A DNA stretch of 48,404 bases from a virus. Of this stretch, positions 1 to 48,404 are shown piece after piece. The stretch spans positions 1 through 48,404 of IMG/VR virus record IMGVR_UViG_3300036884_000051; one strand, given 5' to 3'. The position numbers and the translations under genes were made by a program. A model generated the notes under the pieces. That model ran no database searches. It saw nothing but the letters and a program-made list of their open reading frames with translations, and was not told the DNA's origin. The number at the start of each line of letters is the position of its first letter. Positions within the stretch are counted from its first letter, which is position 1.

Positions 1-670
1 TAGGATGAAACCCATTCTTTCCAACAGTATTGTCTTTGTTATCAAATTCGGCACCTTGCCACATTTTGTGGAACCAGTTACCGACACCACGAGGGGTTGA
101 GAGAACAATACTGTTACCACCAGTTGATAGAGTTGGTTGAGCCGAAGTCCACAGGTCTTCGGCGTCGTCAATAAGGGCAGCTTCGTCAATAATCAGGAGT
201 GAAAGGGCTTGACCTACACCCGATTTCTTCGTGGTCGAGGCAGCTTTGATGTTTGAGCCATTGACGAATCGCATGGAGAGGCGGTTATCCTCAACGCATC
301 GAACTTTGAGCCAGTTTGGAAGTTCAGCATGAGCGTCACGGACTTTGGTAACAACGTCCTTGGCATCATCCTGCTTCAATGAAATCAGAAGAACATTCTT
401 ATCCTTATGGAAAATCATTAGCCACAACGCATAAGCAGCAACAAGAGTTGAAATGCCCATCTGTCGGGATTTCAAGATGATATTGTTGTTGTAATCGTGA
501 AATGCTTTGAGGGTGTCCTCTTGAAACTGAAAGAGGTCGAAGAGAATTGTACCCCGCATTGGGTGCTTAATCTTGACATAGTGCTTCATGAAGTATATGG
601 GCGACTCCAAGCACTTTTTGTATTCGTCTCTGATTAGGTCTTGATAGATAGGGGCTTTTCCGCTTGGCAT
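1..670 (-). CDS. Terminase large subunit, gp17-like (C-terminus cut by the window edge)
   Basis: ATP-driven DNA packaging motor and nuclease. The frame is open from an ATG at 670 to the window edge, giving the first 223 residues. Residues 68-75 read SRQMGIST, a Walker A-type loop of the gp17 class with Ile-Ser in place of the usual Gly-Lys part. Residues 158-165 read LLIIDEAA, a Walker B with catalytic Glu. Residues 191-195 (STPRG) fit the coupling motif. The nuclease domain lies outside the window. The start overlaps the end of the upstream gene by 37 nt, as is common in packaging operons. Family assignment is secure from motif order and spacing; the exact start is probable. Confidence 0.93.
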   Translation of the reverse strand, partial: MPSGKAPIYQDLIRDEYKKCLESPIYFMKHYVKIKHPMRGTILFDLFQFQEDTLKAFHDYNNNIILKSRQMGISTLVAAYALWLMIFHKDKNVLLISLKQDDAKDVVTKVRDAHAELPNWLKVRCVEDNRLSMRFVNGSNIKAASTTKKSGVGQALSLLIIDEAALIDDAEDLWTSAQPTLSTGGNSIVLSTPRGVGNWFHKMWQGAEFDNKDNTVGKNGFHP

Positions 671-1299
671 AGGATTTCGAGATTGTATTTGGTACAGGCT
701 TCGACGTACTTTGTTTTCTGTTCGTCACGAATTCTCGTCAGGGCGGTAATGCGACGACGAGCCTCCTTCAAATCCTTCTTGGCATTTGTTAGAATTTCAT
801 CGGCATTGGTGGTCTTCCACCTTTCCGTAAACCCTTCCGAATTGCAGAGCATCTTAACGTCGGTATCACCTGATTCGAAATACTTAACCGCTTCCCGAAT
901 CTTGGCCTTCATGTCCTTCGTGGCACCCAACTCATTGGAGGCAAGTTTGTACTTCTCGTAATCATCATAGATGCCCAAGACACGTAGTTTGGTCTCGTAG
1001 TCAATGAGACACCCCTCGCACAGACCCGTCTTTCTATAAAAAAGGCGGTCTGCCCGACTGCCCCACTTAACTTCCTGTCCGCATCGGCATTTTTCAACGC
1101 CAATTGCTTCACGGACAATGTTTGCCACTCTATTGACCTTCCGAGGCCCGCTGGCCATCTGAACCCACTCTTGGCCCTTTGGGTCAGTCCAAGTGTCTCC
1201 TACGGCACGCTTGACGTATTCTTGGCCCGTATAGCCGACTTGGATGAATGGACGGTCTCCCGCAAGGTAGTCTTTTACGATTTCGATGTTGCTTTTCAT
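634..1299 (-). CDS. Zinc-finger/coiled-coil protein next to terminase (candidate small terminase)
   Basis: A 221-aa protein of unrecognised family. Residues about 70-97 hold a C-x-C...C-x2-C set (CRCG, then CEGC) that could bind one zinc ion. The last third, about 160-210, is rich in Lys, Arg and Glu and looks like a coiled coil. It sits directly upstream of the terminase large subunit and overlaps it by 37 nt, where T4-like phages usually place the small terminase subunit (gp16). That role is inferred from position and coiled coil only, and I see no sequence match to gp16. A purine-rich run, AAGGAAAGG, lies about 14 nt before the ATG. Confidence 0.8.
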   Translation of the reverse strand: MKSNIEIVKDYLAGDRPFIQVGYTGQEYVKRAVGDTWTDPKGQEWVQMASGPRKVNRVANIVREAIGVEKCRCGQEVKWGSRADRLFYRKTGLCEGCLIDYETKLRVLGIYDDYEKYKLASNELGATKDMKAKIREAVKYFESGDTDVKMLCNSEGFTERWKTTNADEILTNAKKDLKEARRRITALTRIRDEQKTKYVEACTKYNLEILCQAEKPLSIKT

Positions 1300-1335
1300 A
1301 TAACTGTACGCCTTTCCTTATGTACATAGGTAAAT

Positions 1336-1353
1336 ATGGGGTAAAAACCCCAT
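1336..1353 (-). terminator. Hairpin after the 887-aa virion gene
   Basis: A perfect 7-bp inverted repeat (ATGGGGT/ACCCCAT) with a 4-nt loop lies just past the stop of the virion gene at 1360 and before the 221-aa gene. On the minus strand it is followed by ATTTACC, not a strong U-tract, so termination may be partial. It could also be a 5' hairpin of the next transcript. Confidence 0.4.
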
Positions 1354-1359
1354 CAAACC

Positions 1360-4023
1360 TTATAAATAGGTGGTTTTAGCCCCAGAAGGGTCAACGTAAA
1401 CCCGCCTTCCGAAGACACTTGGGGTGCTTCCGCTGTATCGGAGGGCTATTGCACGCCCCGTATGCTGGCCGTCGCCCTCTTCCGTAACTACGTTGATGTA
1501 GTCCTTGGTCGAGACGTTGGTATTGGTAGGAACAAGGGATAAGTCGGACACTTCCGTATAACAAACCGAACCCTCGCCCGAAAGAGGCGGATGGTGCTGT
1601 GGGATGTTGTATCCCATGAATCGCTTTGGAATATTGCATTGCCCGATGTAGGGAAGGTAGAGTTGTCCCGTAAGCGTTAGCGTAGGAAGAGTGCTCGGAA
1701 CTCCCCCACTTCCACCCGAAGACCCAAGGGCGTTGCTTCCGAACAGACTTGCGCCCGCAGGGTCAAACGTTGCATCAACCGGGGCCAGAGTGTAAATCAA
1801 ATTGTAGTTGGCATCAAACAACTCAGATTTTAGAGTCCATTTTTCGTTAGCAATATTGACTGGGAATGGGATTTGAACGACACACGCTCCCGGGGAATAT
1901 CCATAGTCCCCATAGTTTTTCATGGATACGTTGGACAGCAGCACTTCACAATTGACTGGAACAACTACCAATGCTCCATAATAATCGTGTAGCGGAGTGA
2001 AGAAAAGTTTCGGGGCGTCTCCGGGGGAGAATACTCTACTCGTTACTTTATCTGAGACAACTACTTCCCCCAGCTTCAATCCGTATGTAGGGTCATAGTC
2101 CTTTTCACCCTGAATGCCGTCTGAGGAACTCGTCAAGAAAAACATGACCTTGGCCATGTCTTCTTTATCCTTATTCACAATCATATCGGAGGTCAGAACA
2201 AAGAGGACGTTTTCCTCGACAAAGATGAAATTGGAAGTGTATCCTACACCAGAGAACTCACTAAACTCGGCAGCGTCATATGGATAGTAATTGCTGTCAT
2301 TGACTACTCCAACGGCTCCTGCTTTCACGATGACATACGAATTTCCATCTGCCGCCGAATAATCGGGGGTAGGGCGTATAATCATTGAGTTCAGCCTTGG
2401 CTTGTTGCTGAAAATCAAATTGAGAGAGGCCGAGGATGCAAACCAATACTGATTGATATGGTCTTGATTGGCAAAGACACCGAGGGTAGAGAAATTCTTG
2501 TTAGCGGTTATGGGGTCAACCAAAAGTTCGCTCGGTCCAAGGACCGTATCATCAATCAACTCGAAATTGCCGGGATAGATGTTACTTCTGGCGTACAATT
2601 TATGGCGGGCCACGTAACCTGAAAACGTATTGAGATTTCGATACACAATATCCACATAGGACTTCTTCATCAAAGACGCAGACCCAGCCGCATCAACATA
2701 TTGCTGATAGGGATTGGACGCACTGAGAACAGTGATACTGCCCGTTACTTTCGATGCAGTGTAATGCAGGAGATTTGTCCCAAACCCAGAGCCTTGAACC
2801 AGACTATAGGTGAATGGGTTCGTATGAATAATTCGGCTTCCGGTTACTGCCTGAATTGTGAAATTGCTGGCGGTTACTGGATAACGGTTTTGCGAAGTCT
2901 TAACCGCAGGGTTAAACGCATAGGAATATGGATAGTCAAGCGTAAGCGATGAATACTTCATTGTTACATTGTCACCGACCATTGATGCGGTAAATGTGTC
3001 AGAATTGACTTGGGTTTCCATGTAGCCCGGAAGAGTGTCATGAATCCATACGGATGTGCATGGAACAGTTACCGCCTGACGGACATACAAAATTTGGGAA
3101 TAGCTACTTGTGAATTGCCCACCCGAGGATGATAACTGAGCAATGGGTCCAAGCGGAATAGTACTTACTTCAATTTCGTTCGTGCTTCGGACTCTCGTAA
3201 TGGTCGCTGTGGTATCAGCGTGTTTATATTGGTAAACGGGAGGATTATCCTGTGTCTTTAGATTGACGTAATCGTAATGAAGCGTGATGGGCTGGCCCTC
3301 CATCTGGCTGTTGAACGAATCCACCCTGTTGTTCGGGTCTCCGGTCACCGCAGACCATAAGACAATTGCCGCATTGGCTGGCAATACGAATCCGTAATTA
3401 GCGGAGCCGGGGGAAAAGAATCCATTGGAGTTTTCCACTCGGAGATAAAATGAGCCTGAGACTGTGACCTCAGTTGATAGGGAGGAACCAGTTGTATTTT
3501 GAATGACTGGATAAAGAAGAGGACGAATATCCATGTACGGCCCATTCCTCGTTTTTGCCACGGGACTGAGAAAACGTACACGAGAAACGTTTTGGTACGT
3601 TGTGTTGATGGTGATGTTAGCCGACCACCTGACAATTTCTCCCTTGGTCGTGGTGCCTACAAGAAATACTTTCCCTGCTCCACTGACTGTTTCTTTGTAA
3701 ACGTGAATGGCAACCGTGAAATTAGCAATGTCAACGAAGTTGCTCTTTTGGGGTGGGGAAGCTAAGTATAGTGAATTGCCATCACTATCCAAGACTTCAA
3801 CTTTGATTTCGGAACCATCGGCAAGAAAATCAGACCCGTTGAAGGAAATGGAGTTCTTGCCCGCAGTGAATACGGGTTCAAATTCTACGACTTTGAAGTA
3901 CTGCGATAGATGGGCGGTATCCTCAACATCCACCCTAATGTCGGCAAGCCCTTGGGCTATGCCGGTGGTGGTAAAGCTGGTGTCGCCACGCTTACCGAAG
4001 TTTGAGAGTAGTTGTTTGGCCAT
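1360..4023 (-). CDS. Virion structural protein, 887 aa
   Basis: A large protein rich in Ser, Thr, Asn and Tyr with short alternating hydrophobic segments, typical of phage beta-sandwich tail, neck or fibre proteins. I recognise no enzymatic motif and no signal peptide. The N-terminal 150 residues read as beta-sandwich domains. A low-complexity Ser-Gly-Gly linker lies at about residues 765-775, before a C-terminal domain of about 110 residues. It starts with its own late-type element and a GGAGG ribosome site, and lies between the Mre11-Rad50 gene and the packaging genes. Placement among late genes supports a virion role; the exact structure is unknown. Confidence 0.8.
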   Translation of the reverse strand: MAKQLLSNFGKRGDTSFTTTGIAQGLADIRVDVEDTAHLSQYFKVVEFEPVFTAGKNSISFNGSDFLADGSEIKVEVLDSDGNSLYLASPPQKSNFVDIANFTVAIHVYKETVSGAGKVFLVGTTTKGEIVRWSANITINTTYQNVSRVRFLSPVAKTRNGPYMDIRPLLYPVIQNTTGSSLSTEVTVSGSFYLRVENSNGFFSPGSANYGFVLPANAAIVLWSAVTGDPNNRVDSFNSQMEGQPITLHYDYVNLKTQDNPPVYQYKHADTTATITRVRSTNEIEVSTIPLGPIAQLSSSGGQFTSSYSQILYVRQAVTVPCTSVWIHDTLPGYMETQVNSDTFTASMVGDNVTMKYSSLTLDYPYSYAFNPAVKTSQNRYPVTASNFTIQAVTGSRIIHTNPFTYSLVQGSGFGTNLLHYTASKVTGSITVLSASNPYQQYVDAAGSASLMKKSYVDIVYRNLNTFSGYVARHKLYARSNIYPGNFELIDDTVLGPSELLVDPITANKNFSTLGVFANQDHINQYWFASSASLNLIFSNKPRLNSMIIRPTPDYSAADGNSYVIVKAGAVGVVNDSNYYPYDAAEFSEFSGVGYTSNFIFVEENVLFVLTSDMIVNKDKEDMAKVMFFLTSSSDGIQGEKDYDPTYGLKLGEVVVSDKVTSRVFSPGDAPKLFFTPLHDYYGALVVVPVNCEVLLSNVSMKNYGDYGYSPGACVVQIPFPVNIANEKWTLKSELFDANYNLIYTLAPVDATFDPAGASLFGSNALGSSGGSGGVPSTLPTLTLTGQLYLPYIGQCNIPKRFMGYNIPQHHPPLSGEGSVCYTEVSDLSLVPTNTNVSTKDYINVVTEEGDGQHTGRAIALRYSGSTPSVFGRRVYVDPSGAKTTYL
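1361..1370 (-). promoter_or_regulatory. TATTTATA element, possible late promoter
   Basis: The coding-strand sequence CCTATTTATA matches the late-type element seen before other genes here. It overlaps the stop of the 887-aa gene and lies 61 nt before the 221-aa gene. The long distance makes it weaker than the other sites. Confidence 0.3.
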
Positions 4024-4031
4024 ACGTACAA

Positions 4032-4047
4032 GAGGGCATAAGCCCTC
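4032..4047 (-). other. 5' hairpin containing the Shine-Dalgarno of the 887-aa gene
   Basis: The coding strand reads GAGGGC-TTAT-GCCCTC, a perfect 6-bp stem with a 4-nt loop, between the late element at 4049-4058 and the ATG at 4023. The left arm carries the GGAGG ribosome site. It may stabilise the mRNA 5' end, gate translation, or weakly end transcription from the nuclease gene; no U-tract follows. Confidence 0.5.
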
Positions 4048-4048
4048 C

Positions 4049-4058
4049 TATACATATC
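4049..4058 (-). promoter_or_regulatory. Late promoter element GATATGTATA
   Basis: A full match to the window-wide element, 25 nt before the ATG at 4023 and inside the 38-bp gap after the Mre11-Rad50 gene. It would start the late virion/packaging transcript. Confidence 0.6.
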
Positions 4059-4061
4059 GCC

Positions 4062-7000
4062 TTATTCGTAATTTACGAACGAGAAGTTACCTTCCCGCTT
4101 TATCTCAATCTGCTTATCCACAGCGTCCTTGAGAGCGTCAAGGTGCGAGATAACAAGCACAAAGTCGAAGTTGTTCTTCAAGAACGAGAAGAGCGTGTAC
4201 ATGGACGCCAGATTGTCAGCGTCGAGTGTTCCAAAGCCTTCGTCGAGGGCGAGGAAGGTCGTCTTGGGCAGGTTGGAGATGTTCGTCAAAGCGACACGAA
4301 TAGCCACACTGGCCACGAAGCGTTCGTATCCAGAAGTCAATTCGATGGGCCAGCGGCCATACTCATAGACCACGTAAGGCACGACATTCTTTCCATCGGT
4401 CTCAAACTGAATGGTATAGTCCACGACTTGGCTGAGGATGTTATTGACTTCCTTCTCAATCTCGGGAACCGTGTTGCAGATGACTTGGTATGGAATACCG
4501 TCCCGACCCACGGCAGCAAGATAATGCTGATAGTGTTCAAGTTCGGTTTCCATTGAAGAGACTTCGGCAAGAGTCTTCGTAACAGTCTGAATGGTGGACT
4601 TGAACAATTCACGCTTGCCTGAAATTTCCAGCAAGGATTGGTGTTGCCTTTGGAACTGAACATCAAGCTTGGTGAGGGTGGTGCGGAAGGCATTGACCTT
4701 GGATTGCACCTTGACGTTGTTCTCCACGGCCACTTCATTGCGGTGGTAGATTTCGATTTGCTGGATAACTGCCTTGGATGCAGCGTCCAAACGTTCAAGT
4801 TCATTGGTAGCAATGATGATGCTTTTGCTGGCCGTGGCACACTTGTCCTTGACCGTGCCACGCTCCGTCAGTAACTTGGTATAGGTCTCATAGGTATTCT
4901 CTACCCACTTGGTTTCTTCCATCTTCGTGCGAAGCCCATCCAAAGTCTCCATCATCGCATTCGCCTCAAACTTGTCGTCTGGGAGTTGTTTCTTCGCCTT
5001 GGTTGCATCCTTGACGAAATCATTATCCACGCAGAATTTGCAGTTGGGGTCGTACTTGTGATTCTTAAGACGCTCCACCTTTTCAAGCTTACCCTTGATT
5101 TCGACTTTCTTGAGGTCCATCGTCTGCTTGAGAGCAGTCATCTTGTCACATAGTTCCTTGTAGGTCTTATGGGCTTCTACGAAGTTCGACTTCTCAATCT
5201 TTTCGACTTCGGCGTTGATTTCGACCAGCTTCTTTTCTTGAGCCGTTAGAGTCTCTCGGGCGTCGGAAATCGCCTTGCGTTTGGCCGCAAGGGTTGATTC
5301 GGCGGTTTGCTTACGGGTTTCCAGCGACGAAAGGTCCGTGGGAACACTCGTATCCAGCTTGATGACATTCGCACTTTCAGTGATGATTTGCTCATTCACT
5401 TCGGCAATCTGCTTCTTCAAACTTTCAACTTCCTGATTGGCCGAATAGAATAGCGACTCGGCATGAGACAACGCAGCTTCATTCTGTTGAATGTCGAGTT
5501 GATAATTCTTATCCTTGTGAGTCTTGAGAACAGCCACAAGTTCCTTGTTACGCTCTCCCGCTGATTCATGGAGGCGGTCAAAGACGTTAAGGCCGATGAA
5601 CTGTACCAGAAGGTCTTTACGCTCACTGTTACCCATGTCAATGAATGACGTTAGGTTCTTGGCGTTCTGGAACGAGGCGGCAGTGATAACAAAGTCCTCA
5701 TAGGTTCCAATGTAATCTCTGATTATATCGTTGGTGTCACGGCGTACAGTGCCATGAAGTTCTTCCTCAACTCCATTGACTACCTTCCAGAAACGAACAT
5801 CCACCTTGACATTGCCCGAGCGAGTTGTGTTACCCTTGCGTTCAATGAAGTATCTCACGCTAGAAATCTCGAACTCCAACTTGCAACGGAAGGAAGACTT
5901 CTGAACGTTGAGGACGTGAAGTCCCTTGTAGCCACGGTCAAATTTGTCGAAGAGACAGAAGATAAGAGCCGAGAGGATGCTCGACTTACCCGACTTGTTG
6001 GGACCAAAGATGCCATAAACACCAGTCATCTGAGTAAAGTCAATGACGTTGCCTTCCCCATAAGTGAACATATTGTCGAACTCGAACTTTATGGGTTTCC
6101 ATTTCAAGTTACGAGTAAAGTCATCCCGTTTAATGAGAGCATTTGTAGCCTTGTTGATTTTCAGAATCTCTTCAATCTTAACGGGGTCCGTAATCTCAAG
6201 CTTCTTCGTTAGGAACTCGGTCAGAAGTTTTTCCTGATACTCCACCGTGGTCAAATCGGCAAGGACAATATCCTTACACAATGGGATAATGTCCTTCTTA
6301 TCTCGCTCTTGGTCCATGCGGACATAGGCCGTTTCAACGACCTGTGTCTTCATCTTGATGTCAGCCAAGACCTTCTTGACTTCCGAGGCAACACTTTCAT
6401 AGCACTTCATGCGGAGACGAACCTTCTTCGGAAGGTTGGTCAAGTCCGTCGCCAGAAGTCCCTTATGAATGTCAATTGTGAAGTATCCATAGTCATTCTT
6501 TATCTCAGTGAACTTGTAAGTGCGGGTCTTCAAGTCCCATAGAGAGTAGCCGTGGCCATGCAGACCTTCACCGTGGTTTTGCTGAATCAGACTACCGACA
6601 TAATGAATACACGGCTTAAAGTGGTCAAGGTCGGCGTCCTGCATATCTTGACGCTTATGAATATCACCCAGCATAGCAATATCATTTCCGTCAAACAGGG
6701 GATTCATGATAGCGGGGTTGCTGATGGAATATCCCGTCTCCAATGCAGCCCTGTCAACGGCTCCATGAAATAGAGCTATGATATGCTCGTATTGGTGCCG
6801 ATAAACATCGGGAATATCCTTCCCAAGAATATATCTCTCGGGCGTATCAAACACACACATGTTGTTGAACAGCACATTGGAAAGACCGTAGAGACCAGTG
6901 GTTTTGAGATAGTAAATGTTCGGATTGTTAAGGGCATCTACAAGTGGGGTCAGACTGTCCAACCTGCTTTTATTGGAAAGTGTAGCGTCATGATTTCCAG

Positions 7001-7268
7001 CTACAAGCACAAGGGGACGAATAGCGGCAATACGGGTGAAAAGGTCTGACGCAACTTGTACGCACTCGGGAGATAAGTCGCTCTTGGAATGAAACACGTC
7101 GCCAAGCAGAGCTACGATTGTGGTCTCGGGGGTCTTCTTGATTTCCTCGTAGAGATTATTGAAGACTTCCTTGTACTCATCATGTCGCTTATTAAGGCGA
7201 ATGTGGAGGTCCGCAAATTGCAGAACGTGAGTGAATTCGGGAATGCTCGTTTTTAGTATATTTATCAT
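4062..7268 (-). CDS. Mre11-Rad50 (gp47-gp46/SbcD-SbcC) single-chain fusion
   Basis: DNA end-processing nuclease and SMC-type ATPase in one 1068-aa chain. The N-terminal ~340 residues are a calcineurin-like phosphoesterase: ADLH near residue 20, GDVFH near 57, GNHD near 91. From about residue 388 the Rad50 half begins, with Walker A GPNKSGKSS near 420, long coiled coils, a CKFC zinc hook near 743, a signature-like TSGYERF near 978 and Walker B LALDEGFG near 1006, followed by an ISHLD H-loop. T4 encodes the two halves as separate genes. Start: an ATG at 7268 makes a 4-nt ATGA overlap with the primase stop; a longer in-frame start at 7301 is less likely. The pair supports recombination-dependent replication. 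Confidence 0.95.
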   Translation of the reverse strand: MINILKTSIPEFTHVLQFADLHIRLNKRHDEYKEVFNNLYEEIKKTPETTIVALLGDVFHSKSDLSPECVQVASDLFTRIAAIRPLVLVAGNHDATLSNKSRLDSLTPLVDALNNPNIYYLKTTGLYGLSNVLFNNMCVFDTPERYILGKDIPDVYRHQYEHIIALFHGAVDRAALETGYSISNPAIMNPLFDGNDIAMLGDIHKRQDMQDADLDHFKPCIHYVGSLIQQNHGEGLHGHGYSLWDLKTRTYKFTEIKNDYGYFTIDIHKGLLATDLTNLPKKVRLRMKCYESVASEVKKVLADIKMKTQVVETAYVRMDQERDKKDIIPLCKDIVLADLTTVEYQEKLLTEFLTKKLEITDPVKIEEILKINKATNALIKRDDFTRNLKWKPIKFEFDNMFTYGEGNVIDFTQMTGVYGIFGPNKSGKSSILSALIFCLFDKFDRGYKGLHVLNVQKSSFRCKLEFEISSVRYFIERKGNTTRSGNVKVDVRFWKVVNGVEEELHGTVRRDTNDIIRDYIGTYEDFVITAASFQNAKNLTSFIDMGNSERKDLLVQFIGLNVFDRLHESAGERNKELVAVLKTHKDKNYQLDIQQNEAALSHAESLFYSANQEVESLKKQIAEVNEQIITESANVIKLDTSVPTDLSSLETRKQTAESTLAAKRKAISDARETLTAQEKKLVEINAEVEKIEKSNFVEAHKTYKELCDKMTALKQTMDLKKVEIKGKLEKVERLKNHKYDPNCKFCVDNDFVKDATKAKKQLPDDKFEANAMMETLDGLRTKMEETKWVENTYETYTKLLTERGTVKDKCATASKSIIIATNELERLDAASKAVIQQIEIYHRNEVAVENNVKVQSKVNAFRTTLTKLDVQFQRQHQSLLEISGKRELFKSTIQTVTKTLAEVSSMETELEHYQHYLAAVGRDGIPYQVICNTVPEIEKEVNNILSQVVDYTIQFETDGKNVVPYVVYEYGRWPIELTSGYERFVASVAIRVALTNISNLPKTTFLALDEGFGTLDADNLASMYTLFSFLKNNFDFVLVISHLDALKDAVDKQIEIKREGNFSFVNYE

Positions 7269-8215
7269 ATTCCAAGTTCGTATTTTAGATGGTCGCTCCA
7301 ATCAAATGGCGGGGAATGTCGGATAAGGGTATGAATTTTCTCAAACCCAAGTTTGGATGGGTCTTTTCCTGACAGTTTAACGATGGAAATCTCTTCGAGG
7401 CAAGGGACATGGCGTGTTAGCCTTACATATGCTTTTATGGAATCCTTCTCTGCATCCAAATCCAGTATCACATTTACCCGCTTGACGTGGTGTTCGTTCA
7501 TTCGCATTTGCAATGAAGATGACGGATACTTTCCGAACAATGGTATGGCGTTATTGCGAATGGCCATCGCATCAAATACACCTTCACATAGATTAAGCGG
7601 TTCGTCATAATTGACAAAGCTTTCAAAGCCTACCAAGTCCATTGAAACGTCTGGTTTTTTATGTGGAACGCACCCATCTTCATAATAACGTCGGCCAATG
7701 AAAAAGTTGAGTACGCCTTTGGCATCATATGACGGAATGATAATGTGGTGCTCATATTCCCCACTTTCACAGTACCCGATGTTGTACCTAAGTATGTCCT
7801 CACGGGTGATACCACGTCGTTTTAAGTATGCCAAGGCATTCTTATATTCTGGCATAATTCGAGGTTTGGAGATTGGATGAAACTCAGGCGGAAGGTTGAG
7901 GAAAGTCGGGTCGGCCTTGGCATAACGAGCCATCCGAATGTCACCAGTAAGCTTTAAGATAGCGTCCCGATAGTTTGGCGGGGCTTGAAGTTTGTAGAGC
8001 AAACTCCCAAACGTGGCACCTTTCGTATCGCATCGCCAGCAATGGTAACTGCCAATTCTAGCACCGCCAACGGCGATTTCCAACTTGTTGGTAGAAAGAT
8101 TCTTGTCAACGCAGAAGGGGCAATGGTACGTGGCCTGAACTCCCGATTTTCGGACTCTGGCCTGCTGACCGAGCAATTCATTGAAGATTGCTGTCAATTC
8201 TGATTGTACCATCAT
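7265..8215 (-). CDS. DnaG-type DNA primase (gp61-like)
   Basis: Primer synthesis for lagging-strand replication. Residues about 32-65 form the zinc-binding domain with CPFC and CWRC pairs. The TOPRIM core follows: CEGVFDAMAI near residue 210 supplies the Glu, and ILDLDAEKDS near 250 supplies the Asp pair. At 316 aa it matches the size of T4 gp61. No helicase domain is attached. It starts at ATG-ATG (8215/8212) with GAGG just upstream. It lies between the zinc-ribbon array gene and the Mre11-Rad50 fusion, overlapping the latter by 4 nt, so the two are probably co-translated. Confidence 0.92.
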   Translation of the reverse strand: MMVQSELTAIFNELLGQQARVRKSGVQATYHCPFCVDKNLSTNKLEIAVGGARIGSYHCWRCDTKGATFGSLLYKLQAPPNYRDAILKLTGDIRMARYAKADPTFLNLPPEFHPISKPRIMPEYKNALAYLKRRGITREDILRYNIGYCESGEYEHHIIIPSYDAKGVLNFFIGRRYYEDGCVPHKKPDVSMDLVGFESFVNYDEPLNLCEGVFDAMAIRNNAIPLFGKYPSSSLQMRMNEHHVKRVNVILDLDAEKDSIKAYVRLTRHVPCLEEISIVKLSGKDPSKLGFEKIHTLIRHSPPFDWSDHLKYELGI

Positions 8216-8254
8216 CCTCGCAGTCTAACCGATTTCAAGAGGAAACTCAACTTA

Positions 8255-9352
8255 TTATAACTCGTCCCGTTTTCGTTCTACCCACATCATCTGAGACTTC
8301 ATTCGGTTGTAGAGAATATTGTCGGGCTGTTGAGCATAAAACTTGCTACGCATCACACCACATTTGGGACATCCATGTCCACTCATATGAATATCGGGGG
8401 TTGTGAAAAAAGGACCGTGGTCTCGACATATGATGGTGGTAGGAGTTTTGGAATTTGCATAGCAAGTCTGAGAATAATCATATGTATCTCCGTGAACCTC
8501 TTTTGAGCGTCGGATGAATTCTTCCAATCCAATCAGCCCCTTTCCAAAACATTTCGGGCATCCCTGTTGAAAGTGTATGTGGTTCTCGGGGGTCTGCAAA
8601 AACTCTCCATGCTCGGGGCAAATAATTATTCCTTTTGTTTTCCCATTTACATATACAAATTTAGAATAGTCATAATGGTCTCCATTGATTGCTGATACTC
8701 GCCCGAGAAACTCTTCCATAGACAGCTTTGCTGCTTCGGACCTACGAACAATCCCACAGCGAGGGCAACCATCCCCCCGCAAATGAGCATTTGGCGTTGC
8801 ATAGAATGGACCATGTATTGAGCATCCAAATTCCACCTTTTCATCGGAGGATTTGTACATTACCTTTGAGTAATCCCACCTATTCCCTTGAAGTTGGCGT
8901 GCCTTCTGTATGAAATCTTCCGTGGAGGATTTCAACCCCTCACGTACATCTTCAATGCCACATTGAGGGCAACCGTGGTCTGATAGATGATTGCAAGCGT
9001 CTTGAGAAAAGTCCCCGTGAATTCTGCACGTTATGATTACTTTCTCATGCCCACTGACGTATTTGGTTTTAGAATAGTCATATCGGTTTCCATGAAGGGC
9101 TTGTGCATCCTGTATGAATTGTTCGGTTGATTTTGGACTACACTGAGGGCGAAGCCTTCTAGCACATGTAGGACATGTCTGCCCATTCCAGTGGTTTTTC
9201 GGGGTCTGATAAAACTCGCCGTGCTTGGGGCAAATGATAGTGATTTTATCGTACTGAGAATAATACCGCACACGGGAATAGTCATACCTATTCCCGTGTG
9301 CAGATTTTGCCCTGTGGATACACTCCGCAGTGGTTAGCGTTGCTTTTCCCAT
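8255..9352 (-). CDS. Five tandem DUF723-like zinc-ribbon repeats
   Basis: A 365-aa protein made almost wholly of five repeats of about 66 residues. Each unit has a G-(N/D)-x-(Y/W)-DYS motif, then a Cys-x2-His-G-x-F segment (CPKHGEF, CRIHGDF, CSIHGPF, CPEHGEF, CRDHGPF), then NH or a similar pair, and a final C-P-x-C. This is the pattern of DUF723, a presumed DNA-binding zinc module often found with phage and homing nucleases. No nuclease motif is visible, and the last ~30 residues (after the fifth repeat) are plain. The start at 9352 follows the metallophosphoesterase stop by 4 nt; a longer start would overlap that gene. It may be a stand-alone DNA-binding protein or a homing-derived remnant. 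Confidence 0.85.
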   Translation of the reverse strand: MGKATLTTAECIHRAKSAHGNRYDYSRVRYYSQYDKITIICPKHGEFYQTPKNHWNGQTCPTCARRLRPQCSPKSTEQFIQDAQALHGNRYDYSKTKYVSGHEKVIITCRIHGDFSQDACNHLSDHGCPQCGIEDVREGLKSSTEDFIQKARQLQGNRWDYSKVMYKSSDEKVEFGCSIHGPFYATPNAHLRGDGCPRCGIVRRSEAAKLSMEEFLGRVSAINGDHYDYSKFVYVNGKTKGIIICPEHGEFLQTPENHIHFQQGCPKCFGKGLIGLEEFIRRSKEVHGDTYDYSQTCYANSKTPTTIICRDHGPFFTTPDIHMSGHGCPKCGVMRSKFYAQQPDNILYNRMKSQMMWVERKRDEL

Positions 9353-9356
9353 AGAC

Positions 9357-10277
9357 TTACCCCAAGTCCAGCACCGCAAGAAGAGGGTCAATCGTGGCGA
9401 GTTTGATGGGAGTATAAATAGTCCCGCCCTCGGTCACGAGCGTCATTTCACGCCCAATGTCAATGACGTTGACTTGGGTGCGTCCATCGGAGAGGACGTG
9501 AATCATGGCGAAGGCGTGCGCCCAACCGTTCTGAGCACCGCCTTTACTGCAATACTCAGCTTGCAGCTTGGTCATACAGCCAATGCAATCCGCTCGGCGT
9601 CTCTCGTAGATGTTGGAGTCAATGCTTTCACGAATGACCTTATGCTGGTGCCCATACACCACATTGTCGAAATCACGAAGCATTTTCTTTATAGAACCAT
9701 TGTTATATCCATGCAGAACCACCGTTCCTTTGTGACCGGGAGCATTGATGAACACAAAGGGGTCTTCCTCACCGCCCCAGTAGGCATGGTATTCGATATT
9801 GAAATCCTTCCACACAGGCCAGTTGTGGAAAGCCTCGGTTTGGAACTGTCGCATTGCGGGCTGAGAGAAGAAGGTGCGGGACCAGAAGTCATGGTTGCCT
9901 TCAAGTTGGAACTTCTTAGCATCGGGGTATTTCTTATGCAAATACGCCCAGAAATTGTACACCATTTGTTTCTGAGACGCCCACGAGGCGGTGTACCAGT
10001 CTCCATTGGTATCTTGGGCTGTGCCTTCACGCTGAACTGCTTTGTTCCATGCGGAAATAGTGGACATTTCAGCAATGTCTCCAAGATGAATAATGCCATC
10101 CAACTGATAAGGCTCAATGAATTGAAGCATCAGTGATATGGCTTCGGGGTCTTGGCAGAAGCGGGGTTCGTGGAACGTTTTACCATCCTTCAACGGCGCT
10201 TGGAAGTGCGTATCTGGGATGACGAGGTAGGTAGCTATCTTTGTTGTTTTCTTCATTTTGTCTTTCTGCTCTGACAC
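9357..10277 (-). CDS. Calcineurin-like metallophosphoesterase
   Basis: A 306-aa metal-dependent phosphoesterase of unknown substrate. The motifs in order are PDTHFQ near residue 20 (the D-x-H), HLGDIAE near 60 (the GD), GNHDFW near 122, and a late GHQH near 205. The fold is that of phage and bacterial calcineurin-type enzymes; some of these act on nucleotides or DNA ends. It is the first gene after the sigma70-like promoter at 10329-10356, so it is probably early. Start: a GTG at 10277 has GAGGA 13 nt upstream; an ATG at 10256 (MKKTTK) is an equally good choice. A short palindrome surrounds the GTG. Confidence 0.9.
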   Translation of the reverse strand: MSEQKDKMKKTTKIATYLVIPDTHFQAPLKDGKTFHEPRFCQDPEAISLMLQFIEPYQLDGIIHLGDIAEMSTISAWNKAVQREGTAQDTNGDWYTASWASQKQMVYNFWAYLHKKYPDAKKFQLEGNHDFWSRTFFSQPAMRQFQTEAFHNWPVWKDFNIEYHAYWGGEEDPFVFINAPGHKGTVVLHGYNNGSIKKMLRDFDNVVYGHQHKVIRESIDSNIYERRRADCIGCMTKLQAEYCSKGGAQNGWAHAFAMIHVLSDGRTQVNVIDIGREMTLVTEGGTIYTPIKLATIDPLLAVLDLG

Positions 10278-10286
10278 ACTGTCAGA
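10270..10286 (-). repeat. Palindrome around the metallophosphoesterase start
   Basis: TCTGACA-CAC-TGTCAGA is a 7-bp perfect inverted repeat with a 3-nt centre. The candidate GTG start at 10277 lies inside it. It could be an operator or an RNA hairpin limiting initiation, or it may only look significant. Confidence 0.4.
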
Positions 10287-10328
10287 ACTATCCTCGGCTC
10301 AATAGCCTTGGAATTTCATTCTGCGACC

Positions 10329-10356
10329 ATAATACCAGAACCCTGAATATTGTCAA
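10329..10356 (-). promoter_or_regulatory. Sigma70-type promoter of the replication operon
   Basis: Read on the minus strand: a perfect TTGACA (10356-10351), a 16-nt spacer, then TGG-TATTAT (-10 at 10334-10329) with an extended TGn. It lies in the divergent gap before the metallophosphoesterase gene and should drive early transcription through to the Mre11-Rad50 gene. Confidence 0.7.
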
Positions 10357-10378
10357 CTCTTTTGTGAAATTTTCTGAG

Positions 10379-10386
10379 TATGTATA
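10379..10386 (+). promoter_or_regulatory. Late-type element TATGTATA on the plus strand
   Basis: This is the same core as upstream of the minus-strand genes, but on the plus strand and 3 nt before the GTG of the only plus-strand gene. It fixes the orientation of the element relative to coding. Confidence 0.45.
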
Positions 10387-10389
10387 GAT

Positions 10390-10941
10390 GTGAAAACATC
10401 TGGAATCTACAAAATCCTCAATAAAATCAACGGCAAGTACTACGTTGGGTCTGCCAAAAATATCTACGACCGATGGTCGGACCACAAGAAGGATTTGAAG
10501 AAATCAAGGCACCACAATCGTCATTTACAGCGAGCGTGGGACAAATATGGTAAGGAGAATTTCGAACTCGTTGTCGTTGAAACCTGTGTTCCCGAGGCTC
10601 TTTTAGACAGGGAACAAGAGCATCTTACCCGCTGCAAATCAGTTCCAGATACAAATTACAACATGATTTACGAGGCGGGTGGTGGAGGGGACTTCGCCCC
10701 AGAAATCATCGAGAAGATGCGAAGAAATCATGCCGATTTTCGTGGAGAAAAGAACCCCCGTTACGGCACTCATCTTTCCGAAGAGACCAAGCAAAAAATA
10801 AGAGCAAAGGCGATAGCGAGGCAATCAGACCCTTCTAAAAGACCAATGCTTGGAAAACACCACTCCGAGGCAACTCGCCAAAAACTACGAGACATCAAAC
10901 TAGCCCATTATCGCAATTCTCAACTTCTTCTTCCAACCTAG
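10390..10941 (+). CDS. GIY-YIG homing endonuclease with NUMOD3 motifs
   Basis: A 183-aa free-standing homing nuclease. The GIY-YIG core is at the N-terminus: SGIYKI at residue 4 and KYYVGS near 17, the conserved Arg in YDRW near 27, and an R-x-Q-E near 77 supplying the catalytic Glu. Two NUMOD3-type DNA-contact helices (LSEETKQKI, HSEATRQKL) follow. It begins with GTG at 10390, since the ATG two bases earlier runs into a stop. It is the only gene on the plus strand, and its last 47 nt overlap the end of a minus-strand GIY-YIG gene tail to tail. A selfish insertion is the likely origin. Confidence 0.92.
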   Translation: MKTSGIYKILNKINGKYYVGSAKNIYDRWSDHKKDLKKSRHHNRHLQRAWDKYGKENFELVVVETCVPEALLDREQEHLTRCKSVPDTNYNMIYEAGGGGDFAPEIIEKMRRNHADFRGEKNPRYGTHLSEETKQKIRAKAIARQSDPSKRPMLGKHHSEATRQKLRDIKLAHYRNSQLLLPT

Positions 10942-11194
10942 AAATAGCCATGTGCAATGGTATTTCATACCATTCGTTTCGTTGGGATAATGCAAAATGA
11001 CGCATTGCCTCTCTGATTCGTTTCTCGGCGGGAATGCAATCTGGATGAGGAATGTTGAAGACCATCTTGTACCCACGCTTGGGGTCGGAGGTCTGATAAG
11101 ACCGAAGGCGAGCGTCCAAATCTTCTGTACACCCCACTTTCACAAAGCCGGGAAACGCATCGTTCGTAACTATGTAGAGGTATCCGCCTTTCAC
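10895..11194 (-). CDS. Small T5orf172-type GIY-YIG protein
   Basis: A 99-aa single-domain protein. GGYLYIVTN and GFVKVGCTEDLDAR match the GIY-YIG fold of the T5orf172/MUG113 branch (the second motif as VKVG), with a later Arg-rich helix and EWYEIP. The function of this branch in phages is unknown; DNA nicking is inferred. The start is GTG at 11194, which makes a 4-nt GTGA overlap with the upstream zinc-protein stop; a TTG at 11236 is possible but less natural. Its end runs 47 nt into the convergent plus-strand nuclease gene. Confidence 0.8.
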   Translation of the reverse strand: MKGGYLYIVTNDAFPGFVKVGCTEDLDARLRSYQTSDPKRGYKMVFNIPHPDCIPAEKRIREAMRHFALSQRNEWYEIPLHMAISRLEEEVENCDNGLV

Positions 11195-11400
11195 TCTTGG
11201 TATAACTTTTTGTATTGGGGGTCCGAATGCATACAATCATCGCAGACGTACTCTTCGTCATCTCGTTGATATTCTTTCCAGTTGCCCTCGGCCACAATGT
11301 AGTATCCACCCGTAACAGTAACGCCCGTGGTAGGGCAAATGTCAATGGTTCCTTCGACCACTTTACCGCACCTATCGCACGTTATTTGTATTGTTTTCAT
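11191..11400 (-). CDS. Small zinc-ribbon protein
   Basis: A 69-aa protein with CDRC at residues 9-12 and CDDC near 54-57, the four cysteines of a zinc ribbon. The middle has TGVTVTGGYYIV, a likely beta hairpin. No family is recognised. It starts inside the last 29 nt of the RuvC-like gene and ends with a GTGA overlap to the T5orf172 gene, so the three are probably one translation-coupled unit. Confidence 0.75.
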   Translation of the reverse strand: MKTIQITCDRCGKVVEGTIDICPTTGVTVTGGYYIVAEGNWKEYQRDDEEYVCDDCMHSDPQYKKLYQE

Positions 11401-11884
11401 AGCACGATACCACTATCGCATCATAGGCATCTTCCATTTTTTTATCTGGAACTCCGTTTCTGTTTAGCACAATCCACGGAGTCATATTATACATAGTTTC
11501 AATTTTCTGTTTTACGAAATCTTTTGGTTTTATTCCTTTTATTCTGGACACCCCAAACAATTGTTTTCGCATCGTGACAGCATTGGCATAAACCATTGGA
11601 AGATGATAATGCTCTTCGAGAATATAGCAAATAACCGCTTTATTCTTCGCCAGCTTCAATAACGTTTGTTGGGAAGTTTTTCCAAATGCAAATCCCGACA
11701 AATTTTCTTCAACATTTATTCTCCCGAATTCTTTTCCGACGAGACCATCTATTATGATTTGGGCTTTGTCTTTGTACTTTTCTACTTTTGATATGTCAAA
11801 ATATCCGGCATCAATCAACTTTTTATCCTCTGTTATTGCGAATCCGCAGGTCGAACACGACAAATCTAATCCGAGAGATTTCAT
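11372..11884 (-). CDS. RuvC-like Holliday junction resolvase
   Basis: A 170-aa RNase H-fold protein that probably resolves branched DNA before packaging, the job T4 gives to the unrelated endonuclease VII. The motifs are GLDLSCSTCGFAI at residues 5-17 with the first catalytic Asp, INVEEN near 56-61 with a catalytic Glu, and MEDAYDAI near 151-158 with the final Asp pair. Length and spacing match phage RuvC-like enzymes. It starts with an ATGA overlap to the GIY-YIG gene stop at 11881, so expression is coupled to a homing endonuclease. Confidence 0.85.
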   Translation of the reverse strand: MKSLGLDLSCSTCGFAITEDKKLIDAGYFDISKVEKYKDKAQIIIDGLVGKEFGRINVEENLSGFAFGKTSQQTLLKLAKNKAVICYILEEHYHLPMVYANAVTMRKQLFGVSRIKGIKPKDFVKQKIETMYNMTPWIVLNRNGVPDKKMEDAYDAIVVSCYENNTNNVR

Positions 11885-12540
11885 TGACCCCTCCCTCGTC
11901 GTAAAGCCGCTTCACGTAATTTTTGTTTTGATTCATCTGAATGATGTTTTCCTTTGAACGGAGAGGGTTTACCCTTTTTCGCAATACTTATTTTTCTCTT
12001 TGTCTCGGCACCATAAGTCATTCCCTTATTCCACGCAGTTTGAACCCCCATCTTCCCCCTATTCCACGGCACTCGACCCATTTGCGAGGAACTTATGTGA
12101 GATTTGTGCTCGTCAGAAAATATCATTCCTATTCGAGCATTACTTATCTTTTTCTTCGACTCTTCCGACATAACCCTGCCCACATTTGATTCGCTTATCT
12201 TTTTCCTACTCTCCAATGACATCTTTCGTCCTCGCATTGGAGCGGTAGAATCAAAAGACAGATTGTAATTCAATTCGGGAGAGTGGCGACATTCATTCAG
12301 ATATTTTTGTTCTGCCGCTTCAAGTTTTTCTTCGGGGATGACTTCAATCACATTGAACCGAAATGAAGGTTCTCCGTATTTATTCCACGCCGCTTGGAGA
12401 TGGGGATTGGCATGATGATTGTTGTTCAACTTACACTTGTGAATATACCACCGATGATAAATGTCAGATGAACTGCCAACATAATACTTTCCATTTAGAT
12501 TGTTCGTTATTTTGTAAATGCCGGTGACTTTGGTGTTCAT
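11881..12540 (-). CDS. GIY-YIG homing endonuclease with NUMOD3 repeats
   Basis: A 219-aa homing nuclease. TGIYKI and KYYVGS form the GIY-YIG core at residues 5-22, YHRW carries the conserved Arg, and EQKYL the Glu. The C-terminal half has at least four NUMOD3-like units (MSLESRKKI, MSEESKKKI, FSDEHKSHI, HSDESKQKL). It resembles the plus-strand nuclease at 10390 in the catalytic domain, and the two may be diverged copies. The ATG at 12540 has AAAGGGAAAC upstream, a good ribosome site; longer frames would cover the previous gene. The stop overlaps the resolvase start by 4 nt. Confidence 0.9.
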   Translation of the reverse strand: MNTKVTGIYKITNNLNGKYYVGSSSDIYHRWYIHKCKLNNNHHANPHLQAAWNKYGEPSFRFNVIEVIPEEKLEAAEQKYLNECRHSPELNYNLSFDSTAPMRGRKMSLESRKKISESNVGRVMSEESKKKISNARIGMIFSDEHKSHISSSQMGRVPWNRGKMGVQTAWNKGMTYGAETKRKISIAKKGKPSPFKGKHHSDESKQKLREAALRRGRGQ

Positions 12541-12541
12541 A

Positions 12542-12742
12542 TCAGTTTCCCTTTTTTTCCAAATTTTCACATCTCCCACAACCTTTTGGAACCTTGTCGA
12601 GGCGAGCATATTCCTTCCCATATAACAATTGACTATGAAGTTGGTCTTCACACCATTGATTGAGTTTATGATTATTTTCTTCGCAAAACTGTTTGATTTC
12701 TTTGTGAAGTTCCTCGCTTATTTTTATTGTTTTATGTCTCAT
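12542..12742 (-). CDS. Small ribbon-helix-helix-like protein
   Basis: A 66-aa protein. The segment TIKISEELHKEIKQFCEEN near residues 5-23 has the strand-helix-helix rhythm of ribbon-helix-helix DNA binders, and the tail has CGRC. It may regulate transcription. It resembles antitoxins but no toxin partner is visible, so an antitoxin role is not supported. The ATG at 12742 lies 6 nt after a late-type element and has no Shine-Dalgarno sequence. Confidence 0.65.
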   Translation of the reverse strand: MRHKTIKISEELHKEIKQFCEENNHKLNQWCEDQLHSQLLYGKEYARLDKVPKGCGRCENLEKKGN

Positions 12743-12748
12743 AGTGAA

Positions 12749-12758
12749 TATACATATA
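12749..12758 (-). promoter_or_regulatory. Late-type element TATATGTATA
   Basis: It ends 6 nt before the ATG at 12742, with no ribosome site between. It could give a leaderless transcript of the small ribbon-helix-helix gene and the GIY-YIG/resolvase genes behind it. Confidence 0.45.
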
Positions 12759-12804
12759 AACAGAAGTAGAAAAAAGTGGAAAAAAGTAGAATCCATCAGA
12801 AAAT

Positions 12805-12829
12805 AAATGGCGTCACATGGACGCCATTT
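12805..12829 (-). terminator. Rho-independent terminator after the 99-aa gene
   Basis: A perfect 10-bp stem (AAATGGCGTC/GACGCCATTT) with a 5-nt loop, followed on the minus strand by ATTTTCT. It lies 27 nt past the stop at 12856 and separates the structural genes from the GIY-YIG island. Confidence 0.75.
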
Positions 12830-12855
12830 TAGAATTTATATGTTTGAGTTTTCTC

Positions 12856-13155
12856 TTACGGATGATACTTTCTTGTGTCGAGTCCGTGGATGTAGAGGGA
12901 GTAATCGTTGCTCAATCCACCATTTTGAACCACCTTGAGTTGCGACACCTGTTGCAACGCCTTCACCAAGAATCCATTTGGGTTCTGATTAGCGGCACCT
13001 TGCTGACTGGTAGCGTCAATCGTTTTCCCTGCTGCTGGTTCTTGGCCCGGGTCTCCGAGTACTTCCTTAACTTCAAACGCTCCACCCGCATGTTGCTTTG
13101 CATAGCGAACGTCGAGGGTAGTCGTCAATGATGGTCTTACTGATGGTGCTGGCAT
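12856..13155 (-). CDS. Small late protein, unknown
   Basis: A 99-aa protein rich in Gln, Asn, Ala and Gly, with VRYAKQHAGGAFEVKEVLGD in the first half and VKALQQVSQLKVVQNGG in the second. It has no cysteines and no membrane segment, and I recognise no family. The gene has its own late-type element 21 nt upstream, a good ribosome site (AAAGGAACAA) and its own terminator, so it is probably an abundant late product, perhaps a minor virion protein. Confidence 0.7.
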   Translation of the reverse strand: MPAPSVRPSLTTTLDVRYAKQHAGGAFEVKEVLGDPGQEPAAGKTIDATSQQGAANQNPNGFLVKALQQVSQLKVVQNGGLSNDYSLYIHGLDTRKYHP

Positions 13156-13176
13156 ATAGTTGTTCCTTTACTTAGA

Positions 13177-13186
13177 TATAAATATC
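13177..13186 (-). promoter_or_regulatory. Late promoter element GATATTTATA
   Basis: It lies in the 32-bp gap before the 99-aa gene, 21 nt from the ATG and followed by an AAAGGA ribosome site. The flanks extend it to a 12-bp near-palindrome. Confidence 0.6.
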
Positions 13187-13187
13187 G

Positions 13188-15608
13188 TTAGAAGTCCATT
13201 TTCACCACGAAATTTATGGGTAGTTCTGGGGTTATCTTAATCGGCGTCCCAAGTTTAGCTACAGCCACCATCTCAAGCCCATTGTAAAGGCCGATGGTTG
13301 TCGCCATTGGGGCCAAGAACGAGCCGGTCTTGTCAAAGACGGTCAATCGCTCATAGTCCAAGAAATCGCTCTTAATAGCGGGTTTGGCGAACTTCTGGCT
13401 TAACCCGTTGAGATAGTCCATGACATCACTAAAGAGGCGACGATGGCACGATGGCGTGATGAAAGTAGCGTAATTCTCCTGAGTCAATCTGTGGGTGAAA
13501 TACTTCCACATGATGTTCATGTCACGGTAGTCAATGCGGAAGTCTTGATTGAGGTCAAGGGTCGTTTGCATCTCCGTGTCAGTCGTCTCCCAGCGGAGTA
13601 AGCTTTCGCTAATCAACTGGGGAGTGGTGCTGTCATCGGTATTGGCCTTGTAATAGTTGAGTAAGCTTATTTCATCGTCGGTCTTCACAATAGAAGAACT
13701 CCAATTTGTCGAAGTCGGAAGGCCAAGGATGGCCGTGTTCTTGTACTGCATGTAGCTCAAAATCACATCAACATCTTGATAGTCGAATATTCCATTATGG
13801 TTGATGTCCAATATCGAAGGACTCTGAACTACTGCCGTTGGGTTCGTACTGACATTGAACTCACCCGGGTCCACGGTGCAGATGACTTGCTTCTCGAAGA
13901 TGGTGTGCTGACTCTTGAACTCCAAGTCATATTCGTAGGTGTAAGTATTGACTGGGGCATAGAACAGCCCATCAAATACAGACCCCGAAGTCATGATGAC
14001 AATTTTGCCATTGCGATAGAAAACGTTTCCAATGTGGAACTGGTCACGAAGGTTATGAAGATTGTAGATGTACGCCTTGCCCGTAAGGTCGTCCAAATTC
14101 GTGTCGGAACTACGAGTCACTTCAATGTTGATTTGACGGTTAATGTCAAACATATACATCGGGGCACCTACTACCATTGACTCGTCAGCAATAGCCACGT
14201 CGAAACCATAGTCTCGATATGGACTCAGATACTTCTTCTTTCTCTGATAGACATTGGTAATCCCCCACACGCCTGACCCAGTGTCCTTCTGTAGAAGCAT
14301 GGCCTGCCCATCCAAGAGAGTTTGTAAATCGGCATTGCAATAATGCAATTGGTTCAACGTTCCGCCGACATAGCAGGATGACATCCCCTCAACATCTATT
14401 TTTGGAACCCCAACTACAGCATTGCCATTGAACATGTCAACGGACCACCCCATGCGATTGTTGTACAGAGTTGTCGGCGTCCCATAAGTTTTCAGAACTT
14501 GTATCCATCCGGGGGCACCGGGGCAACGCTCGAAAATATATGCCGAACCTTGTTGGTAAAGGGTGGACCCGCTGTACTCAAAAAACATACGGTCATATGG
14601 TTCTCCGACAATAACGGAGTCTCCATAGGTTCCTACCGAATACCCGAAGCCATTGACTGAATTCATGGTGAGGTTGTCAGGCTGCGGAACATACTCGGGA
14701 TTAAACGTCATTGGCTGGACGTTGAAATCGGGGCGGAAAACGTACGACTGAGACCACGCATTATTGACTTGCTCGAAATAATACGCCATGTCATTTGATA
14801 GGTTTCCACAGCCAACTACCAAACTGTAACTATGGGGACCATCATACTTGTTAAGCTTCAAACTGAATCCAAACTGTGATTGGTCCACGGCATAGGTCGG
14901 GGTGATTTTCTGGAATAAGGACCATGAGTAGTTGGTTCCTACCGTTTGGTTTTTGTACAGATACACGATTCCACTGGACCCGCTATAGTACGGAGACCCA
15001 ATTGCAAGCCAATCTTTGTTGATAGAAACTGCCATGCCGAATGAACCCGTTTCAACCAGCGGAGACCCAATGTCTGGGTCATCAATGGTAAATGCTGCTG
15101 CACTGGCACTGTTGGCGGTCCACTCGATTTGCGCCAAATCATAGACCTCGGTCATTGCCCATGATGCCGTAATAAAGCTGGCGGTTGTTCGGGTTACTTC
15201 CGTGAGATATGGAGACCCAACCACCAAATACTTTTCGTACATGTCAAGAGATACTCCATATCCATTCTCAAGAGAAGCGGTGTAGAGGTCTTTGTCTATG
15301 CAAATGTTGTATTCGGGGTAGAAGACAAGGGAAGAACTTTCGGTAGCAATTGGCTCGGAAGCAGAGATGGGATTATTGGCTTCGGTGTCCATTTTGACAT
15401 CGAATCCCCTCCAAAGTTGATGAAGTGTGCCAACGTAATCATGCTCGTCTTTGGACTTATTATAACGGAAAACATCCACAGACCCCGTATGCTCCACACT
15501 TGCAGTCAGGTGGTCCCATCGGAGAAGGTCAGGGTTGGAGACTACGACGTAATCGCCGTAGGTCGCAACGGCATAGCCGTAGTTTTCATTTTTGACTTTG
15601 ACAAACAT
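13188..15608 (-). CDS. Virion protein with FG-GAP propeller and two dockerin-like EF-hand repeats
   Basis: An 806-aa likely tail or adhesin protein. At least six FG-GAP-type blades are visible, for example GYAVATYGDYVVVSNP, GVSLDMYEKYLVVGSPY, GMAVSINKDWLAIGSPY, GYSVGTYGDSVIVGEPY and FDVAIADESMVVGAPMY, as in integrin-type propellers. Near residues 600 and 690 are two calcium-loop repeats of dockerin type (DINHNGIFDYQDVDVIL and LDLNQDFRIDYRDMNIM). The last ~40 residues (TTIGLYN...VAVAKL...) match the end of the 394-aa virion gene at 20649. A late-type element lies 10 nt before the ATG. A role in binding surface glycan or protein is inferred. Confidence 0.85.
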   Translation of the reverse strand: MFVKVKNENYGYAVATYGDYVVVSNPDLLRWDHLTASVEHTGSVDVFRYNKSKDEHDYVGTLHQLWRGFDVKMDTEANNPISASEPIATESSSLVFYPEYNICIDKDLYTASLENGYGVSLDMYEKYLVVGSPYLTEVTRTTASFITASWAMTEVYDLAQIEWTANSASAAAFTIDDPDIGSPLVETGSFGMAVSINKDWLAIGSPYYSGSSGIVYLYKNQTVGTNYSWSLFQKITPTYAVDQSQFGFSLKLNKYDGPHSYSLVVGCGNLSNDMAYYFEQVNNAWSQSYVFRPDFNVQPMTFNPEYVPQPDNLTMNSVNGFGYSVGTYGDSVIVGEPYDRMFFEYSGSTLYQQGSAYIFERCPGAPGWIQVLKTYGTPTTLYNNRMGWSVDMFNGNAVVGVPKIDVEGMSSCYVGGTLNQLHYCNADLQTLLDGQAMLLQKDTGSGVWGITNVYQRKKKYLSPYRDYGFDVAIADESMVVGAPMYMFDINRQINIEVTRSSDTNLDDLTGKAYIYNLHNLRDQFHIGNVFYRNGKIVIMTSGSVFDGLFYAPVNTYTYEYDLEFKSQHTIFEKQVICTVDPGEFNVSTNPTAVVQSPSILDINHNGIFDYQDVDVILSYMQYKNTAILGLPTSTNWSSSIVKTDDEISLLNYYKANTDDSTTPQLISESLLRWETTDTEMQTTLDLNQDFRIDYRDMNIMWKYFTHRLTQENYATFITPSCHRRLFSDVMDYLNGLSQKFAKPAIKSDFLDYERLTVFDKTGSFLAPMATTIGLYNGLEMVAVAKLGTPIKITPELPINFVVKMDF

Positions 15609-15618
15609 AACTCTCGTC

Positions 15619-15628
15619 TATACATATC
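15619..15628 (-). promoter_or_regulatory. Late promoter element GATATGTATA
   Basis: Identical to the site before the 887-aa gene. It ends 10 nt before the ATG at 15608; a GAGAG lies in between. Confidence 0.6.
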
Positions 15629-15640
15629 GGCCTCCACGAA

Positions 15641-16264
15641 TTATGTTGGCGGTGCAAGTCCGAAAACCAGAAACTTGTTGATTGACGACTCATAGGCCAA
15701 CCGCTGAACATACGTGTAGTAATTTCCTTCGAATTGTACGTGAGGGTTAATTGTATTCAATGCCCAACTAAGTCCATCGGGGGAAGTGTAAATATACCCT
15801 CCGTACTCACAGGCAGCAAAGTGCCCGCCATCGGGGTTCCATTCCACGCATGACATATCGGTGCCAAAGATTGGTGCGGGCTGACTTATGTCAGTCCAAT
15901 TCACGCCATCAGGTGAGGATGCCATCATACCAACTTCGCCAACGGCCAAAAACTTCCCGAGAGATGGACTGTACGCCACTCCTTGATATGCCGTTGATAC
16001 GGGCGTAGCAGATGCCGATACTGATTCCCACGTCATAAGGTCTGTGGAGGTCAGGATTAGACCCGTTCCACGAGGATTAGCCGCTGCAACTTTGTACCAA
16101 TAAGTTCCATACCAAGCAACTGCCACGTCAATATAACTCGAAGCGGTATGAGGGAATGCCCACTTCAACGGCCACGTTGACCCAGAGTCGGTAGAACGTT
16201 CCAAAAGGAACATTGTCTCGTCGGTCCCGGGGTAAGTCCACTGAGTTAGGATTGCGTTTGTCAT
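15641..16264 (-). CDS. Asp-box (BNR-like) beta-propeller tail protein
   Basis: A 207-aa protein. Three Asp-box motifs (STDLMTWE, SPDGVNWT, SPDGLSWA) and their GVAYSP/VEWNPD strands indicate part of a sialidase-like or Ycf48-like propeller. The N-terminal ~75 residues look like a fibronectin III-type sandwich (FLLERSTDSGSTW...YWYKVAAANPRGTG). It starts at ATG 16264, sharing one base with the stop of the preceding gene (TAATG); a longer start at 16306 is less likely. No catalytic sialidase residues are evident, so a binding role is more likely than an enzyme. Confidence 0.78.
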   Translation of the reverse strand: MTNAILTQWTYPGTDETMFLLERSTDSGSTWPLKWAFPHTASSYIDVAVAWYGTYWYKVAAANPRGTGLILTSTDLMTWESVSASATPVSTAYQGVAYSPSLGKFLAVGEVGMMASSPDGVNWTDISQPAPIFGTDMSCVEWNPDGGHFAACEYGGYIYTSPDGLSWALNTINPHVQFEGNYYTYVQRLAYESSINKFLVFGLAPPT

Positions 16265-17016
16265 TATAATTGGGTTGCCATTATCGCTGGCGTAAACATC
16301 GGCCAAGTCAAAAGGCTTGCCGTGATGTTAGGTATAAATATAGGCGGGCCATCGTAATAGATGGGACAAGTGTAAGAAGCTGTCCCCGGCAAAATCCAAT
16401 TTCCGAGGATACGGACCTCCTGAACCTTGGAGAAAAGGTTATTTCCCGCAATCAGATTGCCATTAGAATCGTCTTGAACCTCCACATTGTCATCAAATGA
16501 CGTATCTTGGAACTGAACGCTTCCGGGGGCAATTTTGTCGCCCATGACAAACCTCGGAATGGTAAACATCCTGAACTTGTCGGCCAAATAACGGTTCGCC
16601 TTGTTCAGAGGGAAGTCAATGTTTTCCATTCCGAAGATTTCGGTTGGGTTGTGATACTCATTGTAGAAAGCCCTGTACATCTGATTGTACAGGAGCACTT
16701 TATACGTTCCAGTGTTGAGGTTTATTTCCGCAGACGCCGAATCAAATGGCTTTACACTTCCACTGATGCCCTCTTCATAGAGGGCTAAGTCTGCTGTCTG
16801 TTGCTCCAAGGCAATGTCGCAATCACGGTTTAGGAGAGGAGTACCCGTGATGTAGTCAACATAGTCAAGAGCAATGGGCGTCTCAGGAATAACAACACTT
16901 GCGGAGTCTTGCTCCAATATTACTTGGTCTGGGTTCTGTACATTATACAACTCCCGTGCCTTAGTGGCACGAAAAGGCGATGTCGTCACATCGGTCTTTT
17001 TGAGTTGTTTAAGCAT
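16264..17016 (-). CDS. Tail module protein A (paralogue of the gene at 18372)
   Basis: A 250-aa protein. Its first ~215 residues align along their whole length with the 445-aa protein at 18372-19709: shared blocks include NRDCDIALEQQ/NRECDIALEQQ, NPTEIFGMENIDFPL/NPTEIFGVEHIDFPL, FRMFTIPR and LFSKVQEVRIL, then PGTASY. Only ~35 residues follow the shared part here, against ~200 in the paralogue. The shared part is probably a virion attachment domain and the tails variable. An AAGAGG ribosome site precedes the ATG. I know no function for this family. Confidence 0.8.
   Translation of the reverse strand: MLKQLKKTDVTTSPFRATKARELYNVQNPDQVILEQDSASVVIPETPIALDYVDYITGTPLLNRDCDIALEQQTADLALYEEGISGSVKPFDSASAEINLNTGTYKVLLYNQMYRAFYNEYHNPTEIFGMENIDFPLNKANRYLADKFRMFTIPRFVMGDKIAPGSVQFQDTSFDDNVEVQDDSNGNLIAGNNLFSKVQEVRILGNWILPGTASYTCPIYYDGPPIFIPNITASLLTWPMFTPAIMATQL
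16333..16342 (-). promoter_or_regulatory. TATTTATA element inside the end of a virion gene
   Basis: TATATTTATA on the coding strand, 68 nt before the Asp-box propeller start. It lies inside coding sequence, so it may be chance. Confidence 0.25.
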
Positions 17017-17025
17017 ACAGACCTC

Positions 17026-18342
17026 TTATTCCACGAAGCTTCGGTCCCATGTCCACGAATACGCAAGCGTAAGCGTCTGCGAGGTGTACTTGGACTGCGA
17101 TTGCTCGAACAGGAATGTGAATGCTTGGTATTGGTTTCCTGCGGGGTCAAATGGATTTGGGCTTTGGAATCCACTACCAACTCCCATACTGCGAAGTTTG
17201 GTACTATTCGCTTGAGCGATGGAAAACACCCCAGTCTTTCGGACGGTGTACGTCCCATTGACATAAGCATCTTTTGTGGTTGTAGTATTCCAGTTGGCTC
17301 GGGCCACCGAAGTATTGAACGGTTGAAGTGACTGCGAGTCCTCGGAGAACCAGAAGTAGCATCCCTGCCCATCACTTGATGGTTCCAATGAAGTGAACCC
17401 AGTTGATTGACCACTGCTGTTGATGTTTTGCATGGTGGTAATTGAGTATCCGCCTGCGCTCGGGTTCATCCATACGTTTTGAATTGACTCAGAACCATTG
17501 GTATTGGTTGCGGGGGCAATTGGCCAGTTACTAGCACCACCTACGCCATTGATGACCACATTTGGTCGTGATACAGATGCCGTTGGCGCAACTTTCACTT
17601 GGAGTTGGAATACAACTCTCAAAAGCTGACCGATGCCCACTGCAATGGCAACTGGAAGACGTAAGCGACTAAAGGTCGTGTTCGGTGTAAGACGAGTAGC
17701 ACTCCATCCTACACCGATTTCAGTGTAGTTTCGTGTTGCCGTCTCGGTTGGGAAGTCATACGTTCTCTGCATGGTCACTGTATCTGACAGGACACTGCTT
17801 CCGCAATTTCCCACCCCTTGCAAATAGGTTGCCGAACGACTTATCTCGTTTTCCAAACTCGTCTGTGAGGTTTTCCACACGGTAAACGTAGTTGGTGGGA
17901 TAGACTGCGACAGACTGCATGTTGCCGTTGTAGCAGTAATAGCCGTGGTAACTTGAACGTGGTCGGTTGTTCCCGTTGGAACAGAATCGAATACGATTAC
18001 ATCCCCGATTTCAAGGTTCTGTGGGTAATACGCCAAATACGGAGTCGTAAATCCCGTAAACGTTCCATCTGGATACAGCGTAAGCCCATAAGCACTTTGA
18101 GATACTTGTGCCGTCGCACCAACAATGCTGTTTGGCCGTGTGCCTACCCCACCCATTGCAGCCAAAAATGAATTGGCATAGGTTTGAGAGGCAATGCCAT
18201 TCAGACCATTGTTCAAAATTAAGTTCTTGGTAAACTCAGGTTGCTCCTGAATTACCTCGCCTGTGTTGGCATCAACCGCCATCGCTCGAAATCTTCCTTC
18301 GAGGGTATGGCTTATTCCGCCAAAGTTCTGTGTTGTATTCAT
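17026..18342 (-). CDS. Tail fibre-like protein, 438 aa
   Basis: The N-terminus reads like the attachment part of phage tail proteins: FTKNLILNNGLNGIAS near residues 38-53 and, later, NYTEIGVGW near 205. The rest is Thr/Ser-rich beta structure with GGAGNW-like turns and no enzymatic motif. AGGAGAG lies 7-8 nt before the ATG, a strong ribosome site. It sits between the two paralogous tail module genes (16264 and 18372), which suggests that all three belong to the same tail substructure. Tail fibre is an inference from composition and position. Confidence 0.78.
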   Translation of the reverse strand: MNTTQNFGGISHTLEGRFRAMAVDANTGEVIQEQPEFTKNLILNNGLNGIASQTYANSFLAAMGGVGTRPNSIVGATAQVSQSAYGLTLYPDGTFTGFTTPYLAYYPQNLEIGDVIVFDSVPTGTTDHVQVTTAITATTATCSLSQSIPPTTFTVWKTSQTSLENEISRSATYLQGVGNCGSSVLSDTVTMQRTYDFPTETATRNYTEIGVGWSATRLTPNTTFSRLRLPVAIAVGIGQLLRVVFQLQVKVAPTASVSRPNVVINGVGGASNWPIAPATNTNGSESIQNVWMNPSAGGYSITTMQNINSSGQSTGFTSLEPSSDGQGCYFWFSEDSQSLQPFNTSVARANWNTTTTKDAYVNGTYTVRKTGVFSIAQANSTKLRSMGVGSGFQSPNPFDPAGNQYQAFTFLFEQSQSKYTSQTLTLAYSWTWDRSFVE

Positions 18343-18371
18343 ATATGTTCTCTCCTAGTTGTTGTGCGTCA

Positions 18372-18710
18372 TTATGGAGGCGGTGCCCCCGACACTGACG
18401 CTGTGTAAAATCCTACGTTCGTTATTCCTGAGTAATCTTCATAACTCGTTATGATGATAACATTGAAAACAGACCCACTGTAAAATGCCGTGCTTGTAAA
18501 TGACCCACTGTCTGCCGACCCACTCGAATTCACAACGACATTGAACACCGACCCAGAGTAAAACGCCATGTTGGTAATTGATGCCGTGTCCTGCGAACCG
18601 CTGGAACGCACGACAACATCAAACAACGAACCGCTGTAAAACCCGATACTTGCAATTGATGCCGTGTCATGGGGTTCAAAACTCGCCGACAGGACGACAG
18701 TAAATACTGA
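18372..18710 (-). repeat. About 26-aa tandem repeats at the end of tail module protein B
   Basis: Four coding repeats of roughly 78 nt, each with a conserved plus-strand GACCCACTGTAAAA-like or GAACCGCTGTAAAA-like block. They encode FYSGS-hydrophobic strands alternating with acidic/Ser loops. Confidence 0.6.
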
Positions 18711-19709
18711 CGCCGAGACGAACGAAACAAGGCCCAGTGACGGAATATCAGTATAATGCACATTGGCTACACTACCAAATAAATATCCCATTCTACCGCT
18801 TGGGTGTTCAATAAATGGGAAGGTTGTGGCCGACGCCGAATGAAATGATGTGCGTAGAGACGGACGACCCCCGCTCGGCGTCCCATCCGTAAATGGATAG
18901 GTAATTGACGACCCACTTGCGAATCCCATACTCAAAGACCCACTTTCATCGTCTTCGTTGGTGTATCTGGCAACTTCACCCGCCGCCGACGCCATTCGCA
19001 TAGACATCCTATCTGATACCGACGCCTTAATCGGTTTGTTGTCGTAAGTTACACAGATATAGCTTGCTGTTCCCGGGCGAATTTCATTTTGAGCACCAGA
19101 CCCCGAAGGAAGAATCCGCACTTCTTGAACCTTTGAGAACAGGTTGTATCCCGCCATGAGGTTTTGATACCCATCATCAAACACGGACACATTATCGTCG
19201 AGTAAGGTATCGTAGAACTGAACACTTTTGGGCTGTATCTTGTCACCAAAAATAAGCCGTGGGATGGTAAACATCCTGAAATGGTCGGAGAGATTTCGGA
19301 GGGTCTTGCTTAACGGGAAGTCAATGTGTTCAACGCCAAAGATTTCCGTGGGGTTTCGGTAAGAGTTGTAGAAGGCATTCTTCGTTGTGGTATAAACCAA
19401 TGACTGGTAGGTGCCATCGGTGTTACGGGGGTCAGATGCGGAGTTGAAGTTTGCAGACCCAGTGATACCTTCTTCGTAGCCAAGGGAGTCAATCTCACCC
19501 TGCTGTTCAAGAGCAATATCGCACTCTCGGTTGATTATGGGGTCGCCACTATTGAAATCAACGTAGTCGAGGGAGACATTAGTGCCATTCGGATAAGCGT
19601 TTGGCTCTAATATAACGGTATCGTCATTCTGAATGTTCGATAAATCACGAGACTTAGCCGCAACGAACGGTGTCGTCGAAACGTTCTGGTGATTTATGTG
19701 CTTTATCAT
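18372..19709 (-). CDS. Tail module protein B with C-terminal repeats
   Basis: A 445-aa protein. Residues 1 to ~225 are homologous to the 250-aa protein at 16264. The C-terminal ~200 residues are Ser/Gly-rich and repetitive: four units of about 26 residues, each containing FYSGS(V/L)F-(N/D)-V-type strands (FYSGSLFDVVV, FYSGSVFNVVV, FYSGSVFNVII), preceded by related SASxxxFPF and SGSSITYPF units. This looks like a short fibre shaft or a lectin-like array on a common attachment domain. The start at 19709 lacks a Shine-Dalgarno sequence and lies 6 nt after a late-type element. Confidence 0.8.
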   Translation of the reverse strand: MIKHINHQNVSTTPFVAAKSRDLSNIQNDDTVILEPNAYPNGTNVSLDYVDFNSGDPIINRECDIALEQQGEIDSLGYEEGITGSANFNSASDPRNTDGTYQSLVYTTTKNAFYNSYRNPTEIFGVEHIDFPLSKTLRNLSDHFRMFTIPRLIFGDKIQPKSVQFYDTLLDDNVSVFDDGYQNLMAGYNLFSKVQEVRILPSGSGAQNEIRPGTASYICVTYDNKPIKASVSDRMSMRMASAAGEVARYTNEDDESGSLSMGFASGSSITYPFTDGTPSGGRPSLRTSFHSASATTFPFIEHPSGRMGYLFGSVANVHYTDIPSLGLVSFVSASVFTVVLSASFEPHDTASIASIGFYSGSLFDVVVRSSGSQDTASITNMAFYSGSVFNVVVNSSGSADSGSFTSTAFYSGSVFNVIIITSYEDYSGITNVGFYTASVSGAPPP

Positions 19710-19715
19710 TCAAAG

Positions 19716-19725
19716 TATAAATATA
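19716..19725 (-). promoter_or_regulatory. Late promoter element TATATTTATA
   Basis: It ends 6 nt before the ATG at 19709, in the 17-bp gap after a homing endonuclease gene. No ribosome site lies between. Confidence 0.5.
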
Positions 19726-19726
19726 C

Positions 19727-20593
19727 CTACATCACGTATTTGAGGACAATAGACGGGTCTTTCTTTATATCTGATTCCCACAACCGAATCACTGAAATAC
19801 CCCGATTCTTCGCAATTTCATCCTTAATATTATCATTTTCCCGAACACAATCCACTTTGTCATAATGATTTGATTGACAAGGATTCCCATGCCAGAAATC
19901 TCCATCTACTTCGATGATTAAAGGTTTCCCTTTTATCTTGAAGTCATAGGATTTACATATTCCATTTTCGACAATGAAGTATTGGAAATGATATGGGATT
20001 CCGGCTTCATCCAACGTATCTGCAACTATTTTTTCCGGCCCATTCATTTTTCGGTGCGAGAATATTTTTCGGATTGCTTCGGGGGTATGAGTTTTTCCAT
20101 ACATTCCGTTTTTTTCTCCCACTGCAACACCACGCTCGATGCGAGTTTTTGAAATTTGTTTCCGAACTTCTTGACGACAGGCAGGATTGAGGTTTCCTGT
20201 TATAGATGGCATTTTTTTACCAGTGTGAGATAACGCATTCTTTTGTTTAGATTCTTCTGTATGAAGTTTTCCAATTCTCGGTGCCCATCCACTCGCATAT
20301 TTTTGTTTTCTGTCCTCAGAAAGTTTCTTCTTCGTTTCTTCTGACATCGGGCCTTTTGAAACTCCGACTCTAATACGAGAATAATGTTGTCGAATGCATT
20401 CGCCAGAACATGCGACTCCTTTTACGGGGCATCCACAGATAGAGCACAGATTCCATCCGTGGCATCGGAAGTCATCAATATTTTTTTTGATGTATTCTTT
20501 GTAATTCGTTTGATGGTAAAGTTTAAGATGCCTTGCCAAATGCTTTACAAGCATTTTCTTTCCGTCTAATCTACAAATGATAATGTCGCTCAT
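19727..20593 (-). CDS. Homing endonuclease, Vsr/EDxHD-like, with NUMOD3 motifs
   Basis: A 288-aa protein. The C-terminal half has IIEVDGDFWHGNP near residue 245 and VIRLWESDI near 275, the Vsr-type nuclease core. The middle holds NUMOD3-type helices (MSEETKKKLSE, HTEESKQKN, HTPEAIRKI). The N-terminus has a C-x...H-x3-H zinc pattern near residues 6-30, then a CSICG/CSGEC zinc knuckle. It is inserted among tail genes. The ATG at 20593 follows a degenerate late element (AATACTTATG) by 4 nt and has no Shine-Dalgarno; a longer start is not needed. Confidence 0.85.
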   Translation of the reverse strand: MSDIIICRLDGKKMLVKHLARHLKLYHQTNYKEYIKKNIDDFRCHGWNLCSICGCPVKGVACSGECIRQHYSRIRVGVSKGPMSEETKKKLSEDRKQKYASGWAPRIGKLHTEESKQKNALSHTGKKMPSITGNLNPACRQEVRKQISKTRIERGVAVGEKNGMYGKTHTPEAIRKIFSHRKMNGPEKIVADTLDEAGIPYHFQYFIVENGICKSYDFKIKGKPLIIEVDGDFWHGNPCQSNHYDKVDCVRENDNIKDEIAKNRGISVIRLWESDIKKDPSIVLKYVM

Positions 20594-20648
20594 ATACCAT
20601 AAGTATTGAGCGACATATCCAAAACACACTTTTATTTTCAGTTAGGCA

Positions 20649-21833
20649 TCAAAAATCCAGTCTGACCTTGAGCAAAAGTTCTTGGTCGAACGATTTGACT
20701 GCTGGTCTGCTTAATTTTGCCACAGCAACAAGTTCGTTGCTGTCGTTGTACAGTCCGACAGTCGTGATATACGTGCGTGGGTCAGTGATGAAGTCCGAGT
20801 TGTAAATTTGACCCTTCGGATGAACTCCGTCTGTTCCGTCATACACGTACGTCGGGTTGTTGCTGTAGTTGAAGTCACGATTCATCACACGAACGAAGTA
20901 GTGACGGGCGGGAACGTATTCGGATTTGCGAACGTTCATCAACTGACCCGCTGCCATGTTCATGGACTCAAACAACGTCTTATGGTTGTAAGTGTATTGA
21001 ACATTTCCCGGCAATGAACTTGAGATATATGGCCATCCACCAACCGGATTGACACATGGCCCACCAGTTCCCACTCCTATACCGGGCTTATCACCCGGGG
21101 CAGCAGAACCACTTCCGATTCCAAGCTTGTTAGCCAATAGTGAAGCATTGAGAACTACGATTCCAACTTGTGGGTAGAAAAGCCCAAGACCTTCGTAAGT
21201 TGCACTTGAAGATGGGTTTGTCAGACTTCCAGTGACAAGCTGATAGACGTACTGGTTGCGAGTCGAATAGATGGAGTCATCAATCAGAGTAATAGGCCCG
21301 TTGGAACCCATGAAATTGAGTTGGAGCAGCCCTTCATCAACTCGGTCTTTCATTTTGTATGCCGAGAAATTGATTACCCAAATGTCTGTTGCCGTAACTG
21401 TGGTACTGGCGCTTTGCATGGAAAACATTCCATTGGCCGTAGCATTTACGTCGGAGTTGGACAGCAAGATGTTCTTGTACTGGCTGTAAATGGCCTTCGT
21501 AGGGGATGCCTCGATGCTGGAAGATTCCGTGGTGAATGACCCACTGCCTATGTCGCCGTAAAAGTTTCCATAAGCGATGGAGAAATAGGGGTCGTAATTG
21601 ACGTAGGACGATTGGTCTGGGAATACGTTCAAATAGTACATCGTGTATCGAACATCGTAGAACGAAGTTCCATACGACGGCGACGGAGTACCTGAGCCAG
21701 TAATGCGCCAGAAGTCATCCATGAAATTTCCTTGGTCCCATCCCGGCGAACCGTCTGGCCAAAATCCACTTGCAACACGGGTAACACGACCAGCTACTAC
21801 GTCTCTGTTGGGGTCAAATTGGTTGAATATCAT
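20649..21833 (-). CDS. Virion structural protein, 394 aa
   Basis: A Tyr/Ser/Gly-rich protein with no enzyme motif. The C-terminus (TTVGLYN...LVAVAKL...KVRLDF) is a conserved ending that also closes the FG-GAP protein at 13188. The region from about 290 to 394 contains VRVMNRDFNYSNNPTYV, typical of large-phage baseplate or tail proteins. It follows the 215-aa gene after 4 nt and is probably made and assembled with it. I cannot name a T4 counterpart. Confidence 0.8.
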   Translation of the reverse strand: MIFNQFDPNRDVVAGRVTRVASGFWPDGSPGWDQGNFMDDFWRITGSGTPSPSYGTSFYDVRYTMYYLNVFPDQSSYVNYDPYFSIAYGNFYGDIGSGSFTTESSSIEASPTKAIYSQYKNILLSNSDVNATANGMFSMQSASTTVTATDIWVINFSAYKMKDRVDEGLLQLNFMGSNGPITLIDDSIYSTRNQYVYQLVTGSLTNPSSSATYEGLGLFYPQVGIVVLNASLLANKLGIGSGSAAPGDKPGIGVGTGGPCVNPVGGWPYISSSLPGNVQYTYNHKTLFESMNMAAGQLMNVRKSEYVPARHYFVRVMNRDFNYSNNPTYVYDGTDGVHPKGQIYNSDFITDPRTYITTVGLYNDSNELVAVAKLSRPAVKSFDQELLLKVRLDF

Positions 21834-21837
21834 ATGC

Positions 21838-22485
21838 TTATTGCGTTGTAGAAGGCGGGACCGTCACGGTGACTTCAATCGAAGTGCTGCCGCCAGACTC
21901 ATTCCCGATGATTGTTAAGTTGGTCGTAGTCGTCTTGTTCAATCCGCTGTTTGGAACAAAACGGAATGAGTTTCCAACAACTACTTGGGCGCTTGCAATG
22001 TTGATGTCACCAGCAAATGTTGGAACAGTATTGGAAACGGAATTGACGGCGTTCGTTTGCTGGACGATAAGAATACCCACGTTCTTGTTCCCGAGGATGG
22101 CCGTATAGCCCGCTTGCAAGTTGTAGGCGGGGTTGGTCGAGGGGCTGATAACGATGTCACCAGTGTAATCCTTCGTCACGAGAATCTTGTCTTGGGCGAT
22201 GGTGATGACTGGGATGGACGTGACACCTTGGTTCAAAGTCACGAGTTTGTACTTCATCGTCTGAGTCTCGTCAGTAAGTGGCTCAAAGACAGGGGTGTTA
22301 CGCAGAGCAATATCGTAGTAGGCGCTACCATTGGGGTGGTTCGGCTGGTACAACGTATAGTCAATTTCGTCGTCTGCCAAGGCGAATGACGTAATGTTGA
22401 GGTTGCCGTTCTGCGCCAAAATCTGACGACCCTTTTGGGTGAGAACTGCATCTACGGTAATGGTTTGGTTGTCTATGTAGGCCAT
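21838..22485 (-). CDS. Virion structural protein with conserved N-terminal domain, 215 aa
   Basis: The N-terminus (VDAVLTQKGRQILAQNG...ITSFALADDEIDYTLY) matches a domain found widely in structural proteins of large myoviruses, where it opens tail or baseplate-associated proteins. The last 50 residues are Thr-rich (TTTTNLTIIGNESGG) and beta-like. A late-type element (GATACTTATA) lies 26 nt before the ATG. It probably forms a unit with the 394-aa gene 4 nt downstream. Confidence 0.8.
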   Translation of the reverse strand: MAYIDNQTITVDAVLTQKGRQILAQNGNLNITSFALADDEIDYTLYQPNHPNGSAYYDIALRNTPVFEPLTDETQTMKYKLVTLNQGVTSIPVITIAQDKILVTKDYTGDIVISPSTNPAYNLQAGYTAILGNKNVGILIVQQTNAVNSVSNTVPTFAGDINIASAQVVVGNSFRFVPNSGLNKTTTTNLTIIGNESGGSTSIEVTVTVPPSTTQ

Positions 22486-22511
22486 ATGCTTTTTATAAAG
22501 TGGTGCTCATC

Positions 22512-22521
22512 TATAAGTATC
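22512..22521 (-). promoter_or_regulatory. Late promoter element GATACTTATA
   Basis: It lies in the 52-bp gap before the 215-aa virion gene, 26 nt from the ATG. One base differs from the commonest form. Confidence 0.45.
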
Positions 22522-22537
22522 AACGAGCCGTTGGTTT

Positions 22538-23332
22538 TTAGTGGTAAATTACGTTGTCTGACTTGATAAGGTCAATGTTCGTGACCTGAGTGCTCTGAAC
22601 GGGGTCACTTCCATCGCTTAATCCTGTCGGCCCGATGGTTGTACCATTCGTTTGCATTCCTTTTCGATAAGACGCCGAGGTTACGGTTCTATTGGCAAGC
22701 CCATAACTCATGAACCTTTCCAACGCAAAATATCCTCGCTTATGAATGTAATGGTTTCTCGGGTATCCACGAACAATCTCAAAGTACGTGCCATCATCCC
22801 TATAAATGGGAGTTTGCATCAACTGAGCATACACGGGAGTCCCGGGATACAGAGGGTCGTATCCATAAACGGGATAATTACGTGCGCCGGGAGCACTTGC
22901 CAGAGGATTGTACGGCAAAAGGTAGTTGTTGAAAATCGTGTTAGGACTGTTAAGCCAAGTATTTGCCCCGTGATACCATTGGCTTCCTCCAACATGGTTA
23001 CTAATCGCTGTGGGGGTAGAATCAATTGATGACGCAGTATAAACACTGGTCAAAAAGAACTTGTCACTTACAACCACATAATCATACAAATAGATGGAGT
23101 TGGTCGAATAAACATTTGCCTTCGGGCTATCGGGAATAACATAGTCTGATGTGGCAGTCATGCGGCGAACGGAACTGCTATGAATCCGAATTTCCGAAGG
23201 ATTGGTCGAACGAACATATGACCCCGACTGGGCATAAATTGTATGCCGCTGCCATCGTTTCAACAGAAACTCAGACTTCCCGTAACTCGGGTGTGGTTCC
23301 TTAAACATGTTGAAAAATATTTCACCATTCAT
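22538..23332 (-). CDS. Virion-associated protein, 264 aa
   Basis: A soluble Tyr/Ser/Pro-rich protein of unrecognised family. It has RHTIYAQSGSYVRSTNPSE near residue 30, many YPxYGYDPLYPG-like loops in the middle and a Thr/Ser-rich end. AAGGA lies about 10 nt before the ATG at 23332. It lies 11 nt after the giant baseplate gene and before the 215-aa virion gene, so a minor baseplate or tail role is likely. Confidence 0.72.
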   Translation of the reverse strand: MNGEIFFNMFKEPHPSYGKSEFLLKRWQRHTIYAQSGSYVRSTNPSEIRIHSSSVRRMTATSDYVIPDSPKANVYSTNSIYLYDYVVVSDKFFLTSVYTASSIDSTPTAISNHVGGSQWYHGANTWLNSPNTIFNNYLLPYNPLASAPGARNYPVYGYDPLYPGTPVYAQLMQTPIYRDDGTYFEIVRGYPRNHYIHKRGYFALERFMSYGLANRTVTSASYRKGMQTNGTTIGPTGLSDGSDPVQSTQVTNIDLIKSDNVIYH

Positions 23333-23343
23333 AAATCAAATCC

Positions 23344-26300
23344 TTATACTGGACATGCCAATTTCGCATTCCATGCCGTGCCTGCCAATGGCGACCATAT
23401 TCGGAGAATTGCATACGGAGTAGCAGTTGTCTTAGTAAATTGAGCCGTTCCTTGACCCGGAGATACAATCGTCTCATAGAATCCGAGAGCATTCAACTGG
23501 TTCCTATAAGTAGTATTGTTGGTCCCTCTCCAATATCCCTCGGGATTTATCACGACCACGCCATCATAAATCACTTGGAATCGGTCTGGGACTGTAAATG
23601 CATTGAACGTCAGCACGACAGTTCCCGTCCCCGAACCAAGCTGAACTGGATAGTCTGTATAATATGGATATGGAACCACATTTCCCGAAGGACTAATACC
23701 TCCACCGCATGGTAGTGTCGGAGGAATGACAATCGGAGGCGGCTCTAGCGTTGGGCAACTCATGGTATAGCTGCAAGTCGTGTTGAACGGATTATACACT
23801 GTAACGTACGTAATGTTCAAGGCATCCGTCTTATTGAAATAGAGGGTGCCGCTTCCCGGGGTAGCCACAAGGTTGTTGGTCGGGGAAATAGATGCTGAGA
23901 TGTACGGCGGAATTGGGTTAGGACCGTATGGAATCAGCGCATTGTTAATGTTATCCGCCATTGTCTGGTCCGCACTGCCACTGCATAGCCATAGAGTATC
24001 CAACATTGTATTGCCGTTGATGGTTACTACATAACGGGAAGCACTGGTAGCTACATCGTAACTGAACGTCACAGGAGTCGTAAGATGTCCGAGCGAACCA
24101 ATGTACTGTTGGCTAAAGAATTTGTCTCCGAAGTTTCCGCCTGCAAACGCCTGTAAGTAAGGCCCACCGCAGTTATCCGCTGGCGGGTCAATGATAAGGT
24201 AACTTGGCTTATTCTCGATGTCCGAATAAGTAGTTCCACATCCTATTGGGTCCGATGTTGCAGTCAACATGATAGTGTAAGTGCCCGGAATCACGAAGGA
24301 CTGAGTTGGACCAAATGCGGTGCTTGTTAAAGTAGGGCCGAATTGCCAGAGATAGGTGTTGGCATTTGTGCTTAGGTTACTAAAGCTAACTTCCAGCGGA
24401 GCCATGCCTCTCTTCGGATTTCCATCGAAATCAGCCGAAATGACGTAATTTTTGACCGTAATGTAGTCAGTAAGAATTTTGTGAAGCCCGAACGCTCCAT
24501 AGTATCCCACCAATGTCACAGTGTAAGTCCTCGCTTCGTCATAAGTATGAGACGGGGCAAACTCAGTACTACTATGCCCGTCACCAAAATCCCAGACGTA
24601 CTTAGTTGCACCAAAAGAGTTATTTACGAACTGAACGGTCAACGGGGAATATCCATCGAGGATAAGACTGTTAGCATAACATGGCAGATAGGCACTAAAA
24701 TCTATTGTGCGTGGAGGCACACCCGCCGCAAAATGACCATGCTCGAAATCATCTGATAGGTCTCGAATATAGTTTCCGCCGTAATTGACTGGATAATCCG
24801 CATTGGGAAGAGAAAGGTATCCCAAATTCAAATTCAACGATTGAGTTGGAATGAGTTGTACGCTCATGCTAACCAATGATGCACTATCAAATGCATAGTG
24901 GTTCATCGAGGCCGTCACTGCAAAATCAGCCACACTGTCAATCGCTTTCAACTGATACTTTGGACGCTCCAAAATGGTTGGCTCAATGACGACTCCGAGC
25001 AACGCATTGGTACGAGCGGGGATGACATTCTTTATGCTTTCAAACACGGAGCGGTTGAAATACAGCTTGTAAGTGGTCAGTATTTCGTTGAAGAGTGTTC
25101 GGCTACCGCTGTACTGATTGCGGTCACTTGAATATTCCTTTCGGAACATTCGCAGCGAATCATAGCTTTCAGAGTACTGATACCCGGGGTCTCCAATGGC
25201 ATCCATGAAGTCAAAGTTACCAAAGTAGCGAACGATGTCACGGTTCTTGAAATCTTGTGGGTCAACGAAGAAACCTACTTGGTTTGAATCGGGAGCCGTG
25301 GCACTCGGGTCAACATAGGTCGAACGGCCCAAGTTGTCGAAGCGGGCTTCTACCGACTGTGATACGAAACGGGTCTTCTCATTACGGAATCTGTTTGGGC
25401 CGTACTTGGAAATGCCCCAAGTACTTGGGTAGTCAATGACTTTGAACTGATACGGATACACCGACTGTGATACTGGCCCGCATTGACCATCCACCATGAT
25501 AGTAGAACCTGACCACGCCATTGAACTGACAAGGTAATCCACGTTGGCGTCAGATTCACCGTACAACGTGTTCAACTTCATGGAGGATGATATTGCGAAG
25601 TATGGGTTTCCATTGACCCACATACCCGTATCAAGCTGGTTGAACGGGTAATCCGTATGCATACGGAAATACAGCGACTCGTATGGGATGGAACCTGTTC
25701 CACGATAACTATAAGCACTGAAATTGTTGGTGTAATCTTCGGCGTTGGCATCGGGAACGGGGTCTCTCCATACTTGGAACTTGTCGAAACAGCCCGTGTA
25801 ACCCTGACCGTTTTGGTCAGCAAACCAACCGCCAATTTTCAATAGACCTCCATCACCGAAGCGGATGTTAGAGGCAGTGTCATAGCAAACGGCACTGGAA
25901 GTCAGGTTAACCAATTGGTTTCCGAACTCATTGCGTTTTACAAACAGGTCGTACTTGGCGGGAATGGCATCGTAGTTAGGGTCAAATTCAAACCCAAGGT
26001 CGGGGTAATTACGGCGAAGCATTACGCTATAGATATTTCCATCGAAGAGTGGGAACTCCTGACTGTACATCTTGAATGCTTCACTACCCTTGGTTCCGAT
26101 TCGGAAGAACAGTTGTCCCGTGTTCTGTTTCGGAATACGAACAAATCCAACCGCCCATTCTCCCGAGCCAGCAATGGATTGTCGGTTTGTTCCTTCCACA
26201 CGGCCAAACAAGATTTGTTCCTTGCCGTAAGTATATGGTTCCGACCCATCCACACTCACCTTGAAGAGATAAGTATGAGAGCCAGTTGGCAGTTGTAAAT

Positions 26301-28578
26301 CGTACGAGTCGTACCGTGATGATGTGTCCCACTGACGCATATAGACACGCTCGTAGAGGGTATAGGAAGCCTTCGGGTCATCGTATGTTACTCCACCGTA
26401 TTCTCGGACGCTGAGAAGAACGTTGGGTATGCCGTAACATGCAAGGATGAGTTTGATGGCTTCTTCTGTTCCCTTGGTCTTGAAAATTTGAGGGAGAGTA
26501 TTGAGAATACGATTACGAATCGTCTTCAATCTCTCTTCTGCGGACATCTGGTTGAGTCCTGCCATCTGGTCACTGGTGAGATAGTTGTTGAGCAGGTTGG
26601 CTTGTTCAAGGGAGTCGTCCTGCTTCCACCCGAACGTACTGAGCATGTAATCAACCACTCGGCGAGTGAATTCGCTCGTCGGGTCATTGCCAAGCTTCTT
26701 TTCAGACGGCATGTTGGCAATGTAAATGTAGATGTTATCGAAGAAGTGACCCACCATTGACAAGAAGATGATGTAGTCATCATTGTCAGAATTGGAAAGA
26801 ACATGCTCGGGGCAGGTATTGACTAAGCTGTCTCGATTATCCTTGTCATACGCCGTTGCCGCAGTGTCTTGGTCGGCCACATAACTGGCACTAACGAAGG
26901 CTCTATTCTCATAGTCATAGTTTCCCTGATTGTACAGGTAGGATTCATAACCATCAAAGGTACTGACAATGCTATCCATCTGCCCCTGAATGGAAGTGTA
27001 TTCCTTGTCGTAATATGGGTATATGCTCCCACTGGCTGCGAGGAATGTCGTAGCCGTGGTATTCAATGCTTCAAGCGATGCACTCAGACCGTAGAGACTG
27101 ATGGCCTTGTTCTTGAAAATCTTGAGCCGCATCTCGGCAGACGAGAATACGACAAAGTTACTGAAATTTGTATAATCCACCGACAACTCACCGATGTTTT
27201 TGCTAATCGCAATTTGACGCTCCGTTGAATCGTCTTGCTTCAAATCATTAGCCGTATAGGCCATGTTTGTATTTGTAAGACTTGCGTTAGGAGTTGGTAT
27301 GGAGAAGTTCGGAGGCCCAATCGTATGGACGGTTTGAGACACGTCAGCCTTAATAATGGCACTGACAACGTACGGAACCAGCGAAATGTTAGAGACCCAG
27401 CAATGAGTCTGCGCTGGAAGGTCAGTCGGCAATTCATCCTTAAGCTTGACAAGCAGAGTAAGTGGGTCCGTTGGACTGGTCCGTTCATCCATCATGCCGA
27501 TACTGAGAATCGGGAGCAGACGGTTGTCACCAACATTCAAAGCATTCTTAAAGTATCCGAAATACTTGTCGTTGTAAGCTGCTCGAAGAGTCGTGGAAAT
27601 TGGAGTGTAGAAATACTTGGTGAAGTAATCATACACAAATGCCTTCGCATTTACGTATTCCTGCGATGGGTGGGGACCAGCCGCCGAGAACTTTCGTTCA
27701 ATTGACGCCGAAACAAAGCCTTGGAAGTGAGTATCAATAGCATCAAAATCAACAACCATCGTCGAGTTCGACAGAAGGTAGTTGTTGAAGTACGTGCTGA
27801 TACCCTGTATGCGAATGAAGTTCTGACTTATGACTTCCAACCCTGTCACTGACAGGACAGGCGTCGAAGAATATAGCAATAAGTCTTCGTAAATGTTCTT
27901 GAAGAACATCAGCATTCCACCATCGGACGGAATGAAGAAGAGGTTCTTGATGGTATTTACCTCATTGGTATAGAGAGGGGAAACCTTGTTGAAGATGTTT
28001 CCATATGGGCAGTCTTTTACCAGATTCACGTACAACGACGATACGTCGTTCATCAAGAACTTGTGCTGGCAAAATGCCGTGTATGAGTCGTTGAAATCGG
28101 AGATTGGGTAAAGCTTCAATTCCTTCCTCGATGGGGCAATATCCTTGATGACAAGCGGATTGTCGGGGTTGCCCGCCATCTCACGAGTCGTATTGTATGT
28201 GAGGAAGAAACTTCCACTCGGGATATAGAAGGATGCCGACACTTGGTCAGCGGGGTCCATCAATATGTCCTCGGTCTTGTGGAGGATATAGTCAGGCTTG
28301 AGAGCCTGATACGAATAGGTAACAACATTGTTCAGCGTATTGTAGTACGCAACTGTTACAGTGTCATAGCTCTTGGATTGGTAAAGAGTGTTCCATCCGA
28401 TTTGCTTTTTGTCCCTATCCCATAGCCCCACTTCAACTACGTCATATTCTGATAGGCCAAACCATAGGTCCGTTTGAAACCCCTTCGTGAACATGGAATA
28501 CTCCGTCGAGTTCAGGTATGAACCCGTATTCAAGCTACTTGAGCTATTGGAAACCATCTGGTATGATGTGTAGTCCAT
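23344..28578 (-). CDS. Giant baseplate/tail protein with LamG-like, PKD and repeated C-terminal domains
   Basis: A 1744-aa protein, the largest in the window. The N-terminal ~690 residues are unassigned virion sequence. LPQIFKTKGTEEAIKL...CYGIPN near residue 700 is a motif of phage baseplate proteins. A LamG/concanavalin-like sandwich follows at about 745-950. Two PKD domains lie near 1300-1420; the first has the classic WDFGDG. Two related Cys-bounded domains end the protein (about 1473-1611 and 1623-1744), each closing with an N-P or S-P turn and a final C-P; a third copy ends the protein at 41487. It lies two genes downstream of the gp6-like wedge gene. A peripheral baseplate/adhesin role is inferred. 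Confidence 0.85.
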   Translation of the reverse strand: MDYTSYQMVSNSSSSLNTGSYLNSTEYSMFTKGFQTDLWFGLSEYDVVEVGLWDRDKKQIGWNTLYQSKSYDTVTVAYYNTLNNVVTYSYQALKPDYILHKTEDILMDPADQVSASFYIPSGSFFLTYNTTREMAGNPDNPLVIKDIAPSRKELKLYPISDFNDSYTAFCQHKFLMNDVSSLYVNLVKDCPYGNIFNKVSPLYTNEVNTIKNLFFIPSDGGMLMFFKNIYEDLLLYSSTPVLSVTGLEVISQNFIRIQGISTYFNNYLLSNSTMVVDFDAIDTHFQGFVSASIERKFSAAGPHPSQEYVNAKAFVYDYFTKYFYTPISTTLRAAYNDKYFGYFKNALNVGDNRLLPILSIGMMDERTSPTDPLTLLVKLKDELPTDLPAQTHCWVSNISLVPYVVSAIIKADVSQTVHTIGPPNFSIPTPNASLTNTNMAYTANDLKQDDSTERQIAISKNIGELSVDYTNFSNFVVFSSAEMRLKIFKNKAISLYGLSASLEALNTTATTFLAASGSIYPYYDKEYTSIQGQMDSIVSTFDGYESYLYNQGNYDYENRAFVSASYVADQDTAATAYDKDNRDSLVNTCPEHVLSNSDNDDYIIFLSMVGHFFDNIYIYIANMPSEKKLGNDPTSEFTRRVVDYMLSTFGWKQDDSLEQANLLNNYLTSDQMAGLNQMSAEERLKTIRNRILNTLPQIFKTKGTEEAIKLILACYGIPNVLLSVREYGGVTYDDPKASYTLYERVYMRQWDTSSRYDSYDLQLPTGSHTYLFKVSVDGSEPYTYGKEQILFGRVEGTNRQSIAGSGEWAVGFVRIPKQNTGQLFFRIGTKGSEAFKMYSQEFPLFDGNIYSVMLRRNYPDLGFEFDPNYDAIPAKYDLFVKRNEFGNQLVNLTSSAVCYDTASNIRFGDGGLLKIGGWFADQNGQGYTGCFDKFQVWRDPVPDANAEDYTNNFSAYSYRGTGSIPYESLYFRMHTDYPFNQLDTGMWVNGNPYFAISSSMKLNTLYGESDANVDYLVSSMAWSGSTIMVDGQCGPVSQSVYPYQFKVIDYPSTWGISKYGPNRFRNEKTRFVSQSVEARFDNLGRSTYVDPSATAPDSNQVGFFVDPQDFKNRDIVRYFGNFDFMDAIGDPGYQYSESYDSLRMFRKEYSSDRNQYSGSRTLFNEILTTYKLYFNRSVFESIKNVIPARTNALLGVVIEPTILERPKYQLKAIDSVADFAVTASMNHYAFDSASLVSMSVQLIPTQSLNLNLGYLSLPNADYPVNYGGNYIRDLSDDFEHGHFAAGVPPRTIDFSAYLPCYANSLILDGYSPLTVQFVNNSFGATKYVWDFGDGHSSTEFAPSHTYDEARTYTVTLVGYYGAFGLHKILTDYITVKNYVISADFDGNPKRGMAPLEVSFSNLSTNANTYLWQFGPTLTSTAFGPTQSFVIPGTYTIMLTATSDPIGCGTTYSDIENKPSYLIIDPPADNCGGPYLQAFAGGNFGDKFFSQQYIGSLGHLTTPVTFSYDVATSASRYVVTINGNTMLDTLWLCSGSADQTMADNINNALIPYGPNPIPPYISASISPTNNLVATPGSGTLYFNKTDALNITYVTVYNPFNTTCSYTMSCPTLEPPPIVIPPTLPCGGGISPSGNVVPYPYYTDYPVQLGSGTGTVVLTFNAFTVPDRFQVIYDGVVVINPEGYWRGTNNTTYRNQLNALGFYETIVSPGQGTAQFTKTTATPYAILRIWSPLAGTAWNAKLACPV

Positions 28579-28579
28579 G

Positions 28580-29050
28580 TTATATCTTCCGGTTTGGTTG
28601 TGGCATTAGCGGAGCATATGGAAATGTATCCGAAAAGTTGGCGTCTATTCGACCTTGGCCAAGGGCTTTCCTAAGTTCCAAAATGACTTGCTTTACCACC
28701 TGAGAATCCGAAGCGTTACTTGTATTACCGCTTTCAGCAATAAGGTTATCCAATTGAACCTTCAAGGTGGAGTTTTCCTGCTGAATGATGCCCAATTGCT
28801 GTGTCAATGTATCCAAACTCGCCGTAGATTCAACCGACCCAGTGTCGGGGGAAAACTCAAGAAAATTGGGGTCATAGAACTTCTTGATTTTGGCATTGTC
28901 ATACACCACGTTGGTCAATGGAAGTGCCAGATAAACCTGTGAGAAGTCAGCCGAGGAACTGTTGAAATACAAATTCCCCACGGCGTCGAATTTGTATTCG
29001 TAAGTGCCGTTCTGCTGAAACTCTAGGATGTTAGGGGAAAAGTCAGCCAT
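28580..29050 (-). CDS. Small baseplate-region protein with coiled coil
   Basis: A 156-aa protein. The N-terminal half (FQQNGTYEYKFDAVGNLYF) is beta-like. Residues about 78-112 (LDTLTQQLGIIQQEN...LKVQLDNLI) form a clear coiled coil, and the end is Pro-rich. It sits between the DNRLRE-like protein and the giant baseplate protein with 1-3 nt gaps, so it is in the baseplate operon. It may be an oligomerisation adaptor. Confidence 0.75.
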   Translation of the reverse strand: MADFSPNILEFQQNGTYEYKFDAVGNLYFNSSSADFSQVYLALPLTNVVYDNAKIKKFYDPNFLEFSPDTGSVESTASLDTLTQQLGIIQQENSTLKVQLDNLIAESGNTSNASDSQVVKQVILELRKALGQGRIDANFSDTFPYAPLMPQPNRKI

Positions 29051-29053
29051 AGC

Positions 29054-31534
29054 TTACCTTGTAATCTTGAATGTCTTGCCAGTGTCAATCGTATCAATCT
29101 GTGACCCGTCCTGAACCCGAATCAAAATACGATAGTATCTCTCTTGCGGGAGCGACGTGGTATCCACGAGGAAATAGTTCCCTTCGGGATATGCACAGCT
29201 TATCTGAGTATAACTATCGAAATCCATTACGATTTCGTCGGTCTGGTTGTCCTTCAACGCATAATATGACGATGTAGGCAAGAATTCAGGAACAAGATAT
29301 TGCTCTTGCTGAGGGGAAATTCCATAGTATTTCAGCGGGAACTTCATTCGCCCGAAGACATTTACTTTGATAATGTCGCCTGCCTTGTATTCTGGCTGCA
29401 AGTTTCCAATGTTGATACTAAATGGACGTTCTATATCGAGGGGATACAGAAAACTGGACGTGAAATTCACGCTGCTGGTGTAAGCAAAACTAGATGTCGT
29501 CGCACTTCCCGTCAATTGTAATGTGACGTACCCACCAATGAGCGGACCATCCACAAACTGACCAACGAAGCTGGCGCTGGTTACGCTCTGAGTAACCGAG
29601 GCTGAAATAGAAGCGGAGATTGTGTAGAGGCCCAGTGCCGTTCCATGAACGTACAACCCGCTTATGAAGGCAGTCACATACGGATATGACGGCTGAGGCA
29701 TCGGAATGATGCACGTAGCACCAATCAGAGATGCACTATTCCACGACCCAGTGAGACCAGCATAGAGAATTTTGTAGTTCTCGTAGTAGGCTGTGAATGT
29801 GTCACCGCCAAACGGCCCACCTGTAAATGAACCCGCCATCAACTGTACGGAGTGTGAAAGTCCGCATGAGGTTGTGACGCAGGTGTTCGGAGTAATTGGA
29901 ATGAGACTCGACCATCCCACTTCATCGCCGCCCCAAACCCACTCTAAGTTGAGATAGGTATATGGGTTAGTAGTTGCGGGGAAGTCAGGCGTTCCGTATG
30001 GAGATTCCATCGGGGCAGTGGCACAACGAGTATGAATTTCGGTTGGTAAATTGACAGTTACACCAAGTATCGAAATCAAACCTTCCGTAGGACCAAACAC
30101 GGGAACTCCCGCAATATTTCCTGAGAACCCAATCGCCGAGATAAATCCGACAAAATACTCGTTCGTCTCGTCGAGATAGTATCCCGAAGCAGTACCTTGC
30201 AAGGCGAGGGCCAACCCTCGCAGGCTTCCCATGAATTGGCCCGAATATGCGGGCATGGAAACATCACCCACGATATATCCCCCGATGTTTGTTCCACTAA
30301 TTGCGCTACTGGTTACTTCTGTATTCACTCCATCAACTGACCCCGTGAAACTGGCTGAGAACAATCCGCTTCCCGTGAAACTGCCCGTAGCGTTTGCCAC
30401 GCCATAGAATGACCCCGTGAAACTGCCCGTAAATTGTTGAACAAAGCTTCCCGTGATTAGAGAATTGCTCGCCGTAATGAAATGCGAGAAGATATTCAGA
30501 AATGACGAACCCGAGAAGTTACCATTCACCCCGCCCGCCCCCGTGAGGGATGACCCATTAGCTATGGTAGTCGAAGACCCCGAAGAGTACGAAATAACAG
30601 CACTGGCTGTCATATAGCTTCCTGTGGTGAATTCCCAGTCGTTGGCCCATCCTACGTCAAGGATAGGCGAATAAATGGTGTTGGTATCTTCGCTGAAATA
30701 CTTGAGCAGGAATCCTGACCCCGTTGGATGGAATTCGTCTGAGGACATAACAACAAACCCGTTGTTTGGAAGACCCGCAAGCCACTGATTGACAATTGGA
30801 GTCACATCCATATCGAGGTCGGCTGATTTGTATCGGAAACTCTGCGTGCAATAGGTTGGAACAAACGATGAGCCAGTAACGGCCCACGGTGTCCCACCAT
30901 TATAATCACGATAGACCCAGCTTGCGCCAGTATCAGACCCACCATCCGAGGCGTATCCATCCCCCATTACCCAGCTTTCACTGATTGGTGCCACGAAGAC
31001 CGAGTATTCAATCGGCAACTGGTACTCGTTGCAAATCTTCACTTTCAAATGGAAGGATGCACTAACGATGTCACCCGCTACAATAGAGCGAGAGATAGCC
31101 AGCAAATCAAATTGAACAAGCGCACGGTCAACATATGACGCAACCGTGTATTCACGACTACGTTCCTGACGTGTATCCACGCCAGAGGCGGTGCCATAGA
31201 GGCAGATAAGCTGTCCATTGATGATACTCCCCGTGAAATCGGGGACGCTAAATGAACTGGTGAAGTATCCCGTAACACTACCCGATAGAGTTGCGCTTGA
31301 ACTCACATCAGTTCCTATTACAGACCCCGTGAACTGTCCCGTGAAATCCTGCACCCCAACATGGACAAACACCGCACTGACGTAAGTATAGTCTTTGGTT
31401 GGGCTTATGTATCCGACAATAGAGTTGTCGGTTCCCACTTGGAGGATTTCGTCAACGCCAAAATTCTTCACGCCCAACCCTACGGGGCGATTGGTGATAT
31501 ACGTGTCTTGAGATGGGAATATGTAGTGATGCAT
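29054..31534 (-). CDS. Tail protein with DNRLRE-like sandwich and Gly-Ser-Phe repeats
   Basis: An 826-aa protein. Residues about 130-295 resemble a DNRLRE-type beta-sandwich (ALVQFDL early; VNQWLAGLPNNGFVVMSSDE late), found in secreted and surface proteins. Two repeat tracts of Gly-Ser-Phe-Thr units (TGSFTGSF, FTGQFTGS, FTGSGLFSASFTGSV) lie within and beside it and look like short fibrous shafts. The end (RYYRILIRVQDGSQIDTIDTG) is unassigned. It directly follows the gp6-like wedge gene with a 2-nt gap and starts without a Shine-Dalgarno, so translational coupling is likely. Confidence 0.8.
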   Translation of the reverse strand: MHHYIFPSQDTYITNRPVGLGVKNFGVDEILQVGTDNSIVGYISPTKDYTYVSAVFVHVGVQDFTGQFTGSVIGTDVSSSATLSGSVTGYFTSSFSVPDFTGSIINGQLICLYGTASGVDTRQERSREYTVASYVDRALVQFDLLAISRSIVAGDIVSASFHLKVKICNEYQLPIEYSVFVAPISESWVMGDGYASDGGSDTGASWVYRDYNGGTPWAVTGSSFVPTYCTQSFRYKSADLDMDVTPIVNQWLAGLPNNGFVVMSSDEFHPTGSGFLLKYFSEDTNTIYSPILDVGWANDWEFTTGSYMTASAVISYSSGSSTTIANGSSLTGAGGVNGNFSGSSFLNIFSHFITASNSLITGSFVQQFTGSFTGSFYGVANATGSFTGSGLFSASFTGSVDGVNTEVTSSAISGTNIGGYIVGDVSMPAYSGQFMGSLRGLALALQGTASGYYLDETNEYFVGFISAIGFSGNIAGVPVFGPTEGLISILGVTVNLPTEIHTRCATAPMESPYGTPDFPATTNPYTYLNLEWVWGGDEVGWSSLIPITPNTCVTTSCGLSHSVQLMAGSFTGGPFGGDTFTAYYENYKILYAGLTGSWNSASLIGATCIIPMPQPSYPYVTAFISGLYVHGTALGLYTISASISASVTQSVTSASFVGQFVDGPLIGGYVTLQLTGSATTSSFAYTSSVNFTSSFLYPLDIERPFSINIGNLQPEYKAGDIIKVNVFGRMKFPLKYYGISPQQEQYLVPEFLPTSSYYALKDNQTDEIVMDFDSYTQISCAYPEGNYFLVDTTSLPQERYYRILIRVQDGSQIDTIDTGKTFKITR

Positions 31535-31536
31535 AC

Positions 31537-33516
31537 TTAGAGTACCGAGCCTTTGATGTCACTATCGGGATACCTTACCTCGAAAATCGAGGGGTCCACC
31601 GATGGGTAGATAATCCCATTCTTAATCGCTGCCGCAATATCATACTGCACGGGAGAGTAATCTCCATCCAAGGCGGTCTTGTTATAAATATCAACACTCA
31701 CCACCGATTGCACACCATCAACTTTGGCAATCTCAAGCTGCAATTGGCTTATATTGATTGGCTGTGAAAAGTTCCACTGGTCAATGTTGAAGAAATCCTG
31801 CACGGACGAGATACAATTACTCAGTACATCCTTCTTGTTGTGTCCTTTGTACACCGTAATGGTGAAATTCACCCCGACATTGATGACATAGCCGTCAATG
31901 ATATTGACACCATCCGTAATCATTCGGTACTGCTTAAGATAGGTAATCAGGTTTGAAATGAGGGCGGGGTTTGACTTCATCAACTGCTTCTGAGCGTTGT
32001 AGGTCAGAATATAGACGTTGATGGCGAAGGGGTTCGTATTGTCATAGGCAATGCGGCGAAAGTAGTTGTTGTCACTGTTATCAACGACTTGAGCAATGTT
32101 ATTCTGGTCAACCACCCCGAGCAGGATTTTATTGACCCCGACTTGTAAGCTGGTATCCGCAATGATTTGCGCCTTCGCAATAGCTCCGAACTGAGCAGGC
32201 ATCGAATAGATGCGAACCAGATAGTCACCCTGAGTAACTGTTCTGTTTTGAGCAGCAAAGTTGGCCATTGCGTTCATTCGGATTTCATCGTCGGTTTCCG
32301 CATCCTTACCACCGGTGCATGGGGACGGGTTTGTTACCGCCAAAGAATTTTCTACTGTCTTGAGCAAATTGACTTGTTCGGGCAACAGACCTTCCGATGG
32401 ATTGTCAAACACGGCTGACACTACGTCACGAATTTCGTCGGCTTGGCAGTTGGATTGTAGTCCTCCACCAATAGTATAGCGAATGGTCAGAGTAGTGTTC
32501 TGCGGGGCAATGCCGTAGCTCTCGTTCTTCAAGAAGCTACTTGGGTCCAACGGTACATTGACTTCATTGATATTGCTTAGACCTACACCAAGTAAGTCGG
32601 AATCGAACGTCATGAGTTCATCATCAACACCATTGACCCCAGCGCCGAACTGAACTGTAGTTAGGTTGTTTTCGTCAATCGTAGTCACAAACTTGCGGGA
32701 GGTCTTGAGATAGTTCAAGATGTACGGCACCGAGTCCTTATACTGGGACAATGACCCTTCGTACTGAGCATCGTTTGGAACGGCAATAGGAACCATGCCT
32801 TGGGCGAGGTAATCCACTTCATACCACTTATTGTTGTCTGAATCCACAATGTCAAGGACTTGAAGGACATTCGCCTCACTCAATTGGATTGTGAAATATG
32901 GAGATGGGTTCCCCACGACAATATTACGGCTCAATATCTGTCCAGAACTTACTGGCCCCTGCTTGGTCAGCAAGAAGAACTGCGGGGTTCCGTCATCGTT
33001 TCTGGCGTAGATTTGTTCAGCCCGTGGTGACACCGAGGAACTGACAGAGAAATCAACCGCTGAGGTCAGAATGTAATAGGCTCCGTTATTGTTGGAAAAT
33101 TGCGTGTTCTCCTTGACGGTTAGCATGTAATTGGAGTCGGGATAGAATGTTCCCGAACCATTGTCGGCGGCAGGACAAAGCTGTTGTAGATTCACAACGC
33201 CCGTTGCTGCGGTGGAAGGTTTGATTTTGTATCCCAAATACCTTGCAAGGCCAATGATGTTCTTACGTTCCGTGGCACTTTGGAGTGTCGTTTCCTTGAA
33301 GATGTAGTCCGTATAGTAGCTGAGGACATCACCGACATAAGCGGCTTGCTCGATGAACATCATGCCGGGTGCGGCAGGAGAAAAGTCCTTGTAGGTGTTT
33401 GGATAATAGACCTTGGCAAAGTTAATGAGTGCATCACGCAACTGAGCAAAATCTCGGTTGATGTAGCGAATATCCTTGGAATTCGGCTGAAAACTTTTCT
33501 GTGTAGTTGAACTCAT
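31537..33516 (-). CDS. Baseplate wedge protein, gp6-like (J-type)
   Basis: A 659-aa core wedge subunit of the contractile-tail baseplate. The N-terminus (IRYINRDFAQLRDALINFAK...YYPNTYKDF) and AYVGDVLSYYTDYIFKE near residues 60-75 are the standard opening of gp6/J proteins. Later blocks include RMNAMANFAAQNRTVTQGDY near residue 420 and DFFNIDQWNFSQPINISQL near 590, the C-terminal fold of the family. T4 gp6 is of similar length. The ATG shares a base with the upstream homing endonuclease stop (TAATG), so its translation is coupled to an inserted selfish gene. Confidence 0.93.
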   Translation of the reverse strand: MSSTTQKSFQPNSKDIRYINRDFAQLRDALINFAKVYYPNTYKDFSPAAPGMMFIEQAAYVGDVLSYYTDYIFKETTLQSATERKNIIGLARYLGYKIKPSTAATGVVNLQQLCPAADNGSGTFYPDSNYMLTVKENTQFSNNNGAYYILTSAVDFSVSSSVSPRAEQIYARNDDGTPQFFLLTKQGPVSSGQILSRNIVVGNPSPYFTIQLSEANVLQVLDIVDSDNNKWYEVDYLAQGMVPIAVPNDAQYEGSLSQYKDSVPYILNYLKTSRKFVTTIDENNLTTVQFGAGVNGVDDELMTFDSDLLGVGLSNINEVNVPLDPSSFLKNESYGIAPQNTTLTIRYTIGGGLQSNCQADEIRDVVSAVFDNPSEGLLPEQVNLLKTVENSLAVTNPSPCTGGKDAETDDEIRMNAMANFAAQNRTVTQGDYLVRIYSMPAQFGAIAKAQIIADTSLQVGVNKILLGVVDQNNIAQVVDNSDNNYFRRIAYDNTNPFAINVYILTYNAQKQLMKSNPALISNLITYLKQYRMITDGVNIIDGYVINVGVNFTITVYKGHNKKDVLSNCISSVQDFFNIDQWNFSQPINISQLQLEIAKVDGVQSVVSVDIYNKTALDGDYSPVQYDIAAAIKNGIIYPSVDPSIFEVRYPDSDIKGSVL

Positions 33517-34142
33517 TATTTGCCTCCCACAACATTAGTCCATTGTTTATTTACAACATCGTATCGCCAAAATCTTTTCGGATTCAGGATTTCTACTATT
33601 TTGTTTTGTCTCACTAAATCTCTTTCCTTTTGTCGTAATGAGGTATGATATTTTCCGTCATACTCTATTACTACATTATTCTTCTTGTCGTAACCATCAA
33701 TATAGCAAAGAAACTCATCTGTGTGGATTTGATAGTTAGGTTCAAACTCAAACCCCATACTATTCCACTTATTCAGTAGTTCTATTTGCCCTCGGTCAAA
33801 AGACTTGCCCAACCATCTGGTTTCTGCAAGTGCTTTTATATGACGTTTTCTAACGTCGGGTCTATGTAATGCCATTTTTACCGTATCCGACGTTTTTTTC
33901 CTTGACAGCGGGTCGGAATATCTTAGTTTTTGAGAAGCGGAGTTTTTCAAACGGGCGTTCTGCGATTGCTTAGTACCCACTTTTCTTTCGCTCAGTTTTT
34001 CCTTGTGCTCATCCGAAAATCGTTTCCCCATTTGACAACAGGACTTACATACCAGATTATTCTTTCTGGCACGATAAAAGTTGCTCGGCAAGGAGTATAT
34101 TATTTTTCTCCCGCACGATGGGCACTGACGTTGATACTTCAT
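33516..34142 (-). CDS. Homing endonuclease, EDxHD-like, paralogue of the gene at 38269
   Basis: A 208-aa protein. CPSCG...CKSCC at residues 8-36 is an N-terminal zinc knuckle, FSDEHKEKLSERK a NUMOD3-type helix, and the C-terminal ~95 residues (WNSMGFEFEPNYQIHTDEF, then NVVIEYDGKYH) a Vsr/EDxHD-type nuclease. The same C-terminal domain, with more than half the residues identical, ends the protein at 38269. It is wedged between the GNAT-like gene and the gp6-like wedge gene without breaking either. Confidence 0.85.
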   Translation of the reverse strand: MKYQRQCPSCGRKIIYSLPSNFYRARKNNLVCKSCCQMGKRFSDEHKEKLSERKVGTKQSQNARLKNSASQKLRYSDPLSRKKTSDTVKMALHRPDVRKRHIKALAETRWLGKSFDRGQIELLNKWNSMGFEFEPNYQIHTDEFLCYIDGYDKKNNVVIEYDGKYHTSLRQKERDLVRQNKIVEILNPKRFWRYDVVNKQWTNVVGGK

Positions 34143-34143
34143 A

Positions 34144-34647
34144 TTATGTCGTCTTCGGCTTCCTTGTCATTATGTTAGCCTCGGGGTGTTTTTCGAACCC
34201 CAATCCTCCGTACCACTTTCGCAGTTGGTCTTTGGACATACCTTTCTGACCCCGCTTAACAAAATCTTTCATAGGAACTGGCTCAAGTTTTAAGAGCAAC
34301 CCCGCTTCATCGGCAACTTGCAAAATACCTTTCAGTGCCTCTCTTGCCTTTCCCTTTCCTCTATGCTCGGGGTCTGTTACAATCGCTTGAATGACATATC
34401 CGTTCAGCATTGGTCGGCTCGGGTCTCCTATCCAAACTTGCCCATTGCGATTAAAAATATCTGTGCGGTCAAGCCCAACTTTTACAATATGGTCTTTATC
34501 CGTAACTGTAGGATACATACCACCACGCCAACGAAACGAATGCTCCGATTGCGGAACGTGATACTCCAACCCGTATTTAGGAAGGAGTGCGATAAACTTT
34601 TCAATCACTTCATCGCCCTCCGTCAGCAATGGTTTCATCTTAATCAT
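34144..34647 (-). CDS. GNAT-like acetyltransferase
   Basis: A 167-aa protein. AIVTDPEHRGKGKAREALKG near residues 89-108 matches the acetyl-CoA loop (Q/R-x2-G-x-G/A) of the GNAT fold, and LRKWYGGLGFEK near 142-153 is the C-terminal signature. Substrate unknown. It stands between gp25- and gp6-like baseplate genes, an unusual place for an enzyme. An AAGG lies before the ATG at 34647; MKPLL three codons later is an alternative start. Confidence 0.82.
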   Translation of the reverse strand: MIKMKPLLTEGDEVIEKFIALLPKYGLEYHVPQSEHSFRWRGGMYPTVTDKDHIVKVGLDRTDIFNRNGQVWIGDPSRPMLNGYVIQAIVTDPEHRGKGKAREALKGILQVADEAGLLLKLEPVPMKDFVKRGQKGMSKDQLRKWYGGLGFEKHPEANIMTRKPKTT

Positions 34648-34648
34648 C

Positions 34649-35068
34649 TTATACCTTATTCACGTCGAGCGTCAGTTCTACTGAATCCGACGCATTGATG
34701 GAATTTATAACAAAAGTAACGACGATGTATAGTTTATAAATATCACGCAGGTCCACACTTTGGTCATCATTCAAGTACTTTACATCCACCGACTTTACGG
34801 TAATCCCGGGAATCCACTGTGTAACGTCCTCTCGAATGATGTTTTCGACCTTTTTGGCGATAAACTCATCATTTTGCTCGAAGACAGCATTCCACAGACG
34901 GCTACCAAACGTCGGGTTCATTCGGCGTTCGCCTTGTCTTGTCCGCAAAAGGTTAGTAATGTTCATCCGATAAGCCGTATAGCTATCGGTGGACTGCTCG
35001 AAATAGCCCACGTTCCCATCTCTAAGTGGGAACGTGATGCCAATCGGAGTATTTTTGACAAGGGCCAT
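34649..35068 (-). CDS. Baseplate wedge protein, gp25-like
   Basis: A 139-aa contractile-tail wedge subunit. The family pattern is clear: ITFPLRDGNVGYF at the N-terminus, then NLLRTRQGERRMNPTFGSRL near residues 38-57, an E-N-I-I-R-E-D helix, and a beta-strand end with DLRDIYKLYIVVTF. In T4 gp25 sits with gp6 and gp53 in the wedge core. It starts with a TAATG overlap to the 232-aa gene stop. A second, coding-embedded TATTTATA (34735-34742) is probably chance. Confidence 0.93.
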   Translation of the reverse strand: MALVKNTPIGITFPLRDGNVGYFEQSTDSYTAYRMNITNLLRTRQGERRMNPTFGSRLWNAVFEQNDEFIAKKVENIIREDVTQWIPGITVKSVDVKYLNDDQSVDLRDIYKLYIVVTFVINSINASDSVELTLDVNKV

Positions 35069-35766
35069 TAGTACCTTTTTCCTTTGGACTGCTCAAGAAT
35101 CTTCTTCATGCGGTCATAGTTAGTCAGTGCCTCGGTCACTGCTGGCGTGGTTATCCCAGCCCTTGCCACGTCCAAGGCTGACACTCCCTCGGGAATGGCT
35201 GCTAGAGGCACATGGTTCTCTGAGATAGGTGCGGGCGGCTGTCCTGATGGCACGGCTGGCATATTTGGCATACCACGAGCAAATGCGGGCATCTCGGCCT
35301 CTGGCATCATCTCCCCTGCCCCTACAATAGCGGCTTGGGGAGGCGCTCCGGGGTTATATCCCCCGTGGAATGCAGCCAACCCAGTTGAACGCTCTCGTTG
35401 TCGCAAATCGGGCGTAGTTTCATTCAAAATCTGATTCAGAACTGGGTCTTTGGCGTACTGTATCACCTTGCGTGGAGGCGGTGGGGCTATACCCTCTTCC
35501 AATTCTGCTCTAGTCACGGGTGGAGACCCCGCAAATAGTTCCTTCAAAGACGCACGAAATTCATGCGGGTCTTTCGGAGTGCTTGGCGCTTCAACTTCCT
35601 TTCCTACATATTCCCTTCGGACAGGTTGGATATGTTCCGTAATCATTGACTTTCCGGCCATGTTTTGGAATACCTCCCCAATGAGTTTTGGAAGTTGCTT
35701 TTTGATTTCTCGTGTTACGAGAACCTCGATTATCTGTGTGAGTTGTGTGAGTTCTGACTTTTTCAT
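35068..35766 (-). CDS. Pro/Ala-rich baseplate-region protein
   Basis: A 232-aa protein. The N-terminal ~35 residues form a Lys/Leu-rich helix (LTQIIEVLVTREIKKQLPKL), the middle is disordered Pro/Ala/Gly sequence with PPPPRK, and the end has a helix (NYDRMKKILEQSKGK). It may be a scaffold, chaperone or tether used during baseplate assembly; none is proven. The ATG at 35766 follows a late-type element by 5 nt and overlaps the gp25-like start region by 1 nt at its stop. Confidence 0.7.
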   Translation of the reverse strand: MKKSELTQLTQIIEVLVTREIKKQLPKLIGEVFQNMAGKSMITEHIQPVRREYVGKEVEAPSTPKDPHEFRASLKELFAGSPPVTRAELEEGIAPPPPRKVIQYAKDPVLNQILNETTPDLRQRERSTGLAAFHGGYNPGAPPQAAIVGAGEMMPEAEMPAFARGMPNMPAVPSGQPPAPISENHVPLAAIPEGVSALDVARAGITTPAVTEALTNYDRMKKILEQSKGKRY

Positions 35767-35771
35767 ATTCC

Positions 35772-35781
35772 TATAAATATG
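35772..35781 (-). promoter_or_regulatory. Late promoter element CATATTTATA
   Basis: It ends 5 nt before the ATG at 35766. A GGA directly follows but is too close to the ATG to act as a normal ribosome site. It would drive the gp25/gp6 transcript. Confidence 0.5.
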
Positions 35782-35789
35782 TTGTGTGT

Positions 35790-37865
35790 TTACTTAAACG
35801 TAGTTGCAGCAGCTTTCCAGTCATCAACTGTGATGTTTGTAGGAGGATTGTGGTCCTCTTCCAATATCCCTGCGGCAGTCAGAAGTGCTTCACGGTCATT
35901 CCATGTAGCGACTTCCGCCGATGATGTAACGGGCGCTTGCCCTGCGGGTGGGGTGAAAATTCCTGTCTGGGTTGCTCGGCGACCACCACAACCAGTTCCT
36001 TTGGCCACAGCCGCTTTTTGGTCTGCGGGCAATTGTTGTAGTGCCTGAATCTTTTGCTGGTCATTCTGTGGAGGCGCACTTGGGTCGGAGCCTGCGGGTG
36101 TATCACTCGCTGCCCCTCCCGGCCCGAATGCAGCATCAACCGCCCCACCATATTTTGCCTGTGCTTCTGGGGTACTCATACGATAGTTCATTCCTTTGAA
36201 TGTACCCGGAGTTCCCGTAGTGCTCGGAGACGTTGCCAAAGTTGGTGGTGACTGTGGAATTCCATCTGGCGCATGAACGTCATCTCGACCACCTGTCTTG
36301 TTCTTGTTGTCTATGGTTATCTTCACCGGAGGCGTTCCTTCTGTAATAGATGCCCCATCTTGACCGTTGGCAAATCCTCCACCAACCGTAAATACTCGGC
36401 GACTCATAAGCGTATGCAAACTGTCTCGCATCATCGTAAGTTTATGAATCTGAACTGGTATTTGAGTCTGGTGTGGCTGTTCTTCCTTCACGTCACACCC
36501 AGCGCCATCAGTACATTTCGCATCAGGATGCGTGTGGTGATGCCAATGAGTATGCGTAAGCAACCAGCAGCACAACTCGTACAACCAATTCACCGTGGTC
36601 TGCCCAAGAAGTATCGGCTCATTCGTATTGTCATACTCTCCTAGATAAATAGCAGGAGAATTCAGCACAGTCTTGGTATGCGTCGTCAGTACAATCTGCT
36701 GGTGAGCATCTACTGTGAATTCATTGTCGGTGCAAATACCATATCGTTTCTTCGAGTAAGACAGAATTTCCTCGTATCGTGCCGACAGCACAAGTCGGTC
36801 AGAGTTGATTACAATCTGGTCTCCCTTCATTGGGTTAGGATACTTGAATGTGCTCGGGCCTTTGAACTTGGCTACTTCTTCATCCTTTTCATCATGGAAC
36901 ATCCGCTTATAGCAAGTCGTTACCCACTCACTAATTGTCTGCCCACAGGTAAGATAAACTGACGCCCCATCATGATTGATATTCTCGTCAAGATACCCAC
37001 CCACATTCTTTTCCTCGATGGTTCCTACCACTGTAGCAGGATTCGGGCTGTGCTTCAATGAAAGCGTTTGCCCGACCTTGAGCAACTGGCGCTGGCGGTT
37101 ACGAAGAATAAGCATTGGATTGCCGCTATTCGTGTAATCAGGATACTTTGGGTCTCCGACATCGTTCCCACGATTCTTATCGAAAGCCTTCATGATGACT
37201 TCCGAGCCGTGGCGGCTCTCTAGCAGTAAGTCACCTTCAAAGCGGTGCAGAGTACGAATCTTGGGGTTGGCATAGTAATACTTGCCCGCATACCCATGAT
37301 AACCTGAATCTGCTTTCCAACTTGTTTGGGATTCCATCCGTCCAGTAAACGGAGCCTTGCTAAACAATACCGTATTGGACGTTCCTGAACTTGCACCCTC
37401 AATAGTGAAGTCAATATTGTTGTTTGGCCAGTTTCGGAAGTTTACCTTTCGGCTGTAAAACATCTGTCCACCTTGCTCATACAAAACGACTGTCTCGTTA
37501 ATGAGAGGATACTCCGTGAAGTTGTTCTCAAGAGGATACGCCCACTTGAGTTGGTCCTTTTCGGTAATCTTACCCGAGACAAGAGGACGAACCAAGGCAC
37601 GCCCAATCCAAGTCAAATCGGGGTCTCCGTCCGAAGGCGGGGCATCCGTTAAATCCACCGGCCAACGTTTCGTATCAATTCTTGTCTGCATCGGGTGTGC
37701 TCCCGAGTAGATAGGATGCTTCAAATCCAATACAATATCGAGGACAACCCCGAACTCCAATTCGTGAAACTCTCGGTTGCCGCCTTTACCGGCAGTTTGA
37801 CTTGTTGCGAGACCATAACTATCCAGTGGTCTCGTGTTCTTTGAACTGTCTTTCCAATAGGACAT
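35790..37865 (-). CDS. Baseplate hub/spike protein, gp5-like, without lysozyme domain
   Basis: A 691-aa protein. The N-terminal part (FGVVLDIVLDLKHP...IGRALVRPL...YPLINETVVLYEQ) reads as the OB-fold of gp5/VgrG-type hub proteins. RTLHRFEGDLLLESRHGSE near residue 190 fits the spike/needle region. No T4-type lysozyme motif is present. Near residue 440 lies a run of His (HTHWHHHTHP) that could bind metal, as in some spike tips. The C-terminal 200 residues are Gly/Pro/Gln-rich and probably disordered. Family call is moderate; hub location is inferred from neighbours. Confidence 0.7.
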   Translation of the reverse strand: MSYWKDSSKNTRPLDSYGLATSQTAGKGGNREFHELEFGVVLDIVLDLKHPIYSGAHPMQTRIDTKRWPVDLTDAPPSDGDPDLTWIGRALVRPLVSGKITEKDQLKWAYPLENNFTEYPLINETVVLYEQGGQMFYSRKVNFRNWPNNNIDFTIEGASSGTSNTVLFSKAPFTGRMESQTSWKADSGYHGYAGKYYYANPKIRTLHRFEGDLLLESRHGSEVIMKAFDKNRGNDVGDPKYPDYTNSGNPMLILRNRQRQLLKVGQTLSLKHSPNPATVVGTIEEKNVGGYLDENINHDGASVYLTCGQTISEWVTTCYKRMFHDEKDEEVAKFKGPSTFKYPNPMKGDQIVINSDRLVLSARYEEILSYSKKRYGICTDNEFTVDAHQQIVLTTHTKTVLNSPAIYLGEYDNTNEPILLGQTTVNWLYELCCWLLTHTHWHHHTHPDAKCTDGAGCDVKEEQPHQTQIPVQIHKLTMMRDSLHTLMSRRVFTVGGGFANGQDGASITEGTPPVKITIDNKNKTGGRDDVHAPDGIPQSPPTLATSPSTTGTPGTFKGMNYRMSTPEAQAKYGGAVDAAFGPGGAASDTPAGSDPSAPPQNDQQKIQALQQLPADQKAAVAKGTGCGGRRATQTGIFTPPAGQAPVTSSAEVATWNDREALLTAAGILEEDHNPPTNITVDDWKAAATTFK

Positions 37866-37868
37866 AGA

Positions 37869-38276
37869 TTACTTGATTATGTTGGGAACGGGGATTTCGT
37901 CGGTCTCTTTTTTGATGACTTTGAGGGCTTCGACAGCATCCAGATGATTCTGCAACAGTTTTTCCTTCTCGGATTCAGTCAAGCCAGCACCTTCTCCACC
38001 CGTGGCTTCGATTTGGGCGGATGCAATGCGTTGGACTACGGCGGCTAGTTTGACGAGTTGCTCGTCATTCTTTACTCCCACTTCAAGGAGTTCCTTAATG
38101 CGGGGCATGAACTGCCCAACATCATTCGGCCCCTTGATAAGGGTACGAAGGTCTCCTATGAGCGTATCAAGTTGGTCTTTCTTGCTTTGGGAACGCTCTA
38201 CAACCTCACGGCATAAGTCCTTAAAGGTCTTGCCGCCATATACTTCAAAATCCATGTCTGCCGTAGAGTTACCCAT
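37869..38276 (-). CDS. Small helical protein upstream of the hub gene
   Basis: A 135-aa mostly helical protein: CREVVERSQSKKDQLDTLIG and IKELLEVGVKNDEQLVKLAA are amphipathic, and LLQNHLDAVEALKVIKKE forms the end. No family is recognised. It could be a baseplate chaperone or minor subunit. Its start overlaps the end of the upstream homing endonuclease by 8 nt, and its stop is 3 nt from the hub gene. Confidence 0.72.
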   Translation of the reverse strand: MGNSTADMDFEVYGGKTFKDLCREVVERSQSKKDQLDTLIGDLRTLIKGPNDVGQFMPRIKELLEVGVKNDEQLVKLAAVVQRIASAQIEATGGEGAGLTESEKEKLLQNHLDAVEALKVIKKETDEIPVPNIIK

Positions 38277-38886
38277 TCCTTTCTAAAACATTCTTCCATA
38301 GTCTGTTGATAGCGTCATATCGCCAGAACTTTTTGGGTTTTAGAATGCCTATGATTTTTTGTTGTCTATCCAAATCTTTTCTCTGTTGATACGCCCTATG
38401 ATGATATTTGCTATCATATTCCAGTACTACATTGCGCCCTTCATCATAACCATCAACGTAAAATAAATCCGTATCAGTATGGATTTGATAGTTAGGAACA
38501 AACTTGAATCCCATAGAATTCCATTTGGATAATACCCCCATTTGACCCCTATCCACGGATTTTCCAAACCATTTGGTTTCTGCCAACGCTTTTACGTGAC
38601 GCTCCCTCACATCTAGTCTATGCATTGCTATTTTAGTGGCCATCGCCGAAGCCAACCGATGTGCTTCGCTTTTAGGCATCCCCAACTGAGCAACCCGCAT
38701 TTTATCCCGAGATTCTGGGGTATGTTTTTTGCCAGCTATCCACGGGGATTGTCCTTTATGGGATAGGGACATTTGAGCCTTGGTTTCTTCGGAATGACAA
38801 TACCCCCGATGGCTTGACGGTTTGCCTCTGTGTGCTAGAGACATCTTCAATCGGGATTCAGGACTCATTTTACTACCCTTCTTCAT
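38269..38886 (-). CDS. Homing endonuclease, EDxHD-like, with NUMOD3 repeats
   Basis: A 205-aa protein. The first half has three NUMOD3-type units (MSPESRLKMSLAHRG, HSEETKAQMSLSHKG, HTPESRDKMRVAQLG). The C-terminal domain (WNSMGFKFVPNYQIHTDTD, NVVLEYDSKYH, KPKKFWRYDAINR) is the twin of that at 33516. The conserved Gly of EYDGKYH is Ser here. The ATG at 38886 follows a degenerate late element (GCTATTTATG, at 38892-38901) by 5 nt, without Shine-Dalgarno. It is inserted between the sigma factor and small virion genes. Confidence 0.85.
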   Translation of the reverse strand: MKKGSKMSPESRLKMSLAHRGKPSSHRGYCHSEETKAQMSLSHKGQSPWIAGKKHTPESRDKMRVAQLGMPKSEAHRLASAMATKIAMHRLDVRERHVKALAETKWFGKSVDRGQMGVLSKWNSMGFKFVPNYQIHTDTDLFYVDGYDEGRNVVLEYDSKYHHRAYQQRKDLDRQQKIIGILKPKKFWRYDAINRLWKNVLERNG

Positions 38887-38903
38887 ACGTACATAAATAG
38901 CCC

Positions 38904-38925
38904 TTCCGCCCGAGTTTGAGCGGAA
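38904..38925 (-). other. Weak hairpin after the late sigma gene
   Basis: A 6-bp stem (TTCCGC/GCGGAA) with a 10-nt loop between the sigma gene stop and the homing endonuclease. No U-tract follows on the minus strand, so a terminator role is doubtful. Confidence 0.25.
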
Positions 38926-38948
38926 AATGGTCAATTATTTTACCCCGT

Positions 38949-39854
38949 TTATGACAGAGCGTAGCGGTCTGTATTGACAGTTCCGTGCTCCACGTACGAC
39001 TTCTGAATGGTGTCATGGTACTGCTTCATCCGATTGATAACCTTGGTAATCTGCTGAGTCTTGCAAGCAGCAATCTCACGGATGTACAGATAGAGCGCCT
39101 TCTTGTTGAAAGCGTCTATTCGCTCGGAATTTCGGAAGAGTTCCACGACAGCATTGGCTATGTTCAAGTCACGTTGCTTAGTAAAGATTTTGTTGACGTT
39201 CTTCTCCCAGAAGTCAATGATAAGTTTGATGAAGTCAGTCAATTCCTGTTGAGCATAATACTTGTCGTCCGCTTGAAGCTGGACAGTGTTCTCGTCACGC
39301 TCTTCACTTATCTCGACATTCTGGTTGAACTTCTTGTAGTTAGTGTTGTTCAACAGGATAAGATAGTGCTTGGCGATAATAGAGAAGTAAGCAAATGCTC
39401 GGGTCTTCTTATTGGGGTCAGTCTTACTGCATCGGGTGGGGTCATACTTGTGCATGTTGGCAACAAGGTGGGTAAGACATTCTTTTTGAACGTCCTGTGG
39501 GCCAGTCTCGAAGTATGAGAATTTGAACGTGTTGAACACGTTCTCAACTAACTTCTGAAACGGTTGGAGGATTTTGTCACGGAAGATTTGTTCCCGGGTG
39601 GGTTGGTCTTCGGTATTGTTGTACAGCACGATAGCGTCCTCAGTTTCCTGAGTGAAGTACATGCGGGAGACATTTGCGGAACGTCGTTTGCGAGGAAGCT
39701 TGATGGGCTTTTCAGAGAAGGTTGCCACAGGAACGACAACGGGCTTTCTTGGCCTGCGATGCCTTACCTGCTTGCGGACGACTTTCTTCTGAATCTTGCG
39801 GCGATGCTTTACTATTGCTCGGGGACGACGTGTAACCTTTTTGTGTTTTCTCAT
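38949..39854 (-). CDS. Late sigma factor, gp55-like, with long basic N-terminus
   Basis: It redirects host RNA polymerase to late promoters. Residues about 90-220 carry the sigma region 2 pattern: an ILQPFQKLVENVF helix, then HKYDPTRC...RAFAYFSIIAKHYLI, as in gp55-type factors. T4 gp55 is 185 aa; this protein has 301. The extra length is mostly an N-terminal tail of ~45 residues dominated by Lys and Arg (RRPRAIVKHRRKIQKK) and a C-terminal helical part. It is the natural partner of the TATKTATA elements in this window. Its start overlaps the small membrane gene stop by 4 nt (ATGA). Confidence 0.85.
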   Translation of the reverse strand: MRKHKKVTRRPRAIVKHRRKIQKKVVRKQVRHRRPRKPVVVPVATFSEKPIKLPRKRRSANVSRMYFTQETEDAIVLYNNTEDQPTREQIFRDKILQPFQKLVENVFNTFKFSYFETGPQDVQKECLTHLVANMHKYDPTRCSKTDPNKKTRAFAYFSIIAKHYLILLNNTNYKKFNQNVEISEERDENTVQLQADDKYYAQQELTDFIKLIIDFWEKNVNKIFTKQRDLNIANAVVELFRNSERIDAFNKKALYLYIREIAACKTQQITKVINRMKQYHDTIQKSYVEHGTVNTDRYALS

Positions 39855-40147
39855 TGAGTTCGTTGGTTTAGTTTTTCGACGAGTTCCAGCAACTCTTTGA
39901 AAACTCCACCAACTTGGTCATCAGATTCAAACGCTCCCTGTTCATTGAGACGAGAAGAGAAGACTACTGACTTGTCAATGTCACGCATACGCTCAAGCGT
40001 CTGAATAACATCGGTCTTAAAGTCTAGCACCCACTGCTCGTAAGTATCAATCTTGGCGAGAAGACGCTTGATAATGATGTAAGCTGTAATCAGAAGTCCC
40101 AAAGAGATAACTAGGCTTAACGCCAATAGAATTGTGATGATAATCAT
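39851..40147 (-). CDS. Small membrane-anchored coiled-coil protein
   Basis: A 98-aa protein. It begins with one strong membrane helix (IIITILLALSLVISLGLLI) and continues as a cytoplasmic helix with KTDVIQTLERMRDIDK and LLELVEKLNQ. No enzyme motif. The ATG at 40147 is one base past the preceding stop; a longer in-frame start would overlap that gene. It is co-transcribed with the late sigma factor. Function unknown. Confidence 0.75.
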   Translation of the reverse strand: MIIITILLALSLVISLGLLITAYIIIKRLLAKIDTYEQWVLDFKTDVIQTLERMRDIDKSVVFSSRLNEQGAFESDDQVGGVFKELLELVEKLNQRTQ

Positions 40148-40148
40148 A

Positions 40149-40286
40149 CTATTCTTCAAGGGGAGGCACGTCTCCATCTAAAAACTCTTTCAGAGTCTCA
40201 CGAGCCTCTTCTACCTTGTCCCAATCGTTTTCAGCAATTGCGTCGTTTAGAAGTTCCAATGTGTAAGTTATGTCGGATTGGTCCAT
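40149..40286 (-). CDS. Small acidic protein upstream of the sigma operon
   Basis: A 45-aa acidic helical protein (DITYTLELLNDAIAEND...VEEARETLKEFL). The ATG at 40286 is chosen because AAAGGACACT directly precedes it; in-frame ATGs up to 40343 would give 64 aa but have poor ribosome sites. First gene after the sigma70-type promoter at 40378. Function unknown. Confidence 0.6.
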   Translation of the reverse strand: MDQSDITYTLELLNDAIAENDWDKVEEARETLKEFLDGDVPPLEE

Positions 40287-40377
40287 AGTGTCCTTTTGAG
40301 ACATTTTCTTGTTACTAACCGACGCATACATATTGTGTTCCATTCTAAAATGTAGATATTTTTACCTTGTGACCGTA

Positions 40378-40406
40378 AGGATATACTACTACAAACTTTC
40401 TGTCAA
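40378..40406 (-). promoter_or_regulatory. Sigma70-type promoter of the late sigma operon
   Basis: On the minus strand: a perfect TTGACA (40406-40401), a 17-nt spacer and TATCCT (40383-40378). It would place the late sigma factor under host polymerase, so that it is made before late genes are read. Confidence 0.65.
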
Positions 40407-40416
40407 CTTATTATAA

Positions 40417-41415
40417 TTACTGTAGCCAATTCGGGCGAGGCTCCAATTTCCCTCCATCAATTGGAGTTGGATTAGACGGGTCATGCGGCGGATTGGTTAC
40501 AGATTTTGGTGCAGAATCAACTATCTCCACTTTTTCCATTTTTTCAGAGTTAGTTGGTTCTGGGGGATTAACCAAAGGGGATTTTTCGGGAAATTCCGCT
40601 TTGGTTAACTCGTCGGGCTTTTTATAAGTCACGACGTTGTAGGCCAAAATAAGGGCTATGGCAAGCGGGTCGAAAACGAAAATGATAGTGAAGATGAACC
40701 ACTTGGCAACCTTGTCGAGTGTCGTGCCAAACTGGTCAGCTACGAATTGGAACGTGCGGATGTCCTTCTTGCTGGCCGATGAGAATCGCATCTCATTCAC
40801 CTGTTGGTCAATCTTGGCAATGTCATCGGTGGTCTTCTGAATGGAAACCTGCTCTGTTCCAATGTTGGCGTCAGCGGTCTTAATCATCTCAGCAGTTTGG
40901 TCCTGTAACTGCTTGAACTGCACAGGACTACGGGTCAAGAAAGCATTCGTAAGTGACTCATTCATACGGCTTTCCTGCAACGCCCGCATCTTGTTCAAGG
41001 TGTCAATACGAGACTTGGCTTGGGAGATTTTGTCAGTCAAATACACCTTCTGCCCTTCAATCATAGTAATCTTCTCCTGCCCAGCCTTGAACTCAATCGA
41101 GGACTTCTGGTAAGCGGCACTCAGATACCCGAAAATACCCATAGAAGTGACGAGCATGAGCACAAGGGTAGCTATGCTGAGGTAATATTTGAGGAAGCGT
41201 TGCGTCTTCTTCCAGTAACGGTAGAGAAACGTTACGGCAACGAGTTTGCCAATCTCAAGTGTTGATGCCATAAAGGCCGTCAGGATGAACGCACCCGCAA
41301 AGAGGGTGGCGATACCATACACCGAGAAAAACGCTGCTACAAGGGCAATGGCGATTGCTGTAAGCCCAAGCAGATTGTCGAACCGAATGAATCGGTCAAG
41401 TATCTTGTCTTTCAT
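40417..41415 (-). CDS. Membrane protein with four helices and a central coiled coil
   Basis: A 332-aa inner-membrane protein. Two hydrophobic helices lie near residues 16-60 and a third near 75-100; a ~110-residue coiled-coil domain (ITMIEGQKVYLTDKISQAK...IDTLNKM) follows, then a last helix near 235-260 (WFIFTIIFVFDPLAIALIL) and a Pro-rich cytoplasmic tail. This layout is known from large phages, but no function is established. The ATG at 41415 lies 4 nt after a late-type element without Shine-Dalgarno. A role in lysis timing or superinfection control is only a guess. Confidence 0.75.
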   Translation of the reverse strand: MKDKILDRFIRFDNLLGLTAIAIALVAAFFSVYGIATLFAGAFILTAFMASTLEIGKLVAVTFLYRYWKKTQRFLKYYLSIATLVLMLVTSMGIFGYLSAAYQKSSIEFKAGQEKITMIEGQKVYLTDKISQAKSRIDTLNKMRALQESRMNESLTNAFLTRSPVQFKQLQDQTAEMIKTADANIGTEQVSIQKTTDDIAKIDQQVNEMRFSSASKKDIRTFQFVADQFGTTLDKVAKWFIFTIIFVFDPLAIALILAYNVVTYKKPDELTKAEFPEKSPLVNPPEPTNSEKMEKVEIVDSAPKSVTNPPHDPSNPTPIDGGKLEPRPNWLQ

Positions 41416-41419
41416 GTGT

Positions 41420-41429
41420 TATAAATATC
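41420..41429 (-). promoter_or_regulatory. Late promoter element GATATTTATA
   Basis: It ends 4 nt before the ATG at 41415, with no ribosome site between, and lies just after the terminator of the upstream fibre gene. Confidence 0.6.
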
Positions 41430-41445
41430 CTCTGTACAAAGCAAA

Positions 41446-41463
41446 ACCCCGAAAACTCGGGGT
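41446..41463 (-). terminator. Rho-independent terminator after the 713-aa fibre gene
   Basis: A 7-bp stem (ACCCCGA/TCGGGGT) with a 4-nt loop, followed on the minus strand by TTTGCTTTG. It lies 24 nt past the stop at 41487. Confidence 0.7.
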
Positions 41464-41486
41464 CTCGCATGTGAATACGTATGTGC

Positions 41487-43628
41487 TTACGGATGGTTGA
41501 TGGTTTGACCGGGGCAACTCATTGTGAAGCTGCACGGGTCTTCCAGTGGGTTCATAACCCGTACCGTTATCGTAGTCGGATTTCCATCTGGTTTGTACCA
41601 GTAGATACTTCCCGACCCTTCGGGATAAACCGCAGTTGGAACCCCAGATACTTCACCCGGAATATATGTGCTTGGTATCGTGTTCGGCCAACCGTAAGTG
41701 GCTCCGGGGATAGCGTGCGGAGCTAGGGACTGACTAAGTTCGAGAAGTTCTGCTGCTTCATAGGTCAAATACCTGCTTCCGAGAATGGTATGTGAGAATC
41801 CTTTCCAATCAGTATCTTGAACCACCGCACCATTGTAAATGAGTTGCCATCTGCATGGGTCTCCCCTATCTGCAACATGGTCAGCGTTAGCATTGTAATT
41901 GAGCGTGATTTGTCCTGCGTTCGAGCCAACGGTATAGGTATAATCATACCACATTGGATGAGTAGCGGGAATGTGGTCGGGGTCAATGTTTCCACCAACC
42001 TTCAATATGAATGGCCCAGCCCCGCAAGGCGTTACCACAGGAGGAACGTACGTGTCTGGTGGGAATTTGTCAATCAGGATACCGCCCGAGAAGTACAAAT
42101 TGACGTTTGTATTTGCGAGAACTGTCGTAGTCATGCCTGCTGCATTATCACAATAGTATCTCGTGTTGGTCTGAATTCCACCGCTGACGTTCAACGAATA
42201 TGGATGTGCTATTGCCATACCCGATTGCGTGACTTCTGTTCCGCTCGGGTCAACAATCATCCGACGACCACTGAAATTGTAGGTCATGTCTGAGTTGTAT
42301 GGATTTCCATTCGAATAGAATCCCGGGCGTGGTGGAAATTGCAATACGACAGATTGAGAAAGAGGCGGCGGGTCAAGGACAGGTTGATTCATGAATCGTA
42401 CTCCTCCGAACGACTCACACATAACCCACGCCATATGGTCGGATGAATTATAGGTATCCAACAAGAGGTCTATCGTCTGGAATGGGTCTCCATTAGTAGG
42501 ACTACCGTAATGTCCGCTGTTGTCAGTGATACGAATAGCTTTGACTAATCCCGCACCTTCGGCGTGATGAACGACTGCCTGAATATCTCCCGACCAGTAA
42601 TAGTTTTGAAGGCTTAAGTCAATGCTTTGATACTGTTTAGAACCCCCGAAGAGAACTGTGCTGGTTACGATAACTCGGATTCGTCCAAACATTCCCGTAT
42701 GCATCCATGAACCCGGACCTTCAAATGGCATAACATTGTCAGCAAGATGCCCGCTGTTTGGCCATTCTGGGTCAGTGTTAGTAACCGCAATACGCAACCA
42801 TTTGTTGTTGAACATCTGGTCAAAGCTTTTATCCAAATTCACATATCCACCACTGACGAAACTTCCTGTCCATATGGTTGTATGAGCACCCCAATGGCTA
42901 CTGGTAGAATATGACCATCCCTTCTTATCCGTTCCTACAAACACGCCAGAGATAATTGGCCACGGACTGAAAAGCCCTCCGATATATCCGAGCGAATCTC
43001 CATTCGTGTCATTTGGCATATTCATCATAAGAGGATTCCACCATCCCGATTGTGAGAACCACGGATATGCATTTGAAGCTGTGTAATATGGGTTTCCCCT
43101 GAACGTCATGTCGGGGTCAACAATAATTGGGCCTTGTCCATCCCATCCGCTCTGGCTAAAGAATAGAGTACTGCGTACTTCCAATGCCCCGTTGGTTCCC
43201 GGGACATTCGGAGTGTTCCAGAATGGGAAAAAGAATTGGTATCCATGAATATCTGTATCAATCGAACGAGTCGAGTACCAAGATTGAAGCGAGCGAGATG
43301 CCCATGAGCAGGATACTTGGAATTGCTGAGGCGGATAGTAATTCGCTATGTCAGCCACAAGAGCGTGAGATGCTGAAATGGCATGTGAAGACGAAAGTGC
43401 GTAAGAGGCAGAGTCGGCATAGTTGGCATGTGACGCAGAGACAGCCGCAAACGCATACGAAGACGTGTCCGCATAAATAGAATGCGTCATCATCGAGCCG
43501 ATGTCTTGAATCGTGGCCCGATACGTGGTCATTGACGAGCTATCCACCAACGGGAAGAAATCTTCGGTCTTCCCCGTCGCAGCGGTGTATTTGTCTAACT
43601 CACTGATTTTGATATTGTACTCGGGCAT
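41487..43628 (-). CDS. Tail fibre/adhesin with Ala-Ser-Tyr repeats and Cys-bounded C-terminal domain
   Basis: A 713-aa protein. The first ~40 residues (YNIKISELDKYTAATG...FPLVDSS) resemble the attachment end of fibre proteins and are related to the start of the gene at 43639. Residues ~50-95 are short Ala-Ser-Tyr/His repeats (SASHANYADSASYAL). The middle is Trp/Asn-rich and unassigned. The last ~180 residues (PCGAGPF...MNPLEDPCSFTMSCPG) are a third copy of the domain that ends the giant baseplate protein. AAGGACTGAC precedes the ATG. A host-binding fibre is the best reading. Confidence 0.8.
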   Translation of the reverse strand: MPEYNIKISELDKYTAATGKTEDFFPLVDSSSMTTYRATIQDIGSMMTHSIYADTSSYAFAAVSASHANYADSASYALSSSHAISASHALVADIANYYPPQQFQVSCSWASRSLQSWYSTRSIDTDIHGYQFFFPFWNTPNVPGTNGALEVRSTLFFSQSGWDGQGPIIVDPDMTFRGNPYYTASNAYPWFSQSGWWNPLMMNMPNDTNGDSLGYIGGLFSPWPIISGVFVGTDKKGWSYSTSSHWGAHTTIWTGSFVSGGYVNLDKSFDQMFNNKWLRIAVTNTDPEWPNSGHLADNVMPFEGPGSWMHTGMFGRIRVIVTSTVLFGGSKQYQSIDLSLQNYYWSGDIQAVVHHAEGAGLVKAIRITDNSGHYGSPTNGDPFQTIDLLLDTYNSSDHMAWVMCESFGGVRFMNQPVLDPPPLSQSVVLQFPPRPGFYSNGNPYNSDMTYNFSGRRMIVDPSGTEVTQSGMAIAHPYSLNVSGGIQTNTRYYCDNAAGMTTTVLANTNVNLYFSGGILIDKFPPDTYVPPVVTPCGAGPFILKVGGNIDPDHIPATHPMWYDYTYTVGSNAGQITLNYNANADHVADRGDPCRWQLIYNGAVVQDTDWKGFSHTILGSRYLTYEAAELLELSQSLAPHAIPGATYGWPNTIPSTYIPGEVSGVPTAVYPEGSGSIYWYKPDGNPTTITVRVMNPLEDPCSFTMSCPGQTINHP

Positions 43629-43638
43629 ATGTCAGTCC

Positions 43639-45555
43639 TTAAGATACGATTGTCCATCCCAACCCTCGGAGAGTGGTGATGTTCGGAATAATGTTGAATG
43701 CAGATTCACTGGCGGGAGTGTTGAGGAATGAGAATCTACCATTGCTCAATCCATTGGCAACAAGTCCTGCTGCAATGTTTCCAACTGTACCCGGAGCCAG
43801 CGAGCTACTTGCCACATTCACAAACAATAGCGGGGCGGGCATTGAGAATGGAATGTTGTTCAGCGGCGAATTGCTGACATCCAAATACTTCAATGATGCC
43901 GGGAACAATGGCGACAGCCAAGAACTCAATAATGGGCATCGAGCAAACGACATTGAAATGAGGCTGTTAGGGACAAAGAATGGGGTGTAAGTAATCCCCG
44001 TTCCATCTGCTTTGAGAACCGACATGCTTTCGGGCATGTTGACTGGCAACGAGACGTAGAAGTTATTGGATACGTCAAGATAACTCATTGACGACGGCAG
44101 CAACAAATTAGCTACAATCGTGTTGTTCGGGACGTTTAAGTATGCGATACTTGAACTTGGCAGCGTAGGAGGAAGTTCTGTCAATCCGCAGTTGGCCGCA
44201 GATGCCGAGATACATCCACTCGGAAGACCGCCAAGGTAGGTCAGTCCAGCGTTATTATCCACTGTGAGTTTATGCAATCCCATCAGTGTCCAAGTGTAGT
44301 TCATGATATTGACTGTGCTTGGAGGAATAAGTAACTCCGTGACATCAATTGAGCCTGAGAAGGTTACTTGGGACGCCGAGCCTTGATATGCTACGCCGGG
44401 GTGCAGACTCGAAGAGTAAAGCAGCATGGCGTTCTCGGCATATGTGTAGAACTTCATTGGTACGGCAGTGGCTACAGAAAGCTGGTCGCTTTCGCTTGTA
44501 ATCTTGAATCGCATCCTTCGGGTTCCCTCAAGATAAACACCATCTGACGCTGTTACATAGACTTCGTATTGGCCGTTTAGTTCTGCGTCTCCACGAAGAG
44601 TGAAAGGATACCTTAGTGTGCCCGACATTGCGGTTGGACCGCCAATCCATGCGTACACGGGTGAGGCGTCCAGAGATTGTGAGTTTCCGTATTGTCTGTT
44701 CACGACAATCAGAGAAATGTCTCCATCGGTTGCGGATACGGATGATGTGAAAGGAACGACAACAGTTCCATATGCTTCAACAGTGGTCGTCTTCAATCCT
44801 CCGAACGTCGGATAAACATTCAATTGGTCAACTTGGGAGGAAGAGATAGACTGAGTATTGGACATGAAAATGCCATAGTCAACCATCGCATTGGCAACGT
44901 TGGCCGCAGCCAAAGCATAGGATGCTGTGCCATTAGGGGTTCCATTGAATGCCAAGAATGAGGCTGTCCAAGTAAGGGATGATGTGTCGGCCAGTGAAGC
45001 GGTCAAGGCTCTTGATGCTGTAATGGCGTTCCAAGCCCAAGATGCCGAGGCGGCATATGAAGTTGAAACTTGCGTGCTCAGAACGTATGAAGCAGTCAGA
45101 GCATACGAAGCTGTGCCGTTTGGCATCCCGGGGGTCAAGAGCAAATACGAAGCAGTTTGAGCGTAATCGGCAAACGCAGATGAATACACTAATTCAACTG
45201 AGGACGTGAGGGCGTAGGATGCTGTAATGCAGTAAGAACTACTGTAAGAGTAGGAAGCAGACAATGCGGCTAAAGCGTAGGAAGCCGTGGAGATGTTGTA
45301 TGCCCAACTACTGGTCTTTGCATAGGAAGCTGAGATAAACGGAGCGTACGACGCCGTGGCGGCGTTCATGGCATAGCTGGCGGTGCCGAGAAGAGACCCC
45401 GTGAGGCGTCCATCCAGCAGCAAAAAGTTGCTGAGGTCGCTTAGTTGTAACTTCTTCGACTCATGCGCCGAGATGTCGGACAAAAGCAATAGGTCTGCAA
45501 AGTCCAACTGGGGCGCAGTGATGGAGGCCAGTTCTGATACACGCTTGTTTGCCAT
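43639..45555 (-). CDS. Tail fibre/adhesin with TASYA repeats and leucine-rich repeats
   Basis: A 638-aa protein. Residues ~55-225 consist of more than ten Ala-Ser-Tyr repeats (TASYAMNAA, SASYAKTSS, TASYALTSS), probably a trimeric fibre stalk. A sandwich domain follows (~240-355, PVYAWIGGP...FTLRGDAELNGQY). Residues ~400-610 are leucine-rich repeats spaced about 20 residues (SSSIAYLNVPNN, SSMSYLDVSNN, PASLKYLDVSNS), ending in LRGLGWTIVS. No Shine-Dalgarno sequence is seen; a late element ends 7 nt before the ATG. It is likely a receptor-binding fibre. Confidence 0.82.
   Translation of the reverse strand: MANKRVSELASITAPQLDFADLLLLSDISAHESKKLQLSDLSNFLLLDGRLTGSLLGTASYAMNAATASYAPFISASYAKTSSWAYNISTASYALAALSASYSYSSSYCITASYALTSSVELVYSSAFADYAQTASYLLLTPGMPNGTASYALTASYVLSTQVSTSYAASASWAWNAITASRALTASLADTSSLTWTASFLAFNGTPNGTASYALAAANVANAMVDYGIFMSNTQSISSSQVDQLNVYPTFGGLKTTTVEAYGTVVVPFTSSVSATDGDISLIVVNRQYGNSQSLDASPVYAWIGGPTAMSGTLRYPFTLRGDAELNGQYEVYVTASDGVYLEGTRRMRFKITSESDQLSVATAVPMKFYTYAENAMLLYSSSLHPGVAYQGSASQVTFSGSIDVTELLIPPSTVNIMNYTWTLMGLHKLTVDNNAGLTYLGGLPSGCISASAANCGLTELPPTLPSSSIAYLNVPNNTIVANLLLPSSMSYLDVSNNFYVSLPVNMPESMSVLKADGTGITYTPFFVPNSLISMSFARCPLLSSWLSPLFPASLKYLDVSNSPLNNIPFSMPAPLLFVNVASSSLAPGTVGNIAAGLVANGLSNGRFSFLNTPASESAFNIIPNITTLRGLGWTIVS
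44880..45400 (-). repeat. Coding repeats for the TASYA stalk
   Basis: Many short, irregular repeats on the plus strand of the type GCATAnGANGCNGT, encoding (T/S)ASYA units spaced 7-15 residues. They are degenerate at the DNA level, so they are old or selected rather than newly amplified. Confidence 0.65.
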
Positions 45556-45562
45556 AATACAC

Positions 45563-45572
45563 TATACATAGC
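45563..45572 (-). promoter_or_regulatory. Late promoter element GCTATGTATA
   Basis: It lies in the 19-bp gap after phoH and ends 7 nt before the ATG at 45555, with no ribosome site between. Confidence 0.5.
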
Positions 45573-45574
45573 GA

Positions 45575-46318
45575 TTACAGAGCTTTTTTTATCTTCTTGA
45601 TAATGAATTGGACAAGGCCGCTTCGGACAATATCGTCCTCAGTGAAGCGGAAAACATGGATTCCATTCGCCCGACTCTCATCGTCGTCGAAGTGACCAAT
45701 CATTTTTATAAAGCCACTTCTGCCGTTGATGTCGCTTTGCTCTGGGTCGCCCAATATAAATACTTTCGAAAACTCCCCGGTGCGTGTAATAAGTGTGAAA
45801 AGTTCCTTGAAGGACATGTTCTGGGCTTCGTCGGCAATAATAGCCTTCGCATTCCAGTTCAAACCCCTCAAAAAGCCCACGGGGATGCCTGTGACACGCT
45901 CTTCCTTGAGCAGGATGTCAATGTCACCCTTCGGGAGCAGTTCGGTTAGCTTATCGAGTAATGGCTGAATGTATGGGGACATTTTCTCGTCAGCTTCGCC
46001 GGGGAGGAACCCAAGCTTGGCGTCGGAGCATTCTACTGCACTGCGGATATACACGAGGTCACTCACACGTTTCTCGTTAATCATGGTGAGAGCATGATAG
46101 ACTGCGAGGAACGTTTTGCTGGTGCCAGCAGGCCCAGAGACAAAAATGACTTTGGCAGTTTTGTCGGCAGCGAGGGCGAGGAATTGTTTTTGTTTGTCGG
46201 TCAGTTCCCTTTGATATATTTTCAGGACTGACTTGAGTTTTGAACGTTGAGGGATGATAGGGCTGGTGTCGGGGTTAACTATTGGTTGGTCCGTTGGAGT
46301 CAGGTTTTTCTTTTTCAT
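45575..46318 (-). CDS. phoH: PhoH-like P-loop ATPase
   Basis: A 247-aa protein. ELTDKQKQFLALA near residues 37-49 is the family lead-in, VSGPAGTSKTFLA near 56-68 the Walker A, and AIIADEAQNMS near 165 the Walker B with the PhoH-type EAQN; GDPEQSD near 196 completes the core. PhoH-like genes are common in myoviruses; their function is probably RNA- or stress-related and unsettled. Its start lies 44 nt inside the preceding gene and lacks a Shine-Dalgarno, so coupling is likely. Confidence 0.93.
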   Translation of the reverse strand: MKKKNLTPTDQPIVNPDTSPIIPQRSKLKSVLKIYQRELTDKQKQFLALAADKTAKVIFVSGPAGTSKTFLAVYHALTMINEKRVSDLVYIRSAVECSDAKLGFLPGEADEKMSPYIQPLLDKLTELLPKGDIDILLKEERVTGIPVGFLRGLNWNAKAIIADEAQNMSFKELFTLITRTGEFSKVFILGDPEQSDINGRSGFIKMIGHFDDDESRANGIHVFRFTEDDIVRSGLVQFIIKKIKKAL

Positions 46319-46640
46319 GCGTCTTAAGTGTTTCGCATAACTTTTCTACTCTGGGGCACAGTTCGTACATCTCATTTTCCATGTAGTACTGACGTATGTG
46401 CGAGAGATTTGGCATGAACTCCCGGTCGTTTATAGTCACAACGAAGGGCGAGTCCTTAAATTGAAATACCTCCACTATGGGAAGCTTATTATCAACGGCA
46501 AACTTTATCGAAGAGACAACGTGTTCCATCATGTCCACTTTGAACTTGGTGACGAACTTCCGCATCTCTTCATTGGGAGAGGGTAAGATGTATAACTCGT
46601 TTTCCTTCATTGCTGTGGTCTTGCGATTCTTTTTGACCAT
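46275..46640 (-). CDS. Small early protein upstream of phoH
   Basis: A 121-aa protein of unknown family. Residues 27-75 (MRKFVTKFKVDMMEHVVSSI, then VEVFQFKDSPFVVTIND) suggest an alpha/beta fold. The end is charged and runs 44 nt into phoH. The ATG at 46640 (MVKKNR) is 3 nt after a degenerate late element (CATATTTATT); ATG 46610 is also possible. Longer frames would read through the upstream terminator. Confidence 0.68.
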   Translation of the reverse strand: MVKKNRKTTAMKENELYILPSPNEEMRKFVTKFKVDMMEHVVSSIKFAVDNKLPIVEVFQFKDSPFVVTINDREFMPNLSHIRQYYMENEMYELCPRVEKLCETLKTHEKEKPDSNGPTNS

Positions 46641-46677
46641 ACCAATAAATATGAGATACGTACTACCAAAGGTACAT

Positions 46678-46700
46678 AAAAAAAGCCGCCCGAAGGCGGC
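46678..46700 (-). terminator. Strong Rho-independent terminator with UUCG loop
   Basis: On the minus strand: GCCGCC-TTCG-GGCGGC, then seven T. It ends the three-gene early operon 47569-46726. Confidence 0.9.
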
Positions 46701-46725
46701 TGACGCAAATGAATGTGGTGCTATT

Positions 46726-46995
46726 TCATCCCCTGTCACCAAACACTCGATGTTTCTTGGAATCGTATTGAACTGCCTCCACCTTTTCTCCATAGGAGCG
46801 GTTCTTGGATACGCCCGACCAGAATTTGATTTCGGCCAAGCAGAGCGGGTCTGTAGGTGAATCGTATTCCCGGTCGGAAACTCTGTGCCCATCCCGCACG
46901 ACAACGTACTTGACAGGTCTCGCCTCGGGTTTACCCGTGGTTTCCGTTTTAGGAGTCAGCATACCGAAGTGGGCACCATGTACTGGGGGTTTCAT
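46726..46995 (-). CDS. Small protein, last gene of an early operon
   Basis: An 89-aa basic protein (VKYVVVRDGHRVSDREYDSP, then AEIKFWSGVSKNRSYGEKV). It has no cysteines or membrane segment, and no family is recognised. The ATG at 46995 makes an ATGA overlap with the previous stop. A strong terminator lies 26 nt downstream. Confidence 0.75.
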   Translation of the reverse strand: MKPPVHGAHFGMLTPKTETTGKPEARPVKYVVVRDGHRVSDREYDSPTDPLCLAEIKFWSGVSKNRSYGEKVEAVQYDSKKHRVFGDRG

Positions 46996-47282
46996 TTTTT
47001 CTTAGGAGGTTTCGAGTGTTTCAGAATGAACTTGGCAAGCCGCAGAGCATCTTCCTTACTCAAAATGGTGTGGTCTGCCCACGGCATACCAGTCTTCATT
47101 ACTTCTGCACACCATCGAATTCTTTCCTTCTTGGACATCGGACGAGTGCCGGGATGGGATTGCCACAGAGCGACGTTAAACTGCCATCGCTCGTTGTCAT
47201 CATAGAAGTCATCGTAGTTGACCTCAATGACGGAGCAACCCCCGCACTGACACTTGAAGAAAATGGAGTCGGCCTTGTTCAT
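46992..47282 (-). CDS. Small Cys-containing protein, middle gene of an early operon
   Basis: A 96-aa protein. CQCGGC at residues 11-16 could bind metal; the centre (YDDFYDDNERWQFNVALW) is acidic and aromatic, and the end (KFILKHSKPPKKK) very basic. No family is recognised. ATGA overlaps join it to both neighbours, so the three proteins are translation-coupled. Confidence 0.78.
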   Translation of the reverse strand: MNKADSIFFKCQCGGCSVIEVNYDDFYDDNERWQFNVALWQSHPGTRPMSKKERIRWCAEVMKTGMPWADHTILSKEDALRLAKFILKHSKPPKKK

Positions 47283-47569
47283 GCGGACGCCTTCTTAAGC
47301 TTTTCCATGTTGTCTTGGAAATGCAAGAGGTTATAGCCCCATGCAATCAGAAGCGCAACAAGGTGAATGTAGAACCACGGACCCATGCCCAAGTTCTGAT
47401 AGATGTACACCAGCACAAGCACCCTCGGGATGAAGATGGCGCAAATGGCATCAGCAAGGAATGGAGTGGTGTTGAAAGGAAGATTGCCCGTGACCCACCA
47501 AAAGAAAAGGACAAAGCGGGGGACGAACAACGTGAGAAGTAAGAACCAGATACCGATTTCGTTTTGCAT
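47279..47569 (-). CDS. Small three-helix membrane protein
   Basis: A 96-aa protein with three hydrophobic stretches: about residues 6-26 (IWFLLLTLFVPRFVLFFWWV), 38-56 (ADAICAIFIPRVLVLVYIY) and 62-82 (PWFYIHLVALLIAWGYNLL). The short tail is basic. It is first in a three-gene early operon behind a sigma70-type promoter. An early phage membrane protein could change host envelope functions or exclude other phages, but nothing here proves this. Confidence 0.78.
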   Translation of the reverse strand: MQNEIGIWFLLLTLFVPRFVLFFWWVTGNLPFNTTPFLADAICAIFIPRVLVLVYIYQNLGMGPWFYIHLVALLIAWGYNLLHFQDNMEKLKKASA

Positions 47570-47599
47570 ATGTGTGTTAAAGTTTTACGTTACGCACAC

Positions 47600-47628
47600 A
47601 GATTACCACATGTCGGAAAAGTTGTCAA
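47600..47628 (-). promoter_or_regulatory. Sigma70-type promoter of the three-gene early operon
   Basis: On the minus strand: a perfect TTGACA (47628-47623), a 17-nt spacer, and TGG-TAATCT (-10 at 47605-47600) with an extended TGn. Confidence 0.7.
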
Positions 47629-47646
47629 GGGGATTTTTTAAGAAAT

Positions 47647-47737
47647 TGGCGGAAGGCTGAGGTCACGCTCCCCACACCCGTCTTAGGGGTGCATACTGAT
47701 TTCGAGTCAGTTCCGAGTCTCACCCGGTTAACCTTCC
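47647..47737 (-). tRNA. tRNA-Ser (anticodon CGA), atypical T-loop
   Basis: A 91-nt class II tRNA. The acceptor stem GGAAGGT pairs with GCCTTCC, followed by G73 and an encoded CCA. The anticodon arm is ACTGA-CTCGAAA-TCAGT, giving CGA, which reads the serine codon UCG. A long variable arm (ACCC/GGGT stem) is present, as expected for Ser. Odd points: the T-loop is AGCGTGA in place of the TTCRANY consensus, closed by a 5-bp stem with one G-T pair, and the D-arm is only CCG/CGG. The HNH gene's stop codon falls at nucleotides 8-10 of this tRNA. Confidence 0.75.
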
Positions 47738-48246
47738 GTTTTAGTAATCTTGTATCCACGGAACTCTAGTACTTCTTTACATAACTGAACAAACTCTTCC
47801 ACCGACATATCATTTTTGGCAACATTTGCTTGCTTACACGCCAACCCCATATTATCCATACTGTTTGTTCCGCCTTTGCTTGAGGGAATAATATGGTCAC
47901 ATTGGTATGTTTTGGGCAGAGTCAAATCAATTTTCCGTCCCGTCAGATAGCAAATTGGATTGTCGGTAAGTTTTTGTAAAAAATCTTTCGACGAAAATAA
48001 CGACTCTGCTCTTTTTCTACCATAGTTGCCCTTACATTTCTTTTTTCCTATGGAGCAAAAGTTATCCTTTTTCCGTTTCAATATTCCAAGAAGAGTACTT
48101 CGATTAGAACGGTTTCGGCACAGAGTTTTTTCTTTTTGTCCCTCCCCACAGTGATATGAAATTGTACCTCGTGAGCATTTAAGTTCAGCCTGAATGGCAC
48201 GGTATGATTTTCCTTCATCTCGTAGTTGTATGATTTTATCCCTCAT
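47728..48246 (-). CDS. HNH endonuclease between two tRNA-Ser genes
   Basis: A 172-aa nuclease. The N-terminus (IIQLRDEGKSYRAIQAELKC...GTISYHC) is a helix-turn-helix. The HNH core follows: CYLTGRKIDL near residue 110, then CDHIIPSSKGGTNSMDNM near 128-145, with an asparagine-rich helix behind it. The fold is that of homing-type HNH enzymes. The ATG at 48246 lies 3 nt after a degenerate late element (GATATGTATT); a longer frame would run through the neighbouring tRNA. Its last three codons and stop overlap the 5' end of tRNA-Ser(CGA). Confidence 0.88.
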   Translation of the reverse strand: MRDKIIQLRDEGKSYRAIQAELKCSRGTISYHCGEGQKEKTLCRNRSNRSTLLGILKRKKDNFCSIGKKKCKGNYGRKRAESLFSSKDFLQKLTDNPICYLTGRKIDLTLPKTYQCDHIIPSSKGGTNSMDNMGLACKQANVAKNDMSVEEFVQLCKEVLEFRGYKITKTEG

Positions 48247-48262
48247 ACAAATACATATCAGT

Positions 48263-48297
48263 GGTTCGAACCAAAATAGAATAAATTTTTCGAACCA
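48263..48297. repeat. Two TTCGAA-centred repeats downstream of tRNA-Ser(GGA)
   Basis: GGTTCGAACC, a perfect 10-bp palindrome (48263-48272), and a second TTCGAACCAA copy (48289-48298) lie between the HNH start and the tRNA 3' end. GGTTCGAA is also the usual tRNA T-arm motif, which neighbouring tRNAs here lack. Confidence 0.4.
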
Positions 48298-48304
48298 ACA
48301 AATC

Positions 48305-48391
48305 TGGCGGAAGGTTGGTATCCCGCCTACCATCGTTTTCACGACCAACCGCTTTCCAAGCGGTGATGGAACCTCGTCCACTTAACCTTCC
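48305..48391 (-). tRNA. tRNA-Ser (anticodon GGA), atypical T-loop
   Basis: An 87-nt class II tRNA. The acceptor stem GGAAGGT pairs perfectly with ACCTTCC, then G73 and an encoded CCA. The anticodon arm is ACCGC-TTGGAAA-GCGGT with anticodon GGA, reading UCC and UCU. The variable arm is TCGT-GAAA-ACGA. The T-stem is a perfect 5 bp (TGGTA/TACCA), but the T-loop is GGCGGGA, without the TTC motif. Three or four unpaired bases, depending on how the D-stem is drawn, separate the acceptor stem and D-stem, more than the usual two. Confidence 0.78.
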
Positions 48392-48404
48392 AGTCTTGAC
48401 GTAG

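Follow-up and report, generated by a model that had tools for sequence, protein, structure and literature searches.

In cellular tRNAs, G18 of the D-loop pairs with U55 of the T-loop and G19 pairs with C56. G18-pseudouridine55 and G19-C56, contacts at the elbow where tRNA folds into an L, are regarded as invariant, and both gene finders and structural models take them for granted. Other pairings between the two loops can reportedly support translation, as in the suppressor tRNAs that the Steinberg laboratory is said to have selected from randomised D- and T-loops. Phage tRNA-Ser with an acceptor branch of 8 + 4 base pairs (8/4) were reportedly also described by Mukai et al. in 2017, and by that account this branch is already known in phages. 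Purine pairs at 54·58 are known in eukaryotes, where A54·A58 is present in the initiator tRNA and in insect and mammalian tRNA-Ala (PMC7566577). A review (PMC7609411) describes allo-tRNAs that are read by SerRS and work in E. coli translation. In the part of the open-access literature that was searched, neither natural A18-G55 tRNAs nor covariation between positions 19 and 56 turned up.

The window analysed here is the whole 48,404-nucleotide stretch of a viral record (IMGVR_UViG_3300036884_000051), which contains contractile-tail, primase, SbcC-like and PhoH genes. Two tRNA-Ser genes, tRNA-A and tRNA-B, are located close to its end (Table 1). Direct reading and RNAfold confirmed what a sequence-only reading had described, i.e., the ends of both genes, the class II folds, G73, the encoded CCA and the T-loops AGCGTGA and GGCGGGA in place of TTCRANY; both genes are on the minus strand. 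The gene for tRNA-A (47737 to 47647) reads GGAAGGTT AA CCGGGT-GAG-ACTCGG A ACTGA-CTCGAAA-TCAGT AT up to the variable arm and GGGG-AGCGTGA-CCTC AGCCTTCC G CCA after it. That for tRNA-B (48391 to 48305) reads GGAAGGTT AA GTGGA-CGAGGT-TCCAT C ACCGC-TTGGAAA-GCGGT TG, followed after the variable arm by GGTA-GGCGGGA-TACC AACCTTCC G CCA. Both fold as complete class II cloverleafs (-34.7 kcal/mol and z -1.8 for tRNA-A, -33.1 kcal/mol and z -2.3 for tRNA-B). Each has the G73, encoded CCA, serine anticodon and long variable arm of a canonical class II tRNA-Ser. Neither has the canonical T-loop (U54, U55, A58) or G18G19, and A18 is assigned in their D-loops, GAG and CGAGGT, from the G55 rule described below. 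C56 and G57 are found in both, with G19 present as the partner of C56. The D-arms had been called irregular; they do depart from the standard, in the form of long stems of 5-6 bp with short loops, and they are the key to the T-loop change.

Table 1. Coordinates of the tRNA-Ser genes, their parts and neighbouring genes in the window.
Feature	Position	Strand	Basis
tRNA-A, tRNA-Ser(CGA), whole gene including CCA	47647..47737	-	cloverleaf fold, scanner score 54, L007 ortholog and L144 isoacceptor
G73 and encoded CCA of tRNA-A	47647..47650	-	direct reading
T-loop of tRNA-A, AGCGTGA = A54 G55 C56 G57 U58 G59 A60	47663..47669	-	direct reading
Long variable arm of tRNA-A	47674..47692	-	fold
Anticodon CGA of tRNA-A, reads UCG	47702..47704	-	direct reading and fold
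D-arm of tRNA-A, CCGGGT-GAG-ACTCGG	47713..47727	-	fold
D-loop of tRNA-A, GAG; A and G taken as A18 G19	47719-47721	-	G55 rule
tRNA-B, tRNA-Ser(GGA), whole gene including CCA	48305..48391	-	cloverleaf fold, scanner score 54
T-loop of tRNA-B, GGCGGGA = G54 G55 C56 G57 G58 G59 A60	48321..48327	-	direct reading
Long variable arm of tRNA-B	48332..48345	-	fold
Anticodon GGA of tRNA-B, reads UCC/UCU	48355..48357	-	direct reading and fold
D-arm of tRNA-B, GTGGA-CGAGGT-TCCAT	48366..48381	-	fold
D-loop of tRNA-B, CGAGGT, containing A18 G19 G20	48371-48376	-	fold; G55 rule
HNH endonuclease gene between tRNA-A and tRNA-B	47728..48246	-	ORF; PHROG 6050 HNH endonuclease, E 4e-29
phoH-like gene, downstream of the tRNA genes	45575..46318	-	PHROG 170, E 8e-64

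The HNH endonuclease ORF extends from an ATG at 48246 to a stop at 47728, and at its 3' end it shares 10 nt with the start of tRNA-A. Its presence within the tRNA-Ser array can be compared with phage T6, where SegB (GIY-YIG) amplifies the tRNA locus (PMC13096335). The record ends 13 nt past tRNA-B, so the tRNA array may continue.

ARAGORN called no tRNAs in the window, and Rfam returned no tRNA at the gathering threshold in the window and none at E<=10 in positions 47600-48404. That both programs miss the two genes is what would be expected of pseudogenes or chance cloverleafs. Against this, a structural scanner that is blind to the T-loop sequence gave a score of 54 to each gene, a value that was not reached once in 5.9 Mb of reversed control sequence (top score 50, zero at >=54). 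The relatives argue in the same direction. They were fetched through the phoH-like gene, as 80 loci with their tRNA genes upstream of the PhoH match. In the second-closest relative by PhoH (L007), the ortholog of tRNA-A is a tRNA-Ser(CGA) whose T-loop reads GGCGGGA, and 10 of 91 positions differ between the two. Nine of these belong to five compensated pairs, the tenth being position 32: pairs 4-84, 5-83 and 67-77 are changed on both sides, a G·U becomes an A-U at 81, and T-loop positions 54 and 58 change jointly (A·U in tRNA-A, G·G in the ortholog). Similarly, a tRNA-Ser(TGA) of L144 is identical to tRNA-A except for position 34 in the anticodon and two compensated pairs of the anticodon stem. 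Such compensated differences indicate that the tRNA genes are under selection and are not decaying. The T-loop classes are also recurrent, as the GGCGGGA of tRNA-B is found again in tRNA-Ser of L007, L080, L107, L132, L142 and L144, and D-loops CGAGGT or GAG recur in other G55 tRNA-Ser. The comparison of T-loops in related phages, proposed in the sequence-only reading, thus leaves pseudogenes or chance cloverleafs as a hardly credible explanation.

The lack of the T-loop motif is best explained by a rewired elbow, in which the D-loop carries a matching change (U55 to G, G18 to A). A first sample consisted of 203 phage tRNAs with C56 and R57, taken from the PhoH loci and from four phage loci found by blastn. 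U55 is present in 186 of them, and 183 of those 186 have GG in the D-loop. The remaining 17 (8% of a sample not selected by T-loop) have G55, and any GG in their D-loops sits outside the place of G18G19 or within AGG. The set was then enlarged to 854 non-redundant phage tRNAs by adding four pattern scans of viral contigs, with the anticodon loop and T-loop fixed and the D-loop left free, and stretches of 14 contigs; since the scans favoured certain T-loops, this set gives no prevalence. AG occurs in the D-loop of all 291 G55 tRNAs, and GG in that of 498 of the 505 U55 tRNAs (497 with a slightly stricter window). GG is thus seen in 497/505 U55 against 61/291 G55 tRNAs (Fisher p 1.9e-129), and in each of these 61 the GG is part of AGG or an AG stands at another place in the loop. 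Among 7-nt D-loops, for which the positions are exact, A18G19 is found in 45/45 G55 tRNAs and G18G19 in 88/93 U55 tRNAs. The change can also be followed as a coupled step between relatives: the tRNA-Ala(GGC) of L007 combines AACGGCA with TTCGATT and its ortholog in L012 AACAGTA with TGCGATT, while tRNA-Ser(TGA) has CAGG or TAGG with TTCGATT in L071/L074 and TTAG with TGCGAGT in L061.

The proposed A18/G55 group is delimited by G55 together with A18-G19, R57 and a 54·58 pair that is U·A, G·G, A·U or C·A, and both tRNA-A and tRNA-B fit this description. Across the 291 G55 tRNAs, 54·58 is U·A in 114, G·G in 95, A·U in 55, C·A in 21 and of other types in 6. The earlier suggestion that the elbow is held together differently can now be specified: A18 is predicted to lie opposite G55, G19-C56 stays as it is, and the bases at 54 and 58 are exchanged together.

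The coupling extends to position 56. A rule was tested in which U or C at 55 goes with G18, G at 55 goes with A18, and base 19 is the complement of base 56. It is obeyed by 954 of 979 viral tRNAs (an average of 689 and at most 726 in 1000 shuffles) and by 217 of 223 at bacterial/archaeal loci. In matches with a base other than C at 56, base 19 is as a rule the Watson-Crick partner of that base (most of the exceptions resemble false positives within coding sequence), and all four 19-56 pair types and all eight dinucleotide combinations occur. For instance, the G55 T-loops TGGAA, TGAGA and TGTAA are found with AC, AT and AA, respectively, and the U55 T-loops TTAGA, TTGGA and TTTGA with GT, GC and GA. 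Several pair combinations can occur within one genome. The positions that covary (18 with 55, 19 with 56, 54 with 58) are precisely those of the elbow contacts. Replacement of C56 together with a Watson-Crick base 19 was observed at L171 2165-2254, L387 4131-4215 and 6243-6327, L392 7437-7511 and 7671-7745, L276 6352-6425 and others. A tRNA with the amber-reading anticodon CTA and the elbow G18A19/U55U56 (L276 9930-10003) is located on a phage contig of 186 kb, where nearly every other tRNA has G55.

A further feature, absent from the sequence-only reading, is the ability of position 8 to pair with 65 in both genes. Both minimum-energy folds contain an 8-bp acceptor stem and a 4-bp T-stem. As U8 and U49 can each pair with A65, 8/4 and 7/5 branches are indistinguishable in tRNA-A and tRNA-B themselves; the relatives suggest that their acceptor/T helix is probably of 8 + 4 bp. 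In G55 8/4 tRNA-Ser, all four Watson-Crick pairs are found at 8-65 (UA 25, GC 14, AU 12, CG 4). U55 relatives with ATC or GTC T-loops can pair at 8-65 in 18/19 cases and at 49-65 in 7/19, and ordinary tRNA-Ser with TTC have 49-65 paired in 91/97. Since G55 is found on 7/5 tRNAs too, the G55 elbow and the 8/4 branch are separate oddities. Unannotated 8/4 tRNA-Ser with U55, mostly with ATCGAGA-like T-loops, were observed in CcrRogue (L002 3009-3285), DSS3_MAL1 (L004 1977-2160, 2785-2871 and 3881-3968) and Xanthomonas phage X1 (L005 1952-2043 and 3650-3831), the deposited records of which contain no tRNA at these places. Two other tRNA types were considered for tRNA-A and tRNA-B and rejected. The serine anticodons and the 12-bp branch rule out tRNA-Sec, with its UCA anticodon and 13-bp branch, and the anticodons CGA and GGA rule out allo-tRNAs, which have serine identity and mostly non-serine anticodons.

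Phage G55 tRNAs span all 20 isotypes. On some contigs nearly the whole repertoire carries G55 (G55:U55 of 24:0 in L276, 17:0 in L218, 17:1 in L171 and 13:0 in L392), and the closely related phages L007 and L160 mix G55 and U55 tRNAs. Long class II-like variable regions were seen in tRNA-Trp, tRNA-Ile(TAT) and tRNA-Pro of G55-rich phages (L218 10502-10585 and 10904-10995; L392 7984-8076; L116 1442-1531). In the search for named isolates, mixed G55 tRNAs used as blastn queries against phage records matched nothing at E<=0.01, and no near match came up for the L276 cluster. A second query gave only cross-hits and an annotated tRNA-Lys of Streptomyces phage Heather (L631 2996-3069), with the T-loop TGCAAGT (G55) and a D-loop containing CAGG. 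This phage represents a cultured and tractable carrier of a G55 tRNA.

The elbow is also found in cells. GTDB genome contigs were scanned with a class I A18/G55 pattern, and 79/115 among the matches listed are well-paired tRNAs. The matches listed include Patescibacteria tRNA-Thr, tRNA-His and initiator-like tRNA-Met, Planctomycetota tRNA-Thr and DPANN tRNA-Phe. In six Patescibacteria drafts there is exactly one initiator-like pattern match each, always with G55, although the pattern also allowed U55; initiator-like tRNA-Met with A18/G55 was located in L446, L429, L469, L488, L501 and L509. Parvarchaeota/Nanoarchaeota assemblies carry A18/G55 tRNA-Phe (L407, L420, L431, L464, L477, L497). In Nostoc/Calothrix (L399, L448, L458, L461, L474, L476, L507), tRNAs with a near-identical body (mostly TACATACTAGCTCAATAGTAGAGC...) and different anticodons all have A18/G55 with TGCGATT. 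Verrucomicrobia assemblies among the matches listed contain clusters of about 10-22 G55 tRNAs within 8 kb (L402, L408, L441, L456, L465, L467, L475, L481, L487, L490, L502, L514), which could be prophages, mobile elements or mis-binned phage contigs. A simple link of G55 to the loss of TruB in cells was rejected, as TruB is present in 4/8 draft Patescibacteria carrying G55 tRNAs.

From these comparisons of sequences, tRNA-A and tRNA-B are very probably working serine tRNAs for phage translation, with an alternative A18·G55 elbow. Ordinary translation is the most likely use because they have serine anticodons and SerRS identity elements and the matching codons are in use (UCG 15.4 and UCC 14.3 per 1000 codons in the window genes). 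They would be expressed, charged and used by the ribosome, serving the phage's own translation during infection. A18 opposite G55 would stand in for G18-pseudouridine55, in a contact of predicted geometry, and the G19-C56 contact would be retained. The reverse-Hoogsteen U·A at 54·58 would become A·U in tRNA-A or G·G in tRNA-B, on a probable 8 + 4 bp acceptor/T helix and with a D-stem lengthened to 5-6 bp. Since neither gene has U54 or U55, m5U54 and pseudouridine55 are impossible in both tRNAs.

The sequence-only reading had also considered a non-ribosomal role, by analogy with staphylococcal tRNA-Gly. The loss of conserved D- and T-loop bases would fit such a role, for instance as amino-acid donors for cell-wall or other chemistry. 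However, every one of the 20 phage isotypes includes tRNAs with the same elbow, and so do the chromosomal tRNAs of Patescibacteria, initiator-like tRNA-Met among them, which indicates that it is compatible with translation. The retention of G19-C56 and the covariation of 18 with 55 argue that an elbow is kept. Nothing is missing from the anticodon loops and stems, and the serine codons that correspond to the anticodons are used. The comparison with tRNA-Gly itself is not supported, given the serine anticodons and class II structure of tRNA-A and tRNA-B. A non-ribosomal role is thus considered very improbable.

Why tRNAs that serve translation should change their elbow is a different question, concerning the same molecule. 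One answer would be a rewiring that keeps host or rival-phage enzymes reading G18-U55/G19-C56 (nucleases, modification enzymes, tRNA-depleting defences) from acting, while the tRNAs still translate. The sequence-only reading had likewise thought an interference-resistant role conceivable. Many enzymes bind the tRNA elbow (PMC4810234). Such an escape appeals in view of what is known of phage tRNAs, which evade anticodon nucleases by changes in the anticodon loop (PMC10264068) and rescue translation from defences that cut tRNAs (PMC11555353, PMC13096335). The contigs with almost only G55 tRNAs (L276, L218, L171), the different pair combinations within one genome and the HNH endonuclease between tRNA-A and tRNA-B would also fit. 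Nevertheless, no elbow-reading defence was identified, close relatives such as L007/L160 mix both kinds of tRNA, and evasion of their own enzymes is not an obvious driver for the chromosomal tRNAs of Patescibacteria and Planctomycetota. Escape is therefore regarded as possible but somewhat doubtful.

The occurrence of A18/G55 in chromosomal tRNAs makes tolerance or drift as good an account. Short-lived phages and small-genome bacteria may need only some stable elbow, and G18-U55 could have given way to A18-G55 by compensatory drift, without specific benefit. The scatter of alternative pairs over many phages, isotypes and reduced-genome bacteria is in agreement with this, and the presence of TruB in only half of the Patescibacteria drafts points to no strict tie to a modification enzyme. 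On the other hand, mismatched intermediates are very rare, and the switching of whole repertoires of 13-24 tRNAs (L276, L218, L392) is much to ask of drift. Compensatory drift is a reasonable possibility, though one on which we would not rely.

A broader proposal is put forward tentatively: the elbow, supposedly almost invariant, would have a natural code, in which the base at 18 depends on that at 55 (G with U, A with G), 19 is the Watson-Crick complement of 56, and 54 is matched to 58, and phages might exploit it across isotypes, in certain genomes for close to all of their tRNAs, so that host enzymes or defences reading the standard elbow no longer act, with most of these tRNAs being missed by standard gene finders. 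ARAGORN recovered 112/291 G55 genes and 461/505 U55 genes, and its recovery was only 3/95 for genes with GGC T-loops and 1/58 for G55 8/4 class II genes. Phage tRNA counts are consequently underestimates, and Rfam RF00005 is unusable for counting G55 genes because it misses them. Undercounted phage tRNAs affect studies of codon compensation and defence evasion. Coupled substitutions in hundreds of natural tRNAs reveal the elbow pairs that are tolerated, and they make these tRNAs a ready panel for testing the needs of RNase P, TruB/TrmA/TrmH, EF-Tu, the L1 stalk and tRNA-cutting defences.

Compared to canonical bacterial class II tRNA-Ser, tRNA-A and tRNA-B share the anticodons, G73, CCA, long variable arm and cloverleaf, but they lack TTCRANY and G18G19 and have a long D-stem with a short loop and a probable 8/4 branch. 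The 8/4 relatives in Caulobacter phages, DSS3_MAL1 and Xanthomonas phage X1 differ from them in keeping U55 with G18G19. The suppressor tRNAs attributed to the Steinberg laboratory are laboratory selections, whereas the A18/G55 tRNAs described here are natural genes. According to the review PMC7609411, allo-tRNAs resemble 8/4 tRNA-Ser in their 12-bp acceptor branch arranged as 8+4, long variable arm and serine identity elements, and differ in having mostly non-serine anticodons; its allo-tRNA section makes no mention of G55/A18 elbows. The phage tRNAs of PMC10264068 likewise diverge from host tRNAs at conserved positions, for which evasion of defences has been hypothesized, but there the changes affect the anticodon loop, the text making no mention of T-loop, D-loop or T-arm, whereas here they affect the D- and T-loops. 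Elbow bases are also altered in tRNA-Pyl and mitochondrial tRNAs, which, according to PMC7609411, lose G18G19 and TPsiC together with no replacement code, while here the two loops change in register. The A54·A58 tRNAs have in common with tRNA-A and tRNA-B a T-loop without U54, in which A60 and a purine·purine pair between 54 and 58 hold the loop (PMC7566577). They are described for 54/58, with 18 and 55 not reported as changed, while in the phage tRNAs an A·U or G·G pair at 54·58 is combined with A18-G55.
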